NCBI GenBank assembly: GCA_008534395.1
Contig: SHMQ01000001.1
Coordinates: 124,001 to 188,000, forward strand
Length of the DNA: 64,000 nucleotides
Direction of reading: 5' to 3'
From: Candidatus Acidulodesulfobacterium acidiphilum
Lineage (GTDB): Bacteria > SZUA-79 > Acidulodesulfobacterales > Acidulodesulfobacteraceae
This document shows positions 1 to 64,000 of this stretch, piece by piece. Positions within the stretch are counted from its first letter, which is position 1, and every line of letters starts with the position of its first letter. Made by a program: the position numbers and the translations under genes. Under the pieces are notes generated by a model, which was not told the DNA's origin, searched no databases, and saw nothing but the letters and a program-made list of their open reading frames with translations.

Positions 1-803
1 GGATATTATTAGTTCCGTTTTTTATATTCTATATGCATTTATCGCCGTTAGAATCAAGCGGCTTGTCTCTTTTTACGATAATGATAAGCACTGCCGGAGG
101 CTCATACGTTTTTTACAAAGACGGGGCTTTAGACAAGCATCTTTTTATAATGGTTTTAATTCCTGCGTTAATGGGCATTATAGCAGGTTCAATTTTAAGC
201 AATTACATTCCGACAAACCAATTTAAATGGATTTTTTCGATAATAGTAATAGGCATAGGAATATTTTCTCTGATTGCGACAAAAAAACAGGCGGCAATTA
301 AAACTAATTATTCCGATAAACAAGCTGAAGATACGTTAAATAATAGTAAAATAAAAAGTAAAAGTTATTTTAGCGGGCATATTAGAAAAAAACATAAAGA
401 AACGAATGGAACAACATATGATTATGAAATAAAAAGCCCTCTTGCAATAAATGTTTTTTCCTTAATCGCCGGATTAGTTTCTGGATTTATAGGAATCGGC
501 ATAGGGGGAATAACGGGAACTTTTTTGACTGCCGTTGAGCAGATACCGCCAAGAATTGCATTTTCAACTATAATATCGATTATGGCGATAATTTCTTTAA
601 TCGGAGGACTAATTCATTTTTACTACATTAAAAACCCTTTTAACCTTGCGGTTTATATTATACCATTAGGAATAGGTGCATTAATCGGCTCTAAAGCCGG
701 AGCTTATATTTCAAAAAATTCCGCAGCTAAAACATTGAGAATTTATCAAGGTACGTTTATAATTATACTCGGCATTTTAATGTTTGCGGTTTCGGTTATT
801 TAA
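1..803 (+). CDS. TauE/SafE-family membrane exporter, 5' end outside the window
   Basis: Predicted integral membrane transporter of the sulfite exporter TauE/SafE family, which moves sulfite, sulfoacetate or other small anions across the cytoplasmic membrane. The frame is open from base 3, reading a hydrophobic stretch ILLVPFFIFY into the methionine at base 33, so that methionine is internal and the gene begins upstream of the window. About seven or eight hydrophobic segments are visible, in two related halves separated by a charged loop near residues 90-130 counted from base 33. The second half carries the glycine-rich GFIGIGIGGITGTF motif typical of the family's repeat. Substrate cannot be read from sequence. 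Family assignment is fairly secure; sulfite as substrate is only the family label. Confidence 0.8.
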   Translation, partial: ILLVPFFIFYMHLSPLESSGLSLFTIMISTAGGSYVFYKDGALDKHLFIMVLIPALMGIIAGSILSNYIPTNQFKWIFSIIVIGIGIFSLIATKKQAAIKTNYSDKQAEDTLNNSKIKSKSYFSGHIRKKHKETNGTTYDYEIKSPLAINVFSLIAGLVSGFIGIGIGGITGTFLTAVEQIPPRIAFSTIISIMAIISLIGGLIHFYYIKNPFNLAVYIIPLGIGALIGSKAGAYISKNSAAKTLRIYQGTFIIILGILMFAVSVI

Positions 804-899
804 TGAAATTGTTTAAATTATTATAATAAATAAATCTTGCATAATATACGTATTATCATTTAATAGTATATATTTATTAAATATTAAGAGGATAATGTA

Positions 900-1730
900 A
901 TGTCAAGGATTTTATTTTTGCGCCTGTTAATAGGAATATTCGGTATTTTGTTTATAGTTCTCACATTTTGGTTAGGCGCATATTTCCATTTAAACGTTTC
1001 CACAAAAATAGTAATCGTATTGGCTTTTGCATTAGCCGCTATCCTTGCGGAAATTGTAATAGCCATCGATAATCTTGAAAAAAGATTAAAAGCGGCTTTT
1101 CCGTCGCTGGAGCTTCCCCTCAGGGAACAAATCGCAATTAATGAAACTATATTGTTGTATAATAAACTCAAAAAGAAAAAATCGGATATTCCGACTAAAA
1201 TAGCTATAGAAGATTTTGAAAAAATTCATATCCTCTTAAAACAGGCTGAAAAAGGCGGAGATTTTATTTTTCACGATATTTACGCCGCTAAATTAATTGT
1301 ATTGAAAGAATTAAAACCAGGGCAGTCGTTTAAGGTTGCAAGCAATCTTATAGAACCGTTTTATTGGGGATACGGCAAGGATGTTACCGAACATACGCAA
1401 CAAAATTACAGGCAGGCAAAAAGAGGCGTTCATATCGAACGAATATTTATTTTAAAGAATGAGGACGATTTTACCAAAATGAAAGAAATTATGGAGGAAC
1501 AAGCAAAAAACAATATTAATGTATTTTACGTTTTTCAAAACGAATTAGATAAAATGCTGCCGTATGCCAGTTTTGCAATATCCGAAGAATTATCTATAGG
1601 GATAATTTCACATAGGGAAGATTTATTGGGAAAAATCACTATCACGTCTAATAGCCAAATAATCACTGAACTTGCCTGGCAATTTGATATTATTAAAAAA
1701 CAATCAAAGAAGTTAAATTTTGCAAAATAA
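900..1730 (+). CDS. hypothetical protein with two N-terminal membrane helices
   Basis: I do not recognise this 276-residue protein as a named family. Two strongly hydrophobic segments occupy roughly residues 5-28 and 34-55. A charged, probably cytoplasmic domain follows, with a helical stretch (about 56-120) and then a mixed alpha/beta region containing HIERIFILKN and INVFYVFQNELDK. The latter resembles the core of degenerate phospholipase-D-like or 'effector-binding' domains, without catalytic HxK motifs. The start is supported by AAGAGGA about 8 bases upstream. It converges on fdhA with only 30 bp between the stops. A membrane-anchored regulatory or sensory role is possible but unsupported. 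Confidence 0.6.
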   Translation: MSRILFLRLLIGIFGILFIVLTFWLGAYFHLNVSTKIVIVLAFALAAILAEIVIAIDNLEKRLKAAFPSLELPLREQIAINETILLYNKLKKKKSDIPTKIAIEDFEKIHILLKQAEKGGDFIFHDIYAAKLIVLKELKPGQSFKVASNLIEPFYWGYGKDVTEHTQQNYRQAKRGVHIERIFILKNEDDFTKMKEIMEEQAKNNINVFYVFQNELDKMLPYASFAISEELSIGIISHREDLLGKITITSNSQIITELAWQFDIIKKQSKKLNFAK

Positions 1731-1760
1731 CCGCATTTTGGATTGAAGTTAAATCTTATT

Positions 1761-4733
1761 TTAGCTTATAGCTTTTTTTATAGCGGTTTTAAAAGTGCTT
1801 TCGTCGCAGGCGTAAATTTCAAAAAGTTTTTTGCGTAAAAACGGCTCCCAGTATTTATTAACGTGGTTTTGAATTTCTTCCGCCGCAATTTCGGGGGGAT
1901 ACGGAGCAAAAATCCTGCAGATGTCTAAAAACATCGATTTAATTTCTTCGTCCCCTTTAAATAAAGGATTATAATTCCTTGAAGCAAAAGGCGTATCGGC
2001 TTTGCTTATAGAAACCGCAGTTACTTTATATTCCGGAGTTTCTGTTGACCAGTCGGCATATTCGCTGGTTAAAACGTTGGTTTTTAGTTCCGGAAAATGA
2101 AAAGTGGTGGCAACTACTCCTTTCATAACTCTTTTGCTGATTTTTGCGTGAAGCGTAACCGAACCTTTTTTGCTTTTTACGGCAACTAAACTGCCGTCTT
2201 CTATTAATAACTTTTCGGCATCTTCTTGGGAAATTTCCAATATGTCCTGCCCATACCATAAGCTGTTAAAACTTCTGCGGGTATTATTTGAACAGTTATA
2301 CTGGTAAAGATTTCTTACGGTCGTTAAAATAAAAGGATATTCTTCCGATATAGCATCTTTGGAACCGATATGTTTCGTAATAGAAAACCTGCCTTTGCCC
2401 CTTACGAACTTCTCTGTGTGTAAAATAGGCGTACCTTGCGGATTTTCGGAATTGACCGGCCACTGGACAGAGCCTTTATTATCCAGCAATTCATAGCTGA
2501 GTCCCGAAAACTGTGGCGTAGTAATTGCAATTTCATCCATTATTTCCGCAGGATTATAATAGTACATGTTATAACCCAGTGATTTTGAAAGTCCTGCTAT
2601 TACCTGCCAGTCCTGCAAACCGGCTAAGGGTTCTATTACTTTTCTTACCCTCTGCATCCTCCTTTCCCAGTTTGTAAAAGTGCCGTCTTTTTCTAAAAAG
2701 GATGAGCCGGGGAGTATGGCATGAGCGTATTCGGCAGTGACGGTTTTAAACAGATCGTGAACGACTACAGTATCCATATTTCTTAAAGATTCTATTATTC
2801 TGTTTGAGTCGGGGTCCGTTTGAACGATGTCTTCTCCCATAATATATATGCCTTTAAATCTGCCGTCCAATCCGCCCCTTAACATATCGGGAAGCCTCAT
2901 GCCGGATACATCGTCCAATTTTACGTTCCATATTCGTTCAAATAAAGTCCTCGACTTTTCGTCGGAAATATGTCTGTAACCTGGCAGGGTCGAAGGCTCC
3001 GCTCCCATGTCCGCCGCTCCCTGCACGTTGTTCTGCCCCCTTAAAGGAGAGACGCCCGTGCCTTGTCTGCCGATATTCCCCGTCGCCATAGCTAAATTCG
3101 CTATTGCAAGAACTCCGGTAGAACCCTGCAGATGTTCGGTTACGCCGAGACCGTAAAAAATAGATGCGGCTGACGCTTCCGCATAAAGCCGGGCAGCTCC
3201 CTCGATATATTCAACAGGAACGCCGCTAATTTTCGACGCGGTTTCCGGAGAGTTCGATTCGTCAAGTATAAAATCAGCCCACAACTTAAAGGATTCTTCG
3301 TCGCACATTGAATCAATAAAATCTTTTTTAATTAAATTTTCTTTTAAAATATAGTGCGCCATAGAATTAAGAAGCATTACGTTAGTTCCGGGAAGCGGTC
3401 TTAAATGATAACGCGCTGCTATGTGGGGCGATTTTGCAACCTCCGTTTTCCTTGGGTCTATTACTATAAGTTTTGCTCCGGAACGTCCTGCCTGCCTGAT
3501 AAAAGAACCCACTACGGGATGAGCTTCCGTGGGATTAGAACCTATTACCATTATAACGTCCGAATGTAAAACAGAGCTTAAATCCTGCGTTCCCGCGCCG
3601 GTTCCAAAAGCTACGCCAAGGCCGTAACCGGTAGGCTGATGACATACCCTTGCGCAAGTGTCGATGTTGTTATTATGAAAAACCGCCCTTACAAGTTTTT
3701 GCATTAAGTAGTTTTCTTCGTTTGTACATCTCGACGAACTGATTGCGCCTATAGCATTTGTTCCGTATTTAAGTTGTATATTTTTAAATCTTTCGGCGAT
3801 AAAGCTAAAGGCTTCTTCCCACGAAACCTCTCTGAAAGGCAAATCTATATTTTCCCTTATAAGCGGGCGCTTAAGCCTATCCGCGCTTTTGACGTAGCCG
3901 AAAGAAAACCTGCCTTTAATACAGGAGCGTCCGAAGTTTGAAAGGCTATCGTCGGCAGGAACCGCCCTAATAATTTTATCTCCTTTCGTTTCTATGTTAA
4001 ACGAGCATCCGACGCCGCAGTAACCGCATGTAGTTCCGGTACTTTTAAAAGGCTTGCCGTAATCCGCTATTCCTTTTTCGATAAGAGCGCCCGTAGGACA
4101 TGCTTTTACGCAGGCGCCGCAAGAAACGCATTCGGAGTCGAAAAAGCTATTTTCTTTACCCCAGCCTGCTTTTATTAAGGAATTAAAACCTCTTCCCGCA
4201 ACGGTAAGGGCAAAATTACCTTGAATTTCTGCGCAAGCCCTGACGCACCTTGCGCAGACTACGCATCTTTTAGGGTCAAATAAAAAATATGGATTTGAAT
4301 CGTCTATAGGCAGATTTAAATGGCTTTTACCCCTGAATCTTATTCCGTTTAATCCGAAATAAGATGCCGCAGTTTGAAGTTCGCAAAGGCCGTTTTTAAA
4401 ACATGTCAGGCAGTCGTTCGGATGGTCGGACAGATAAAGTTCCATTAAAGTCTTTTTTAAAGAAAAAAGTTCGTCGGAAACAGTCTTAATTTTCATGCCG
4501 TCTTCGGCGTATAAAGAACACGAAGCAAAATATCCTTTTCTTCCTTCTACTATAACTCCGCAAAGCCTGCATGAGCCGTACGGCAATAAACCTTTATAAT
4601 CGCAAAGCGCCGGAATATAAATTCCGTTTTGTTTTGCCGCACGAAGCACGGTAATCCCGTTATCTGTTTTAACGGTTTTACCGTCGATTTCTATCGTTAT
4701 TTTTTCGGAATTATTTTCTTTTTCGCCATTCAT
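1761..4733 (-). CDS. fdhA: formate dehydrogenase catalytic subunit, NAD-linked, cysteine type
   Basis: Cytoplasmic molybdo- or tungstoenzyme oxidising formate to CO2 (or the reverse). Domains in order: 2Fe-2S ferredoxin (C44, C55, C58, C72), the His-Cys cluster motif H104-x3-C108-x2-C111-x5-C117, two 4Fe-4S motifs (C157-C160-C163-C167 and C202-C205-C208-C212), the MopB 4Fe-4S site starting at C236, then the bis-pterin domains. The metal ligand lies in CARVCH, with Cys364 followed by His365, the cysteine counterpart of the selenocysteine-His pair in FdhF. At 990 residues it is full length, plus a C-terminal extension of about 100 residues. Only 2 bp separate it from the upstream diaphorase gene, so the two form an NAD-dependent enzyme. 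No fdhD or delta-subunit gene is in view. Confidence 0.92.
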   Translation of the reverse strand: MNGEKENNSEKITIEIDGKTVKTDNGITVLRAAKQNGIYIPALCDYKGLLPYGSCRLCGVIVEGRKGYFASCSLYAEDGMKIKTVSDELFSLKKTLMELYLSDHPNDCLTCFKNGLCELQTAASYFGLNGIRFRGKSHLNLPIDDSNPYFLFDPKRCVVCARCVRACAEIQGNFALTVAGRGFNSLIKAGWGKENSFFDSECVSCGACVKACPTGALIEKGIADYGKPFKSTGTTCGYCGVGCSFNIETKGDKIIRAVPADDSLSNFGRSCIKGRFSFGYVKSADRLKRPLIRENIDLPFREVSWEEAFSFIAERFKNIQLKYGTNAIGAISSSRCTNEENYLMQKLVRAVFHNNNIDTCARVCHQPTGYGLGVAFGTGAGTQDLSSVLHSDVIMVIGSNPTEAHPVVGSFIRQAGRSGAKLIVIDPRKTEVAKSPHIAARYHLRPLPGTNVMLLNSMAHYILKENLIKKDFIDSMCDEESFKLWADFILDESNSPETASKISGVPVEYIEGAARLYAEASAASIFYGLGVTEHLQGSTGVLAIANLAMATGNIGRQGTGVSPLRGQNNVQGAADMGAEPSTLPGYRHISDEKSRTLFERIWNVKLDDVSGMRLPDMLRGGLDGRFKGIYIMGEDIVQTDPDSNRIIESLRNMDTVVVHDLFKTVTAEYAHAILPGSSFLEKDGTFTNWERRMQRVRKVIEPLAGLQDWQVIAGLSKSLGYNMYYYNPAEIMDEIAITTPQFSGLSYELLDNKGSVQWPVNSENPQGTPILHTEKFVRGKGRFSITKHIGSKDAISEEYPFILTTVRNLYQYNCSNNTRRSFNSLWYGQDILEISQEDAEKLLIEDGSLVAVKSKKGSVTLHAKISKRVMKGVVATTFHFPELKTNVLTSEYADWSTETPEYKVTAVSISKADTPFASRNYNPLFKGDEEIKSMFLDICRIFAPYPPEIAAEEIQNHVNKYWEPFLRKKLFEIYACDESTFKTAIKKAIS

Positions 4734-4735
4734 TA

Positions 4736-6514
4736 TTATATAATTTCATTCTTAAAATAAGTTAAAAGGCTCTTTACGGGCATATGAACTCCTGCTCCGA
4801 AAGCGCACAAAGACAAATATTTCATAGAATCAAGAATTTCGTCTATTATTGTTAAATTCTCTTCCGTATTTTGTTTCTTTAAAACTCTATCAAGCAGTTC
4901 TTTCAGCCGTACCGTTCCTATTCTGCAAGGAGCGCATTTTCCGCACGATTCGTCGATAAAAAAATCCAAAGCATTTAACAGCCTGTATTTAAAATCGGTT
5001 TCGCCGCCAAAAACCACGACTCCTCCATGTCCAAGCAGTCCGTTTTTCATAGATACGCCTTCATAGGAAAGATTCAAATCCAAAAACTCTTCGCTTAAAG
5101 GAAAGTAAGCGCCGAGAGGTCCTCCTACCTGAACTGCTTTGGCATTAACATCGGCTTCCGCAAGTTCTAAAAGTTCTTTCAATGTAACTCCGAATGGAAT
5201 CTCAAAAATTCCCGGATTTTTAACCGCTCCCGAAACCTGAAAAGGCATAGTACCTTTAGAATTTTCCGTACCTAAAGATAGGAAGTATTCTAAATTAGAA
5301 TTACCTTTAAGAATATAAACGGCATAGGCAAACGTCAATACGTTATTAATAACGGTGGGCTTCCCGTATAAGCCGCTGACCGCCGGCACAGGCGGTCTCT
5401 GTCTTACCGTTCCCCTTTTATTTTCTATGCTTTCCATAAGGGCGGTTTCTTCTCCGCAGACGTAACTTCCTGCTCCGGTTATTAAATCTATATAAAATTT
5501 AAAGCCTGAACCTAAAATATCGTCGCCGAGATAGCCGCCGTCTTTCAATAAAGCAATGGCGCTTTCGATTACCGACTTAGCCGCCGCATATTCTGCCCTT
5601 AAATAAATATAGCCGTATTCTGCGCCCGTTATTAATCCGGCTATAATCATTCCCTCCATAATGGACATTGGGTCGCTTTCAAGAATCATCCTATCGGCAT
5701 AAGCGCCGGAATCGCCTTCGTCGGCATTACATATTATATATTTAACGTCTGATTTTTCTTTAAACACCGTTTCCCATTTAATACCTGCGGGAAATCCCGC
5801 TCCTCCCCTGCCTCTGAGTTTCGACTGTTTTAGTGCGTTAATTAATAATAATTTTCCTTCGTCCCCTTTAGATTTAATTTCTTCTATGACTCTCCTTAAT
5901 GTCTTAAATCCGTCGTCGTTATTTAAATAATCGCTCACGGACAAAGGATTTATATATCCGCACCTTTTAAATATAAGAGATTTGACCGGTGCTTCTTTTT
6001 TTACGACGTCAGTAGCTTTAAGTTCGGCAGGTTCTTCTAATTTATTAGAATCAAAGGTTTTAATAATTTTATCGAAAACCTTTGGATTTACTTTTTCGTA
6101 AAGTATGCCGTCCACCTCTACTGCGGGGGAAGCGGCGCAATGTCCGAAACAATAAACATAATCCAAAAAATATTTTCCGTCGGGACTGTATTTGCCAAAA
6201 TCCAGATTTAAGCTTGCTTTTATATGCTCTATTAATTGCTTTGAGCCGGATGCTTCGCAGCTTTCGGACCGGCAAACGACTATTTTACGGTAAATATCGC
6301 CAACTTCGGCATCCGTTTTATAATTCTTGAAAAAGCTAAGGAAACCGTAAACTTCAGCTTTAGAGATATTGAGGTTTTCAGCCGTATGCAGCAGGGCTTC
6401 TTCGGGTATATAACCCAGCTCTTTGTTTATGCCGTTCAATATATAAAGCAAAGAACCCTGCCTGCCTTTAGCTTCTTCGGTCAAACGCAAAATCAATTTA
6501 TCCGTCTTTTCCAT
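4736..6514 (-). CDS. NuoE-NuoF fusion, NADH/diaphorase subunit of formate dehydrogenase
   Basis: Flavoprotein that passes electrons between the formate dehydrogenase and NAD. Residues 1-160 are a thioredoxin-fold 2Fe-2S domain like NuoE, with cysteines in C-x4-C (CRSESC) and C-x3-C (CFGHC). After a linker of about 25 residues, the rest is NuoF-like: the GRGGAGFPAG nucleotide/FMN loop, GAGSYVCGEETAL, and near the C terminus the 4Fe-4S motif CGKCAPCR with a later distal cysteine. In complex I these are separate chains; here they are one 592-residue polypeptide. It sits immediately before fdhA in transcription. Whether the complex also uses ferredoxin (bifurcation) cannot be told, because the fused chain lacks an extra ferredoxin domain. 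Confidence 0.9.
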   Translation of the reverse strand: MEKTDKLILRLTEEAKGRQGSLLYILNGINKELGYIPEEALLHTAENLNISKAEVYGFLSFFKNYKTDAEVGDIYRKIVVCRSESCEASGSKQLIEHIKASLNLDFGKYSPDGKYFLDYVYCFGHCAASPAVEVDGILYEKVNPKVFDKIIKTFDSNKLEEPAELKATDVVKKEAPVKSLIFKRCGYINPLSVSDYLNNDDGFKTLRRVIEEIKSKGDEGKLLLINALKQSKLRGRGGAGFPAGIKWETVFKEKSDVKYIICNADEGDSGAYADRMILESDPMSIMEGMIIAGLITGAEYGYIYLRAEYAAAKSVIESAIALLKDGGYLGDDILGSGFKFYIDLITGAGSYVCGEETALMESIENKRGTVRQRPPVPAVSGLYGKPTVINNVLTFAYAVYILKGNSNLEYFLSLGTENSKGTMPFQVSGAVKNPGIFEIPFGVTLKELLELAEADVNAKAVQVGGPLGAYFPLSEEFLDLNLSYEGVSMKNGLLGHGGVVVFGGETDFKYRLLNALDFFIDESCGKCAPCRIGTVRLKELLDRVLKKQNTEENLTIIDEILDSMKYLSLCAFGAGVHMPVKSLLTYFKNEII

Positions 6515-6677
6515 CTGGCTAAAATATTTATTTTTTACTCTCTTATTTTTATAGCAAGAATAATAATATAATTATATAACATAAATGCGTGAAAGTGTCG
6601 ATTAGGTAAGCATGACTATCGGAAAGTATTTAAACGCTTCTTAAGATGATTTAAAATGATTCTATTAAAAAACAAGG

Positions 6678-6708
6678 ATTATACTCCTTAAAATTTAAGG
6701 AGTATAAT
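6678..6708. repeat. perfect 15-bp palindrome between merA and the diaphorase gene
   Basis: Two perfect 15-base arms, ATTATACTCCTTAAA and its complement, flank a single central base. TATAAT-like sequences sit at both ends. It lies in the 258-bp gap between the merA stop and the diaphorase start. It could be a repressor or activator operator for the formate dehydrogenase operon, or a hairpin ending merA transcription. No U-tract directly follows the stem on the minus strand, which favours an operator. Confidence 0.55.
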
Positions 6709-6772
6709 ATCATAAATAAAAGCGATTGTAAACTTAGCATGTAAACCCAAAACTTGCAACATAATTATTTAT

Positions 6773-8473
6773 TTACGCGCAACAGCTGAGTTTGCTGACG
6801 TCTTTCGTAAATGTTTGAGCCGCTAACTTAAGTCCTTCCGCCATAGTAGGATAAACGCCTATTTCTTCGCCTATCTGCTGAATAGTGTAAGCGTTTTGGA
6901 GATAAACGCTTGCCTGCTGAATAGTTTCCGACGAGTTATGCGCAACCATATGGACGCCTAAAACCCTGCCGGTTTTTTTATCGGCTATCATCTTTATTAC
7001 TCCGTCGGTTTTAAAAATAGACCTTGCTTTTGGAACGTATTCTACGGGAAAAACGGTTTTTATTACTTCGTATCCCGCTTTGAGCGCCGCTTCTTCGGTC
7101 AACCCTACGGACGACACTTCCGGATCAGTAAATATCGTATGGGCAACTGCAGAATAATCGACTTTTAAATGTTTCACGTGCAACATATTTTCTGCGGCAA
7201 TTTTTCCGTCGTAAGCTGCAGTCGTAACTAACCTCGTTAAACCGGTTACGTCTCCGCAGGCATAAATATCAGGATTAGCCGTTTGCAATTCGTCGTTCAC
7301 TTTTACGAAACCGTGTTCGTCTGTTTCCACGCCGACTATATTTAAATTTAAACCGTCGGTATTGCCGATAACTCCTGTCGCCATTAAAAATTCGTCGAAA
7401 TTTATATTTTTAATACCTGCTTCGGTCTTAATTTCTGCAAATTTTTTGCCGTTCTCTTTATAAAGCCTGCTAATATTTGAATTCAGTAAAAATTCTATTC
7501 CTTCTTTTTTTAGAATTTCTATAAGCGATTCCGAAATTTCAGGCTCTTCGTTAAGCAAAATTCTGTATGAACGCCCAATCACTACGACTCTTGAACCGAA
7601 CCTTCTAAACATCTGCGCAAATTCTAAAGATACAGCCCTTGTACCCAGTATTAATAAAGTTTCCGGCAAATAATCAAGTTTTAAAATCTCTTCATTCGTT
7701 ATATAGCCTACTTCTTCTAAGCCTTCGATATTTATTATCTGGTTTTTTGAACCGGTAGCGATAATAAACTTATCCGAAGTAATATTGAAAGATTTTTTAT
7801 TTTTATCGTTTGGAACGACTTTCACAGTTTTTTTTGACGCAAAACTTCCTCTTCCTTCTATAAATGTAATATTGCCGTAACCTTTTAATACGTTATAATA
7901 TTTCATTTCCCTGAGCTCGTCGAGAAGTTCGGTTTTAACTTTTATAAGTTCTTTTACGTCAATGCGCCCCTTTTTTGTTTCTATGCCTTTAAATTTGTTG
8001 TTTATCGGTTCGTAATATATTCTGGCGGCTTCCAAAAGATGTTTCGACGGAACGCATCCTCTGTTAAGGCATGTGCCGCCTATAACCCAGTTTTCGATAA
8101 CGCAAACTTTTTTGCCTTCGTCAGCAAATTTAATAGCGGCGGAAAATGCGGCGGAACCTCCCCCTATTACTATCAAATCGTAATCGTAATTATGGTTTTT
8201 TTCGGCACTATTGCCGGTTTCCGTTCCGCTTGCTTCTAATTCGGCTTCCGAAACATTAACGGCTTCATGCGATAACGGTTTATATCCGGCATTTTCTATG
8301 CTTTTTTTGATATCTTCGATCTTTATGTCGTCCGCCGCTAAAATTAAACTTTCTTTTTTAGCTAAAGACGTATCTACTTTAATAACCCCCCCTACTTTAT
8401 TTACCGCTTTATTTAAAGACGTAACGCAGTGTTCGCAGGTCATACCTTCGACGTTAATTTTAATCTTTTTCAT
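6773..8473 (-). CDS. merA: mercuric reductase
   Basis: Cytoplasmic flavoenzyme reducing Hg(II) to Hg(0) with NADPH. An N-terminal heavy-metal-associated domain has GMTCEHC (Cys13, Cys16). The pyridine nucleotide-disulfide oxidoreductase core has the FAD motif GGGSAAFSAA near 103-112, the redox pair in GGTCLNRGC (Cys135, Cys140), a second Rossmann segment and a dimerisation domain. The protein ends in the vicinal cysteine pair Cys564-Cys565 followed by Ala, diagnostic of MerA. A good Shine-Dalgarno (AAAGGAG) precedes the start. It stands alone: no merR, merT or merP is visible, though the upstream promoter has MerR-family geometry. A parS-like 16-mer is embedded in the coding sequence. Confidence 0.93.
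   Translation of the reverse strand: MKKIKINVEGMTCEHCVTSLNKAVNKVGGVIKVDTSLAKKESLILAADDIKIEDIKKSIENAGYKPLSHEAVNVSEAELEASGTETGNSAEKNHNYDYDLIVIGGGSAAFSAAIKFADEGKKVCVIENWVIGGTCLNRGCVPSKHLLEAARIYYEPINNKFKGIETKKGRIDVKELIKVKTELLDELREMKYYNVLKGYGNITFIEGRGSFASKKTVKVVPNDKNKKSFNITSDKFIIATGSKNQIINIEGLEEVGYITNEEILKLDYLPETLLILGTRAVSLEFAQMFRRFGSRVVVIGRSYRILLNEEPEISESLIEILKKEGIEFLLNSNISRLYKENGKKFAEIKTEAGIKNINFDEFLMATGVIGNTDGLNLNIVGVETDEHGFVKVNDELQTANPDIYACGDVTGLTRLVTTAAYDGKIAAENMLHVKHLKVDYSAVAHTIFTDPEVSSVGLTEEAALKAGYEVIKTVFPVEYVPKARSIFKTDGVIKMIADKKTGRVLGVHMVAHNSSETIQQASVYLQNAYTIQQIGEEIGVYPTMAEGLKLAAQTFTKDVSKLSCCA
7170..7185 (-). promoter_or_regulatory. parS-like centromere site inside merA
   Basis: The minus strand reads TGTTGCACGTGAAACA, which fits the bacterial ParB-binding consensus TGTTNCACGTGAAACA completely. 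It lies 18.7 kb from the proposed origin, a normal distance for origin-proximal parS. It falls in merA codons for LHVKH. Confidence 0.7.
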
Positions 8474-8527
8474 TTTTTTCTCCTTTTACTTAAGTTAAGA
8501 TGCAGCTTTATTATACTCATTATAATT

Positions 8528-8559
8528 ATTGTACACCTTATACTTAGGTATAATGTCAA
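8528..8559 (-). promoter_or_regulatory. MerR-type promoter of merA
   Basis: On the minus strand, TTGACA (8554-8559) and TACAAT (8528-8533) are separated by 20 bp instead of the usual 17. An interrupted palindrome (TATACCTAAGTATA, one mismatched pair) fills the spacer. Overlong 19-20 bp spacers containing a dyad are the hallmark of promoters twisted open by metal-sensing MerR-family activators. The -10 lies about 55 bp before the merA start. Confidence 0.7.
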
Positions 8560-8566
8560 GAGTTTT

Positions 8567-9091
8567 TTAGGAATTTTTGCCGGACTTTAGGATATCCATG
8601 AATTTTAAAAATGCCGATATTACCGCTTCGGGTTCAGGAGGGCATCCTTTGACGTGAACTGCGGCGTTTAAATATTTTGAAACAGGACCGCAAACGGAAT
8701 ATGAATCTTTAAAAGGTCCGCCGGTTTCGGCACAGTCGCCTGCGGTAATAACGAACTTAGGCGAAGGAATATTTTCGTATGTTTTTAAAAGCGGATTAAG
8801 CATATTTCTGGTTACGCATCCCGTTACTATAAGAACGTCCGCATGTTTAGGGGAAGCGACGAATTTTATGCCGAATCTTTCCAGATCGTAATAAGGATTT
8901 GAAAGCGCGGAAAGTTCGGTTTCGCAGGCGTTGCAGGAACCGCTGTCCACAAGCCTGACGAATAAACTTCTCCCGAATATTTCGTCGACGGTACGTTTTA
9001 ATTCATCGCCTTTAATTAAAACCGATCCGTTTTCGCTTTCAGGGGCTATATTCTGAGTCTTATTTTTAAATAACAATTTTTTAAAAAACAT
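8567..9091 (-). CDS. Hyf/Ehr complex small subunit, NuoB-like
   Basis: Fe-S subunit of a group 4 hydrogenase-like or complex I-like membrane complex. It corresponds to HycG/HyfI and NuoB and holds the terminal 4Fe-4S cluster facing the large subunit. Cluster ligands are visible at Cys53 and Cys56 (SGSCNACETEL), in VTGCVTRN, and in KGCPPEPEAV. At 174 residues it has normal family length. It is the last gene of the operon read leftward from 15.8 kb, but is separated from the large-subunit gene by 149 bp containing a repeat element. Its ribosome-binding site (AGAAGGAGATTGATAA) is duplicated by that insertion. Merits reading together with the large subunit, which lacks Ni ligands. Confidence 0.88.
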   Translation of the reverse strand: MFFKKLLFKNKTQNIAPESENGSVLIKGDELKRTVDEIFGRSLFVRLVDSGSCNACETELSALSNPYYDLERFGIKFVASPKHADVLIVTGCVTRNMLNPLLKTYENIPSPKFVITAGDCAETGGPFKDSYSVCGPVSKYLNAAVHVKGCPPEPEAVISAFLKFMDILKSGKNS

Positions 9092-9112
9092 ATATTATCA
9101 ATCTCCTTCTGC

Positions 9113-9205
9113 GGAAAAGGTGTCAGATTAATTTTTTTTGCAAACGCTTTCGCTTTCTATGCTAAACGACTGTTTCGTAAAAAAAATAAATCTGACACCT
9201 TTTCC
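9113..9205. mobile_element. 93-bp REPIN/MITE-like inverted-repeat element
   Basis: The element starts with GGAAAAGGTGTCAGATTA and ends with its near-perfect complement; the 26-bp ends match at 25 positions. It is flanked by exact 16-bp direct repeats, TTATCAATCTCCTTCT, at 9095-9110 and 9206-9221. A further single copy of the terminal motif occurs at about 9224-9237. It has no coding capacity. The layout of two head-to-head short palindromic units fits a REPIN moved by a REP-associated tyrosine transposase; no transposase is in the window. Confidence 0.75.
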
Positions 9206-9240
9206 TTATCAATCTCCTTCTTATCTGACACCTTTTCCTA

Positions 9241-10749
9241 TCACATATCGTTTCCGGCGTATGAAAGATTCAGGCTTTTGTTTATTAAAGGGAAGTCCGC
9301 AATTATATTTCCCAATACTCCGTACTGAATAGAAGGCCAAATCCTGAACGACGGGTCTATATATTTAAGCCTGAATATCTTCCCTTTATCGTCTGCCATT
9401 ATATAAAAAAAAGCGTTGCCCCTTGAAGTTTCGGAATTGCCGATTGCATAACCGTATGCTTCAGGTTTGCTTTCATATTGAACGCAAATATTTCCTTCCG
9501 GCATATTAGAGGCTAAATTCGAAATTATTTCTTTTGAAAGATAAATTTCTTTAATTCTTAAAGCGGTTCTCGAAAAAACGTCTCCGCCTTCAAGAATAAC
9601 AGGCTTTAAATTTAAACTTCCGTATGCAAGATAAGGATATTCAATTCTTGTATCGCGCGACAATCCGGATGCCCTTGCGCTAATACCGCAAAGAGAAAGT
9701 TCTTCGGCCGTTTTTTTGTTAATTTTTCCTGTAAACTCCAGCCTGTCTAAAACCGAAGAAGAACTTAAAATAAATTCTTCCGATTCTTTTATAATATTTT
9801 CTACTTTCCCGACTGCTTCCTCTATTGACTTAAGTTTCTTAGAATCAAGGTCTAAATTTACGCCGCCTACCGTTAGTGAATTGAACAAAAATCTGTGTCC
9901 GCTTAAATTTTTATTGAGCCTCATCAGCTCTTCCTGCAGAGCAAACAAATTCTGCGCCGGCAGGGCAAATCCTATATCCATAAAAATCCAAGCAACGTCC
10001 CGCACATAGTTCCACATTCTTTCGAGCTCCGCAAGAATTACCCTGATATATTTAACCCTTTCGGTTATTTCTATATTTAAGATGCTTTCAGCGGCTTCAA
10101 GGTAGCTTATGGCGATATTGACGTTATTGTCTCCTGAAATTTTTGAAATTATATCCAGAGTTTCCTTGAAATCTTTGCCTTCGCAAATTTTTTCAACGCC
10201 CCTGTGTTTCCAAAAATGCCTTATTTCTAACTGTAAAACCGGCTCTCCCGCGAGCGAAAACCTAAAATGTCCCGGCTCTATAATGCCCGCATGGACCGGT
10301 CCTACCAATACGTTAAAAATGCCTTCCCCCAGAACCTCTTTAAACTTATACTCGCCGTATTTTTTCATTTCGGGAATTACGCCGTTATAATCTTTTCTCA
10401 AAGGATGAATTGAGGAATCCCAGTTTTCGGGATAAAGCATTAACGGCCTTAGGTCAGGGTGTCCTTCCGGTAAAAGTCCGAATAAATCGTATATCTCGCG
10501 CTCGTACATTTTTGCCGCAGGACATATTTTAGATATAGAACGAAAACTATCTTCGGTTTTTACGCAATATTCCTCTATGCCCCCCGTTCCTCCAAAAAAA
10601 TATCTGACGCTGAATTTAGAATTAACAACTCTTTCATCCGCAACCGCTATACCAAGCAGATATTTTCCCGAAGTTTTAATATTTTCCGCCGAATTTATAA
10701 AATCGTCCGATTTTATATCGTGTTTATCTATAATAATCATATTGCTCAT
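9241..10749 (-). CDS. Ehr complex large subunit, NuoC-NuoD fusion lacking Ni ligands
   Basis: Residues 1-130 resemble NuoC/30-kDa subunit (EREIYDLFGLLPEGHPDLRPL). Residues 140-502 resemble the hydrogenase large subunit/NuoD, as in HycE and HyfG. The family's Ni-Fe ligands are absent. Where hydrogenases have RICGxC, this protein has KISGDN (Ser205 and Asn208). Where they have DPCxxC near the C terminus, it has DPSFRI (Ser467 and Ile470). It therefore cannot bind a canonical NiFe centre and belongs with 'energy-converting hydrogenase-related' (Ehr) complexes. No C-terminal maturation peptide is apparent, as expected. It overlaps the upstream HyfF-like gene by 4 bp (ATGA). The substrate of the complex is unknown. 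Confidence 0.88.
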   Translation of the reverse strand: MSNMIIIDKHDIKSDDFINSAENIKTSGKYLLGIAVADERVVNSKFSVRYFFGGTGGIEEYCVKTEDSFRSISKICPAAKMYEREIYDLFGLLPEGHPDLRPLMLYPENWDSSIHPLRKDYNGVIPEMKKYGEYKFKEVLGEGIFNVLVGPVHAGIIEPGHFRFSLAGEPVLQLEIRHFWKHRGVEKICEGKDFKETLDIISKISGDNNVNIAISYLEAAESILNIEITERVKYIRVILAELERMWNYVRDVAWIFMDIGFALPAQNLFALQEELMRLNKNLSGHRFLFNSLTVGGVNLDLDSKKLKSIEEAVGKVENIIKESEEFILSSSSVLDRLEFTGKINKKTAEELSLCGISARASGLSRDTRIEYPYLAYGSLNLKPVILEGGDVFSRTALRIKEIYLSKEIISNLASNMPEGNICVQYESKPEAYGYAIGNSETSRGNAFFYIMADDKGKIFRLKYIDPSFRIWPSIQYGVLGNIIADFPLINKSLNLSYAGNDM

Positions 10750-12272
10750 TTAAAAAAATTAACTTTACCTCCAAATTCAACCGCCGCAGATTTTATTATA
10801 TGCAAAAATGGATACGGAATGTAAAATAGCAGAAAAGAAGAAAACAGCAACATTATTAACGGAACATAGACTATAAAAGGATGCAATCCCGCTTCGCTAA
10901 CCGCTTTATGAGATGCGCCCGCACCGTCGGTTTTTAGTTCGCCGCCTTCTTCTTCGTCCCCTGTATTTGCTTTTCCGACGTACATTTTAAGAACCTTGCC
11001 GAAAAGTCCTATAAAAACGAAAATAAGCAGGATAAAAACTAAAAACCCCAACCAGATATCTGTTCTAAAAACGCCGGTCATAATGTAGATTTCTCCAAGA
11101 AACATAGCAAAAGGCGGCATGCCGCTGATTCCCATAGCCCCGAAAAGAAGAACTATTCCCGTAATAGGAAAATTTTTGGATAAATTTCTTATTTTATCTA
11201 TTCTTCGTTCATGGGTAGCCGCAAGAACGTTTCCCGAAGATAAAAAAAGCAGCCCCTTATTCAAGGCGTGAAAAAAAATCTGCAGCAGGCTTCCTATAAC
11301 CGCAATTCCGCCTATGCCGAAACCAAGCGCTATAATACCCATATTTTCCATTGAAGAGAATGCAAAAAGCCGTTTGTAATCGGTCTGCTTTATTATCGAA
11401 AAAGCCGATACGAAAATTGTTAAAAACCCGAAGCAGATTAAAAAATACCTAGGGTAATGTATGCCGGCGGCGGCGTTTATCTGATAAAACCGTAAAATAC
11501 CAAGAAGCGCGGTATTAAGCAAAACTCCCGACAATAAAGCGCTGACCGGACTTGGACCTTGCGAATGCGCATCCGGAAGCCAGTTGTGCATAGGAGCAAA
11601 ACCTACTTTCGTTCCAAATCCTACAAGCGCAAGAATAAAAGACAGCATAAGAAAATTTTTGTCTAATTTTGCGCCCGCCTGCATAATATTAATAAAAGAT
11701 AAAGAGCGCATACTTTCGCCGTAAACCTGCGAAGTAGTAAAATATAAAATAACTATGGCAAAAAGCCCTATGGCAATGCCGACAGAACACATAATAACGT
11801 ATTTCCATGTAGCTTCGAAAGATTCTTTCGTCCTGTTAAAAGAAACCAATAATGCCGTAGCAAGCGTCGTGGCTTCCAGTCCCGTCCAGTAAATACCCAG
11901 ATTATTAGACAATATCGAAACCATCATGCTGAAAATAAATAAATTTTTCCAAAAATAATAAAATTTAAATTTTCTTTTAGATACGCCGCCGGCTATTTCG
12001 CTTCTGACGTATCCAAAAGAATAAAACGCTACGAATAGTTCAAGCGTAGAAACGGTTATTAGTATGACTAAATTAATATAATCTACAAAGAAAAACCCTC
12101 CTAAAAAAAACGCGATTGAATTAAAAGAAACTGCGATTACGCCGACCGTCAAGAATACAAGGACGGATATCGCCAGCTGAAGATAAGACATCCATAATAC
12201 GTCGGTAAAAATTGAAAATATTAAGGCCGCCGCAGGAAGTATTAATATTAAATCTAAAAGTTTATGATGCAA
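10746..12272 (-). CDS. HyfF/NuoN-like ion-translocating membrane subunit
   Basis: Antiporter-like proton-channel subunit of the Ehr complex, about 13-14 membrane helices in 508 residues. Characteristic stretches include the TM5 glutamate in YWTGLEATTLATALLV and the TM7-8 region GTKVGFAPMHNWLPDAHSQ followed by PSPVSALLSG, close to hydrogenase-4 component F. Conserved Glu and Lys residues for ion transfer are present in these segments. Near the C terminus an acidic/glycine loop (GDEEEGGELK) precedes the last helices. It overlaps the neighbouring HyfE-like gene by 11 bp and the large-subunit gene by 4 bp, so the operon is tightly coupled. Confidence 0.88.
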   Translation of the reverse strand: MHHKLLDLILILPAAALIFSIFTDVLWMSYLQLAISVLVFLTVGVIAVSFNSIAFFLGGFFFVDYINLVILITVSTLELFVAFYSFGYVRSEIAGGVSKRKFKFYYFWKNLFIFSMMVSILSNNLGIYWTGLEATTLATALLVSFNRTKESFEATWKYVIMCSVGIAIGLFAIVILYFTTSQVYGESMRSLSFINIMQAGAKLDKNFLMLSFILALVGFGTKVGFAPMHNWLPDAHSQGPSPVSALLSGVLLNTALLGILRFYQINAAAGIHYPRYFLICFGFLTIFVSAFSIIKQTDYKRLFAFSSMENMGIIALGFGIGGIAVIGSLLQIFFHALNKGLLFLSSGNVLAATHERRIDKIRNLSKNFPITGIVLLFGAMGISGMPPFAMFLGEIYIMTGVFRTDIWLGFLVFILLIFVFIGLFGKVLKMYVGKANTGDEEEGGELKTDGAGASHKAVSEAGLHPFIVYVPLIMLLFSSFLLFYIPYPFLHIIKSAAVEFGGKVNFFK

Positions 12273-12879
12273 CGTTTCTCCTTAAGTTTAATATTAGAAG
12301 CGACAATATAAGTATGCTGACGAAAAGGTCGAAAAGTACGCCCAGTTCTACTAAAAGCGGCATTCCGTGAGTAATGCTGTTTGCCGCCAAAAAAATTGCA
12401 TTATCAATCGTTAAAAATCCTAGAATCTGCGAAAATAAAGTTTTTCTTGTTATCATAAGCATCGCTCCTATTAAAAACGTAGCAAGAGATATCGTAAACA
12501 CGAAAGAACCGAAAGTAATGCCCGTTTTAATAATTTTTTGAGCTATCAAATTTGAAAGCAAAGTTAAAGAACCGGCAAAGACGACAGCCTCCGGTATGCC
12601 TATATACATATTTATTTCTTTATCCATTTTAACCTTTTTAAGGGTTTTGAATAAAAAATAAGGAATTAAAATAACCTTAAAAATTATTGTAATGGCAAAT
12701 GAACCGTATAAATTTATCGAGTTGAAATGAACCGCCCCCATTAAAATATAAAATGCAAGCATAAGAGACTGAAAAGAATACAACTTTATGGCAAATTTTA
12801 TAAAAGGCGAACTTACGTTTAATACGACCGAAACGAGTATTAAAATAATAAAAAGTTCTGCTATTTTTTCCATTATCAT
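12262..12879 (-). CDS. HyfE-like membrane subunit
   Basis: Small integral membrane subunit of 205 residues with about six or seven helices, matching hydrogenase-4 component E; its N-terminal part is related to NuoK, the small antiporter-linked subunit of complex I. Recognition rests on size, the hydrophobic pattern, the LGFLTIDNAIFLAANSIT segment and its place between HyfF- and HyfC-like genes. It starts 2 bp after the upstream HyfC-like gene ends and overlaps the next gene. No cofactor motifs are expected. Its presence separates this complex from Ech-type hydrogenases, which lack HyfE. Confidence 0.83.
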   Translation of the reverse strand: MIMEKIAELFIILILVSVVLNVSSPFIKFAIKLYSFQSLMLAFYILMGAVHFNSINLYGSFAITIIFKVILIPYFLFKTLKKVKMDKEINMYIGIPEAVVFAGSLTLLSNLIAQKIIKTGITFGSFVFTISLATFLIGAMLMITRKTLFSQILGFLTIDNAIFLAANSITHGMPLLVELGVLFDLFVSILILSLLILNLRRNVAS

Positions 12880-12881
12880 TT

Positions 12882-13856
12882 TTAAAATCTCCTAATCGAC
12901 AATATCATCGCTATCAAAGACAATATGAACGAGACGGAAAGAATGTTCGGCACCCTGAAAACGCGCATTTTGGGGTTAACTATCTCTACGCCGGCAATAA
13001 ATATACATAATATTATCATCTTCAAAACGTAAATTATAAAAGCTAACGGGATTTGATAAATATTTACGGCCATATAAGGAAACAGGATAAGAGACATTAT
13101 GGTTAAAAAAACCGTAAGTTTCAAGTAGCTTCCGTATTCATAAAGTCCCAGATGTTTTCCGCTTGCCTCTAAAATGTTTGCTTCATGAAACATGGTAAGT
13201 TCGAGATGGGTTTCAGGATTGTCTATAGGAATTCTTGCGTTTTCCGATATGCTTACGATAAAAAGCGAAATAAAAAGTAAAAAAGGTATAGCAACGGATA
13301 CGGCGCTTGAACCGGCGCCCGTCAAAAAGGCGTTTTCCGCTCCTTTCTGTATTACGTAAAAAATATCGGTAATTCTGCCCTGTTTTGTGAAGATGGCAAG
13401 CGATATAAAAATGAATATTAAAGAAGGCTCCGAAAGGACCGTTAAAAACCATTCCCTGCTGGCGGCGAGCCCGCCGAAAGCGCTGCCCTGATCCATAGCG
13501 TAAAGAGTCATAAAAAAAGTCGCAAGAGCAAGAGAATAAGCGATTAAAATTACGTCGGAAGATATGCCGAACAAAGAATATCTGTAAAATGCAGGCAGCA
13601 TTAATAATATAATTAAATACGTTACAAAAACTATATAAGGAGATATATTAGATATAAATGTCGCGTCTTTTGATAAAACGAGCTCTTTTTTTAATAATTT
13701 ATTAAAATTTATATAAAACTGAAATATATTTATTCCTTTCTGACCTCTTGCACGCTGTTTTAATTTATGAATGAAACCTGCAAAAAAGGGCGCAAGCATA
13801 ACTATTATAATAAATTGAATTAAGCCTATTATTAAATGCTGAGCGTTAAAATTCAT
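12882..13856 (-). CDS. HyfC/HycD/NuoH-like membrane subunit
   Basis: Membrane subunit of 324 residues with about eight helices that links the peripheral redox arm to the proton-pumping arm, equivalent to NuoH and HycD/HyfC. The diagnostic loop ENARIPIDNPETHLELTMFHEANILEASG, with its acidic residues facing the quinone-site entry in complex I, lies near residues 205-232. The start is preceded by the HyfB-like gene with 20 bp between. Together with HyfB, E and F it makes a pumping module with two antiporter-like chains; no HyfD gene is seen. Confidence 0.87.
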   Translation of the reverse strand: MNFNAQHLIIGLIQFIIIVMLAPFFAGFIHKLKQRARGQKGINIFQFYINFNKLLKKELVLSKDATFISNISPYIVFVTYLIILLMLPAFYRYSLFGISSDVILIAYSLALATFFMTLYAMDQGSAFGGLAASREWFLTVLSEPSLIFIFISLAIFTKQGRITDIFYVIQKGAENAFLTGAGSSAVSVAIPFLLFISLFIVSISENARIPIDNPETHLELTMFHEANILEASGKHLGLYEYGSYLKLTVFLTIMSLILFPYMAVNIYQIPLAFIIYVLKMIILCIFIAGVEIVNPKMRVFRVPNILSVSFILSLIAMILSIRRF

Positions 13857-13876
13857 AATTTTTGTTTTTTTATCTT

Positions 13877-15796
13877 TTATCTTATTATAAATATATAAAT
13901 GATAATGCAGACGATTAAAGTTAAAAATAAATATCCCAGCGAAACGTTTATATTTGCCGAATTAACCGCTTTATTAAAAATTTCGGATATCTTGTAATAT
14001 AATTTTCCCGCCGGAATATATATATATTTTTCGACTATATCGTTCACTTCTTCGGTATAAACCGACTTAGACCTGAAATACTTTTTTACGTCCCTTTCAA
14101 AATCTATTTCCGAAACCGACGAGTAAAAAGAGGAAAAAACTTTCATTATGCTCGAGGAAAATCCGCTGCCGGAATACTGAGCTTTAGGATTCTTCTCGTC
14201 GAGCCCGCATGCCCATGTTTCAAACACTCTTTTTTTATCGGAAGCGAATATTTTAAAATAGAAAAAAATTATTAATAATAGGAGGATAAACGCAGCGGCT
14301 ATAATAGACGGCGCATATAAGGAAAACGAATGAACTTTTACGGCGCTGACTGCGGTAAACGGATTTGGATTTACCGTTCCTCCCGTCAGATAAAATATTA
14401 CGGCGTTTAAGCTCGATATTATTTGATAAGGGTAAACTCCTATATAAATACATAAAACAACGGGCAGGGCAATTCCTATTCTTTCTACAATATGGGATTT
14501 TTTTACATTTTCGGCATTAGCAGTCCTCGGTTTCCCAAGAAAAGTTATTCCGAATAATTTTGTAAAAGCGGCGCCTGCGGCGGCTCCTGCAAGTGACAGA
14601 AGCGCTATGGATATTATCGAAAAATAAACCATATACAGGTTGCCCGTAAAAACCGAACCTATTAAAGAAATATATAAATACCACTCGCTTAAAAAACCGT
14701 TTAAAGGAGGCATGGCCGAAATAGACATTATACCGATAAGAAAGAGCACCGACAACTGCGCCATTTTTTTTGAAAGTCCGCCGAGTTTTTCCATATTTCT
14801 AGTATGCGTATATTTGTCTATCAAGCCCGCACCCATAAAAAGTGAACTTTTGCTTAAGCCGTGATTAATTATATGCAGGAGTACTGCTATCATTGCAATA
14901 TATTCCAGCGATTTAAAATTTTCTACACGCGCCCAGTACGATATGCCGATTCCCATAAAAATTATTCCCATATTTTCTATAGTGGAAAAAGCAAGCAGTT
15001 TTTTAATATCTTTCTGCGCCATGGCGTACATAATCCCCAAAAGAGCGGACAAAGCGCCTATAACGAGAAGTATGATTCCAAGAAACGAGTCAGACCCTGA
15101 ACTGAAAACGAATAAAAATTTTAAAATACCGTATATAGCCATATTAACCATAACGCCTGACATAACGGCCGATATATTGGCGGGCGCAACAGGATGGGCG
15201 TAAGGCAGCCATGTATGAAAAGGTATAATGCCCGCTTTAATCGAAAATCCGGTTATTGCCGCCGCCAGTATTATAATTCCCGCCGCGCCTTTATAATAAT
15301 CGAAAGAAAAAGACGACGTTTTTAAATAAAGCATTATAAAAGCGGCGGTTATAAGAATAGTGCCTATATGCGTCATTAAAAAATATAAAAAACCGGCTTT
15401 TCTGGATTCTTCGTTTCCTTCATAAATAACCAAAAGAAAAGAAAAAATGGACATCAATTCCCAAAAAATCAAAAAGGTCAGCATATCGTTACTTATAACG
15501 AGAATAAGCATGGATATTATAAATAAAAAAGAATATATAAACAGTGAAGGTTTATCGTCGTATTTATCCCCGTATTTTATAGAAAAAATAGAAATAAACA
15601 GTGAAATAGAAGATATGAATATTACGAAAAACAGGGAAAGAGCGTCAAATTTGAAGGAAAAATTTATAAAAGAGGATTGCAGTATAAATTCGCTTTTAAA
15701 ATAGTATATGCTTAAAACCGTAAAAAACGCGGCGGATAAAATGGTCAGAAAACTAAAAAAATACCTGAATATCCCTTTATGCTTAAGGTTATCCAT
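13877..15796 (-). CDS. HyfB/NuoL-like ion-translocating membrane subunit
   Basis: First gene of the Ehr operon, a 639-residue antiporter-like subunit related to hydrogenase-4 component B and NuoL. Typical motifs are LIFWELMSIFSFLLV (TM5 Glu), KAGIIPFHTWLPYAHPVAPANISAVMSGVM (TM7-8 Lys and His) and KDIKKLLAFSTIENMGII. A soluble segment between about 525 and 600 interrupts the last helices. It begins 91 bp after the upstream molybdopterin oxidoreductase gene stop, in the same direction, so co-transcription with that gene is plausible. No ferredoxin-like subunit (HyfH/NuoI type) accompanies the operon. Confidence 0.87.
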   Translation of the reverse strand: MDNLKHKGIFRYFFSFLTILSAAFFTVLSIYYFKSEFILQSSFINFSFKFDALSLFFVIFISSISLFISIFSIKYGDKYDDKPSLFIYSFLFIISMLILVISNDMLTFLIFWELMSIFSFLLVIYEGNEESRKAGFLYFLMTHIGTILITAAFIMLYLKTSSFSFDYYKGAAGIIILAAAITGFSIKAGIIPFHTWLPYAHPVAPANISAVMSGVMVNMAIYGILKFLFVFSSGSDSFLGIILLVIGALSALLGIMYAMAQKDIKKLLAFSTIENMGIIFMGIGISYWARVENFKSLEYIAMIAVLLHIINHGLSKSSLFMGAGLIDKYTHTRNMEKLGGLSKKMAQLSVLFLIGIMSISAMPPLNGFLSEWYLYISLIGSVFTGNLYMVYFSIISIALLSLAGAAAGAAFTKLFGITFLGKPRTANAENVKKSHIVERIGIALPVVLCIYIGVYPYQIISSLNAVIFYLTGGTVNPNPFTAVSAVKVHSFSLYAPSIIAAAFILLLLIIFFYFKIFASDKKRVFETWACGLDEKNPKAQYSGSGFSSSIMKVFSSFYSSVSEIDFERDVKKYFRSKSVYTEEVNDIVEKYIYIPAGKLYYKISEIFNKAVNSANINVSLGYLFLTLIVCIIIYIFIIR

Positions 15797-15887
15797 TTAA
15801 TATCAAAACTTAATCCTCCATATTGTATAATTTAAAGTCAAAACTTTTTAATTATAGCAAATGCTTAAAAAATAGCAAGAACATTTT

Positions 15888-17948
15888 TTAGATTTTTTTA
15901 ACTTCGACAAGTGAGGAAAAAAAAACGGCGCCGCCGCCTATATCCGATAAATCGTCGGGAGTCAGAGCATTTACGCCCGAACCGTTTGCGTAATCGTCTT
16001 TCCACCATAAACCTGCCGAAACGACTACTCCGGGCAGAACGGAATTTACGACTTTAACTTTTATAGACACCCCGCCCCGCTCGTTTTCTACCCTTACTAA
16101 ATCTCCGTCATTAATGCCTCTGGCTTCGGCGTCTTCAGGATTAATTTCTAAAAAAGGCTCGATGGCTTTTGCTTTTAAAGAAGCGACTCCGGCAAAAGAC
16201 GAATTTAAAAAAAAGTGGTTTGGAGGACTGACGAAGATTAAAGGGTAATTAGAATTTATTTTATTGAAGGCGTTTTCATTGCTATATTTTTCCGGATAAT
16301 TTCTTATAGGATTGTACTGCGGTATTTCCGAAAGTCCGTAAGCCGAAACTTTTGTACTTTTAAACTCTATTTTACAAAAAGAAGTTTTTAGTTTATCGAA
16401 TTTAAAAGGATAGTCTTCCGTCTCGATTTTAATAACTCTTTCTTTTTTAAGCCTATCAAAAGTTATTCCTCTTTCTTTCCAGTAAGGAAGGTCAAGAGCC
16501 ATGCGCGCTATATCTTCTTCCGTATCCGAAAAACATTCGTCGTTAAAATCTAAAGCATTAGCAATAAGTTTAAATACTTCAATGTTAGGCTTAGCCTCTC
16601 CTAAAGGCCGTATAACCGGAACTGCCCACTGAATAAAAGTATGCCAGTAGCTTACGTAAAGGTCTGAATGTTCAAAGCTCGTAGTTGCCGGAAGTATAAT
16701 ATCCGCCCATTTTGCGGTATCCGTCATGGTTTGCTCGTGAACCACCGTAAAAAGGTCTTCCCTTCCAAAACCTTTTATAACCAAGTTTTGATTGGGAGCT
16801 ACAACTGCAGGATTGCTGTTATAAACGTACAACGACATAATAGGAGGACTGCCAAGTTCGCATAATGCTTTTCCAAGCTGAACCATATTTACCGTTCTGC
16901 TTGCATTTTTCATTAAATCCGGTCTTTTTAACGCTTGTTCGTTTAAAGGAAAATATCCGGAATTAGATTTTAACGCTCCTCCGCCTTTATCCGACCATGC
17001 CCCTGTTAAAGACGGAAGTAAAGAAATCAGCCATGTATTTATACCGCCGTTTTTGTGATGCTGAAGTCCGTTTCCTATTCTTAAAAACGACGGTTTAGTT
17101 TCTGCATATAATTTTGCTAAATGTTCGATTCGCTCTTTTGAAAGACCGGTAATGCCTGCTACTTTATCTGGCGGATATTCCTGCGCCTTTTTGCGAAATT
17201 CGTCAAATCCGAAAGAATACTTTTCTAAAAATTCCTTATTTTCCAAATTATCTCTTAATATAATATGCGCAATTCCCAGAGCAAGCGCTCCATCCGAACC
17301 CGGCAGAATCATATAAAAATCGTCTGCCCATTTTGCCGTTTTATTGCGGTGAACGTCTACGGCTATAATTTTAGCGCCGTTTTTACGGGCAGCTTCGGCT
17401 AAAAGCGCCTGATGCATATTTGTTTCTAAAGCGTTTATTCCCCAGAATATTATCAATTTTGCATTAACGGAGTCTAAAGGATTTACCCCTTTAGACTCTC
17501 CGTAAGCAAGCTGATACCCCAGACTTCCCGCAGCTGAACATATAGTGCGGTCAAGAGCCGTAGCGCCGATTTTATTAAAAAGACGCCTGTCCATACTTGC
17601 TTTGTTAATTATGCCTTCCGTCCCGCCGTAGGAATAGGGCAAAATACTTTCAGAACCATATTTAGAAATAAGCTCTTTCCAACGTCCGGTAATTTCATCT
17701 ATGGCATCATTCCAACTTATTCTTTTAAATGCGCCGACACCCTTCTTCCCCGTCCTGCGCATCGGATAAAGTATCCTGTTTCCGTAAATGCGTTCAGGAT
17801 AAGCTCTTACTTTTTCGCAGATAACCCCTTTTGTTACGGGATGAGATGGATCGCCCGCCACTTTTACGATTTTACCGTCTTCGATTTCAATCCTTAAAGC
17901 GCATGTATCCGGACAGTCGTGAGGACACACCGAATATTTTATTTCCAT
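15888..17948 (-). CDS. molybdopterin oxidoreductase with N-terminal 4Fe-4S site, substrate unknown
   Basis: DMSO-reductase superfamily enzyme of 686 residues without a Tat or other signal peptide, hence cytoplasmic. The N-terminal cluster site is C8-x3-C12-x3-C16-x27-C44 within VCPHDCPDTCAL. Cys137 in DRTICSAAG is the likely Mo/W ligand. The C-terminal molydopterin dinucleotide-binding domain contains INPEDAEARGINDGDLVRVENERG. It resembles the short, single-subunit 'CPHDCPDTC' family rather than classic formate dehydrogenases. It lies between a small membrane protein gene and the Ehr operon, all co-directional, so it may feed or drain electrons from the Ehr complex; that is inference. Formate, polysulfide or an organic hydroxylation substrate are all possible. 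Confidence 0.8.
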   Translation of the reverse strand: MEIKYSVCPHDCPDTCALRIEIEDGKIVKVAGDPSHPVTKGVICEKVRAYPERIYGNRILYPMRRTGKKGVGAFKRISWNDAIDEITGRWKELISKYGSESILPYSYGGTEGIINKASMDRRLFNKIGATALDRTICSAAGSLGYQLAYGESKGVNPLDSVNAKLIIFWGINALETNMHQALLAEAARKNGAKIIAVDVHRNKTAKWADDFYMILPGSDGALALGIAHIILRDNLENKEFLEKYSFGFDEFRKKAQEYPPDKVAGITGLSKERIEHLAKLYAETKPSFLRIGNGLQHHKNGGINTWLISLLPSLTGAWSDKGGGALKSNSGYFPLNEQALKRPDLMKNASRTVNMVQLGKALCELGSPPIMSLYVYNSNPAVVAPNQNLVIKGFGREDLFTVVHEQTMTDTAKWADIILPATTSFEHSDLYVSYWHTFIQWAVPVIRPLGEAKPNIEVFKLIANALDFNDECFSDTEEDIARMALDLPYWKERGITFDRLKKERVIKIETEDYPFKFDKLKTSFCKIEFKSTKVSAYGLSEIPQYNPIRNYPEKYSNENAFNKINSNYPLIFVSPPNHFFLNSSFAGVASLKAKAIEPFLEINPEDAEARGINDGDLVRVENERGGVSIKVKVVNSVLPGVVVSAGLWWKDDYANGSGVNALTPDDLSDIGGGAVFFSSLVEVKKI

Positions 17949-17958
17949 TTAATCGTCC

Positions 17959-18168
17959 TTAATGTATTCTTGAAAATCCGATAATTACCATTATAATCAT
18001 TACGAGTATATAAATTCTAAGAAACCAAAAGGCTATTTGCACCCATCCTTTAATTTCGGCTTTTTGTACCGGTATTTTATTATAATCTATTAACCCTTCT
18101 TCCTTTATAAAATCTTCCCAGTCTTCGTCGAGATCAATATCTTTAGAATTTTTTTTATTATTTTTCAT
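17959..18168 (-). CDS. small single-helix membrane protein, unknown
   Basis: A 69-residue protein with a charged, acidic N-terminal half (IDLDEDWEDFIKEEG) and one hydrophobic helix at the C terminus (about residues 45-65). I do not recognise a family. It starts 57 bp after the Nramp-like gene ends and stops 10 bp before the molybdoenzyme gene, so it is probably in the same transcript. It could be a membrane anchor or accessory subunit for the otherwise soluble molybdoenzyme, or a transporter accessory peptide. Neither is shown by sequence. Confidence 0.6.
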   Translation of the reverse strand: MKNNKKNSKDIDLDEDWEDFIKEEGLIDYNKIPVQKAEIKGWVQIAFWFLRIYILVMIIMVIIGFSRIH

Positions 18169-18224
18169 ATTGCGCCTCTTACAATTAAAATTAAATTATA
18201 TCAATTTATTGAATTTATTTACAG

Positions 18225-19574
18225 TCATCCTAATAAATGCGGGAATACCACCGTTAAACCATACAAGAAGTTCATTATTATTAAAAATCCGACTATTGTA
18301 AACGCCGATATATTCTGCCATGGTTTATTTATATGCACGCCCATTATCTCCTTATCGTTTAAAAGCAAAAGCAAAAACATCATGGCCGCAGGCATAAAAA
18401 TAGTAGCAACTACCTGGACTGTTAAGTTTAAAAAACCTAAAGGCGCATTCGGTATTAAAACTATACTTCCTGCGATCAAAAGGCTTATTATACCGGGAAG
18501 ATAAAATTTCCAGCCTTGAAGCGGCGGCATATTGATGCTTTTAGGCCAGCCGAAAGCTTCCCCCATAGCCCAGGAAGTGCTTGCGGATATTGCTATAGCT
18601 GCTATAAGACCGGCCTCTACTAATCCAAGAGCAAAAAGTCTCATAGCAAGAGGTCCCATTTTTGAAGAGATTGCCGAAAGAATGGTTTGTATGTCTAAAT
18701 TAGGCGTATTAGTCATACCGTAAACGGTTCCCGCCGTAATAAGTATAATGGCTATAGCGACTATTACCATAAATACGGAACCTATAAACGTGTCTAACTG
18801 TCCGTCCCTTATATCTTTGACCGTAAGGCCTTTATCTACTACGGAAGACTGCTGGAAAAAAAGCATCCATGGAGCTATAGTAGTGCCTAAGTTTGCAAGA
18901 ACTACATATATAAAAAGCGAGGTAACGCCTCCGGGTATATGCCATGTTCCAAAACTTCTCGCAACCGCTCCCCAGTGCAAATGAGGAACAAAAAAAACTA
19001 AGGGAACGAATATAAGGTTAAACGCTGCTATACTTAAACTAATCCACTCCCATGCCCAATAACGTAAAAAAAGCTGAATGGAAGCTATAATAATAACGGC
19101 CGCTGCCGAAGAAATAAGCGGCGGAACTCCAAAAACGCGCATACCTATAGTTATGCCTATAAACTCCGTTATCAGCGTCAATACGTTTGCTATGATAAGG
19201 TCTATTAAAGAAAAAGCCCCCCAGAACTTTCCGTATCTTTTCCATATCATTTCGGCATGCCCTCTGTGAGTTACGGCACCCAGCCTAACGGTCATCTCCT
19301 GTACAATATAAGCTACCGGCAGCATTATTATCATAAACGGAATAAAAAAACCTATTCCGAATATTGAACCGGTCTGAGCATAAGTCATAACGCCGCCGGC
19401 ATCGTTGTCGGCGATCATAACGAGTATTCCTGGACCGATAAGCGCCATTAAAAGGCACAAACGGGAAAAATACCCGTATTTTTGCCTCATAAGATGGATT
19501 TTAAGCCTGTCTGCCGCTCTAAGTTTAATATCTACAGGAAGATTGTCGAGTTTTTCTTTGTAAATATCTTTCAT
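18225..19574 (-). CDS. Nramp/SLC11-like divalent metal transporter with altered metal site
   Basis: Integral membrane protein of 449 residues with about 11 helices. The TM1 region GPGILVMIADNDAGG aligns with the Nramp motif ending DPGN, giving DAGG here (Asp58 kept, Pro and Asn lost). The TM6 region GTTIAPWMLFFQQS aligns with the segment containing MPH, giving APW, so the methionine that selects soft transition metals is replaced by alanine. Loss of this Met is a feature of Nramp-related Mg2+ transporters, so Mg2+ or another hard ion is a better guess than Mn/Fe. AAGAAGGAG precedes the start. A short leader ORF and a sigma70-like promoter lie upstream. Confidence 0.82.
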   Translation of the reverse strand: MKDIYKEKLDNLPVDIKLRAADRLKIHLMRQKYGYFSRLCLLMALIGPGILVMIADNDAGGVMTYAQTGSIFGIGFFIPFMIIMLPVAYIVQEMTVRLGAVTHRGHAEMIWKRYGKFWGAFSLIDLIIANVLTLITEFIGITIGMRVFGVPPLISSAAAVIIIASIQLFLRYWAWEWISLSIAAFNLIFVPLVFFVPHLHWGAVARSFGTWHIPGGVTSLFIYVVLANLGTTIAPWMLFFQQSSVVDKGLTVKDIRDGQLDTFIGSVFMVIVAIAIILITAGTVYGMTNTPNLDIQTILSAISSKMGPLAMRLFALGLVEAGLIAAIAISASTSWAMGEAFGWPKSINMPPLQGWKFYLPGIISLLIAGSIVLIPNAPLGFLNLTVQVVATIFMPAAMMFLLLLLNDKEIMGVHINKPWQNISAFTIVGFLIIMNFLYGLTVVFPHLLG

Positions 19575-19644
19575 ATTTAGTCTCCTTCTTAATAAACAGC
19601 TTTAACCGTTCATTAGAAAGAGAGAAATATTAAGATAACAAAGT

Positions 19645-19758
19645 TTATAAAGGAAAGTTAAAATTAAATAAACACTCTAAAGCCAATGAAGTATTAAAGC
19701 CATTATCGATTTTTTTTGAATTTAAACAATAATCGCTACTGTCGGGCTCACTTCGCAT
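19645..19758 (-). CDS. 37-residue leader ORF upstream of the Nramp-like gene
   Basis: An ATG at 19758 has the strongest ribosome-binding site in the neighbourhood: AGGAGG, six bases before the start. It opens a 38-codon frame ending in TAA, 70 bp before the transporter start. The peptide begins MRSEPDSSDYC and ends NFNFPL; it has two cysteines and no membrane helix. I know no homologue. It may be a regulatory leader peptide controlling the metal transporter by translation-coupled attenuation, a common arrangement for Mg2+ and Mn2+ transporters. It could also be chance, but the RBS strength and position argue against that. Confidence 0.5.
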   Translation of the reverse strand: MRSEPDSSDYCLNSKKIDNGFNTSLALECLFNFNFPL

Positions 19759-19807
19759 AAACAGCCTCCTGTGTTTAATTAACTTATTTTTTACATAATA
19801 TAAGATA

Positions 19808-19836
19808 AGTATGCTATTTTAAAAAAAATATGTCAA
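19808..19836 (-). promoter_or_regulatory. sigma70-like promoter for leader ORF and Nramp-like gene
   Basis: On the minus strand a consensus -35 TTGACA (19831-19836) is followed after exactly 17 bp by CATACT (19808-19813), four of six matches to the -10 consensus. The -10 lies about 50 bp before the leader ORF start. Confidence 0.55.
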
Positions 19837-19862
19837 GAAAAAAATATTATAAAAATGCTTTA

Positions 19863-19878
19863 TGTTTCATGTGAAACA
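19863..19878. promoter_or_regulatory. parS-like centromere site beside mnmG
   Basis: TGTTTCATGTGAAACA differs from the palindromic ParB site TGTTTCACGTGAAACA at one central base. It lies 23 bp beyond the mnmG stop and about 6 kb from the proposed origin, where parS sites and the parAB genes usually cluster. parA and parB themselves are not in the window. Confidence 0.75.
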
Positions 19879-19900
19879 TATTTAATTTTTTAATTTAATT

Positions 19901-21706
19901 TTATTTTCGGCATCTCATTAATAAAATACCGACCGCCGCGGGAGTTATACCTGAAATCCTGCTTGCTTCCGAAATAGTTTTGGGACGTATTTTATTTAGT
20001 TTTTCAACTACTTCTATGGACAATCCAGGAATAGAATTAAAATCCATACCGCTTTCAATCTTAAAATCGTCAAATTTTTTTAACCTGCCTATCTCTTCTT
20101 TCTGTCTTGAAATATAACCCTCGTATTTGACAAAAAGCTCTACTCTGTTCATTATATCTTTGCTAAATTTATTTAGTTCTTCGTTTAATTGCGGAGCGAT
20201 ACTTTCCAAATAAATGTCCGGACGTTTCAAGAGGTCGTAATACTTTCCTTTTTCGTAAGTCTTTAAAAATGAAAGTAGTTTGTTAAAACCGTCTAATCGT
20301 TCTTTGTATATAAAATATCTTTCGTCGTCTAAAAGGCCGGCTTTTTTACCGAATTCACACAGCCTGAAATCCGCATTGTCTTCCCTTAAAAGCAGTCTGT
20401 ATTCGGCGCGAGACGTAAACATTCTGTATGGTTCTGAAGTGCCGAGAGTTATTAAATCGTCTATCAAAACGCCTATATATGCCTCATCCCTTCTTAATAT
20501 TAAAGGTTCTTCTCCTTTTATCTTTAAAGCGGCGTTAATTCCGGCAACTATACCCTGAACTGCAGCTTCTTCGTAACCTGATGTTCCGTTAATCTGCCCC
20601 GCCAAAAAAAGTCCTTCTATTTTTTTAGTTTCCAAAGAATAATTAAGTTGGGTAGGTAAAATATAATCGTATTCTATTGCATAACCTGGCCTCATTATTT
20701 TTACGTTTCCAAGCCCGTTTATAGTCCTTAAGAATTTAAGTTGGGTATCTAAAGGCAGGCTGGTGGAAAGTCCGTTAGGATAATATTCTACCGAGTCAAG
20801 ACTCTCTCTTTCCAAAAATATCTGGTGCCTTTCTTTGTCTTTAAACCTGACTACTTTATCTTCTATGGAAGGGCAGTATCTGGGGCCAATTCCTTTAATA
20901 ACGCCGCAATATAAAGGAGACTTATCCAAGTCTTTTAAAATTGCGTCGTGCGTATTTTTGTTCGTATATGTAATATAACAGCTTATCTCGTTATTTATCT
21001 TTTTATCCGCTATAGAAAACGGAATAAAATCGTCTTCACCTTTTTGCTCATCAAGCTCTGAAAAATCTATAGTCCTTCCGTCCAATCGCGGCGTAGTTCC
21101 CGTTTTAAGTCTTCCGAGTTCAAGACCGCTTTCAATCAAACTCAAAGAAAGTTTATTAGAAGCAAAATCGCCTGCCCTTCCGGCATTATAGTTAAAAAGA
21201 CCGATATGCACCAGACCCCTTAAAAAAGTTCCTGTCGTTAAAATGACGGCATCGGCAAACAGTTGTTCCCCCGTCCATAAAACTATTCCTAATACTTTTG
21301 CATTTTTTACGATAAGCGAATCAACCATAGACTGAATAATCGTAAGGTTTTGTTCAGATTCCAAAGCCTTTTTCATATAGGTTTTATATCTAAACATATC
21401 CGCCTGAGCACGCGACGACCTGACCGCCGGACCTTTTTTCGTATTAAGGGTTCTAAACTGAATTCCTGTTTTATCTGTAGCTTTACCCATCTCGCCGCCG
21501 AGAGCGTCGATTTCGCGCACTAGATGCCCCTTTGCAAGCCCTCCGATAGCAGGATTGCAAGACATCTGCCCGATGTTGTCCAAATTAATCGTAACAACGG
21601 CAACGTTCAGACCCATCCTTGCCGAAGCAAGGGAAGCCTCTATGCCTGCATGCCCCGCTCCTACAACTATTACGTCAAAACTATTCATACTATTTTTATT
21701 TTCCAT
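19901..21706 (-). CDS. mnmG: tRNA uridine-5-carboxymethylaminomethyl modification enzyme MnmG
   Basis: FAD-dependent partner of MnmE that installs the carboxymethylaminomethyl group on U34 of certain tRNAs. The N-terminal FAD motif is GAGHAGIEASLASARMG, followed by the family signature GGLAKGHLVREIDALGG. A second signature, GIGPRYCPSIEDKVVRF, and RMFTSRAEYRLLLREDNAD are further diagnostic blocks. The 601 residues are normal or slightly short for the family. It lies downstream of mnmE in the standard origin-left order, separated by 98 bp holding a long hairpin. Usually parAB follow; here a parS-like site and an unrelated gene follow instead. Confidence 0.96.
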   Translation of the reverse strand: MENKNSMNSFDVIVVGAGHAGIEASLASARMGLNVAVVTINLDNIGQMSCNPAIGGLAKGHLVREIDALGGEMGKATDKTGIQFRTLNTKKGPAVRSSRAQADMFRYKTYMKKALESEQNLTIIQSMVDSLIVKNAKVLGIVLWTGEQLFADAVILTTGTFLRGLVHIGLFNYNAGRAGDFASNKLSLSLIESGLELGRLKTGTTPRLDGRTIDFSELDEQKGEDDFIPFSIADKKINNEISCYITYTNKNTHDAILKDLDKSPLYCGVIKGIGPRYCPSIEDKVVRFKDKERHQIFLERESLDSVEYYPNGLSTSLPLDTQLKFLRTINGLGNVKIMRPGYAIEYDYILPTQLNYSLETKKIEGLFLAGQINGTSGYEEAAVQGIVAGINAALKIKGEEPLILRRDEAYIGVLIDDLITLGTSEPYRMFTSRAEYRLLLREDNADFRLCEFGKKAGLLDDERYFIYKERLDGFNKLLSFLKTYEKGKYYDLLKRPDIYLESIAPQLNEELNKFSKDIMNRVELFVKYEGYISRQKEEIGRLKKFDDFKIESGMDFNSIPGLSIEVVEKLNKIRPKTISEASRISGITPAAVGILLMRCRK

Positions 21707-21748
21707 AGTCGGAATTATAATTCAAAATTATATGTTTTAAAGTTTTCA

Positions 21749-21787
21749 TTTATCGTTTCTATATTATTATAATATAGAAACGATAAA
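21749..21787. repeat. perfect 17-bp hairpin between mnmE and mnmG
   Basis: Arms TTTATCGTTTCTATATT and its exact complement flank a 5-base loop (ATTAT). The plus-strand side is followed by a T-run, the minus-strand (transcribed) side is not. It may be an operator or an mRNA processing/stability hairpin within the mnmE-mnmG transcript rather than a terminator. Confidence 0.6.
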
Positions 21788-21804
21788 TTTTTAACGGCCG
21801 GTTT

Positions 21805-23208
21805 TTATTTGCCGATGCAAAATTCTTTGAAAAGCACGTCTAAAACGTCTTCGTTGGTTACGCTGCCGATTATCTCATCAAGAGATTTAATGCCGTCTCT
21901 TAAATCTATCGATACCAGTTCTAAAGGAGAACCTTCTTTAAATTTTTCTTTTGCTCTTTCTAAAAAATTTAAAGATTTTAAAAGCAAGTTTTTCTGCCTG
22001 ATAGTCGTAATACCGACGTCGTCTTTAACGCCGCTTTCAGACTTTATGATAATATCATACAGAGCCGTTTTCATCGACTCAAAACCTTCACCGGTCTTGG
22101 CGCTTATAAAAACAGGATTATTAGTAAACTTAAATTCCTTAATAATTTTATTTTCTACCGTTTTTAAGTTTTTAACAACTAAGGTATCTAATTTATTAAC
22201 TACGGGAACAACGTTTTCTTTTTCTTCCAATATTTCCTTTAAAATTTCATTCTCCGTTAAATCGTTAACGTCGAAAACATATAAAACGGCATCGGCATTT
22301 TTAATCTGGCTGTAGCTGACTTTTATTCCCTCATATTCTATCTCATTCTCCGTTTCCCTTAATCCGGCAGTGTCTATAATTTTAACGGGTTTATTGGATA
22401 AAAAAAGATTTTCTTCGATATAATCCCTCGTAGTACCGGGAATATCCGAAACTATGGCTCTATTTTTATCTAAAAGTTTGTTTAATATACTAGACTTTCC
22501 TACATTGGGCTGTCCGGCTATTACTATGCTGAAACCTCTCTTGTTTAGCTCGTAATTCTCGTAAGATTCTATAAGCTCCAAGATTAATTCCGCCGACTCC
22601 TCTGCTTTTTTTAGAAAATCGGCATTAATATTTTCAAATTCCTCCTCCGGAAAATCTATCAACGCTTCAACGGAAGCAAGCATATAAAGATAATCTTCTT
22701 TAATTTTTTCAATTTTTTTTTCTAATAATCCGCTGAGTTCGTTGTTTGCGATAACTAAGGTTTTTAAAGAATTAGCTTTGATTATTTCCAGAATAGCTTC
22801 TGCTTTTACAAGGCTAATTTTATTGTTCAGATAGGCTCTTTTGGTAAATTCTCCGTTATATGCAAGCCTTGCGCCCGATTTTAATATTATTTCCAGTATA
22901 TATTTGGTGTTAAATACTCCGCCGTGAGGATATATTTCAAACATATCTTCTCCGGTATACGAATTCGGACCTTTTATAAAAACGCATGCCGCTTCGTCGA
23001 CAAAAGATTCGGTTTGAAAATCGAAAATGCGTCCTATATATAAAAAACGGGATTTTATATCGGATAAATCTTTGCGGTAAGGCCTGAAAATTTTTTTAAG
23101 TATATGCAGGCAGTCTGCGCCGGATGCCCTGATAATGCTGATTGCTCCTTCGCCTGAAGGAGAAGAAATAGCGCAAATAGTATCTATTTCATTTTTTAAA
23201 AAAGACAT
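21805..23208 (-). CDS. mnmE: tRNA modification GTPase MnmE
   Basis: GTPase that works with MnmG on U34 of tRNAs. The N-terminal tetrahydrofolate-binding domain includes DTICAISSPSGEGAISIIRASG and the PNSYTGEDMFEIYPHGG block. The G domain has GQPNVGKSS (G1), GTTRDY (G2/switch), DTAGLRE (G3) and NKLD (G4), embedded in helical segments. The protein ends in CIGK, the conserved C-terminal cysteine motif. At 467 residues it is full length. It starts 18 bp after the yidC stop, so it lies in the same leftward run of origin genes. Confidence 0.96.
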   Translation of the reverse strand: MSFLKNEIDTICAISSPSGEGAISIIRASGADCLHILKKIFRPYRKDLSDIKSRFLYIGRIFDFQTESFVDEAACVFIKGPNSYTGEDMFEIYPHGGVFNTKYILEIILKSGARLAYNGEFTKRAYLNNKISLVKAEAILEIIKANSLKTLVIANNELSGLLEKKIEKIKEDYLYMLASVEALIDFPEEEFENINADFLKKAEESAELILELIESYENYELNKRGFSIVIAGQPNVGKSSILNKLLDKNRAIVSDIPGTTRDYIEENLFLSNKPVKIIDTAGLRETENEIEYEGIKVSYSQIKNADAVLYVFDVNDLTENEILKEILEEKENVVPVVNKLDTLVVKNLKTVENKIIKEFKFTNNPVFISAKTGEGFESMKTALYDIIIKSESGVKDDVGITTIRQKNLLLKSLNFLERAKEKFKEGSPLELVSIDLRDGIKSLDEIIGSVTNEDVLDVLFKEFCIGK

Positions 23209-23226
23209 GACGCAGTAAAAATAAGG

Positions 23227-24795
23227 TTAAGCAAATTTTTTATTTATAATATACTGCTGGACAATGGTTAAAATATTATTGACAGTCCAGTATAAAAGAA
23301 GACCTGCGGGAAAATGAATAAAAATGAACGTAAAAACAATAGGAAGTATAAGCATAATTTTAGCCTGGGCGGGGTCGCCAACCATAGGATTCATTTTTTG
23401 CGAAATCAGCATGGATATGCCCATTAATATAGGCAGGATATAATAAGGATCCTGAACGGATAGATTATGTATCCAGAATATAAAAGGTGCGTTTCTGAGC
23501 TGTATCGATATTAAAAGCGCTTCATACAAACCGTAAAAAACAGGAATTTGCAACAGCATAGGAAGACATCCGCCGAAAGGATTTACCTTGCTTTCTTTAT
23601 AAAGTTCCATAATTTTTTTGTTTAATTCGGCTTTGTTGTCTTTGTATTTCTCGCGCAGTTCGTTAATCTTAGGCGTTAATTTCTGCATCTGCTTCATAGA
23701 TTTAAAACCTGTATAGGTAAGCGGATAAAACACTAACCTTATTACTAAAACGAGAAGTATAATAGCAACTCCATAATTATGAACATATGCGTAGAAAAAT
23801 TCAAGTATATGAAGTAATATTATTGAAAAAAAGCCGAAAAAGCCGAAGTTTAAAGTTGAGCTAAGGTTATGCTTCAAGGGGTTTAACAGGGATAATTTTT
23901 TCGGTCCGCCGTAAAATTTTAAAGACGTTTCTACTGTTTTACCGGAAGCTGCATGCAACGTTTTAGGAATTATAAAAGAAATTATATTACCTTTCTTTTC
24001 TGCAGTTATGCTAAGTCCTGGCGATAATACCGAAAGCAAAAAATATTTAGAGTTAAAACCGGCAAAAGAAATATCCCCCGTAAACTTTTCTTTATTAGTA
24101 ATAGACGGGGTTTGAAAGTTTTTATTAATATAAACCGCAGTAGCAAAATTAACAAAATTTGGGCTTTTCGACGAAGCCGGCTTTAAACCCGCAGACAAAA
24201 TAAACCTGCCCTTAAGATTATACGGTTTATTGCTGATATTTTTAATATAAACCGTCGCCGTCAAAAGATACTTATGTTCGTAAAATTTATATTCCTTAGT
24301 CAGTATGACCTTGCCGTTTATATTATAGACAAACTTTACAGAATCTTTTTTCCTTATTATATTGACTAATTTTATTGGAACGTTTTGATTTTTTGGTACA
24401 AAGTTAATTACTTCCGGAATATTTTTAGAATTGGCAAGATTAACCTTATTTTTATAATTTTTTTCGGTGTAAGAATAATTTAAAAGATTTAAAGAATCTA
24501 TTGCTCCCGTATATTTATTAAACTTTACATAAATATTCTTTCCCTTATAGGATAGGGTTTTTAGGCTTTTAAGCGAATTTGATATAGAAATTAATTTTTT
24601 TATTTTTTTTTGTTTAAGAGGAATAATTTTTTTCAAATTTTTAACGCTTTCTTTGCGTTTTAAATTTGAAACTTTAGTTAATGCGGTCGTTTGTTTATTT
24701 ACTACCGGCGCTTTTTGCCCGTGAGGCATAAAATAGCCCCATGCTATTATTAAGATTACCGATAATATTGAAGCTATAATTATTCTCTTTTCCAA
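23227..24795 (-). CDS. yidC: membrane protein insertase YidC
   Basis: Inserts and folds inner-membrane proteins. An N-terminal anchor helix (about residues 5-23) is followed by a large basic, Lys- and Asn-rich periplasmic domain (to about 315), typical of Gram-negative YidC. The conserved insertase core then follows with five helices, including the block NPFGGCLPMLLQIPVFYGLYEAL and the final helix before LTIVQQYIINKKFA. Length 522 fits Gram-negative proteins. The unusual abundance of lysines in the first 100 residues matches the AT-rich genome. It follows yidD by 71 bp in the usual rpmH-rnpA-yidD-yidC order. Confidence 0.95.
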   Translation of the reverse strand: MEKRIIIASILSVILIIAWGYFMPHGQKAPVVNKQTTALTKVSNLKRKESVKNLKKIIPLKQKKIKKLISISNSLKSLKTLSYKGKNIYVKFNKYTGAIDSLNLLNYSYTEKNYKNKVNLANSKNIPEVINFVPKNQNVPIKLVNIIRKKDSVKFVYNINGKVILTKEYKFYEHKYLLTATVYIKNISNKPYNLKGRFILSAGLKPASSKSPNFVNFATAVYINKNFQTPSITNKEKFTGDISFAGFNSKYFLLSVLSPGLSITAEKKGNIISFIIPKTLHAASGKTVETSLKFYGGPKKLSLLNPLKHNLSSTLNFGFFGFFSIILLHILEFFYAYVHNYGVAIILLVLVIRLVFYPLTYTGFKSMKQMQKLTPKINELREKYKDNKAELNKKIMELYKESKVNPFGGCLPMLLQIPVFYGLYEALLISIQLRNAPFIFWIHNLSVQDPYYILPILMGISMLISQKMNPMVGDPAQAKIMLILPIVFTFIFIHFPAGLLLYWTVNNILTIVQQYIINKKFA

Positions 24796-24866
24796 AAAAA
24801 CTCCTTTACAGTATATAAAATTTAAATCAAATTGCTTAACAAATAATTCTGATGCGGCAGTATATT

Positions 24867-25097
24867 TTAATGTGCATGCTTATCGACAGGGTCGTATCCG
24901 CCCTTAGACAAAGGATTACATCTGATAATCCTGTATATAGATAAAAAAAAAGCTTTAAAAAAACCGAAAGTTTGAAAACATTCTACGGCATATTCGGAGC
25001 AAGTAGGGTAAAATCTGCAGCTTTGTGGCAATAATGGAGATATAAACTTTCTGTAAAAATTTATTAGTACGATAAAAAATTTATTTAAAATTTTCAT
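24867..25097 (-). CDS. yidD: membrane protein insertion efficiency factor YidD
   Basis: Small, 76-residue membrane-associated protein that assists YidC-dependent insertion. The family block [22 protein letters not shown], with its conserved cysteines, and [16 protein letters not shown] are present. The start overlaps the end of rnpA by 17 bp, a typical coupled arrangement. Ends with a short His-containing tail. Confidence 0.94.
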
Positions 25098-25419
25098 TTT
25101 GTATTAAAAATTCAAGCTCTTTTAACAGATGAATTTTAGAAGGAGGAATTTTGACTAATAATACTGCGCAATCTATTTTTCTAAGATTATACTGATTTAG
25201 TCTTATAAATTCTTTTATGATTCTTTTAAACTTATTTCTTTTAACAGAATTAAGGAGCTTTCTTTTAAACGTAATTAAAAATTTGAAACTATCTGACTTA
25301 ACATAATAAATTACCGAAATTTTTTGCGGTTTTTTAAGTCCTTGTTTGAAAATATAATTTATTTTGCTTTTATCATTTAGTTTAATGTCTTCATTTAATT
25401 TAAATTTTTTTTCAGACAT
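25081..25419 (-). CDS. rnpA: ribonuclease P protein component
   Basis: Protein subunit of RNase P, which trims the 5' leaders of tRNA precursors. The 112-residue basic protein has the family arrangement: an N-terminal [22 protein letters not shown] region, a beta strand with VIYYVKSD, and the RNA-binding helix [21 protein letters not shown], equivalent to the RNR motif (here with the basic block KRNKFKR). It lies between rpmH and yidD, which supports the call. The RNR motif is divergent. Confidence 0.92.
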
Positions 25420-25445
25420 TATTATATAAAGCTTAAAATAAAAAA

Positions 25446-25595
25446 CTACTTAGAGCTTATTACTGGAACAAGTATTTTCCTGCCTTTTCTTCTGCGCCTC
25501 GATAAAACCAATCTTCCGTTTTTAGTGCTCATCCTGCTTAAAAATCCGTGCGTTCTTTTTCTTTTTAATTTACTTGGTTGAAAAGTTCTTTTCAT
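25446..25595 (-). CDS. rpmH: 50S ribosomal protein L34
   Basis: A 49-residue highly basic protein starting [18 protein letters not shown], followed by [20 protein letters not shown], which is the universal L34 pattern; it has a slightly extended C-terminal tail (ILVPVISSK). It is the first gene of the leftward origin-side operon, with a consensus promoter 55 bp upstream and 26 bp before rnpA. Confidence 0.97.
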
Positions 25596-25650
25596 AACTA
25601 TTGCTCCGTTTTATTTATTAATAATAAAATTTTTTATGAGATAAATTTTA

Positions 25651-25679
25651 ATTAAAACAAATAATAATACTAATGTCAA
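25651..25679 (-). promoter_or_regulatory. promoter of the rpmH-rnpA operon
   Basis: Minus strand TTGACA (25674-25679), a 17-bp spacer, then TTTAAT (25651-25656). Both hexamers are near consensus and the position suits an rpmH transcript with a leader of about 50 bases. Confidence 0.65.
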
Positions 25680-25963
25680 GCAGTTTTTATTTTTAATTTA
25701 TTTCTCAACATGAGGTAACAAAAGGCTATAAGTGATATTAAAATATTTAATGCATTGATTTTATAAGAAAAAAATTATTGAAATATAATTGAAATATATT
25801 TTAAAATTTGATAATGTTGATTTGTTAAATTTTATACTGAAAATATTTCCAATAAAAATTAAAAAATAAAGCTCTATTCATCTCTAAATTAATAGTATAA
25901 GTTATTGTAATTAAAGATATATTTGAGTTATCAACAACTGTTGATAACATTGTTTAATTTATT
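25680..25963. other. putative chromosomal replication origin (oriC)
   Basis: This AT-rich gap separates leftward rpmH from rightward dnaA, the classic origin location. It ends in two perfect 9-mers in inverted orientation, TTATCAACA (25928-25936) and TGTTGATAA (25939-25947), that are one base from the E. coli DnaA box TTATCCACA. Together they form a 22-bp palindrome with a 2-base centre, 16 bp before the dnaA start. Long A/T runs between 25740 and 25900 could serve as the unwinding element. Few other good boxes are visible, so the origin may also use the dnaA-dnaN gap. Confidence 0.65.
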
Positions 25964-27355
25964 ATGGATAAAATAGAACCTCTATTAAACGAATTAAAAA
26001 AAGAAATAGGCGACAGCAATTTTAATATATGGTTTAATCCTGCCGATATATCTTTAAACGACAATACGCTTATATTTTCCGTGCCGAATAAATTCTTTAA
26101 GGATATTATTAACGAATCTTACCGTGAAATTATTGTAAATATATGGAAAAATTTGAACAACACGGAAGATCTTAATATGATTTATAATATTAACGAAGCT
26201 TCCGAAAATAATTTCATAGTTAAAAACAATACCAACATAGAGGATAATATAAATATAAATTTATCTCCGGTAAATTTAAAAAATGAAGTTAAAGAAAAAA
26301 CTACGGAAAAAGAAAACAAAAAAAGTTTAAAAAAGGAATATCTTAATATAAACGAAAAATATACATTTGAAAATTTCGTAATAGGTTCGGGAAACCAGTT
26401 TGCTCATGCGGCAAGCGTCGCCGTAGCCAATCTGCCAGGACAGACTTATAATCCAATGTTTATATACAGCGACGTTGGACTTGGAAAAACACATTTGCTT
26501 AACGCTATAGCCAATAAAATAATAAAAGAAAAAAATTTAAACGTTTATCTAGTATCTTCCGAAAAATTTACCAATGAAATGATTACATCCATTAGGGACG
26601 ATAAGATGGTAGATTTTAGAAACAGATATAGAAACGTAGATGTTTTACTTATAGATGATATACAGTTTATAGCCGGTAAAGAAAGAACTCAGGAAGAATT
26701 CTTTTATACTTTTAACGCACTGTATGAAAACCAAAAACAGATAGTGGTTTCAAGCGATAAAATACCTAAAGATATCGTAAGTTTAGAAGAAAGAATAAGG
26801 TCTAGATTTGAATGGGGGTTAATAGCGGACATTCAGCCTCCTGATTTTGAAACAAGGGTTGCAATCCTTAAAAAGAAAGCTATTTTAAACAATATAAATT
26901 TTCCGGACGAAGTTATAAATCTTTTAGCCAATAAAATTAATTCTAATATAAGAGAATTAGAAGGGGCTATGATTAAAATATCTGCATATTCTTCTTTTAC
27001 CGGAAGACCAATAGATATCGATCTTGCAATTGAGGCTACTTCTAATTTATTAAAAGAAAACGAGAAAGTTATTACTGCAGAAAACGTTATAAAATCAGTA
27101 TGCAATTATTTTAATATTAAAATAGCCGATATTAAATCAAATAAAAAATTAAAAGAATTCGTCGAACCGCGTCAAATCGCCATGTATTTAATAAGAACTT
27201 ATACCGAACTGTCTTTTCCAGAAATAGGCGATAAATTCGGAGGAAAAGATCATTCTTCTATAATTTATGCGGTTAATAAAGTAAAAAAGAATCTTAAAAA
27301 TAATGAAGGATTAGAAAAAACTTTAAATAATATTATTAAAATAATTAAAAAGTAA
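25964..27355 (+). CDS. dnaA: chromosomal replication initiator DnaA
   Basis: AAA+ protein that binds DnaA boxes and melts the origin. N-terminal domain I (residues 1-80), a Lys/Asn/Glu-rich linker (about 85-130), then the AAA+ core with Walker A DVGLGKTH around 170-177 and Walker B VLLIDDIQF. The C-terminal DNA-binding domain has the signature GGKDHSSIIYAVNKV. At 463 residues it is normal. The start was chosen at the ATG 16 bp after the inverted DnaA boxes, which suggests autoregulation. dnaN and gyrB follow in the same direction. Confidence 0.97.
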   Translation: MDKIEPLLNELKKEIGDSNFNIWFNPADISLNDNTLIFSVPNKFFKDIINESYREIIVNIWKNLNNTEDLNMIYNINEASENNFIVKNNTNIEDNININLSPVNLKNEVKEKTTEKENKKSLKKEYLNINEKYTFENFVIGSGNQFAHAASVAVANLPGQTYNPMFIYSDVGLGKTHLLNAIANKIIKEKNLNVYLVSSEKFTNEMITSIRDDKMVDFRNRYRNVDVLLIDDIQFIAGKERTQEEFFYTFNALYENQKQIVVSSDKIPKDIVSLEERIRSRFEWGLIADIQPPDFETRVAILKKKAILNNINFPDEVINLLANKINSNIRELEGAMIKISAYSSFTGRPIDIDLAIEATSNLLKENEKVITAENVIKSVCNYFNIKIADIKSNKKLKEFVEPRQIAMYLIRTYTELSFPEIGDKFGGKDHSSIIYAVNKVKKNLKNNEGLEKTLNNIIKIIKK

Positions 27356-27569
27356 TTATGTTTAAAAATATGTTAATTTTATGTTTAATTTTTTCATAAT
27401 AAAAGAATTAAACATTTTTTAAAAAAAAGGCGTCTAAAATAACACATATTTATAAACAAGAAATTACTTATAGTTTTAATTACTTAGTCGTTTTTAAACT
27501 TTTTAAACCATACTATTACTATTAATGTTTTTAAAATTAATTATAATATAATAATAAACGGCCTAAAAT

Positions 27570-31257
<3,688 letters not shown>

Positions 31258-31262
31258 AAATT

Positions 31263-31631
31263 TTAATTTTTGGAAGCTTTAGGTTTTGCCGTAGTTTTTG
31301 ATTTTCTTTGAGTCTTAGTGCTTGAATCCGTTGCATGCGATTTTTTATTTTTAACCGTCGTTCTTTTTTTAACGGTTTTTTTTGTTTTTTGCGTTGTATT
31401 TTCAAGAAGATTAGAACTATTAGCGTTTAATTTGCTTTCAGGTTTTTCGGCGTCATGCTCGTTAATATCGTTAAGAGGATTTATCTGCTCTTTTAAATCG
31501 GACGAAGCTTTTTTGAACTCCCTCAATCCTTTACCTAAAGTTTTTCCGAGTTCCGGAAGTTTAGATGGTCCGAATATGAGCAATGCTATTACCGCTATAA
31601 TGATTAATTCAGGTGCGCCTATTCCAAACAT
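31263..31631 (-). CDS. tatA: twin-arginine translocase subunit TatA
   Basis: Pore-forming subunit of the Tat protein export system. Starting at the ATG at 31631 gives 122 residues: [29 protein letters not shown], the single helix with its FG hinge, followed by the amphipathic helix ending near LKEQI. The C-terminal half is a low-complexity Lys/Ser/Thr-rich tail of about 60 residues. A longer frame from 31688 exists, but its first 19 codons are atypical and AGAGG sits correctly in front of the internal ATG. No tatC is nearby. TatA versus TatB/E cannot be fully separated. Confidence 0.88.
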
Positions 31632-31752
31632 AATATTATATACCTCTCTTTCTTTTTTAATTATATAACAGTTAATCGAAATATTCAAATTTATTATTTA
31701 CTTTAATCCTTCAATAGAACAAAAAAACCTCCCGAATATGTTATAATGATTA

Positions 31753-31777
31753 AGAAAAAGGTGAAACACCTTTTTCT
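31753..31777. promoter_or_regulatory. 11-bp hairpin directly before queE
   Basis: AGAAAAAGGTG, a 3-base loop (AAA), and the exact complement end 10 bases before the queE start. The only purine-rich ribosome-binding sequence (AAGGTG) lies inside the stem, so folding could hide it. It may instead be a terminator for upstream transcripts, as the right arm contains a run of five T. It does not fit a recognised preQ1 riboswitch pattern. Confidence 0.5.
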
Positions 31778-31786
31778 AATAATTTT

Positions 31787-32422
31787 ATGTTATACGTAAA
31801 CGATATTTTTTACAGCATTCAGGGCGAATCTTCATATTCGGGATACCCTTGTAAATTTATCAGGCTTGCCGGTTGCAACCTTAAATGCGGTTACTGCGAT
31901 ACGCAAGAAGCGCTGGACACAAAAAATTCTAAACAGTTTGGTATAAACGATATAATAAAATCGGCATGCGGCTCAGGACCTGCCGGTATAAAACTTATTG
32001 AAATTACCGGCGGCGAACCTATGATGCAAAACGAATCGCTTGAACTTATGAACAAACTGATCGAACTAAAATATACGGTTTTATTAGAAACAAACGGAAC
32101 TATAAGCCTGAAAAAAGTACATCATAGCGTTATTAAAATTATAGATGTAAAATGCCCGTCAAGCGGTCATTCAAAAGAATTTTTTTTTGAAAATTTAAAA
32201 TATATAGGTCGAAACGATGAAATAAAATTTGTTATAGGAAGCAAAGACGATTATGATTATGCAAAAAATTTTATAACGGAATACTCTCTTTACTCGCTTA
32301 AGCTGATATTCTCTCCCGTCGAAGGCGCCGTTTCGCACGGCGAAATTGCAGGGAAAATATTAAACGACGGACTTAACGTCCGGCTGGGAGTTCAACTCCA
32401 CAAGATTATAGGATTAAAATAG
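31787..32422 (+). CDS. queE: 7-carboxy-7-deazaguanine synthase
   Basis: Radical SAM enzyme of the queuosine/7-deazaguanine pathway. The cluster motif is C30-x3-C34-x2-C37 in AGCNLKCGYCDTQ, preceded by YSIQGES, a QueE hallmark that contacts substrate. GGEP (residues about 81-84) is the SAM-binding motif. Length 211 is normal. It stands alone, without queC, queD or queF nearby, in the divergent gap to tatA. Product assignment is confident at family level. Confidence 0.9.
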   Translation: MLYVNDIFYSIQGESSYSGYPCKFIRLAGCNLKCGYCDTQEALDTKNSKQFGINDIIKSACGSGPAGIKLIEITGGEPMMQNESLELMNKLIELKYTVLLETNGTISLKKVHHSVIKIIDVKCPSSGHSKEFFFENLKYIGRNDEIKFVIGSKDDYDYAKNFITEYSLYSLKLIFSPVEGAVSHGEIAGKILNDGLNVRLGVQLHKIIGLK

Positions 32423-32500
32423 TCCTAAGATATTATCCTGTCGCCTTTACCGGAGAGCGTCATAATGTTATTAAAAACGAAAATACGGATGCCTGCTAAT

Positions 32501-33139
32501 TTATTTATTATTTAAATTTTCGTAATATCGGCAGTAGTTTTTTAAAAAACATTCGGAACATTTCGGATTTTTTGCCATGCAGTAAGTGCGTCCGTGGTGT
32601 ATCAGCCATCTGTGCATTTTCATCCATAGATTGGAAGGTATTATTTCGGTTAGGTCATTTTCGGTTTTTTCCGGCGTATTGGAATCGGCAAGCCCTATTC
32701 TGTTTGCAACGCGAAAAACATGGGTGTCCACGGGAAAACGTTCTTCGTTAAAATATGTGCCGAGAATAACGTTTGCCGATTTTCGTCCGACTCCCGGCAG
32801 TGAAACTAACGCATCAAAATTTTCCGGAACGCCGTTGTTATATTTTTTGGAGAGAATTTTTGATGTTTCAATGAGGTTTTTTGCTTTATTATGAAACATG
32901 CCGCATGTTTTAATCTCTTCTTCAAATTCTTGCAGATTTTTTTTGGCCAAATCGGAGGGTTTAACGTAAACTTTAAAAAGTTTATCCGTTATTATATTGA
33001 CTCTTTTATCGGTGCACTGTGCGGAAAGAACTACGGCTATTAAAAGCTGAAAGGCATTATTAAAGTTTAAAAAAGGCTTTAACTCGCCGTAGTTCTTTTC
33101 AAAAAGATTTATAACCTTATCGGTATATCGATATTTCAA
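32501..33139 (-). CDS. nth: endonuclease III
   Basis: Base-excision repair glycosylase/AP lyase that removes oxidised pyrimidines. The helix-hairpin-helix LPGVGRKSANV contains catalytic Lys120, and VDTHVFRVANR contains Asp138; both positions coincide with E. coli numbering. The C-terminal 4Fe-4S site is C-x6-C-x2-C-x5-C (CMAKNPKCSECFLKNYC). Length 212 is normal. It starts 18 bp after ndk ends and is the last gene of the leftward ndk-kor cluster. Confidence 0.95.
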   Translation of the reverse strand: MKYRYTDKVINLFEKNYGELKPFLNFNNAFQLLIAVVLSAQCTDKRVNIITDKLFKVYVKPSDLAKKNLQEFEEEIKTCGMFHNKAKNLIETSKILSKKYNNGVPENFDALVSLPGVGRKSANVILGTYFNEERFPVDTHVFRVANRIGLADSNTPEKTENDLTEIIPSNLWMKMHRWLIHHGRTYCMAKNPKCSECFLKNYCRYYENLNNK

Positions 33140-33157
33140 TATTATTAATAATTAATT

Positions 33158-33574
33158 TTATAATATTTCAAAAACGTTAAAAAAATAAGAAATTTCAAAT
33201 TTTGCGGATTCTATAGAATCCGAACCGTGAACGACGTTTCTTTCGATGCTTTCCGCAAACATTTTTCTTATGGTTCCTTCTTTCGCATCTTTAGGGTTTG
33301 TAGCACCCATTATTTCTCTGTTTTTTAATATTGCGTTTTCGCATGATAGCACCATAGGAATAATCGGTCCTTCTGTCATAAAATCTACCAAGCTGGCAAA
33401 AAAAGGCCTTTCTTTATGTATATAATAAAAGCCTTCAGCTTGTTTTTTTGTAAGATGAACTTTTTTCATAGCTTTAATTTCAAAACCGTTTTCTTCAAAT
33501 ACTGAAATAATTTTTCCGCATAAACCCTTTTTTACGCCGTCGGGTTTAATTATAGAAAGCGTTTGCTCAATCAT
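33158..33574 (-). CDS. ndk: nucleoside diphosphate kinase
   Basis: Transfers the gamma phosphate from ATP to other nucleoside diphosphates through a phosphohistidine. His116 lies in [12 protein letters not shown], the catalytic signature; KPDGVKKG near the N terminus is the other conserved block. Length 138 is standard. It follows the korC subunit by 32 bp and the succinyl-CoA synthetase operon, where it may balance GTP/ATP made by that enzyme. Confidence 0.95.
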
Positions 33575-33606
33575 TAATGCTCCTTTAATGTTTTAATTTA
33601 AATATT

Positions 33607-34158
33607 TTAACTTTTCTTAACTTCTTTTGCCAGCCTGAAACCAATTTCTAATGCTTTTTTGTTATAATCTTCAAATCCTTTAGGCACTCTTTTCATTAAA
33701 GCTTTTTCAATGGAATCGTGAGATACTATTCCCGATATTTCGACTAAAACTCCAAGGGATATAATATTTAATCCTAAAAGTTTTCCGAGTTCTTCTCTGG
33801 CAGACTTAACCATGTCTAGCACATATAGTTTGCCTTTTGCATTAGAAAAATCCGTTACGAGTTCTTTATCGACTATAACTATACCGTCGTCTTTTACGTC
33901 GTTTATATACTTATTAAAAGCTTCCTGAGTTAACGATACCATATAATTAACTTTCGTAGCCTTAGGATATTCTATGGGGGCGTCGGATATGATAACTTCC
34001 GATTTACTAGAGCCCCCCCTTGCTTCAGGTCCGTAAGACTGTGTTTGAACAGCATTTTTATTTTCGTAAATTGCAGCTGCTTCCGCCAAAATAATACCCG
34101 CTAATATCAAACCCTGTCCACCGGAGCCGGAAAACCTGAATTCTATTCTGTCGCTCAT
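33607..34158 (-). CDS. korC: 2-oxoacid:ferredoxin oxidoreductase gamma subunit
   Basis: Gamma subunit of a four-subunit 2-oxoglutarate (or related 2-oxoacid):ferredoxin oxidoreductase. The 183-residue protein has the typical FSGSGGQGLILAGIILAEAA start and the QSYGPEARGGSSKSEVIIS block. It lies directly after korB in the order D-A-B-C. Substrate is inferred from neighbouring sucCD and fumarase genes, which favour 2-oxoglutarate. The enzyme runs either as the TCA oxidation step or as carboxylation of succinyl-CoA. Confidence 0.92.
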   Translation of the reverse strand: MSDRIEFRFSGSGGQGLILAGIILAEAAAIYENKNAVQTQSYGPEARGGSSKSEVIISDAPIEYPKATKVNYMVSLTQEAFNKYINDVKDDGIVIVDKELVTDFSNAKGKLYVLDMVKSAREELGKLLGLNIISLGVLVEISGIVSHDSIEKALMKRVPKGFEDYNKKALEIGFRLAKEVKKS

Positions 34159-34181
34159 ATTTATAACCTCTTTTATAATTA

Positions 34182-35009
34182 TTATTTTGTTTTTAATAAT
34201 TCTAATTTTTTATGATATTCGCTGCAAAATTCAGGGTTGTCTTTTGTTTCAAACAATACTCCCGTTTTAAATCTTCCTGTAAGTTCTTCCGGAGACATAT
34301 TTTCGGCGGAACGCGCAGGAATCGCTTTTTCTTTTTGATATTTAATCATTTCCACCGGAGATTTCATCTTATTTCTTCTTCCGTATGAAATATGACAGTT
34401 TGTTATTACGTCTAACACAGAAAAACCAGTATGGGTTAATGCGTCGACCATAAATTTTTCGAGCTGAACTGCATGATAAGAAGTCGATCTGCCTACCCAA
34501 GTCGCTCCTGCGGCTTGAGCTAAATTACAAACGTCGAAAGGAGGCTCGATACTTCCGAAAGGCGTCGTAGTAGCAAAACTGTCAAGAGGCTGAGTCGGAG
34601 AATACTGTCCGCCCGTCATTCCGTATGTATAGTTGTTAAAAACAATCAAGGTCATATCTATATTTCTTCTTGCGGCATGAATAAAATGGTTTCCTCCTAT
34701 AGCTAGAGCATCTCCGTCGCCCGAAATAGTGATAACTTTAAGTTTCGGTTTATACATCTTAATGCCTATTGCAAAAGTAAGTGCCCTGCCGTGAGTAGTA
34801 TGAATAGTATTAAAATCGACGTAGCCGGGAAGCCTCGATGCGCATCCTATACCGGAAGTTATAACGACTTCGTCTTTGGAATAACCGCATTTATGTATCG
34901 CCCTTAAAAGAGCTTTTAAAATAATTCCGTCTCCGCATCCCGGACACCATATATGCGGCAAAGTATTTTTTCGCAGATAATAATCATAATTAAATTTTGT
35001 TTTTATCAT
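34182..35009 (-). CDS. korB: 2-oxoacid:ferredoxin oxidoreductase beta subunit
   Basis: Thiamin diphosphate-binding subunit. HIWCPGCGDGIILKALLRAI opens the family signature, and GDGDALAIGGNHFIHAARRN is the ThDP/Mg-binding block, followed by NYTYGMTGGQYSPTQP. The remaining cluster cysteines include Cys52 and Cys199 region residues. At 275 residues it matches KorB. It sits 23 bp upstream of korC and 26 bp after korA. Confident at the family level; exact substrate is inference. Confidence 0.93.
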   Translation of the reverse strand: MIKTKFNYDYYLRKNTLPHIWCPGCGDGIILKALLRAIHKCGYSKDEVVITSGIGCASRLPGYVDFNTIHTTHGRALTFAIGIKMYKPKLKVITISGDGDALAIGGNHFIHAARRNIDMTLIVFNNYTYGMTGGQYSPTQPLDSFATTTPFGSIEPPFDVCNLAQAAGATWVGRSTSYHAVQLEKFMVDALTHTGFSVLDVITNCHISYGRRNKMKSPVEMIKYQKEKAIPARSAENMSPEELTGRFKTGVLFETKDNPEFCSEYHKKLELLKTK

Positions 35010-35035
35010 TTTTAAATCTCCCTGATTTAAAATTA

Positions 35036-36172
35036 TTAATTTTCGGATACCTCTTTAATTTTGGCAAATATCTGATCCGGAGTAATAGGTTCTCCGTTTG
35101 TTACATGCAACCCGTAAACTTTGCTTCCGCATGCGGCTCTTTGAACTTCTAATATTATCTGTCCCATATTCATTTCTACGACCAATACTTTTTTAATTTT
35201 TTTAGAAAGATTAGAAATCTGCTCTTCAGGGAAAGGCCAAATGGTAATAGGCCTGAACATTCCGACTTTTATGCCTGCCGCTCTTGCCATAGAAATTGCC
35301 TGTCTGACCGACCTTGAAGTGGAGCCGTAAGCTACTACAAGAATATCTGCGTCGCCGGTCATGAATTCTTCAAATTTTTCTATATCTTTAATGTTTTTAT
35401 AAATTTTATCTATAAGCCAGTTTTCGGCATTTTGAATAACATCGGTTTTTTGAGACGGGAAACCTGTTTCTCCGTGGATAAGTCCGGTAACATGATAACG
35501 ATAGCCTTCTCCCATAGGAGCAAGAGGAGTTACTTTGCCTGAAGTATAATTATAAGGATTATACTTTTCTGGCGGGACATCTGGTAATTTAAGGTCGATA
35601 ATTTCAACTTCGCTTTTGTCCGGAATTACTACTTTTTCCCTCATATGTCCGATTATTTCGTCTGTTAACAGAAGTACCGGCGTTCTGTATTTAACTGCTA
35701 AATTGAATGCGCGAATAGTTTCATAAAGAGATTCGTTTACGCTAGAAGGAGTAATGGCAATTATTGCGTGGTCGCCGTGGGTTCCCCATTTAGCCTGCAT
35801 TATGTCGCTCTGAGACGGAAGCGTCGGCAGTCCCGTCGAAGGCCCTCCCCTCATAACGTTAACAATAACGCAAGGTATTTCGCACATAGAAGCATAGCCG
35901 ATGTTTTCCTGTTTAAGAGACATACCTGGTCCGGATGTTGCCGTAATAGCTTTTGCGCCTCCGAGAGCTGCTCCTAAAACCGCTCCCAAAGCAGCGATTT
36001 CGTCTTCCATCTGAAGAAAGACTTTTCCAATTTTTGGCAGTTTGCTTGATAAAAATTCCGCTACTTCCGAAGAAGGAGTAATAGGGTATCCCGCAAAAAA
36101 ATCACATCCGGCAATGATTGCGCCTTCCGCAACCGCTTCGTTTCCCTGCATTAATTTTATATTCTTGCTCAT
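35036..36172 (-). CDS. korA: 2-oxoacid:ferredoxin oxidoreductase alpha subunit
   Basis: Pyrimidine-binding alpha subunit, 378 residues. The N terminus has QGNEAVAEGAIIAGCDFFAGYPITPSSEVAEFLS, the standard PITPSSE motif, and TSGPGMSLKQENIGYASMCEIP is another conserved block. It is encoded directly after the ferredoxin-like delta subunit and before korB with short gaps. The C-terminal half has the domain III-type VVAYGSTSRSVRQAI. Electrons go to ferredoxin, which may then drive the Ehr complex or other ferredoxin-linked reactions in the cell (inference). Confidence 0.94.
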   Translation of the reverse strand: MSKNIKLMQGNEAVAEGAIIAGCDFFAGYPITPSSEVAEFLSSKLPKIGKVFLQMEDEIAALGAVLGAALGGAKAITATSGPGMSLKQENIGYASMCEIPCVIVNVMRGGPSTGLPTLPSQSDIMQAKWGTHGDHAIIAITPSSVNESLYETIRAFNLAVKYRTPVLLLTDEIIGHMREKVVIPDKSEVEIIDLKLPDVPPEKYNPYNYTSGKVTPLAPMGEGYRYHVTGLIHGETGFPSQKTDVIQNAENWLIDKIYKNIKDIEKFEEFMTGDADILVVAYGSTSRSVRQAISMARAAGIKVGMFRPITIWPFPEEQISNLSKKIKKVLVVEMNMGQIILEVQRAACGSKVYGLHVTNGEPITPDQIFAKIKEVSEN

Positions 36173-36203
36173 AATTTTATTTCCCTCCGTTGTTAACTAT
36201 GTT

Positions 36204-36539
36204 TTATTCTACGCTAATAGAAAAATCGGGACATAAGTATTCGCAAATATTGCATTTTGTGCACTTTGAAATATCTGCTACTTCGGCCACTTCTTTATTC
36301 ATGACGAGGACGCCTTCCGGGCAGAACGCTACGCATATTTCGCATCCTTTGCAGTAATTAACGATTATGTCGATTTTTACGTCTTCTTTTTTTCCTTTCC
36401 CCGAAACCTCCTTTATAGTAAGATTATTTTTTGTTTTGACTTCGGTTTCTATGCCTTCGCATACAACATAGTTAGCAGGACTTAACGCCGCCGTATTATT
36501 TTCGGTTTTATTCGTTTTAATATTTTCTTTTCCGTGCAC
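36204..36539 (-). CDS. korD: ferredoxin-like delta subunit of the 2-oxoacid oxidoreductase
   Basis: The 111-residue protein carries two 4Fe-4S motifs in its C-terminal half: CKGCEICVAFCP and CTKCNICEYLCP, both C-x2-C-x2-C-x3-C-P. The first 45 residues are charged and likely disordered. It precedes korA in the D-A-B-C order usual for KorDABC. It passes electrons from the ThDP site to free ferredoxin. Confidence 0.9.
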   Translation of the reverse strand: MHGKENIKTNKTENNTAALSPANYVVCEGIETEVKTKNNLTIKEVSGKGKKEDVKIDIIVNYCKGCEICVAFCPEGVLVMNKEVAEVADISKCTKCNICEYLCPDFSISVE

Positions 36540-36576
36540 TTTAACCTCCTATAAAAAAGTTAATAAAATAATAAAA

Positions 36577-37452
36577 TTAAATATTTAAAGCTTTTTTTAC
36601 GGTTTCAGCTATAACGGAAGGATTATCGGCAATATAAATTCCGTTTTTTTCCATAGTTTTAAGTTTATCCGACGCAGTTCCTTTCCCCCCTGAAATTATT
36701 GCGCCTGCATGTCCCATTCTTTTGCCTGCCGGAGCAGTTTTACCCGCAATAAATCCAATTACGGGTTTTTTCATATGGTTTTTAACGTATTCCGAAGCTT
36801 CTTCTTCCGCCGTTCCGCCTATTTCTCCAATCATAACCACGGCATCGGTTTCAGGATCCTGTTCAAACATTTTTAAGAAAGATATAAAAGGAGAACCGAT
36901 TATAGGGTCGCCCCCGATTCCTACGCATGTAGTTTCGCCGAATCCTGCTTTGGTAAGCTGATTAACGGCTTCATAAGTAAGGGTGCCGCTTCGCGACAAT
37001 ACTCCTACCCTGCCTTTTTTGTGAATAAAACCCGGCATTATTCCAATTTTACATTCATCCGCCGTTATAATGCCGGGGCAGTTTGGTCCAATCATCAGCG
37101 ATTTTGAGCAGTTAAGCGCCGCTTTTACGTTAAGCATATCTATAACGGGTATTCCTTCGGTAATACAAACTATTAAAGGAATTTCGGCTTCTATAGCTTC
37201 TATGACTCCGGCCGCCGCGAAACCTGCAGGAACGAATACCATAGTCGCGTCGATTTTATGCTCTTTTTTAGCTTCTTTTATAGTATTGTAAACGGGAACT
37301 GAATCGTTAAATAAAGTTTTGCCTTTAAAGGGAGTTACCCCCGCCGCGACTTTGGTTCCGTATTCTATACATTTTTGCGCATGGAACGAACCTTCCTTGC
37401 CGGTTATACCCTGTACTAAAACATTCGTGTTTTTATTTACGAGAATACTCAT
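36577..37452 (-). CDS. sucD: succinyl-CoA synthetase alpha subunit
   Basis: CoA-binding, phosphorylated subunit of ADP- or GDP-forming succinyl-CoA synthetase. The N-terminal VQGITGKEGSFHAQKC is the CoA-binding Rossmann block; GPNCPGI and the phosphohistidine His248 in KRMGHAGAII are present. Length 291 is normal. It follows sucC and precedes korD by 37 bp. Its role is to link 2-oxoglutarate/succinyl-CoA conversion to ATP (or GTP). Confidence 0.95.
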   Translation of the reverse strand: MSILVNKNTNVLVQGITGKEGSFHAQKCIEYGTKVAAGVTPFKGKTLFNDSVPVYNTIKEAKKEHKIDATMVFVPAGFAAAGVIEAIEAEIPLIVCITEGIPVIDMLNVKAALNCSKSLMIGPNCPGIITADECKIGIMPGFIHKKGRVGVLSRSGTLTYEAVNQLTKAGFGETTCVGIGGDPIIGSPFISFLKMFEQDPETDAVVMIGEIGGTAEEEASEYVKNHMKKPVIGFIAGKTAPAGKRMGHAGAIISGGKGTASDKLKTMEKNGIYIADNPSVIAETVKKALNI

Positions 37453-37497
37453 AAAATTTAATCCTTTAATAAATTATTATTTAAAATAAAAACGTTA

Positions 37498-38661
37498 TCA
37501 ACCGTTAACTATTTTTGAAATCTTTTTTGCTCCGTCGGCAAGACTTTCAGCCGATACGAAATTCATGCCGGAATTTTCGATAATTTTTGCCGCCTCATCT
37601 GCGTTAGTCCCTTCAAGCCTTACGACGACCGGAAGTTTTAAGCCTATATTTTTAGCCGCCGATACGACGCCTTCGGCTACCATATCGCATTTTACTATGC
37701 CGCCGAAAATATTTATAAATATTCCTTTTACGTTTTTATCGGATAGAAGAATATTGAAAGCAGTTTCAACCCTTTTTGCGTCTGCGGTGCCGCCGACGTC
37801 TAAAAAATTTGCAGGAGCCGCCCCAAATTCTTTAATAGTATCCATCGTAGCCATGGCCAAACCCGCCCCGTTTACCATGCATCCCACGTTTCCGTCCAAC
37901 TTGATATAATTTAGCCCTACGCTTTTTGCTTTCACTTCCAGCGGCTCTTCTTCGTCTTCGTCTATTAGATCTTTAAAATAAGGATGCCTGAAGTCTGCAT
38001 TGTCATCCAATATTATTTTAGCGTCAAGCGGAATAAATTCGTCCGAGCCGGTTAAAATAAGCGGATTAATTTCAAGCATAGAGATATCTTCCGCTATAAA
38101 TGCCCCGTATAAAAGATTAATAAGTTTGGAAAACCCGCCGAATAAATTTTTATCTATACCTAAAAATAAAGACATTTCAAGAATATGGTAAGATTTTAAA
38201 CCATACAGCGGATTAACCGAAACCGTCAGTATTTTTTCCGGATGATTTTTAGAAACTTCTTCTATTTCCATTCCGCCTTCGGCGCTCAGAACAAATGCTA
38301 TTGCCGCATTTTTTCTGTCGACGGTAAGCGATAAATAAAATTCTTTTATAATTGCGGCACCTTCTTCGACCAAAACTTTTTTGACTAATTTGCCTTCTTT
38401 GCCGGTTTGGGCCGTTACAAGATTCATCCCTATCATTTTTTCGGATATAGATTTTGCTTCGTCGGCGGATTTTGCTATCTTAACCCCGCCGCCTTTTCCC
38501 CTGCCGCCGGCATGAACCTGAGCTTTTACGACGGCTACCGAAGACGATAAAGTTTTATATGCGCTGTAAACTTCATCAGGTTTAAAGCATAAAATAGATT
38601 TAAGGGTTTTAATTCCATGCTTGTTTAATAATTCTTTTGCCTGATATTCATGAATATCCAT
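37498..38661 (-). CDS. sucC: succinyl-CoA synthetase beta subunit
   Basis: ATP-grasp subunit, 387 residues, starting MDIHEYQAKELLNKHGI. KAQVHAGGRGKGGGVK is the nucleotide-binding glycine loop, and FINIFGGIVKCDMVAEGVV is the C-terminal succinate/phosphate site. It is the first of the sucC-sucD pair, 45 bp before sucD, and follows the fumarase beta subunit gene by 42 bp. Nucleotide specificity cannot be told reliably. Confidence 0.95.
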   Translation of the reverse strand: MDIHEYQAKELLNKHGIKTLKSILCFKPDEVYSAYKTLSSSVAVVKAQVHAGGRGKGGGVKIAKSADEAKSISEKMIGMNLVTAQTGKEGKLVKKVLVEEGAAIIKEFYLSLTVDRKNAAIAFVLSAEGGMEIEEVSKNHPEKILTVSVNPLYGLKSYHILEMSLFLGIDKNLFGGFSKLINLLYGAFIAEDISMLEINPLILTGSDEFIPLDAKIILDDNADFRHPYFKDLIDEDEEEPLEVKAKSVGLNYIKLDGNVGCMVNGAGLAMATMDTIKEFGAAPANFLDVGGTADAKRVETAFNILLSDKNVKGIFINIFGGIVKCDMVAEGVVSAAKNIGLKLPVVVRLEGTNADEAAKIIENSGMNFVSAESLADGAKKISKIVNG

Positions 38662-38703
38662 AGTTATAGTTCCCGTATAGTTAAATTTGAATTATTGTTT
38701 TTA

Positions 38704-39264
38704 TTAACGATATTTATCTTTATACTTCTCCCTGCCTTCTTCGTAAAGGTCTCCGCCGTAAACGTCGTTTACCACGATTGCCGGAAAATCGACGACGGTC
38801 AGCTTTCTAACTGCTTCCGACAGCAGGTCTTCATATGCTATAACTTTACTTGACGTTATCGTTTTCGATATTAAAGCTCCTGCGCCTCCGATTGCCCCAA
38901 AATAAACCGCTTTATATTTTTTTATCGCTTCTTTTACTTCGGCAGACCTTTTGCCTTTGCCTATCATCCCTTTTAAGCCGTGTTCTAATAGAAGCGGAGC
39001 ATACTTATCCATTCTGTAGCTGGTGGTCGGTCCTGCAGAGCCGATAACTTCCCCCGGTTTTTCAGGAGTCGGACCAACGTAGTAAATTATCTGACCTTTA
39101 AGTTCAAAAGGAAGGGGTTTATTTTCTTCGATAAGTTTGACTAACCTGGAATGAGCCGCATCTCTCGCCGTATAGATAGTTCCGTTGATAAGAACCTCAT
39201 CGCCGGTTTTTAACTTCGATATAATTTCGTCGTCTAAAGGGGCAGTTATTTTTATTAGGCTCAT
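38704..39264 (-). CDS. fumarate hydratase class I, beta (C-terminal) subunit
   Basis: C-terminal half of the 4Fe-4S class I fumarase in two-gene form (as in archaea, anaerobes and the tartrate dehydratase beta subunit). GSAGPTTSYRMD and GMIGKGKRS are conserved catalytic-domain blocks, with GAIGGAGALISKTI later. At 186 residues it matches the beta subunit. The alpha subunit gene lies 43 bp upstream. L-tartrate dehydratase is the alternative call, but the neighbouring sucCD and kor genes favour fumarate/malate. Confidence 0.88.
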   Translation of the reverse strand: MSLIKITAPLDDEIISKLKTGDEVLINGTIYTARDAAHSRLVKLIEENKPLPFELKGQIIYYVGPTPEKPGEVIGSAGPTTSYRMDKYAPLLLEHGLKGMIGKGKRSAEVKEAIKKYKAVYFGAIGGAGALISKTITSSKVIAYEDLLSEAVRKLTVVDFPAIVVNDVYGGDLYEEGREKYKDKYR

Positions 39265-39307
39265 TTTTTTAAATTTATTATAATTAATTAATAGTTTAAT
39301 AATATAA

Positions 39308-40147
39308 CTATAAAATAATTTCCGAATGTCTGTGGGAATGACATTCGACGTTAAGCGCTACCGGCATGCTGGCAATGTGGCAAGGTTCTTTTGTTATATG
39401 AACCCCTAAAACGGTGCAAACTCCGCCGAATCCCATAGGTCCCGTTCCGATATTATTAATTTTTTCAAATATAATTTTTTCCATTTCCGCCAATTCCGGA
39501 TCGGCATTAGGCTCGTTTAATTTTCTAAAAAGCGACTTTTTTGCAAGAATAGCCGACCTTTCAAAATTTCCTCCTATGCCGATTCCGACTATATTAGGAG
39601 GACATGGATTAGGTCCGGCCGAACGCATTGTTTCGACCGCAAAGTCGATTATTCCGTCTTTTCCGTCGGAAGGGCGCATCATTTTAAGGGCGCTCATGTT
39701 TTCGCTGCCGCCGCCTTTTGCGGCATACATTATTTTAATTTTTTCGCCGTCCGTAAATTCGTAATGAATTATCGCGGGGGTGTTATCGCCGATGTTTTTT
39801 CTGGAAAGCGGATCGCATGTCGATTTTCTCAAAAATCCTTCCGAATAGCCCAATCTTGTGCCTTCATTTATTGCATTAGTGATGTTTTTGTCTTCAACTG
39901 CAACTTCTTTACCTATTTCGACGAAAAAAACAGCAAGACCCGTATCCTGGCATAAAGGTTTAGATTCGTTTTTTGCAATCTCGGCATTTAATAAAATTTT
40001 GTTCAAAACCGTTTTACCCTGTTCGGATATTTCTTGTCCAAAGGCAGTTTTAAGTCCGTTATACGTATCGTCGGGCAAGTTGACGCTGGAGTGAATTATT
40101 AAATTTTTAACGGCGTTTGAAATTTCTTCGGATTTTATAATCCTCAT
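39308..40147 (-). CDS. fumarate hydratase class I, alpha (N-terminal) subunit
   Basis: Binds the oxygen-sensitive 4Fe-4S cluster that dehydrates malate to fumarate. Cluster ligands are expected at Cys in KPLCQDTG, in GPNCPPNIVGIGIGG and in GFGGVCTVLG, all visible. KGGGSENMSALKMM is another conserved block. The 279-residue length fits the two-subunit form. It is the first gene of the fum-suc-kor-ndk-nth run. Together the operon converts malate/fumarate and succinate/2-oxoglutarate in either direction, as in the reductive or partial TCA cycle. Confidence 0.9.
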   Translation of the reverse strand: MRIIKSEEISNAVKNLIIHSSVNLPDDTYNGLKTAFGQEISEQGKTVLNKILLNAEIAKNESKPLCQDTGLAVFFVEIGKEVAVEDKNITNAINEGTRLGYSEGFLRKSTCDPLSRKNIGDNTPAIIHYEFTDGEKIKIMYAAKGGGSENMSALKMMRPSDGKDGIIDFAVETMRSAGPNPCPPNIVGIGIGGNFERSAILAKKSLFRKLNEPNADPELAEMEKIIFEKINNIGTGPMGFGGVCTVLGVHITKEPCHIASMPVALNVECHSHRHSEIIL

Positions 40148-40232
40148 AGTCGATATAATTTATAATTATTTTTTTTGGTTATAAATATTTTACATTTTTT
40201 TAAAATTAATTCAAGTAAAAAATAAACCGTTA

Positions 40233-41261
40233 TTATAAATTTTTATGAATGCAGAAACTGTTAGTCATATCGCAGGCAGATAATTCAGGCTGAATTACCG
40301 TGTGGTTTATTTTAAATTTTTCCTCCATAACGTCTTGGATGTTATTTATAATACAGCAAATATCCGAAGATTTAACGACGGTCGGTTCGACGAGTACATG
40401 GGCGCTCATAAGCTTAAAAGATTTTGACATACTCCATATGTGAAGGTCGTGGACATTTTTTACGCCCGGAGTTTTTAATATTTCCTCTTTGACTTGGGTA
40501 AAATCAATTTCTTTCGGCACTCCTTCAAGCAAAATGTTAATAGTTTCGTTAATCACCGAAAATGCGCCTAAAGCGAGAAGAGGCGATATCATAAGGCTTA
40601 TAATCGGATCTATATAATAATAACCCGTTAAATAAATAATTATTCCGCCGGCAATAATCGATAAAGAAACCAAAGAATCGCCGAGTATATGGAAAAAAGA
40701 GCTTTTAAGATTTAAATTATGATGCATTCCGCCGTGTATTTTAAAACCTATAAAACCGTTAATAATTAAGCTTATAAGGGGGAAAATAATCATAATATGC
40801 GAATTGATTTTTTCGGGATGCATCAGTCTTAAATAGCTTTCGTATATTAAAATGGCTGAAAGTATAAGGAGTAAAAGGGAATTTAAAAGAGCGGCGAGTA
40901 TTCCTATTCTGTGGTAGCCGTAAGTATTTTTTTCCGAAGGGCTTTTTCTTACCTGTATCTGTGCAAACCATGCCAAAAAAAGCGACGACGCATCGACTAA
41001 AACATGTCCAGATTCGGAATATAAAGCCATGCTTTTAGATAATAGGGCGCCCGTAAATTCAACCGCCAGTATTACCAAGGTCAGCAAAAAAGCTAATTTA
41101 AGTTTTTTTTCGGTTTGAAACGTTTCCGTAAAGAGGTTTGATGAATTGCTATGGTCATGATTATGTAGATGGTTAAGATTATGATTGCGGCTGTCGCTAT
41201 GATTATGAATCTCTCCATGTACGCCGTATTCATTATCATCGTAAGAACAGATATTAGCCAT
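40233..41261 (-). CDS. cation diffusion facilitator, Zn/Cd-type efflux protein
   Basis: Proton-coupled divalent metal exporter (CDF family). The metal site has H-x3-D in both halves (SGHVLVD and HILGDS), the HD-HD pattern of Zn/Cd transporters such as ZitB and CzcD. Before the first helix is an N-terminal metal-catching tail with about ten histidines in about 45 residues. Six helices and a C-terminal cytoplasmic domain (VKNVHDLHIWSMS) follow. I chose the ATG at 41261. A TTG-started frame reaches to 41300, but a consensus -10 lies between. The His-rich tail and merA nearby fit a metal-rich habitat. Confidence 0.87.
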   Translation of the reverse strand: MANICSYDDNEYGVHGEIHNHSDSRNHNLNHLHNHDHSNSSNLFTETFQTEKKLKLAFLLTLVILAVEFTGALLSKSMALYSESGHVLVDASSLFLAWFAQIQVRKSPSEKNTYGYHRIGILAALLNSLLLLILSAILIYESYLRLMHPEKINSHIMIIFPLISLIINGFIGFKIHGGMHHNLNLKSSFFHILGDSLVSLSIIAGGIIIYLTGYYYIDPIISLMISPLLALGAFSVINETINILLEGVPKEIDFTQVKEEILKTPGVKNVHDLHIWSMSKSFKLMSAHVLVEPTVVKSSDICCIINNIQDVMEEKFKINHTVIQPELSACDMTNSFCIHKNL

Positions 41262-41270
41262 AATGAAAGA

Positions 41271-41300
41271 ATTATAGCATATTTTTAACCGCAGCGCCAA
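41271..41300 (-). promoter_or_regulatory. promoter of the CDF gene, possibly leaderless transcript
   Basis: Minus strand TTGGCG (41295-41300), 18-bp spacer and an extended -10 TGCTATAAT ending at 41271. Only nine bases separate the -10 from the ATG, and no Shine-Dalgarno is visible, so the mRNA would begin at or very near the start codon. Confidence 0.5.
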
Positions 41301-41427
41301 AAAATCGATTCAGATGCAGAAGTTATAAACAAATGCCGATTTAAAATTTATAAATTTTTTCATCCGGATTTAGGAATGCAATAAGTAATTGCTAACGACA
41401 GGATAAATTTAGTAAAATAACAAAACA

Positions 41428-42636
41428 ATGAAGAAAGAAGAAAAAGAAACTATTTCGCTTTTAAGTTTTTCCCATTTTTTTTGCCATGTGGCAATACTTA
41501 CATATCCGGCGATATTAATACTTATTAAAACTAAATTTAACGTAAATTATGAAACGCTTGGAGCTATTGCAGGCATTTACCTTTTTTTATTCGGCGCCGG
41601 ATCGTTGCCCGTAGGTTTTATAGCGGATAAAATAAAAAAGAAACATATTTTGCGGGTTTATCTCGGCGGAATGGCTTTATTTTCTTTTGCGGCGGCTTTA
41701 GCGCCTAATTTTTTTATTTTCTCGCTGTCTATAATACTTATGGGGTTGATAGGGAGCATTTATCATCCTGTAGGTTTAAGCATGATGTCGTTTATAGGAA
41801 GCGATAAGCTCAGGGCGTTTGCTATACACGGCATAGCCGGCACTCTCGGAGTAGCTTTAAGCGCGGGTTTTGCCGGAATACTCGGTTATTTTTTCGGATA
41901 TAATTTTCCGTACATGATACTCGGCATAATTTTTTTAATGATGTTGGCATGGTCTTATATTCTGAAACTGCAGTCTTCGGACTACGCTGAAGCATCCGAA
42001 ATAACAAAAGGTATAGAAATAAAAAAAAGTTCGTCAAACATAAAAGCATTTCTTAATGAATTTTTTCATTTAAACCTGATGCTGATTTTTATCGCCGAGT
42101 TTTTGAACGGATTTGTTTTTCAGGGCGTATTTTCTTTTTTACCGGCTTATGTAGGAACTGAGCTTAAAAACTATATCTTTTTTCATAATCAAGCCGCCGC
42201 GGCAGGAGGGTTTTTTGTAACTTTTGCCCTTCTGGTAGGAGTTTTGTTTCAATATAACAGTACCAGAATAACGAAGAATTATAAATCAAACAGGGCTTTT
42301 GCTTTTTTAGTGCTAATAAGCGGAATTTTTCTTTTAATTTCCGGTTTTACCCACGATATTTTACTTTTTATTTCTGTTCTTGCATTTTCCGCTTTTAATT
42401 TCTCCATAAACCCTATTTCAAACCTTATGATAAGCGAAAACGCACATGAAAAATTCAGGGCTGCGGCATACGGCGTTTTTTTCTTTTCCGGTTTCGGCAT
42501 AGGTTCGGTCGCGGCTCCCATAGGCGGCATAATAGCCCAAAAATTTGCGCTTCACTGGATTTTTGTCCTGTATGGAGTTATACTTCTTGTATCTTTTGGA
42601 GTGTCTTCGGCTATTAAAGAAGGAATATATAAATAA
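41428..42636 (+). CDS. major facilitator superfamily transporter, Fsr-like
   Basis: Twelve-helix transporter of 402 residues with the MFS loop motif GFIADKIKKKHILR between helices 2 and 3. The segment LMGLIGSIYHPVGLSMMS and overall pattern resemble the fosmidomycin-resistance (Fsr)-type drug exporters. Substrate is not visible. It is divergent from the CDF gene and co-directional with proC, which follows after 38 bp. Confidence 0.75.
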   Translation: MKKEEKETISLLSFSHFFCHVAILTYPAILILIKTKFNVNYETLGAIAGIYLFLFGAGSLPVGFIADKIKKKHILRVYLGGMALFSFAAALAPNFFIFSLSIILMGLIGSIYHPVGLSMMSFIGSDKLRAFAIHGIAGTLGVALSAGFAGILGYFFGYNFPYMILGIIFLMMLAWSYILKLQSSDYAEASEITKGIEIKKSSSNIKAFLNEFFHLNLMLIFIAEFLNGFVFQGVFSFLPAYVGTELKNYIFFHNQAAAAGGFFVTFALLVGVLFQYNSTRITKNYKSNRAFAFLVLISGIFLLISGFTHDILLFISVLAFSAFNFSINPISNLMISENAHEKFRAAAYGVFFFSGFGIGSVAAPIGGIIAQKFALHWIFVLYGVILLVSFGVSSAIKEGIYK

Positions 42637-42674
42637 ACTCAAATAAAAAAAATGAAAAAAATAAGGAGGACATT

Positions 42675-43529
42675 ATGACAACAAAGAAAACTTCCATAGG
42701 TTTTATAGGAGCCGGCAACATGGCTTACGGACTAATAAAAGGAATAACCGGATCGAAATCCCGCGACTTAAAAATTTTTATTTACGATACCGACCCGTCG
42801 AGAGCCGACTTTGTAAAAAACTCTCTTGGAGTTAATTCTTTAAACAGCGTAGGCGAAGTAGTGGAAAATTGCGATATCGTTTTTATAGCCGTAAAACCTT
42901 ATTCGGTGGAAAGCATCGTCGAAGTTGCGGCGGGGACTTTAAACAAATTGAAAAACGGAAATAATATTCCCGTGTTTGTTTCAATTGCCGGAGGCGTAAA
43001 AATAGATTTTATAGAAAGCGTATTTAAAAAGACGCTTAAAAACAATTCTTTTTTAAAAATATTCAGGATTATGCCCAATATAAATTCTTTAGCGGGAAAA
43101 GGAATAGGCGCAATGTGTTATAACGCCGGCGTATCCGAAGATGACATAGCCGAAGTTTCCGAAATACTGGAGCTGTCGTCGAAAATCATTCGCTTGGACG
43201 AAAAATATTTTGACGCCGTAACCGCTCTTAGCGGAAGCGGTCCCGCTTATATTTTTTTAATTGCGGAAGGACTTATAGAAGCCGGAGTTAAACTTGGACT
43301 TCCTAAGGATATTGCAAAAGAATTAAGTGTGCAGACTATACTAGGCTCCGCGGAACTTTTAAACAGTCCCGAATTTTCTAAGACTTCGACGAAAGATTTA
43401 AAAGATATGGTAACTTCGCCCGGCGGAACTACTGCATACGGACTTGCAAAACTAGAAGAAGGGCGCATTAAGTATGTTCTGGATTCTGCCGTCAATGCGG
43501 CATATTTAAGGGCAAAAGGATTGGTTTAA
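42675..43529 (+). CDS. proC: pyrroline-5-carboxylate reductase
   Basis: Last step of proline synthesis, reducing pyrroline-5-carboxylate with NAD(P)H. The Rossmann motif is GFIGAGNMAYGLIKG at the N terminus, VFIAVKPYSVESI follows, and the C-terminal signature DMVTSPGGTTAYGLAKLEEG is clear. Length 284 is typical. AAGGAGG precedes the start. The stop overlaps the convergent maf stop by 4 bp. yggS is a frequent proC neighbour and also lies close by, on the other strand. Confidence 0.95.
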   Translation: MTTKKTSIGFIGAGNMAYGLIKGITGSKSRDLKIFIYDTDPSRADFVKNSLGVNSLNSVGEVVENCDIVFIAVKPYSVESIVEVAAGTLNKLKNGNNIPVFVSIAGGVKIDFIESVFKKTLKNNSFLKIFRIMPNINSLAGKGIGAMCYNAGVSEDDIAEVSEILELSSKIIRLDEKYFDAVTALSGSGPAYIFLIAEGLIEAGVKLGLPKDIAKELSVQTILGSAELLNSPEFSKTSTKDLKDMVTSPGGTTAYGLAKLEEGRIKYVLDSAVNAAYLRAKGLV

Positions 43530-44128
43530 ATATCATATTGCGGAAGATTATATTCTTTTAAAAGTTGCAAAAGTTTTTGCGTCGGAAGGCCGAGAACATT
43601 TTCAAACGAACCGCTATATGATTTTACTATTCCGTTTTCGTCTTGAATTCCGTAACTTCCGGCTCTGTCGAAAGGCTGATGGTCGGATATATAAGAATTT
43701 ATTTCTTTATCGCTTAAAGGTTTTATCGTAACCAAGGTTTTATCGTAATCGGTAACGCCGATATTTTTATCTACGTTTACTATGCTTATTCCGGAATAAA
43801 CTTCATGCGTTTTTCCGGAAAGGTCTTTTAACATGTTAAAAGCGTCATCTAAATTAAGAGGTTTTCCGTAAGCTTTGCCGTTAAAAAAAATAACTGTATC
43901 CGCACCTATAATATAGCTGTTTTTATAATTAAAGGCAACGCTTTCCGCTTTCATTAAGGCTAATTGCCGGACGAAATTTTCTATAGAAATATTTTCTTTT
44001 AATTTTAAATCTTCAAACTTAGGTTCATCGGTTATATTGTGATTTACCGCAATAAAATTAAACCCCAATTTTTTTAATAACGATATTCTTCTTTGGGAAG
44101 ACGAAGCAAGAACGTATGCAGTGTCCAT
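43526..44128 (-). CDS. maf: Maf-like nucleoside triphosphate pyrophosphatase
   Basis: House-cleaning enzyme hydrolysing non-canonical or excess NTPs (dTTP/UTP type in E. coli YhdE). The N-terminal ASSSQRRISLLKKLGF is the family signature and IIGADTVIFFNGKAYGKP contains the catalytic aspartate. YSGSFENVLGLP is the C-terminal block. Length 200. It lies 8 bp downstream of yggS. Substrate preference is not assigned. Confidence 0.9.
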   Translation of the reverse strand: MDTAYVLASSSQRRISLLKKLGFNFIAVNHNITDEPKFEDLKLKENISIENFVRQLALMKAESVAFNYKNSYIIGADTVIFFNGKAYGKPLNLDDAFNMLKDLSGKTHEVYSGISIVNVDKNIGVTDYDKTLVTIKPLSDKEINSYISDHQPFDRAGSYGIQDENGIVKSYSGSFENVLGLPTQKLLQLLKEYNLPQYDI

Positions 44129-44136
44129 CTTTTAAT

Positions 44137-44844
44137 TTATTTTTTTAATTTAGTAGGCCTGCTGCCGAATATTACGGTGCCTAATCTTACTATCGTTGCT
44201 CCTTCTTCTATTGCGGCTTCAAAATCGCCGGACGTGCCCATGGAAAGAACGGAAAGCTTATATTTATAAACGGATTTTAAGTTTATTTCGTCGATAAGCT
44301 CTTTTAAATGTTTAAAGTATTTTCTGCTTCCGCTTTCAAGCGGCGGCATAGTCATAAGTCCTGCGGCTCTAATATGTCGAAATTTATTTATTTCGGATAT
44401 TAAACCGGTTAATTTTTCGGGCAATATTCCTCCTTTTGTTTTTTCTCCGGCAAGATTTACTTCTATTAAAATATTAGAGGTTATATTTTTTGCGGCTGAA
44501 TGTTTTTCTATAATTTCTGTAAGTTCGATACCGTCCACCGAATGTATTAAATCAACTTTTCCGATAATATATTTTACTTTATTTTTTTGGAGGCGTCCTA
44601 TAATATGCCAGATAATATCTTTTTTTTGGCTGAGCGTTTCAAATTTGGACAAAAATTCCTGAACGTAATTTTCTCCGAAAACTTTTACTCCGCTCTTTGC
44701 GGCTTCAATTATTTCATCCGCTGTTCTTGTTTTTGAAGCCGCAAGGAGCGTTATATCGGAAAAATTCCGGCCGCTTTTTAAGGCGGCGATTTTAATCTTC
44801 TCTTTAACGTTATTTATATTGTCCGATATCGGAATATTTATCAT
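44137..44844 (-). CDS. yggS: YggS-family pyridoxal phosphate homeostasis protein
   Basis: Single-domain PLP-binding protein of the PROSC/YggS family that buffers vitamin B6. The PLP lysine is in LLAASKTRTADEI, and HIIGRLQKNKVK and LSMGTSGDFEAAIEEGATIVRLGTVIFG are hallmark blocks. Length 235. Its ATG overlaps the stop of the upstream HAMP-domain fragment (ATGA), so the two were once one operon. Followed closely by maf. Confidence 0.93.
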   Translation of the reverse strand: MINIPISDNINNVKEKIKIAALKSGRNFSDITLLAASKTRTADEIIEAAKSGVKVFGENYVQEFLSKFETLSQKKDIIWHIIGRLQKNKVKYIIGKVDLIHSVDGIELTEIIEKHSAAKNITSNILIEVNLAGEKTKGGILPEKLTGLISEINKFRHIRAAGLMTMPPLESGSRKYFKHLKELIDEINLKSVYKYKLSVLSMGTSGDFEAAIEEGATIVRLGTVIFGSRPTKLKK

Positions 44845-45224
44845 CTGCCTCTTTTCAGAAGTTCCATCGCTTTTTTCAGGCTGACCTGCATCCTGTTAAA
44901 AGATTTTGCAAGCGAACCTATCTCGTCGTTTCTGGGATGTTCGATTTCTTCTTCAAAATACCCCTTAGAAATTTCGTCGGCTAATTTAGACATTTTTGCT
45001 ATCGGTTTAATTATTGCACTTTTTATAATAAAATAAAGGAATAAAATTATAAGAACTATAAAAATTACAGCTATGATTAAGGTTCCTGTTATAGAAACGG
45101 CAACAGGTTTTAAGGAATAAACTAACTTTATGCCGCCGAGAATATCCCCTGAAGAAGCTTTTGTATGACACGTAAGGCAGTTTATGCCTCTTGAATTTGT
45201 TTTTGCAACGAAAGAACGCCTACT
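44841..45224 (-). pseudogene. C-terminal part of frameshifted heme-c HAMP membrane protein
   Basis: This open stretch continues the protein of 45182-45652 in another frame. It reads RRSFVAKTNSRGINCLTCHTKA, a CLTCH heme-c attachment motif (codons 45165-45179). Then come a transmembrane helix (about 25 residues, IAVIFIVLIILFLYFII) and a HAMP domain ending near SFNRMQVSLKKAMELLKRGR. The stop overlaps the yggS start (ATGA). There is no start codon of its own, so it is the displaced end of the upstream frame. There is no methyl-accepting or kinase domain after HAMP. Confidence 0.75.
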
Positions 45225-45652
45225 TTAATTTCATACGGCAAAAAGTTTTTTGAAATTATTTCAGTTTGAATTTTGCTTGAGTTTAATATTTTATCATCGA
45301 ACTTAGATTTAGAATTAGGCATTTCCTCCCTTAGTCCTTTCCCAAATTCCATGTTTACTACATTCCCCCTAATAACCTGGAATTTTTTGACGCCTTTTAT
45401 TTTTTTATAAATAGAAAAAAGCTGTTTTCTATCCCTTTTTTTCATTATAGTTCCGTTAAGCATCATTGCATTAAGGCTGGAAAGAGTGGTTTTTGCTGTA
45501 ACTATGGCATCATGCTTCGTTAAAGAAATAGCCAGCCGATAAGTATTGAAAACAATTAATGCAATCGGAATGATGACTAATAATAAGAGGGGAACGATAA
45601 TTTTAGTTTTGATAGATACGTCTTTAAATGCTTGAAAAATGCTTTGCGACAT
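45182..45652 (-). CDS. N-terminal part of frameshifted periplasmic-sensor HAMP protein
   Basis: The first 156 residues form an N-terminal membrane helix (about 20-40, IIVPLLLLVIIPIALIVFNTY) and a periplasmic domain like the double-Cache/heme-binding sensor regions of chemoreceptors. The normal frame is lost after about residue 140 (FLPYEIKVG) and it stops at 45182. Reading one base out of phase from there continues with SFVAKTNSRGINCLTCH and the second helix plus HAMP. A single missing base near 45219-45224 restores a protein of about 270 residues. The product was probably a small membrane-bound heme c sensor without an output domain, or the front of a degraded chemoreceptor. Confidence 0.65.
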   Translation of the reverse strand: MSQSIFQAFKDVSIKTKIIVPLLLLVIIPIALIVFNTYRLAISLTKHDAIVTAKTTLSSLNAMMLNGTIMKKRDRKQLFSIYKKIKGVKKFQVIRGNVVNMEFGKGLREEMPNSKSKFDDKILNSSKIQTEIISKNFLPYEIKVGVLSLQKQIQEA

Positions 45653-45732
45653 AAGACACCTCTAAAATAATTAAAATAATATAATTTAATAAATAAAATA
45701 TAATAATAGTTTAATTTTTTTATAAAATCAAA

Positions 45733-48069
45733 TTATTGTTTTTCGGCTTTTTCCGGCAGCATCCATGATGCATATTCGCATTTAGGATAGTTAGAACAGC
45801 TGAAAAATTTTCTTCCCTTTTTTGTTCTTTTTTCTACAAGATAACCGCCGCATCCGGTAGGGCAAGGTATTTTGGATTGATTAACTTTTACCGGAATCGG
45901 TTTAATATTTTTACACTCCGGATATCCGCTGCATGAAAGAAATTTTCCATATCTGCCCGTTTTTATAACCATAGGCTTTCCGCATTTTTCGCAGATTTCT
46001 CCCGTTTCTTCATTTTCAGGTTTGATGTTTTCGCCGTCTTGACTTATTTTTTTTATTTCTTTTGTGTTTTTACACTCCGGATATCCGCTGCAGGCAAGAA
46101 ATTTGCCGAACCGCCCCATTTTTATAACCATAGGCTTTCCGCATTTTTCGCAGATAACGTCGGTAGGTTCCGACGAACCCTTTATGTTTTTAATATTAAC
46201 TTTGGCGTCTTTAAAGTTTTTCATAAATTTGTCGTAAAAATCGGCAAGCAGTTCTTTTCTGTTTAATAGTCCGTTTTCGACGTCGTCTAATTTTTTTTCC
46301 ATATTAGCGGTGAATTTCAAGTTTATTATATCGGAAAAACCGGATTTTAAAATATCGGAAACGGTCATTCCAAGTTCCGTAGGTTTAAATTTTTGAGTTG
46401 TACTCCCTTTTTTTGCGGTATCTGCCGATTCAGTGGTCATTACGACGTAATCTTTTGTCTTAATGTTGGCTATTATGCTCTGGTAGGTAGAAGGCCTTCC
46501 TATGCCGTTTTCGTCTAAAGCCTTGACTAAGCTTGCTTCGGTGTATCTAGGCGGAGGAGAAGTAAAATGCTGAAAAACGTCGGCTTTTTTTATGGAAGCA
46601 GGGTCGCCTTTTGAAAGCAGTTCAAATATTTTAATTATAGAAGAAGGATGGTTTTCGTTTTGCGTTTGTTCGATATTGCCTTCTTCTAAAACTTCTTTGT
46701 TTTTAAGATTTTCATTGATAACTTTCTGAAAGCCGTCGAATTTTAATATACTTTCGGTAGTCTTAAAAATATATTCGTCTTTTTCTTTATTTTTAACGCT
46801 ATATGTTCCTTTTAACGTCAGCGAGTACTGGTCGTAAATACTCTGGCTCATAAAAGAGGCGGTAAAATACGTCCATATAAGATTGTATAGTTTAAATTCG
46901 TCGGCGCTTAGGTATGCTTTGATTTTTTTAGGCGTCAATAAAATATTAGTCGGTCTGATAGCTTCGTGCGCATCCTGAACTTTTTTGGCGCTTGCGGTTG
47001 TTTTGCTTTTTTTGGGAGAATTTTTATCGGCAATATAGTCTATGCCGTAAACTTCGTTTATAAATTTTTTGGCTGCCGATGCCGCTTCGTCAGATATTCT
47101 AGTGGAATCGGTTCTCATGTATGTAATAAGACCTACCGGACCTAGAGATTTTTTGCTTACGTTTTCTACCGCCCCTATTTCGATGCCTTCGTAAAGTTTT
47201 TGCGCTACGGACATTGTTTTCTTTACGGGAAAATGAAGTATTTTTGCGGCTTCCTGCTGAAGGGTGCTCGTTATCAAAGGCAGAGCGGCTTTTCTGTAAG
47301 TCTGCTTTTTCGATATGTCTTCGATAGAATAATCGTTTTTTATCGAAAGAAGCCTGTTTTTCAATTCTCCGGCTTCTTTTTCGGATTTAATTTCAGGGTC
47401 TTTTCCGTTTATTTTAAACAGTTCGCCTTCGATATCGGTAGAAAATTTTTTCTTATCTCCGCCTTGAATTTCAAATAAAGCCGTTACCGTCCAGAATTCT
47501 ACTTTGACGAAAGCGTTTATTTCTTTTTCTCTTTCTACTATAAGATATAGTGCGACGGATTGAACTCTGCCGGCCGAAAGGCCTCTTCTTACTTTATCCC
47601 ACAAAAAAGGACTGAGGTTGTAACCGACTAAACGGTCTAAAATTCTGCGCGCTTTTTGGGATTCGTACATAGATTCGTTTAAGACGGCGGGATTTTTTAT
47701 GGCTTCCAAGACTTTATCTTTGGTAATTTCATGAAAAAGAACCCTTTTTATATCCGGCTTTTTGCCGTTAATTTCGTCTATAATCTCTTTTATGTTCCAC
47801 GCTATGGCTTCCCCTTCGCGGTCGGGATCGGGAGCCAGATAAATAATATCTGCTTTTTTTGCAAGTTTTTTAATTTCATCTACGGTTTTTTCCTTTCCTT
47901 TTATTATTTCGTACTTAGGTTCGAAGCCGTTTTTAATATCCACCCCTATAGAACTTTTGGGTAAATTTTTAATATGACCCACAGTTGCTTTGACTATAAA
48001 ATCGGACCCTAAATATTTATTTATAGTATTTGCTTTAGAAGGCGACTCTACGAGAACTAAATTTTTCAT
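45733..48069 (-). CDS. topA: DNA topoisomerase I
   Basis: Type IA topoisomerase that relaxes negative supercoils. N-terminal TOPRIM domain (LVESPSKANTINKYLG and PDPDREGEAIAWNI), the core with active-site tyrosine in GLITYMRTDSTRIS, and PPRYTEASLVKALDENGIGRPSTY. The C terminus has three C4 zinc-ribbon repeats (CEKCGKP... and CPTGC...), the first two almost identical. Length 778. The start overlaps the dprA-like gene by 4 bp (ATGA), the usual dprA-topA operon. Confidence 0.96.
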   Translation of the reverse strand: MKNLVLVESPSKANTINKYLGSDFIVKATVGHIKNLPKSSIGVDIKNGFEPKYEIIKGKEKTVDEIKKLAKKADIIYLAPDPDREGEAIAWNIKEIIDEINGKKPDIKRVLFHEITKDKVLEAIKNPAVLNESMYESQKARRILDRLVGYNLSPFLWDKVRRGLSAGRVQSVALYLIVEREKEINAFVKVEFWTVTALFEIQGGDKKKFSTDIEGELFKINGKDPEIKSEKEAGELKNRLLSIKNDYSIEDISKKQTYRKAALPLITSTLQQEAAKILHFPVKKTMSVAQKLYEGIEIGAVENVSKKSLGPVGLITYMRTDSTRISDEAASAAKKFINEVYGIDYIADKNSPKKSKTTASAKKVQDAHEAIRPTNILLTPKKIKAYLSADEFKLYNLIWTYFTASFMSQSIYDQYSLTLKGTYSVKNKEKDEYIFKTTESILKFDGFQKVINENLKNKEVLEEGNIEQTQNENHPSSIIKIFELLSKGDPASIKKADVFQHFTSPPPRYTEASLVKALDENGIGRPSTYQSIIANIKTKDYVVMTTESADTAKKGSTTQKFKPTELGMTVSDILKSGFSDIINLKFTANMEKKLDDVENGLLNRKELLADFYDKFMKNFKDAKVNIKNIKGSSEPTDVICEKCGKPMVIKMGRFGKFLACSGYPECKNTKEIKKISQDGENIKPENEETGEICEKCGKPMVIKTGRYGKFLSCSGYPECKNIKPIPVKVNQSKIPCPTGCGGYLVEKRTKKGRKFFSCSNYPKCEYASWMLPEKAEKQ

Positions 48070-49148
48070 ATTTTTTTTATTATTCCTCCGGGCAGCCTTT
48101 CTATTTCCGAATTTATTTCAAGTATAGAAAGCGCTCTAATAATTTCATTTTCATTTGCTTTTAATCTAATATTGCTTAGTTTCAATAAATTGTCAATAGT
48201 AATATTTTCTTTTGTTAAAGAATTTATTATAAATTTGCTGATAACTTCATATTCTTCCGGTACGTCCGTTCCGTAAGCGGCGGCGTCTTTTTGGGTATTT
48301 GCATTCGCAGTTGCAGTTATAGTTATGTTTTTTTTGTAATTTTCTTTGCCGAGAAAAATTTTTACTTTCTTGCCGGCGCCTTTAAATTTTTTTATTAAAC
48401 TTGCAAGAGAGCTATTATGCGACAGATAAAGTACGGCCATCTCTTGCGACAAATGAAAAGCGAGACTGTTTCTTAAGGCAAATCCGTATTTTGAATTTTT
48501 TGCAAAAGGGTCTAAAGCCGAAATTTGAGGAAATTTGAGATTTAATTGTTTCTGCTTATTTTTATATGCATATGCCGATTTTAGCAGAGAATATGGTTTA
48601 GTTGTTAAAATAAAAATATCTTCAGTGAATTTATCCGATAATTTTTCCATAAATTCGTTATCGGCAGATTCGTGTATTCCTAGGCATAAAGAAGAAAATT
48701 TTTGATTACCGCCTTTATCTTTGCAATAAAGATAAAGTTCGTTTATTAACGAAGAATCCGGTTTAAAAATATTCGTGCCTTCATACCTGGACGACGTAAT
48801 AAATAACCCTTCATTTAATTTTTTTAATGGATTTTTTGAATAAAAATTTTCAAATAAATCTTCCGGATCATATATATGCAAAAATTCAGGCAAAGAAACG
48901 GAAATATTTTGTTTGCGGCCGTAATTTATAATGCGGGAAGTTTTTAAAGGTTTGATTTTTAATTCTCTTAATAAATTTATTTCGTTTTCGGCATCGTTTT
49001 TTAGCTTTTCATAAAAATCGTACTTTTTTAAATCGGAGATATTGACCGCAGCCTTTTTTTTATCGGCAGTTTCTTTTGCGGGTCCCTCCCGTTTTGCATT
49101 TATATATATCCTGTAATTTTTATACAATTCACAATATTCGGCATTCAT
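48066..49148 (-). CDS. divergent DprA-like DNA-processing protein
   Basis: Three things suggest DprA: its position directly upstream of topA with an ATGA overlap, a Rossmann-like middle region (GLFITSSRYEGTN, SLCLGIHES, NSLAFHLSQEMAVLYLSHNS), and a C-terminal winged-helix-like segment ending LEINSEIERLPGGIIKKI. The last matches the DprA ending, where LELxGxVxRLPGG is typical. The core motifs of active DprA are weak, so function is uncertain. I start at the ATG at 49148; the frame runs on to 49232 but its first 28 codons are hydrophobic and lack a good initiation site. DprA loads RecA on incoming single-stranded DNA. Confidence 0.6.
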   Translation of the reverse strand: MNAEYCELYKNYRIYINAKREGPAKETADKKKAAVNISDLKKYDFYEKLKNDAENEINLLRELKIKPLKTSRIINYGRKQNISVSLPEFLHIYDPEDLFENFYSKNPLKKLNEGLFITSSRYEGTNIFKPDSSLINELYLYCKDKGGNQKFSSLCLGIHESADNEFMEKLSDKFTEDIFILTTKPYSLLKSAYAYKNKQKQLNLKFPQISALDPFAKNSKYGFALRNSLAFHLSQEMAVLYLSHNSSLASLIKKFKGAGKKVKIFLGKENYKKNITITATANANTQKDAAAYGTDVPEEYEVISKFIINSLTKENITIDNLLKLSNIRLKANENEIIRALSILEINSEIERLPGGIIKKI

Positions 49149-49304
49149 AAGAATAATAATAAAAAAATTTAAAAAATTATATAATTTATAGTCTTTTAAA
49201 GAAAATAAAATAAATTGGATTGACTGAAGCAAAGATAAGTTGTATAAATAATAAAAAGAACAATTATAAATATAATAATAATTAAATTGCCATCAAAATA
49301 CAAT

Positions 49305-50588
49305 ATGAATAGAATAAAAATTTTATTTTTATGTTCGGTAATTTTTTTTACCGTTTTTATATTTTCGTTATATACATGCAAAAGCGCTGCCGCCAAAAAT
49401 GGTAATGCATCAAATAAAGAATCGGTTATAAGAATTGCCTTGGTAATGCCGGTAGAAGGCAGTTATGCTTTTTTCGGAAAGCAGTTTGTAAACGGAATGC
49501 TTTTGAGTTTAAAGAAAAAAGAAGCGTCTAAGGTAAAATTCATTATAGTCAATCTGCCTTTAAGCGCGGGCAAAACAAGCATATCCGGTTTGTTCAAATC
49601 TTTAAACAAACAAGGCGTTTCTGCTATAATCGGACCGCTTTTTGCCGGACAGTTGAAATATTTTGCAAAATATTCCGATGAATTTAAAATTCCGGTCATT
49701 ACTCCTTCGCCTGTAGTCCCCAAAAATTATTTATCCCATTTTGTATTCAGCTATGGAATGACTTTGAAACAGGAAATAAAAACGAATATGAAATATGCAT
49801 ATGAACACGGCATTAAGTCCGTTTCCGTCATATATCCTTATTACGGATATGGACCTTTAACTTTAAAGTATATTATCTTTTATGCTAAAAAATTTGGAAT
49901 AACTTTATTAAATAAAACTGCATATAATAGAAATACGGTAGATTTTTTTAATAATTTTGAAAACTTAGTTATTTTTAACGCTATAACAAACCGTAACGTA
50001 ACTGCAGCCGAAAGAGCCGAACTCGGTGTTACAAAATATGACCTCATGAACGGCATAACAAAGTCCAAACCTAATATCCCATTTGGGGGTCTTTTTGTGT
50101 TAGGCGGAAAGTCCAAGCTTAAACTAATTTTAACTCAGTTAGTTTATTATAATATCACGGGATTCCCTTTATTTGCGCTTAGTTCTATAGACTCGAGGCG
50201 CTTTATGGAAAAAAATGCTTTTTATATGGAGAATTCTTTTTTTTCGGACGGTTTTTTTAAGCATGCCCATAACGCTATAGTAAAAAAATTTTCGTCGGCT
50301 TATAAAAAATCATATGGAAAAGCTCCAAATATACTTAGCGCCGAAGGTTACGATATAGGGAAAATCGTTATAAAAGCATCAGCATTAGAATCGAACGCCG
50401 TCGGTTCAAGCCCGTCAAATCAAAAAGCACCTAAAGGCGTAAGTTTTTATAAAGCCATATTGAAAATAAAAAAAATTAAAGGCGTATGCGGAGTAATTAA
50501 CCTGAAAAATAATATATTTCATAAATCGCTTTATCTTTTTAATTATAAAAACGGGAAAATTTATATATTAAAAAATCCTCTTGAATGA
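49305..50588 (+). CDS. periplasmic binding protein-like (LpoA/branched-chain-type) protein
   Basis: Secreted or lipid-linked protein with a signal peptide (MNRIKILFLCSVIFFTVFIFSL). The following Cys in LYTCKS could serve as a weak lipobox. The mature part folds as a type I periplasmic binding protein, with RIALVMPVEGSYAFFGKQFVNGM, GVSAIIGPLFAGQ, and ITPSPV. It resembles the N-terminal receptor domain of LpoA/YraM and ABC-type amino-acid binding proteins. A TTG frame starts at 49287; ATG at 49305 fits the signal peptide better. The stop overlaps the next gene start (ATGA), hinting at coupling to the nuclease pair. Ligand unknown. Confidence 0.7.
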   Translation: MNRIKILFLCSVIFFTVFIFSLYTCKSAAAKNGNASNKESVIRIALVMPVEGSYAFFGKQFVNGMLLSLKKKEASKVKFIIVNLPLSAGKTSISGLFKSLNKQGVSAIIGPLFAGQLKYFAKYSDEFKIPVITPSPVVPKNYLSHFVFSYGMTLKQEIKTNMKYAYEHGIKSVSVIYPYYGYGPLTLKYIIFYAKKFGITLLNKTAYNRNTVDFFNNFENLVIFNAITNRNVTAAERAELGVTKYDLMNGITKSKPNIPFGGLFVLGGKSKLKLILTQLVYYNITGFPLFALSSIDSRRFMEKNAFYMENSFFSDGFFKHAHNAIVKKFSSAYKKSYGKAPNILSAEGYDIGKIVIKASALESNAVGSSPSNQKAPKGVSFYKAILKIKKIKGVCGVINLKNNIFHKSLYLFNYKNGKIYILKNPLE

Positions 50589-51853
50589 TTAAGTTTATAC
50601 ATGCTGCGGACATTCATCTCGACAGCCCGCTAATAGGGCTTGAAAATTATGAAGGCGCTCCGGTTGAAAAAATTAGGGGGGCGGCAAGAAAGGCCCTGTC
50701 TGAACTTGTAGATTTAGCGGCAGAGGAAGAGGCGTCTTTTGTCGTAATAGCAGGCGATATGTATGATGGAGACTGGAAAGATTACAATACCGGTTTATTT
50801 TTGTTAAACACATTATCCAAGCTGGCGTCAAACGGCATTAATGTTTTTATAGCCAAAGGCAATCATGACGCAGAAAGCAAGATAACCAAAAATTTAAAAC
50901 CGCCTGAAGGAATAAAAATATTTTCTTCTAAAAAACCGGAAACGTTTTATTTAAATTTAAAAAACTTCAATATAGCGATTCATGGACAAAGTTTTTCCTC
51001 TCCTGCCGTAAAAGAAAATTTAGCTTCCAATTACCCGCAAGCGGAAAAAGGCATGTTTAATGTGGGCATTCTGCACACTTCCGTTAACGGCAGGGCAGGG
51101 CATGAAAACTATGCGCCATGCTCTATCGACGATCTTAAATCTAAAGGTTATAATTATTGGGCGCTCGGACATATCCATAAAAGAGAAGTTTTAAGCGAAA
51201 ATCCTTTAATAGTTTTCCCGGGCAATATTCAAGGAAGGCATATTAAAGAAACGGGTTTTAAAGGATGCATGGTAGTAAGCATCGACGATGATTACAATGT
51301 TTCGGCGGAGTTTAAGAGTTTATGTTCCATAGTTTGGTCTTACTGCGAAACCGACGTAACCGGCGCCGAGTCTCCGGAAGAAGTAGTCGAAAAAGTAAAC
51401 ATAAGCGTTAAAAACGAACTTTCAAAAAATAAAGGCATGTTTACCGCGGCAAGAATATCCATTAAAGGCGCTTGCAGGGCGCATAACGCTCTTTTATCCG
51501 ATCCGGAAAAGTGGAAAAACGAAATACGGCTCGAAGCGGCAAATTCTTGCAAAAGCTCCGTATGGCTTGAAAAGATAAATATAAAAACATCCGTAAAAGC
51601 AGATATGGAAGAGTTGAAAAAAAGAAAAGATGCAGTCGGAGACTTAATGCGGTATATAGATTCTTTAAACGGCGAGCAAAGCCAGGAAATTAAAGATATG
51701 TTATCCGGAATATCGTCTGATTTAAAAGACAAACTTCCTCGGGAATTGAAAAACAATAATTTTTTCGATAACGGCGAAAACATTTTGGAGATTACGAACG
51801 AAGCCAGACAAATTTTGTTATCCCGTTTGTTATCGTCAACGACGGCGGATTAA
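50585..51853 (+). CDS. YhaO/SbcD-like DNA repair exonuclease
   Basis: Metallophosphoesterase of the YhaO family, which partners YhaN in Gram-positive and other bacteria. N-terminal motifs D-x-H (FIHAADIHLD), GDxxDG-like (VIAGDMYDGD), GNHD (AKGNHDAES) and the later GHIH (ALGHIHKRE) are the metal-binding residues. The C-terminal 120 residues are the capping/dimerisation region. Length 422. It overlaps the gene before it by 4 bp and the next by one base (ATTAATGAAAA), so it is one operon with the ATPase. Likely acts in DNA end processing or repair. Confidence 0.85.
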   Translation: MIKFIHAADIHLDSPLIGLENYEGAPVEKIRGAARKALSELVDLAAEEEASFVVIAGDMYDGDWKDYNTGLFLLNTLSKLASNGINVFIAKGNHDAESKITKNLKPPEGIKIFSSKKPETFYLNLKNFNIAIHGQSFSSPAVKENLASNYPQAEKGMFNVGILHTSVNGRAGHENYAPCSIDDLKSKGYNYWALGHIHKREVLSENPLIVFPGNIQGRHIKETGFKGCMVVSIDDDYNVSAEFKSLCSIVWSYCETDVTGAESPEEVVEKVNISVKNELSKNKGMFTAARISIKGACRAHNALLSDPEKWKNEIRLEAANSCKSSVWLEKINIKTSVKADMEELKKRKDAVGDLMRYIDSLNGEQSQEIKDMLSGISSDLKDKLPRELKNNNFFDNGENILEITNEARQILLSRLLSSTTAD

Positions 51854-53355
51854 TGAAAATTATCTGGATGGGACTAAAGCCTTACGGACCTTTTATAGAT
51901 AAAACTATAAATTTTGAAGGCAGGGAAAATTTCCATATAGTCTATGGACATAACGAATCTGGGAAAACAACGACTTTGAGGGCAGTTAAATCTCTTTTTT
52001 TTGGAATCAAAGAAAGAACTGCCGACAGTTTTAAATTTGACGGAAATAAATTAAGAATATTTGCAAAAATAGAAAATTCATCCGGCGAAAGTTTAGTTTT
52101 TCAAAGACGAAAGGGGCACTCAAAAACGTTTCTTGACGAAAACGGAAACGAATTGGATATATCAATCCTTAAAAAATTTATTTACGGGTTAGACGAATCT
52201 TCTTTCGTCAATATGTTTGGATTCAGCAGAGATGATTTGGTAAACGGCGGAAAAGACATAGTTTTAGGCAAAGGGGATATAGGGCAAAGTCTTTTTGCCG
52301 CAGGAACAGGCATTGGCGGATTTAGGAAAATATTAAAAGACTTAGAAGAAGAATCGCAAAATCTTTTTAAAAAAAGAAGTCCCACATCCCTTATAAATAA
52401 ATATGTTTCGGAATATGAATCTTTAAAAAAGAAAATAAACGATATTTTGCTTCAACCAAAAATTTGGACGGAGCATGAAGAAAATCTTAAAAACGCCGAA
52501 GCTAAAAAAATATTTTTAAACAGAAATATAGATTCTTTTAGTGCAAAACTTAACAAGTTTAAGCGAATAAGCGACGCATTGCCTATTATTGCAGAAAGAA
52601 AAAACTTAATACAAAAAAAAGATGCCCTCGGCGAAACTTTAATTCTTAGAAAAGATTTTAAAGAAGAACGAATAAATTTAATGAGGGATTTGGACGTTTC
52701 ATCGGTTGAAGCAAATAAAATAAAGGAAAAAATTGAAAATCTTGAAGCAAACATAAAAAAAATAGTAATACCGGAAAAGTTTATAGAAAATAGAAAGCTT
52801 ATAGACGATATTTATGTTAGATTTGGAAGTTATCTTAAAGAAACTAAAGATTTACCTGCGCTTTTATCCCAGAGAGACGAGCTTATCGTTGAAATTAAAT
52901 ATTTATCTTCCCAAATAAGACCGGAAACCCCTTTAGACGAAACTTCGCAATTAACGGTAAGTTTGCAAAAAAGTAAAAGCATATCTTCTTTAGCAAATAA
53001 ATATATTAAACTTGAAGACAAAATCTCAGAAATTTCCGACGTAATAAACAAAACAAATTTAAAGGCGTTATCCGCCAAAAATAAATTAAAAGAGACCGAG
53101 AACGGAGAATATTTCAATAACGACAGATTAAAAAAGATTTTGTCGAATATTCAAAAAGACGGCGATTTGGAAAAAGTTTTGTATAAAAAAACGGAAGAGC
53201 TAAAAAAAGCAGAAAATTCGTGCAGTATAGAACTTTCAAAACTTCCGTTATGCCGGTGGAATATAGAAGAAATAGAAAAACTTAAGTTACCGTTAATCGA
53301 AACGGTAGAAAGATACGAAAATGAGTTTGAAAATACGGATGCGGAAATTATTTGA
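51853..53355 (+). CDS. YhaN-like SMC/Rad50-type ATPase, N-terminal part
   Basis: N-terminal 500 residues of a coiled-coil ATPase that pairs with the YhaO nuclease, like Rad50 with Mre11 or SbcC with SbcD. The Walker A region lies near residues 33-45 (VYGHNESGKTTTLRAVKSLFFGI). Coiled coils follow from about residue 160. This frame ends at 53355 in the middle of the coil, where the C-terminal half continues one base out of frame. Removing a single T from ATTATTTGAAAAAG at about 53350 would fuse the two, giving about 855 residues, near the usual length. Confidence 0.8.
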   Translation: MKIIWMGLKPYGPFIDKTINFEGRENFHIVYGHNESGKTTTLRAVKSLFFGIKERTADSFKFDGNKLRIFAKIENSSGESLVFQRRKGHSKTFLDENGNELDISILKKFIYGLDESSFVNMFGFSRDDLVNGGKDIVLGKGDIGQSLFAAGTGIGGFRKILKDLEEESQNLFKKRSPTSLINKYVSEYESLKKKINDILLQPKIWTEHEENLKNAEAKKIFLNRNIDSFSAKLNKFKRISDALPIIAERKNLIQKKDALGETLILRKDFKEERINLMRDLDVSSVEANKIKEKIENLEANIKKIVIPEKFIENRKLIDDIYVRFGSYLKETKDLPALLSQRDELIVEIKYLSSQIRPETPLDETSQLTVSLQKSKSISSLANKYIKLEDKISEISDVINKTNLKALSAKNKLKETENGEYFNNDRLKKILSNIQKDGDLEKVLYKKTEELKKAENSCSIELSKLPLCRWNIEEIEKLKLPLIETVERYENEFENTDAEII

Positions 53356-54421
53356 AAAAGACGTTTTAAACCTTTGCGAAAAAATTATGCCTGAAATAAC
53401 AAAAAGTCAGGTAAGCGCTATAGTTACTACTTTGCATTCCGAACTTGAAAAAGCCGACAAGGAAAACATAGTACTTGAAAATTATAAAAAATCGCTTGCG
53501 GATTATATTAAAGAAATGAAGGAAAAAGAGACGGCCGTCGCCGTTTTGCGATCTAGAATCGATTCTCTTATAAAAGAAGCAGGCTGTATAGATATAAATC
53601 AAGTATATAACGTCGAAAACCGATCGGAAGAATTCCTGAATATTTCAAACAGATTAGAACAATCAGACAAAGAGTTGCGGGGGTATTCCAACGGAATGCC
53701 AATAGAAGAATTTATTTCCGAAGCGGCAGATATCGATATAGATAAACTTCCCGTTGAAATTTTAAATTTAAACGACGAGATAAAAAGATTGAAAGACGAA
53801 GTTTCGGCTTATGAACAGAAAATCGGAGAAGAAAAATCTTTTTTAAGTAAATGCGACGGAAACTCTGCGGCGGCGGACTTGGAGGAAAAAGCTTCTTCCG
53901 TTGCGGCACAGATAGAATATTATTCCGAAAGATATATACAATTGCGGCTGGCCCGCGATATATTAAATAAAGAAATCGAAAATTACCGCGTTAAAAATCA
54001 GGTTCCGGTCTTAAAAAGGGCGGGGGAAATATTTTCGACGCTGACGACGGGATCTTTTTCAGGATTAAAAGCTGCTTTCGGACAAAAAGACGAAAACATT
54101 CTGGTGGGCATAAGGACAAGTACCGAGGGGATAGAAGACGAAATAGGAGTCGAAGGTATGAGCGAAGGCACCTGCGACCAGCTCTATCTTTCATTGCGGC
54201 TTGCAAGTTTAGAAAGATATATGGAATCTAATGAGCCAATGCCTCTCATAATCGACGACGTTCTCGTAAATTTTGACGATGAAAGGGCAAAGGCGTGTTT
54301 AAAAATTTTCGGGGAAATTTCAAAAAAAAATCAAGTTATATATTTTACCCATCATATGCACATCCTCGATATCGCTTCAGATATAGTCCCGCATAGAGAC
54401 ATGAAAGTCCATAATTTATAA
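53321..54421 (+). CDS. YhaN-like ATPase, C-terminal part (frameshifted)
   Basis: Continues the ATPase of 51853-53355 in another frame. Residues 10-230 are coiled coil; the C-terminal head has the signature motif region ISEGTCDQLYLSLRLASLERY and Walker B PLIIDDVLVNFDDERA, followed by YFTHHMHILD. The start codon at 53321 lies within the N-terminal frame, and no independent promoter is seen. The real start is probably not here, and this half only works if fused. Programmed frameshifting cannot be excluded. Confidence 0.75.
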   Translation: MSLKIRMRKLFEKDVLNLCEKIMPEITKSQVSAIVTTLHSELEKADKENIVLENYKKSLADYIKEMKEKETAVAVLRSRIDSLIKEAGCIDINQVYNVENRSEEFLNISNRLEQSDKELRGYSNGMPIEEFISEAADIDIDKLPVEILNLNDEIKRLKDEVSAYEQKIGEEKSFLSKCDGNSAAADLEEKASSVAAQIEYYSERYIQLRLARDILNKEIENYRVKNQVPVLKRAGEIFSTLTTGSFSGLKAAFGQKDENILVGIRTSTEGIEDEIGVEGMSEGTCDQLYLSLRLASLERYMESNEPMPLIIDDVLVNFDDERAKACLKIFGEISKKNQVIYFTHHMHILDIASDIVPHRDMKVHNL

Positions 54422-54564
54422 TTTAGAAAAATATTGGAATAAAATTTCTATCCTTTTCGGTTAGAATAAATTCTGAAAAAGCCTTAATTTTTTCCTAATA
54501 GAATATAAATAGTCAATTTGATATGATATAATTATTTAAAGATATAAATATTGGAGGTATAATA

Positions 54565-55221
54565 ATGGAATTATTTGAAGCTATAGATTCAAGGACGTCG
54601 AAAAGAGATTTTGAAGACAAACCCGTCTCCAAGGAGATTATAGATAAAATACTTAAATTATCGCTGAGAGCTCCTTCATGGGCAAATTCCCAGCCTTGGG
54701 AGATAGCGGTTTCTACCGGTAAAACCTCCGAATTTATTAAAACTAATCTTTATGAACTTGCGAAAAACTGCACCCCTATTAATCCGGATTATCCTTTTCC
54801 CGATTCCTGGCCGGAAAAACAAAACAATAATATGTTTGAAACCGGCAGACACAGGTTTGAATATATAGGCATCAACAGGGACGACAAAGAAAAAAGAACT
54901 GAATTTTCCCTTAGCAACTATGTTTTTTTTCATTCCCAAACCGCCATTTTTATATATATGGATGAAAATTTAGGCATATGGTCGGTTTTCGACTGCGGTT
55001 TTTTAGCGCAGAACATTTTACTTGCCGCACACGGCTTTGGCTTGGGCGCTTGCCCCCAGGCTTATTTAGTCGCATATCCAGACATTTTAAGGAAAGCGTT
55101 TAAACTGCCTAACAATAAAAAGTTTCTGCTCGGAATTTCAATAGGTTACTACAAAAAAGAAAGCAAGGTAAACGAAATAAAAACTTTCAGAAACGAAGAC
55201 TTCATAAACTATTTTGAATGA
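54565..55221 (+). CDS. nitroreductase family protein
   Basis: FMN-dependent oxidoreductase of 218 residues. The N terminus has IDSRTSKRDFEDKPVSKEIIDKIL, the nitroreductase-family pattern R-x-S-x-R (here SRTSKRDF) for flavin phosphate, and LRAPSWANSQPWEIAV. The later segment LAAHGFGLGACPQAYL is also typical. Strong ribosome-binding site GGAGG. An alternative is a flavin-dependent nitrobenzoate or azoreductase-like activity; the substrate is not visible. Its TGA overlaps an ATG that starts a decayed copy of the yhaO 5' end. Confidence 0.83.
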   Translation: MELFEAIDSRTSKRDFEDKPVSKEIIDKILKLSLRAPSWANSQPWEIAVSTGKTSEFIKTNLYELAKNCTPINPDYPFPDSWPEKQNNNMFETGRHRFEYIGINRDDKEKRTEFSLSNYVFFHSQTAIFIYMDENLGIWSVFDCGFLAQNILLAAHGFGLGACPQAYLVAYPDILRKAFKLPNNKKFLLGISIGYYKKESKVNEIKTFRNEDFINYFE

Positions 55222-55290
55222 TAAAGTTTATAAATATGGGCCGTCATTAACCTCGACAGCCTGTTAATGGCTTGAAAATTATAAGGCATT
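55214..55290 (+). pseudogene. degenerate copy of the yhaO start
   Basis: About 75 bases here match the first codons of the YhaO-like gene (50581-50657), including GAATGATAAAGTTTATA, the CTCGACAGCC core and GCTTGAAAATTAT. Several small insertions and deletions break the frame. The copy sits at the nitroreductase stop in the same TTGAATGA overlap seen at the end of the binding-protein gene upstream of yhaO. Confidence 0.65.
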
Positions 55291-55371
55291 ATTTAAAAGT
55301 TTATTATTTATATTATTTAAAATGTTTCCGTAAAAATTAATATAAGTTCGGTTCTATATATTATGGCAATC

Positions 55372-55764
55372 TTATTTTGCTTGCTTTAATATAAATTCTT
55401 TCAGAACCGCGGCGTTGTTGTTTATTTCGTTTTTAAGCCCGTATAATAAAGTTACATTTTTGTTTCCCGTTTTTAACAATTTTAATATTTCCGCAATCGA
55501 ATTATCCAAATCCTGCCCGGCGGATGAATTATGGATACGGTTATATTCCGAAAGTTCTTGCAAATATTTTGCTTTAAATTCTTTGAAATTTATTGCCGCT
55601 TCATGAAACGATTTTCTCAATTCGTTTGACGGCGCTATATCTTTAAACCAGAAATCTATTTTTGCCTTTTCTTTGCTTATGCCCCTCGGCCATAACCTGT
55701 CCACTAATATTCTTATGCCGTCTTCATCGGACGGTTCATCGTAAATTCTTTTTATATTCAGCAT
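55372..55764 (-). CDS. DUF488-family protein
   Basis: A 130-residue DUF488 (YeaO-like) protein. The family signature is visible: IRILVDRLWPRGISKEKAKIDFWFKDIAPSNELRKSFHEAA, with conserved Asp, Arg and Trp. The function of this family is not established. It is transcribed leftward from a gap containing a MITE, and faces the nitroreductase relic. No partner gene is evident. Confidence 0.88.
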   Translation of the reverse strand: MLNIKRIYDEPSDEDGIRILVDRLWPRGISKEKAKIDFWFKDIAPSNELRKSFHEAAINFKEFKAKYLQELSEYNRIHNSSAGQDLDNSIAEILKLLKTGNKNVTLLYGLKNEINNNAAVLKEFILKQAK

Positions 55765-55880
55765 AATTTTTTTCCTCGGGCATTTGTATTATAAATAAAT
55801 TATATCAGAAAAATATAAAAATTTGCCCAATATTAAAAACTGTTACCGTATGATATAATGAATTATATATTATATATATT

Positions 55881-56197
55881 CCTTAACTCACTGTTAGGGA
55901 TTCTTTATTTGGATGAGCCGTCTAAATACCGACGGCTTTAAAACGTATCCGCCTACGCGGGAATGACTATGGTGGGATTGAGGTCTTAACCCAAAAGGTG
56001 TCATTCCCGTCTGCATCAAAGACATGCTTTGATAAACGCAGACGGGAATATCTGCGAAAGCAGATATAAACATATATTTTTCTGAATGTATTGAAAAAGC
56101 ATGTCTTTTTCATCAGAAAAATATGCCGTTTATGCAGTATTTATAATATTTATAATTTGTTAAATCAATTTTTATAGTCTCTAACGGTGAGTTAAGG
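55881..56197. mobile_element. 317-bp MITE with 20-bp inverted ends
   Basis: The ends are CCTTAACTCACTGTTAGGGA (55881-55900) and, inverted, TCTCTAACGGTGAGTTAAGG (56178-56197), matching at 18 of 20 positions. ATATT directly abuts both outer edges, a plausible 5-bp target duplication. The interior is a chain of hairpins: GCGGGAATGAC/GTCATTCCCG, ATTCCCGTCTGC/GCAGACGGGAAT (56003-56014 and 56038-56049), TATCTGC/GCAGATA, and a later ATATTTTTCTGA/TCAGAAAAATAT stem. No gene lies within. The rest of the 55765-56251 gap holds a TATGATATAAT-like sequence and the isochorismatase leader. Confidence 0.75.
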
Positions 56198-56251
56198 ATA
56201 TTAAAGTTCATCTACTTAGTTAGTATGATATAAATTATTTTAGGAGATAAT

Positions 56252-56881
56252 ATGAAAAAAGCAAACGGAGTAGAAATCTACGAAAATTTAAAAGAGATAC
56301 TGAATCCGGAGCGTTCTTGCCTTGTCGTGTGGGATGTTCAAAACGGCTTGGTTTCCAGAATATATAATAAAACGGAATTTGTTTCCGATATTAAATATTT
56401 GATAAATGCCTTAAGGGGTAAAATTCCCATAGTATATACCCTTATAACCCCTGCGGCAAAAGAGTTCAGGTCTTCATGGTCGTATTACGCTATGATGAAG
56501 CGTTTCGGCGTTGACGATCCCGCTAAACTTCCAGATTTTATGGCGAAGGGTTCAAGCGACAGAAATATTCTCGAAGATATAGCGCCGCAGGATGGCGATA
56601 TACTGCTTGAGAAGCCTACGGCAAGCATATTTATCGGAACTTATTTTGAGCAGATGATGAAAAACAGGAACATAAATACTATTATTTTTACCGGAATAGC
56701 CACGGAAATAGGGGTCGAATCTTCTGCAAGGGATGCGGCAAACCGCGGATTTTACCCTGTAATCGCAGAAGACTGCGTATCTTCTATGGATAAGGACGCT
56801 CACGGCAGGTCTTTGGAAAATATGAGAAAAATGTTTATATGCGAAAATTCTGAAACTATCGTGGAAAATATTCTTAAATAA
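56252..56881 (+). CDS. isochorismatase-fold hydrolase lacking the catalytic cysteine
   Basis: Cysteine-hydrolase (isochorismatase) superfamily protein of 209 residues. Asp28 (VVWDVQNG) and Lys121 (EKPTASIF) of the usual Asp-Lys-Cys triad are present. At the nucleophile position, GIATEIGVESSARDA has Gly154 where amidases and nicotinamidases have Cys. True isochorismatases such as EntB also have Gly here, so the fold and mechanism may resemble those, but there are no siderophore genes nearby. GGAGATAATATG gives a good start. A partial copy of its 3' end recurs at 59.4 kb. Confidence 0.78.
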   Translation: MKKANGVEIYENLKEILNPERSCLVVWDVQNGLVSRIYNKTEFVSDIKYLINALRGKIPIVYTLITPAAKEFRSSWSYYAMMKRFGVDDPAKLPDFMAKGSSDRNILEDIAPQDGDILLEKPTASIFIGTYFEQMMKNRNINTIIFTGIATEIGVESSARDAANRGFYPVIAEDCVSSMDKDAHGRSLENMRKMFICENSETIVENILK

Positions 56882-56915
56882 AATTATATGATTCTGCCAA
56901 ATCAAAAAAAAGCAG
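56774..56915 (+). repeat. copy A of a duplicated isochorismatase-end segment
   Basis: The last 36 codons of the isochorismatase gene and about 35 bases beyond recur at 59372-59507 at roughly 80-85 percent identity by eye. Beyond the stop, copy A contains ATGATTCTGCCAAATCAAAA, a decayed version of the start of the molybdopterin-binding gene that follows copy B. Confidence 0.7.
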
Positions 56916-57144
56916 CGCGTTAGATATTTCGTATTAGCCTAATTTTTGTACTATTTTTTAATAATTTATTAGATCTGCTTTTTTAACTGTTTTTACCGTC
57001 ACACTATATATTTTGATAAAATTATACTAGCTGTTTATTCAGTTATTGATATTATATTACGATAATACAATAAACTTTATTGGCAACATAAGCGAAACGG
57101 CCATAAGTAAATATTCATTATATTTAATTATATTTATTCTGTAA

Positions 57145-58650
57145 TTAAAATAACGGTTTGCCCACGTCCGATACGTCTTTCAAAGCAGCATCGGTTTCAC
57201 CGTTATCTTTTTCGAACGGTATAATATCAATAGAATCATCGAAATCAGCCATATATATTTTTTGTTCTTTTTTAGAAACCAGCAGCCATATTGTATAGCA
57301 AAGTCCCATTAAAAGCATAATAGCAGTAATTAAATCAATTGAAGAACCGAAATATTTGGGTCCGTAAACAAAAAATAATGCAAGAATAGTTCCTAAATAT
57401 ATAAAAACAAAAAAAGCGCCGGATAAGATAATAATATGATTGTGATTAGTTATGGAATGTTTGATGTTTTTATGATATTTTAATAAAAATATTATAGTAT
57501 TAAAACTGTCTAAAAAAAACTCCGCTACTAAAAAAAATCCTGCCGTCGCCAGAACTATATTAAAAAAATTTTCAAACGAGGGAAAAAAAATTTCTAACAA
57601 AATCGTTGCGAAAGATAGAATCAGCGGTATTAATATAGACCATTTTGGAACTCTTTTTTTTGATAAAAATCCAAAAAATTTTGGCATTATTTTGTCTCTC
57701 GACATTGAAAAGAGCGCCCTTGACAATATAAAAGTAGTAAGCCATAAAGACCCTGCCGTCGAAGCAACTAAGGCTAATTTTATAACCGGCAGAATAGCGG
57801 GATTAGTATTATTAGCCCATGCAAGTAATACGTCGGGACTTGATTTTAATGTTTTTAAAGACGTTTCATGAAGTAAAATAGGCCATATAATATAATAATA
57901 AACAACTACCATTATTGCGCCTATTATTCCGCTTTTACCCGGAGTTAATTTTGGCTTTTCCGATTCTTCTGAAGCATATGAATCTATTTCCCAGCCATCA
58001 ACAATCGTAGCCCCAACAATCATGCATACTAATATTCCGGAAAAATTAAAATTAGAAAATGAAAATATACTGCCGCTATGCATGCCGTATGAAAATTTAT
58101 CCCATATTCTATATCCTATGACCCCTATAAGCAAAACAGCTATAATTTCTACAAATAAAAATATTTGAGTAACAATTGCGGTTAATTTTGTGCCGTATAA
58201 TAAAACTAATCCGGCAAAAGCAGTCCATATTAATGCAAACAAGATTTCATAAGAAACATTAAATTGATTAAAACCCAGCAAATCAAGCGTAAATCTGGAT
58301 GCCGGAATTAAAATAGGCGGTATAGACCAAAAATATGCCATTATTATAATCCAAGCCTGAAAATTAGAATAATTAATGCCGACTATTCGTCTTGACCAGT
58401 GATACGATGCGCCCGCATTAGGAAAATGTTTGTTTAATACTAAAAAAATCCATGATGAAATTAGAAACGGCAACGCAATTAAGCCTATAGCCAAAGGTAC
58501 GTATAGTCCCGCGCTTTGAACCATACTCGTTCCTGCGGCTGCAATGCTAAATATGGGCGCTACGCTTGAGATTGAAAGACTCGATAAATCGAATAATTTT
58601 AATATCTGATGAAGTTTATTTTTGTCGCCGGCAAGACTACTTCTTTCCAT
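57145..58650 (-). CDS. APC-superfamily amino acid/amine permease under cobalamin riboswitch
   Basis: Integral membrane transporter of 501 residues with about 12 helices. It has the broken-helix signatures of the APC superfamily near residues 33-45 (APIFSIAAAGTSMVQSAG) and NFPNAGASYHWSRRIVG (GASYH region) shared with amino-acid and polyamine permeases. Substrate cannot be read. A cobalamin riboswitch immediately upstream (58680-58883) suggests the transport need is relieved or raised by adenosylcobalamin status, for example ethanolamine or aminopropanol uptake, or methionine under B12 control. GGGGGG close to the start serves as ribosome-binding site. Confidence 0.8.
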   Translation of the reverse strand: MERSSLAGDKNKLHQILKLFDLSSLSISSVAPIFSIAAAGTSMVQSAGLYVPLAIGLIALPFLISSWIFLVLNKHFPNAGASYHWSRRIVGINYSNFQAWIIIMAYFWSIPPILIPASRFTLDLLGFNQFNVSYEILFALIWTAFAGLVLLYGTKLTAIVTQIFLFVEIIAVLLIGVIGYRIWDKFSYGMHSGSIFSFSNFNFSGILVCMIVGATIVDGWEIDSYASEESEKPKLTPGKSGIIGAIMVVVYYYIIWPILLHETSLKTLKSSPDVLLAWANNTNPAILPVIKLALVASTAGSLWLTTFILSRALFSMSRDKIMPKFFGFLSKKRVPKWSILIPLILSFATILLEIFFPSFENFFNIVLATAGFFLVAEFFLDSFNTIIFLLKYHKNIKHSITNHNHIIILSGAFFVFIYLGTILALFFVYGPKYFGSSIDLITAIMLLMGLCYTIWLLVSKKEQKIYMADFDDSIDIIPFEKDNGETDAALKDVSDVGKPLF

Positions 58651-58679
58651 TTGACCCCCCGCAAATGTAAATTAAATCA

Positions 58680-58883
58680 TTTAAAAGCAGGTCTTCCGGC
58701 TTGAGCATTCGGATAATCAGCCTTCCCAACATTTATACTAATAATATATGTATAATAAATACATATATTATATTATGAATTATGTAAGTGGCTTAATTGT
58801 AATTAGATTATCCTTAAAAAACGATAACTCTTACGGCTGCGGGTACAGCATAGGCTTTTAACCTATTTCCCTTGTCTTTTAAA
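58680..58883 (-). promoter_or_regulatory. cobalamin riboswitch
   Basis: The minus strand carries the core GGGAA-x3-GGTT-x-AA-x-GCC with GCTG-x2-CCCGCAGCCGTAAG (core bases within 58831-58873). Near the 3' end is a B12 box, CAAGCCGGAAGACCTGC (58687-58703). Terminal arms TTTAAAAG (58876-58883) and CTTTTAAA (58680-58687) pair as P1. This matches the AdoCbl-riboswitch layout. It ends about 30 bases before the permease start, so it likely controls translation. Confidence 0.9.
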
Positions 58884-58958
58884 CGGTTGTGAATTTGTTT
58901 TTATTTTTTTCTATCTTTATATATATGACATATCCCAAATATTTTTCAATATGCTATA

Positions 58959-58987
58959 AATATATTTTAAAATTTAATAAAAGTCAA
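58959..58987 (-). promoter_or_regulatory. promoter for riboswitch and permease
   Basis: Minus strand TTGACT (58982-58987), a 17-bp spacer, then TATATT (58959-58964). Each hexamer has five of six consensus bases. It lies about 75 bp before the riboswitch. Confidence 0.6.
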
Positions 58988-59111
58988 TAAATAATAAAAT
59001 CTCAAAATATAAAAGAATCGATTGTTTTGATTTTATTTATATCTTCCATATCTTCGTTTTAGGAATAACCAAGTCAGTTTAATACTTTAACTATGAAATT
59101 TTTCAATTATA

Positions 59112-59200
59112 AATAAATAGAATTAAAATTTATTAAAGTTTATCTACTTAGTTAATATATAAAAATGACCGAAAGCGAATTTATAAATATTCTAAATTAG
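59112..59200 (+). pseudogene. truncated copy of the LRV-gene start
   Basis: These bases repeat the leader and first 11 codons of the LRV gene at 60251. The copy begins with ATTAAAGTTTATCTACTTAGTTA and continues to ATGACCGAAAGC and ATAAATATTCTA, reading MTESEFINILN and then a stop at 59198-59200. Divergence starts exactly where the true gene continues KTGDF. It is a recombination remnant. Confidence 0.7.
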
Positions 59201-59206
59201 TTCTTG

Positions 59207-59277
59207 AACTGCAAATAAATAAATGTTATATTTGCACTTAAAGGCATAACTGCAAATAAGGATAAATTATATTTGCA
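59207..59277. promoter_or_regulatory. tandem palindromic operator-like repeat
   Basis: Two copies of a 30-bp unit, AACTGCAAATAA...TTATATTTGCA, lie 41 bp apart (59207-59236 and 59248-59277). Each holds inverted TGCAAATA/TATTTGCA half-sites. Because the unit sits before a Fic-like ORF start, it may be an operator of a lost Fic/toxin gene. Confidence 0.5.
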
Positions 59278-59301
59278 TTACTTAATTTAAAAGAAGAAAA
59301 T

Positions 59302-59475
59302 ATGGATATAAAAGAATTTAATGCAGGTTATTATAAACAGCGATACGGATATAAAAGTTTTATACCTTCTTGTATCGATACGGATAAGGAAGCACACGGC
59401 AGGTCATTAGAAAATATGAGAAAAATGTTTATATGCGAAAATTCTAAAATTATCGTTGAAAATATTCGTAGATAA
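59302..59475 (+). pseudogene. chimeric Fic N-terminus joined to isochorismatase tail
   Basis: A 57-codon open frame whose first 22 residues (MDIKEFNAGYYKQRYGYKSF, then IP) resemble the N-terminal segment of Fic-family AMP transferases. The last 32 residues (from DTDKEAHGRSLENMR) equal the C-terminal end of the isochorismatase gene at 56.8 kb. No Fic catalytic motif follows. It is best read as a fusion scar of two genes by recombination. Confidence 0.6.
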
Positions 59476-59507
59476 ACTTATATGATTCCGCCAAACCAAA
59501 AAAAAGT
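59372..59507 (+). repeat. copy B of a duplicated isochorismatase-end segment
   Basis: Matches 56774-56915 (copy A). It includes CACGGCAGG, GAAAATATGAGAAAAATG, TTTATATGCGAAAATTCT and then the ATGATTCCGCCAAACCAAAA that starts the molybdopterin-binding protein gene. The two copies bracket the permease and its riboswitch. Confidence 0.7.
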
Positions 59508-60030
59508 AGAAGACCTGATTCAGCTTGATTTAGGATATATTCCGGACGTAAACATCGACGACTACAGGCTTACGATACAAGGATCGGTCGAAAATCCGGC
59601 GATTTTCACTTACGAAGACATCGTAAAAATCGGTAACGATAAAGTAACCGACGACTTTCACTGCGTTACCGGTTGGACTAAAGAATCGGCGGAATGGGAG
59701 GGCGTTTTGTCGAAGAAACTTGCCGCTATAGTCAAACCCCTTAATAATGCAAAATACGTTTTAATAGGTTCTTACGACGGTTATACGACAAACGTAGATA
59801 CCGATTTCCTTCTTAAGGACAACTCGATATTTGCCTTAAAATATGCGGGGCAAATTTTAACTCCGGAACACGGTTTCCCCGTTCGCCTCGTTATTCCCGA
59901 TAAATATGCATATAAAAGCGCAAAATGGATAAAAACGATTACCTTTTTAGACAAAGAAGAGCTTGGATACTGGGAGCAAAGAGGCTATTCCAACGGCGCA
60001 GACCCGTTCAAAGAAGAAAGATATGCTTAG
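59482..60030 (+). CDS. sulfite oxidase-type molybdopterin-binding domain protein
   Basis: A 182-residue Oxidored_molyb (sulfite oxidase/YedY-like) domain. Cys61 in DDFHCVTGW is the molybdenum ligand. EWEGVLSKKLAAI, SYDGYTTNVD and HGFPVRLVIPDKYAYKSAKWIKTI are the conserved pterin and C-terminal blocks. There is no Tat or other signal, so unlike YedY it would work in the cytoplasm. Its start is embedded in duplicated sequence, and its upstream neighbour was once the isochorismatase gene. Substrate unknown; sulfite or methionine sulfoxide are only family possibilities. Confidence 0.8.
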   Translation: MIPPNQKKVEDLIQLDLGYIPDVNIDDYRLTIQGSVENPAIFTYEDIVKIGNDKVTDDFHCVTGWTKESAEWEGVLSKKLAAIVKPLNNAKYVLIGSYDGYTTNVDTDFLLKDNSIFALKYAGQILTPEHGFPVRLVIPDKYAYKSAKWIKTITFLDKEELGYWEQRGYSNGADPFKEERYA

Positions 60031-60089
60031 AGAAAGAGGAAATTGGCAAAATGAAATTATATTGGTAACTCAAGCGCAGATTATAGTTT

Positions 60090-60131
60090 GTCGCAAAGTT
60101 TAACATCATAGATTTCCACGCAAAGTTTAAC
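60090..60131. repeat. short direct repeat GCAAAGTTTAAC
   Basis: GCAAAGTTTAAC occurs twice within about 30 bp in the 220-bp gap, with no other copies noticed. The gap also carries TATGATATAAT (60144-60154) and the repeated leader of the following LRV gene. Confidence 0.4.
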
Positions 60132-60250
60132 GTAATACCCTACTATGATATAATTAATTATGTATTACAAATATAAATAAATAAAATTAAAATTGGAATT
60201 AGAATGAAAATTTATTAAGTTTATCTATTTAGTTTAGTTAGTATATAAAA

Positions 60251-60769
60251 ATGACCGAAAGCGAATTTATAAATATTCTAAAAACCGGCGATTTCAAAGA
60301 GCGGTTTAATGCCGTAAGCACGGCGGATACCTCTTATCTCATTCACGCTCTTAACGATAAGGACGAAAACGTAAGATATAAAGTCGCCTCAAGAATATCC
60401 GCCAAAAATTTAACGCCTCTTATAAACGACCCGTATAAAGAAGTACGTCTAATAGTCGCAAAAAGAATAGACGCAAAAGAGCTTCCAAAAATGCTCAACG
60501 ACAAATCTTTCTGGGTAAGGCATGCGGTCGCCGAAAGAATAGACGAATCTTTTCTGCCTTCATTAATGAGCGATAAAGAGCCGATAGTAAGAATTAAGGT
60601 CGCCGAAAGAATAGACCCGAAATATTTAAAGGATATGATTAAAGACGACGAAGCATTAGTAAGAAAAGCCGTGTCTAGAAGAATCCCCGAAGAATATTTG
60701 TCTTTAATGAAAGACGACAATAGCGAAAGCGTCAGAAATATCGTTGCCGAAAGGACGTCTAAGTTATGA
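60251..60769 (+). CDS. leucine-rich-repeat-variant (LRV) protein
   Basis: A 172-residue protein made almost wholly of about six helical repeats of 22-24 residues with the pattern D-x4-VR-x2-VA-x-RI-x4-L-x2-(L/M), e.g. DKSFWVRHAVAERIDESFLPSL. This is the leucine-rich repeat variant (LRV) pattern described with nitrogen-fixation associated proteins, but without an N-terminal Fe-S domain. It probably is a protein-binding scaffold. It overlaps the SDR gene by 4 bp (ATGA). Its leader and first 11 codons are duplicated at 59.1 kb. Specific function unknown. Confidence 0.75.
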   Translation: MTESEFINILKTGDFKERFNAVSTADTSYLIHALNDKDENVRYKVASRISAKNLTPLINDPYKEVRLIVAKRIDAKELPKMLNDKSFWVRHAVAERIDESFLPSLMSDKEPIVRIKVAERIDPKYLKDMIKDDEALVRKAVSRRIPEEYLSLMKDDNSESVRNIVAERTSKL

Positions 60770-61596
60770 AAACCGTTCTTATTACGGGTTCTACCGACGG
60801 AATAGGGAAGCAGACCGCCGTTATTCTTGCGCAAAAAGGCTTTTCCGTCTTGATTCACGGCAGGAATGAAGAAAAATGCAAACAAACCATAAGGGAAATT
60901 TTTTCTTTAACGGGTGCTAAAAATTTGGATTACTTCGCATGCGACTTGCTGTCGCTAAAAGAAGTCCGCCACTTCTCCGAAGAGGTTAAAAAAAGGTATG
61001 AAAGTTTAGATATCTTGATAAACAACGCCGGCGTTTATTTGAAAGATTACATATTGTCTCCGGAAGGAATAGAAGCTACGTTTCAGATAAACCATCTTTC
61101 GATGTTTTATCTAACGTTAAATCTTCTTCCAATTATTAAACCGGCAGGAGAACCCGCCCGCATAATAAACGTAAGTTCGACCGCGCATGCTTCGAAAATG
61201 GATTTCGACAATCTCGTAAAACCTGTAAAATACGACGGGCACAGAGCCTACAGCCTTTCTAAATTATGCAATATTCTTTTTACCTTCGAGTTAAGCGAAA
61301 GGCTGAAGGATAAAAATATCACCGTAAATTGCCTGCATCCTGGAGTCATAAACACGAAACTTTTAAAAGCAGGCTGGGGCGCAGTCGGAGGGTTTTTCGG
61401 CAGAAGTCCGCAGGACGGGGCTAAGACCTCGGTTTATTTAGCCGTTTCTAAAGATGTAGAAAACATAACCGGAAAATATTTCAGCGATTCAAAAATTGCA
61501 AAACCGCACGATATAGCCTATGATAAAGATGCGAGGACGAAATTATGGCGGCTGAGCGAAGAATTAATAAATAAAAGCGGTTATGAAATAGTATGA
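60766..61596 (+). CDS. short-chain dehydrogenase/reductase
   Basis: NAD(P)-dependent SDR of 276 residues. ITGSTDGIGKQ is the cofactor TGxxxGIG motif, LINNAGVY the NNAG block, NVSSTAHASK has the catalytic Ser, and YSLSK (in HRAYSLSKLCNILF) the YxxxK. It resembles the retinol dehydrogenase/WW-oxidoreductase-like subgroup. Translationally coupled to the LRV gene by an ATGA overlap. Substrate unknown. Confidence 0.88.
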   Translation: MKTVLITGSTDGIGKQTAVILAQKGFSVLIHGRNEEKCKQTIREIFSLTGAKNLDYFACDLLSLKEVRHFSEEVKKRYESLDILINNAGVYLKDYILSPEGIEATFQINHLSMFYLTLNLLPIIKPAGEPARIINVSSTAHASKMDFDNLVKPVKYDGHRAYSLSKLCNILFTFELSERLKDKNITVNCLHPGVINTKLLKAGWGAVGGFFGRSPQDGAKTSVYLAVSKDVENITGKYFSDSKIAKPHDIAYDKDARTKLWRLSEELINKSGYEIV

Positions 61597-61681
61597 AATA
61601 AATTATTTTGAAAACTAGCAATAAATATTATTTAACATATATAATAATTTATTAAATTTATATTATAAAAAAGGATTATAA

Positions 61682-63235
61682 ATGGCGAAGATTAACGACA
61701 ACAACAGTTCAAATCAGACGGGAGACATCAATTTTACTTTCAAGCTCTGGCAGACTGCGGATAAGATGCGCAATAATATGGATGCCGCAGAATATAAGCA
61801 CGTCGTTCTTGGGCTTATATTCCTTAAATATATTTCAGACTCGTTTACCGAGCTTTACAATGAGTTATTAAACAATGCGGAAGCCGACCCGGAGGATTTG
61901 GACGAATATAAATCCAAGAATATATTTTACGTTCCCAAAAAAGCCAGATGGGATTACTTGCAGAATAATGCGAAACAGCCGCATATAGGCAAGCTAATAG
62001 ACGATGCAATGACCGAAATAGAAAATATTAATCCCGTATTAAAAGGCGTCCTTCCGAAAAATTATGCAAGGGAAGGATTAGACAAACAGCGCCTCGGCGA
62101 ACTTATAGATTTAATAGGCACGATTGGTTTGGGCGAGAAAGAAAACATAAGCAAGGATATACTGGGTCGGGTTTACGAGTATTTTTTAGGACAGTTTGCG
62201 GATGCGGAAGGTAAAAAAGGCGGGCAGTTTTATACTCCAAGATGCATAGTTAAACTCCTTACGGAAATGATAGAGCCGTATAAGGGCAGAGTATATGACC
62301 CATGCTGCGGCTCCGGCGGAATGTTCGTCCAGTCCGAAAAATTTGTTAAGGAACACGGCGGCAGAATAGGCGATATTTCCATTTACGGTCAGGAGAGTAA
62401 CCAGACTGCATGGCGGCTTTGCAAAATGAACCTTGCTATCCGCAGGATAGAAGCGGATATTCAGTGGAACAACGAAGGAAGTTTTTTAAACGACGCCCAT
62501 AAAACCTTAAAAGCCGATTTTATTCTTGCCAATCCTCCTTTTAACGATTCAGATTGGAGAGGCGAACTTTTAAAGGATGACGTCCGCTGGAAATACGGCG
62601 TCCCCCCTGTTAATAACGCAAACTTTGCATGGATTCAGCATTTTATCTTTCACCTGTCCCCGACCGGCATAGCGGGCTTTGTTCTTTCCAACGGCTCGAT
62701 GAGTTCCAATACCTCTAACGAAGGAGAAATAAGAAAAAATATAATAGATGCCGATTTAGTGGACTGCATGGTCGCCCTTCCCTCGCAGCTATTTTACAAC
62801 ACTATGATTCCGGCTTGTCTCTGGTTTATAGCCCGCGATAAAAAGAACCATAAATTTAGGGACAGAAGAGGCGAGGTTTTGTTTATAGACGCCCGCGAAA
62901 TGGGCGTTATGATAGACAGAAGACACAGAGAGCTTACCGATGAAGAAATTAATAAAATCGCAGGTACTTACCATGCTTTCAGGGGTGAAGGAGGCGAGTA
63001 TGAAGATATTGCCGGTTTCTGCAAAGCAGCGGCCATTGAAGAAATAAAAAAGCAGGGCTATATTTTAACTCCCGGCAGATATGTCGGCACTAAAGAAACG
63101 GAAGAAGACGACGAAGTATTCGAAGAAAAGATGAAACGGCTGACGGCGGAACTGTCGAAACAGATGGCGGAAGAAAAAAGGCTGAACGAAGAGATAAAAA
63201 TACAATTAGCTAAAATAGGGCTAAATTTGGAATAA
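61682..63235 (+). CDS. hsdM: type I restriction-modification methyltransferase HsdM
   Basis: Adenine N6-methyltransferase subunit of 517 residues. The N-terminal HsdM domain ([28 protein letters not shown]) leads to [38 protein letters not shown] (the SAM loop) and LANPPFND (catalytic NPPF). The C-terminal coiled region ends near position 517. The following RhuM-like gene starts after 6 bp. hsdS and hsdR are not in the window, and would be expected to the right. Confidence 0.94.
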
Positions 63236-63241
63236 GAATTT

Positions 63242-63718
63242 ATGGAAAATATTAAAAATGAAATAGCTATATATCAGTCGGAAAGCGGAGCGATTGAGAT
63301 AGCAATAGATTTTAAAAAGGAAACTCTTTTATTAACCCAACAGCAAGTTGCTCAACTTTTTGGCATCAAGAAAGCCGCAATTTCAAAGCATGTGAAAAAT
63401 ATATTTGCTTCGGCTGAACTTGAAAAAGAGTCAACTGTTTCCATTTTGGAAACAGTTCAAAAAGAAGGTGACAGGAAAATTGTTAGAAAGATAGAATATT
63501 ATAATTTAGATTTGGTTTTATCTATAGGATATCGCGTTAATTCGCTGAATGCCACTAGATTTCGCCGGTGGGCGACCACAACATTAAAAGAGCATATTAT
63601 AAAAGGTTATTCTATTGTGCTAACGGCACTTACTTTGCTTATCGCCGAAAGCAATCCGAAAGATAAGGATAGAATGATAGGTGTTATACTGCTGATTTTG
63701 GAAAGTGGGAAAAAATAA
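63242..63718 (+). CDS. RhuM-Fic protein with internal deletion of the Fic domain
   Basis: The first 120 residues match RhuM/virulence-family proteins (an HTH-like front with LTQQQVAQLFGIKKAAISKHVKNIF, NLDLVLSIGYRVNS, ATRFRRWATTTLKEHIIKGYSI). Full relatives carry a Fic/Doc domain in the middle (HPFTDGNKR type) and end in the segment matching ALTLLIAESNPKDKDRMIGVIL. Here the last piece directly follows YSIVL, so the catalytic part of about 180 residues is missing, and the frame is kept. The 158-residue product can be only a DNA-binding or regulatory remnant. Located in the type I restriction locus, as such genes often are. Confidence 0.7.
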   Translation: MENIKNEIAIYQSESGAIEIAIDFKKETLLLTQQQVAQLFGIKKAAISKHVKNIFASAELEKESTVSILETVQKEGDRKIVRKIEYYNLDLVLSIGYRVNSLNATRFRRWATTTLKEHIIKGYSIVLTALTLLIAESNPKDKDRMIGVILLILESGKK

Positions 63719-63839
63719 CAAGAAAACAAGATAATATTAGCCATAAATTAAAGAGAAAATTATTAATGTTCTCGAGGGGACCAAACCAGCTTTCAGTAAT
63801 CGTCAAAATAAATATGAATTATAATTATGGGAGTAATAT

Positions 63840-64000
63840 ATGCCTTTAGATTTAAGTAGTTTGCAAAAAGCGGTTAATTCTTTAGAAAGGGCTATTAAAG
63901 TCGCCGATAGGGTTATCAAAGATAGAGTTAATACGGATGAAGAAGAAGTTATACGCGCAGGGGTTATCCAAAATTTTGAATTTACTTATGAGCTTTGCTG
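63840..64000 (+). CDS. nucleotidyltransferase substrate-binding (HEPN-like) protein, 3' end outside
   Basis: The frame runs from ATG 63840 to the window edge: MPLDLSSLQKAVNSLERAIK and ending GVIQNFEFTYELCW. This is the start of the HI0074-type nucleotidyltransferase substrate-binding family, part of the HEPN/MNT toxin-antitoxin pairs. AGTAATATATG gives a weak RBS. A matching minimal nucleotidyltransferase is expected next to it, beyond the window. Confidence 0.78.
   Translation, partial: MPLDLSSLQKAVNSLERAIKVADRVIKDRVNTDEEEVIRAGVIQNFEFTYELC

Follow-up and report, generated by a model that had tools for sequence, protein, structure and literature searches.

A cobalamin riboswitch directly ahead of an APC-family permease: a mobile cassette that may have taken over the place of a NiCoT cobalt transporter

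The window, which means here the whole analyzed stretch of 64,000 nucleotides from Candidatus Acidulodesulfobacterium acidiphilum, contains on its reverse strand a cobalamin riboswitch and, directly behind it, the gene of an APC-family permease (Table 1). The aptamer matched the covariance model RF00174 with 48.6 bits, compared with a gathering score of 31.5 (E 4.4e-9), and the alignment covers the full model from position 1 to 189. An Rfam scan of the 64-kb window yielded this match only, and within the near-complete 2.09-Mb genome the copy ahead of the permease is the sole RF00174 element. Thus, the cobalamin riboswitch postulated in the original prediction is real. It was also correctly located directly ahead of the permease, but the gap between aptamer and ATG comprises 18 bases and not 30. 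Most of a hairpin designated P13 and the Shine-Dalgarno sequence are located within these 18 bases. The span from 58651 to 58987 extends from the -35 box of a putative promoter through the last base ahead of the ATG. As the next downstream gene is located on the opposite strand, the permease forms a single-gene unit. The ligand is presumably adenosylcobalamin (AdoCbl), judged from the riboswitch family.

Table 1. Position of the riboswitch, the permease and the flanking elements within the window.
Feature	Position	Strand	Basis
Direct repeat copy 1, 131 bp, 3' end of isochorismatase-like gene	56785..56915	+	89% identical to 59379-59509
APC-family permease (PF00324), 501 amino acids	57145..58650	-	ORF and Pfam match; purifying selection in four genomes
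P13 hairpin CAUUUG-CGGGGGGU-CAAAUG, expression platform	58648..58667	-	sequence; P13 covariation in the phylum
Cobalamin riboswitch aptamer RF00174	58669..58895	-	covariance-model match, full model
B12 box AAGCCGGAAGACCUGC, 3' part of the aptamer core	58687..58702	-	sequence and RF00174 alignment
L5 loop UACCCG; CCCG able to pair with L13 CGGG (kissing loop)	58840..58845	-	RF00174 alignment
Putative sigma-70-type promoter, TTGACT (58987-58982), 17-nt spacer, TATATT (58964-58959)	58959..58987	-	consensus scan
Direct repeat copy 2	59379..59509	+	131-bp repeat flanking the cassette

The stem of P13 is a perfect helix of 6 bp. Its loop holds the Shine-Dalgarno sequence GGGGGG, its 3' strand holds the AUG, and the CGGG of the loop is complementary to the CCCG of aptamer loop L5. 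Within the phylum the stem is found in several variants which all retain the pairing (UAAUUAG/CUAAUUA, CAUUUG/CAAAUG and UUUGG/CCAAA). An analysis of P13 together with the L5-L13 contact in 11 distinct sequences revealed that 96% of the cells were paired and that five pairs were changed on both sides, while the four L5-L13 pairs were invariant in all 11. None of 500 shuffled versions was as good, and slid versions were paired to 32-51%, a control that somewhat favours the P13 stem, because the stem was read off from those same sequences. A comparable platform is known from the env8 riboswitch, in which binding of the ligand docks the P13 loop with the ribosome binding site on L5 and blocks translation; the window riboswitch likewise carries its ribosome binding site in the P13 loop opposite a complementary L5, and differs from env8 in the long peripheral arms of its aptamer (PMC10907184). 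The covariation of P13 and the predicted complementarity of L5 and L13 point to a platform that is switchable by docking of L5, and a kissing-loop switch that turns translation off is very likely the mechanism. With bound ligand, L5 would dock onto the P13 loop, the Shine-Dalgarno sequence and the start codon would be hidden and translation would be off, so that the importer would be made only under AdoCbl scarcity. This repression of the permease by AdoCbl is presumed from the published mechanism.

A putative sigma-70-type promoter precedes the aptamer by about 64 bases. Promoter-like sites are frequent in AT-rich DNA, with 17 found and 17.7 expected; a single site is no better than chance. 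The TTGACT-17-TATATT motif is kept, in sequence and in position, in all four genomes that contain the cassette (G000, which is the genome of the window, G016, G028 and G029), and due to this conservation a promoter of its own, as proposed earlier for the permease, is probable.

The assignment of the permease to the APC family could be confirmed by a match to the Pfam family AA_permease (PF00324) with 60.6 bits (cut-off 24.6), which covers residues 24-458 of the 501-amino-acid ORF and is full-length as in APC amino acid permeases. All NCBIfam equivalogs remained far below their own cut-offs. The dN/dS values across the four genomes are between 0.07 and 0.15, which indicates purifying selection. 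Searching the PDB with the family profile resulted in 46 matches, all of them amino-acid or SLC12 transporters and none of them an NRAMP protein; the best solved relatives by sequence are CAT4, SLC7 members and GkApcT. In the regions of TM1 and TM6 the permease can be aligned to amino acid permeases with the 'APxYSLAAT' / 'GWDxxxxxSEE' pattern. The permease differs from these proteins in its location under a cobalamin riboswitch and in Asp218 within TM6. This residue is rare among the aligned homologues and common only to the closest outside homologue, and it could suit a cationic substrate. The nearest protein found outside the phylum is merely about 26-29% identical, and at the distant homologues, which were found in 386 genomes, no cobalamin riboswitch was detected within the stretches examined. 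AlphaFold2 modeling of the permease, with an alignment of three near-identical sequences only, reached a pLDDT of 34, too low for the model to be of use.

For the two families of metal transporters considered here, the comparison was negative. Membership in the NiCoT family is defined by the NicO profile (PF03824) and the motif HAxDADH(I/L) in TM2; the Pfam scan of the permease gave PF00324 only and no match to NicO. The permease is also unlike NRAMP proteins, with no Pfam match to PF01566 and with the DPGN and MPH motifs absent, and separate NRAMP genes are present in the genome. NRAMP proteins and APC permeases share the LeuT/APC fold superfamily, and this fold is able to carry divalent metals.

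The targets of the riboswitch were compared in 30 genomes of the phylum, all of one family. Most RF00174 copies of this family precede, by about 20-36 bases, an ORF with the NiCoT motif HALDADHIAAID, and PF03824 confirmed these ORFs as NicO. The view that the permease is an unusual target therefore holds, since the riboswitch is almost always located ahead of NicO in this sample. NiCoT proteins are known cobalt/nickel transporters, and those predicted to carry cobalt are associated with B12 genes or with AdoCbl riboswitches (PMC7689651). The permease was found in four of the 30 genomes (G000, G016, G028 and G029) with a mutual identity of 94-97%, and in each of them it starts 18 bases after the RF00174 element. 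Like the riboswitch-NiCoT units of the phylum, the cassette consists of a single gene behind the same riboswitch design at a similar distance to the start codon, and it holds the same place in the regulon; unlike them, it encodes a member of another transporter family without a NicO match.

NicO is absent from G016 (99% complete), G028 and G029, and the window genome contains one NicO, which is located on contig C5 and belongs to a separate, riboswitch-free clade. A riboswitch-permease and a riboswitch-NicO were found together in none of the 30 genomes. Neither the cassette nor NicO was detected in G025, a genome of 92% completeness inside the permease clade, which may be due to an assembly gap. 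As G025 and some incomplete genomes are without both cassette and NicO, loss of NicO is not rare. The riboswitch-free NicO of the window genome (G000:C5, L134, 6357-8444) lies behind a beta-carbonic-anhydrase-like gene (PF00484), and its clade includes related NicO proteins of G026 and G027. A further NicO, in G001 (C81, L147, ~2140-2260), retains the Shine-Dalgarno loop sequence but has lost the aptamer and is therefore probably no longer under B12 control.

The sequence comparison demonstrated that the window organism acquired the cassette horizontally and that riboswitch and permease crossed a genus boundary together. G016, G028 and G029 are not of the genus of G000. In a 20-kb housekeeping region, protein identities between G000 and the other three genomes amount to 44-82%, compared with 94-97% for the permease, and the dS value between G000 and G029 is 0.09 for the permease and 2.2 for MetH. 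The unit of riboswitch and permease, 1.9 kb in length, shows 97% DNA identity between G000 and G029, and the similarity stops shortly outside of it. The pair of 131-bp direct repeats flanking the cassette is probably a trace of the insertion. In addition, a 49-bp direct repeat (59148-59196 and 60234-60282, 98% identical) was observed, which is a copy of the start of a HEAT-repeat-like gene (60251) placed upstream of the riboswitch; it suggests several rearrangements around the cassette.

These rearranged surroundings with their 131-bp and 49-bp repeats, and the finding that G017 has a riboswitch without NicO behind it, would also fit an accidental link, in which recombination split the riboswitch from a NiCoT gene and the cargo of the permease is unrelated to B12. 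We consider this very unlikely: the pairing of riboswitch and permease is kept in four species with an intact P13 hairpin, ribosome binding site loop and AUG position, the permease is under purifying selection, and both elements were transferred between genera as one unit.

The fate of the resident cobalt transporter could be followed in the closest relatives of the window genome. According to the MetH tree these are G002, G005, G012 and G014, all with a riboswitch-NicO. In G005 this unit sits between a rarA-like gene and a Fur-like/NRAMP gene pair. On the syntenic contig C28 of G000 the aptamer and the NicO residues up to about position 288 (~85%) are gone; what is left is promoter-side sequence and a remnant of 55 C-terminal codons with 89% identity (L156, 7176-7340). 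The remnant at the syntenic site indicates that the lineage which took up the riboswitch-permease has lost its resident riboswitch-NiCoT by deletion. Nearby, the porin-like gene that follows NRAMP is shortened as well, with 129 amino acids compared with 429 in G005.

A tree of the leader sequences places the riboswitch of the permease as sister (support 0.91) to that of the NiCoT genes in G021 and G023, and the P13 stem is identical in the two. G021 and G023 belong to the genus of the cassette donors. From the sister position and the shared P13 stem it seems that a NiCoT-type riboswitch was re-assigned to the permease in a lineage of the donor genus. G027 has a riboswitch-NicO whose type occurs in other genera, and therefore riboswitch-NiCoT units also seem to be mobile. 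A MetH protein tree placed G027 inside the permease clade and had raised the idea of a reverse swap, in which the permease would have been lost and a riboswitch-NicO regained; this idea was dropped, because DNA trees place G027 outside the permease clade (support 0.98 and 1.0). Altogether, the cassette was gained independently two times; both gains coincide with the absence of a riboswitch-NiCoT, and one of them with a visible scar.

Taken together, a takeover of the NiCoT slot by the permease is probable. Against it stand the riboswitch-free NicO retained in G000, the observation that loss of NicO is not rare in the phylum, and the small number of cassette gains, of which no more than two independent ones are seen. 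The comparative evidence, with the permease present where NiCoT was lost, makes the cobalt-uptake slot, rather than the B12-related amines, the leading hypothesis for the cargo.

The gene content of the 30 genomes is relevant for the possible cargo. CbiC, a marker of corrin synthesis, is present in all of them; these genomes therefore make corrins and need cobalt. Neither CbiM nor HupE was found in any of the 30 genomes. CbtC-CbtX have been named as further candidate cobalt transporters (PMC2667541). NRAMP genes occur in 29 of the 30 genomes, usually in two copies, and are uninformative because of their presence nearly everywhere. The domain set of MetH could be confirmed in G000, and a matching B12-binding ORF exists in nearly all genomes. 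MetE is restricted to G017.

With MetH as the only methionine synthase outside G017, the permease could import methionine or S-methylmethionine at low AdoCbl, and the loss of NiCoT would be separate or secondary. Methionine, one of the cargoes named in the original prediction, fits the presence of MetH and the absence of MetE, and the family of the permease is that of amino acid permeases, to which type the known S-methylmethionine permease MmuP also belongs (PMC3228920). Moreover, cobalt and methionine can each rescue hupE mutants of Synechocystis (PMC7689651), and supply of the one is therefore physiologically equivalent to supply of the other. The four reported classes of cobalamin-riboswitch regulons (B12 synthesis, transport of B12 or its precursors, cobalt transport and isozymes) do not include methionine transporters (PMC3766115). 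Import of methionine would also leave unexplained why the permease is present exactly where the riboswitch-NiCoT is missing and why its riboswitch is nearest to a NiCoT riboswitch, and the permease is lacking in the other genomes of the phylum that depend on MetH only. We judge this reading to be unlikely, yet a serious rival.

Transporters of B12 precursors are one of these known target classes (PMC3766115), and the permease might take up a building block of B12, such as (R)-1-aminopropan-2-ol or threonine (nucleotide-loop linker), ethanolamine or 5-aminolevulinate. An APC permease would be well suited to small amines, and a cationic substrate could be accommodated by Asp218. Specific support for ethanolamine and aminopropanol, which had been suggested at the outset, was not obtained: no amine-related genes were seen adjoining the permease, the corrin marker is present in all 30 genomes, and uptake of a building block gives no reason for the replacement of a cobalt transporter. 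A role in building-block uptake is a serious rival too, but quite improbable, more so than import of methionine.

For the cobalt-uptake slot we propose the following explanation. The mobile cassette would consist of two parts, the cobalamin riboswitch and the APC-family importer, and would stand in for the NiCoT cobalt transporter which, under riboswitch control, is the rule in the phylum. The permease would most likely supply cobalt, as ion or as small chelate, for the de novo synthesis of B12. We give this explanation as a whole, a mobile AdoCbl-repressed cassette serving cobalt supply, a little less than an even chance. Its central element, cobalt as the cargo of the permease, is a hypothesis that we put forward tentatively. 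That the permease stands under cobalamin-riboswitch control in the place of a known cobalt transporter, in an organism that synthesizes B12, is circumstantial evidence for such a role. The profile of the permease speaks against cobalt, as it resembles an ordinary amino acid permease without the motifs of metal transporters, and the NRAMP proteins encoded in 29 of the 30 genomes could import cobalt as well. We know of no APC amino-acid permease that carries cobalt. To classify the protein as an importer of cobalt or a cobalt chelate, that is, as a non-orthologous replacement of NiCoT which spreads between genera as a riboswitch-gene cassette, is accordingly a possible but rather doubtful step.

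The riboswitch, the expression platform and the permease family are each of a known kind. In a literature search of incomplete coverage no APC permease linked to a cobalamin riboswitch was found, and, as far as the searched literature goes, an APC permease that is the sole target of a cobalamin riboswitch and replaces NiCoT appears to be new. Many cobalt transporters were first recognised by a cobalamin riboswitch or by their position in a B12 operon (PMC7689651). In the window genome, the single position under control of this riboswitch is occupied by a permease of the amino acid type, and only a piece of the usual cobalt transporter survives. Should the substrate of the permease prove to be cobalt, this would add an unexpected class of substrates to a large transporter family that has been studied well; if it carries methionine, uptake of the product would replace acquisition of the metal in a strategy that spares B12. 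The case also shows that pairs of riboswitch and gene move between bacteria as units.

Two further riboswitch loci were observed in G017. On contig C13 (L055, 3329-3491) a cobalamin riboswitch is located ahead of nrdD-nrdG, followed by metE on the same strand, an arrangement that fits the classic control of B12-independent isozymes. On contig C16 (L056, 3846-5884) the riboswitch is followed by about 450 bases without NicO and then by a beta-barrel porin of the BBP2 type. A porin-like gene that shares the stretch FGTFASSYT overlaps the end of the riboswitch-NicO in G009 (L049, 1991-3355). The porins located at these riboswitches of G017 and G009 are possibly an outer-membrane partner for cobalt uptake.
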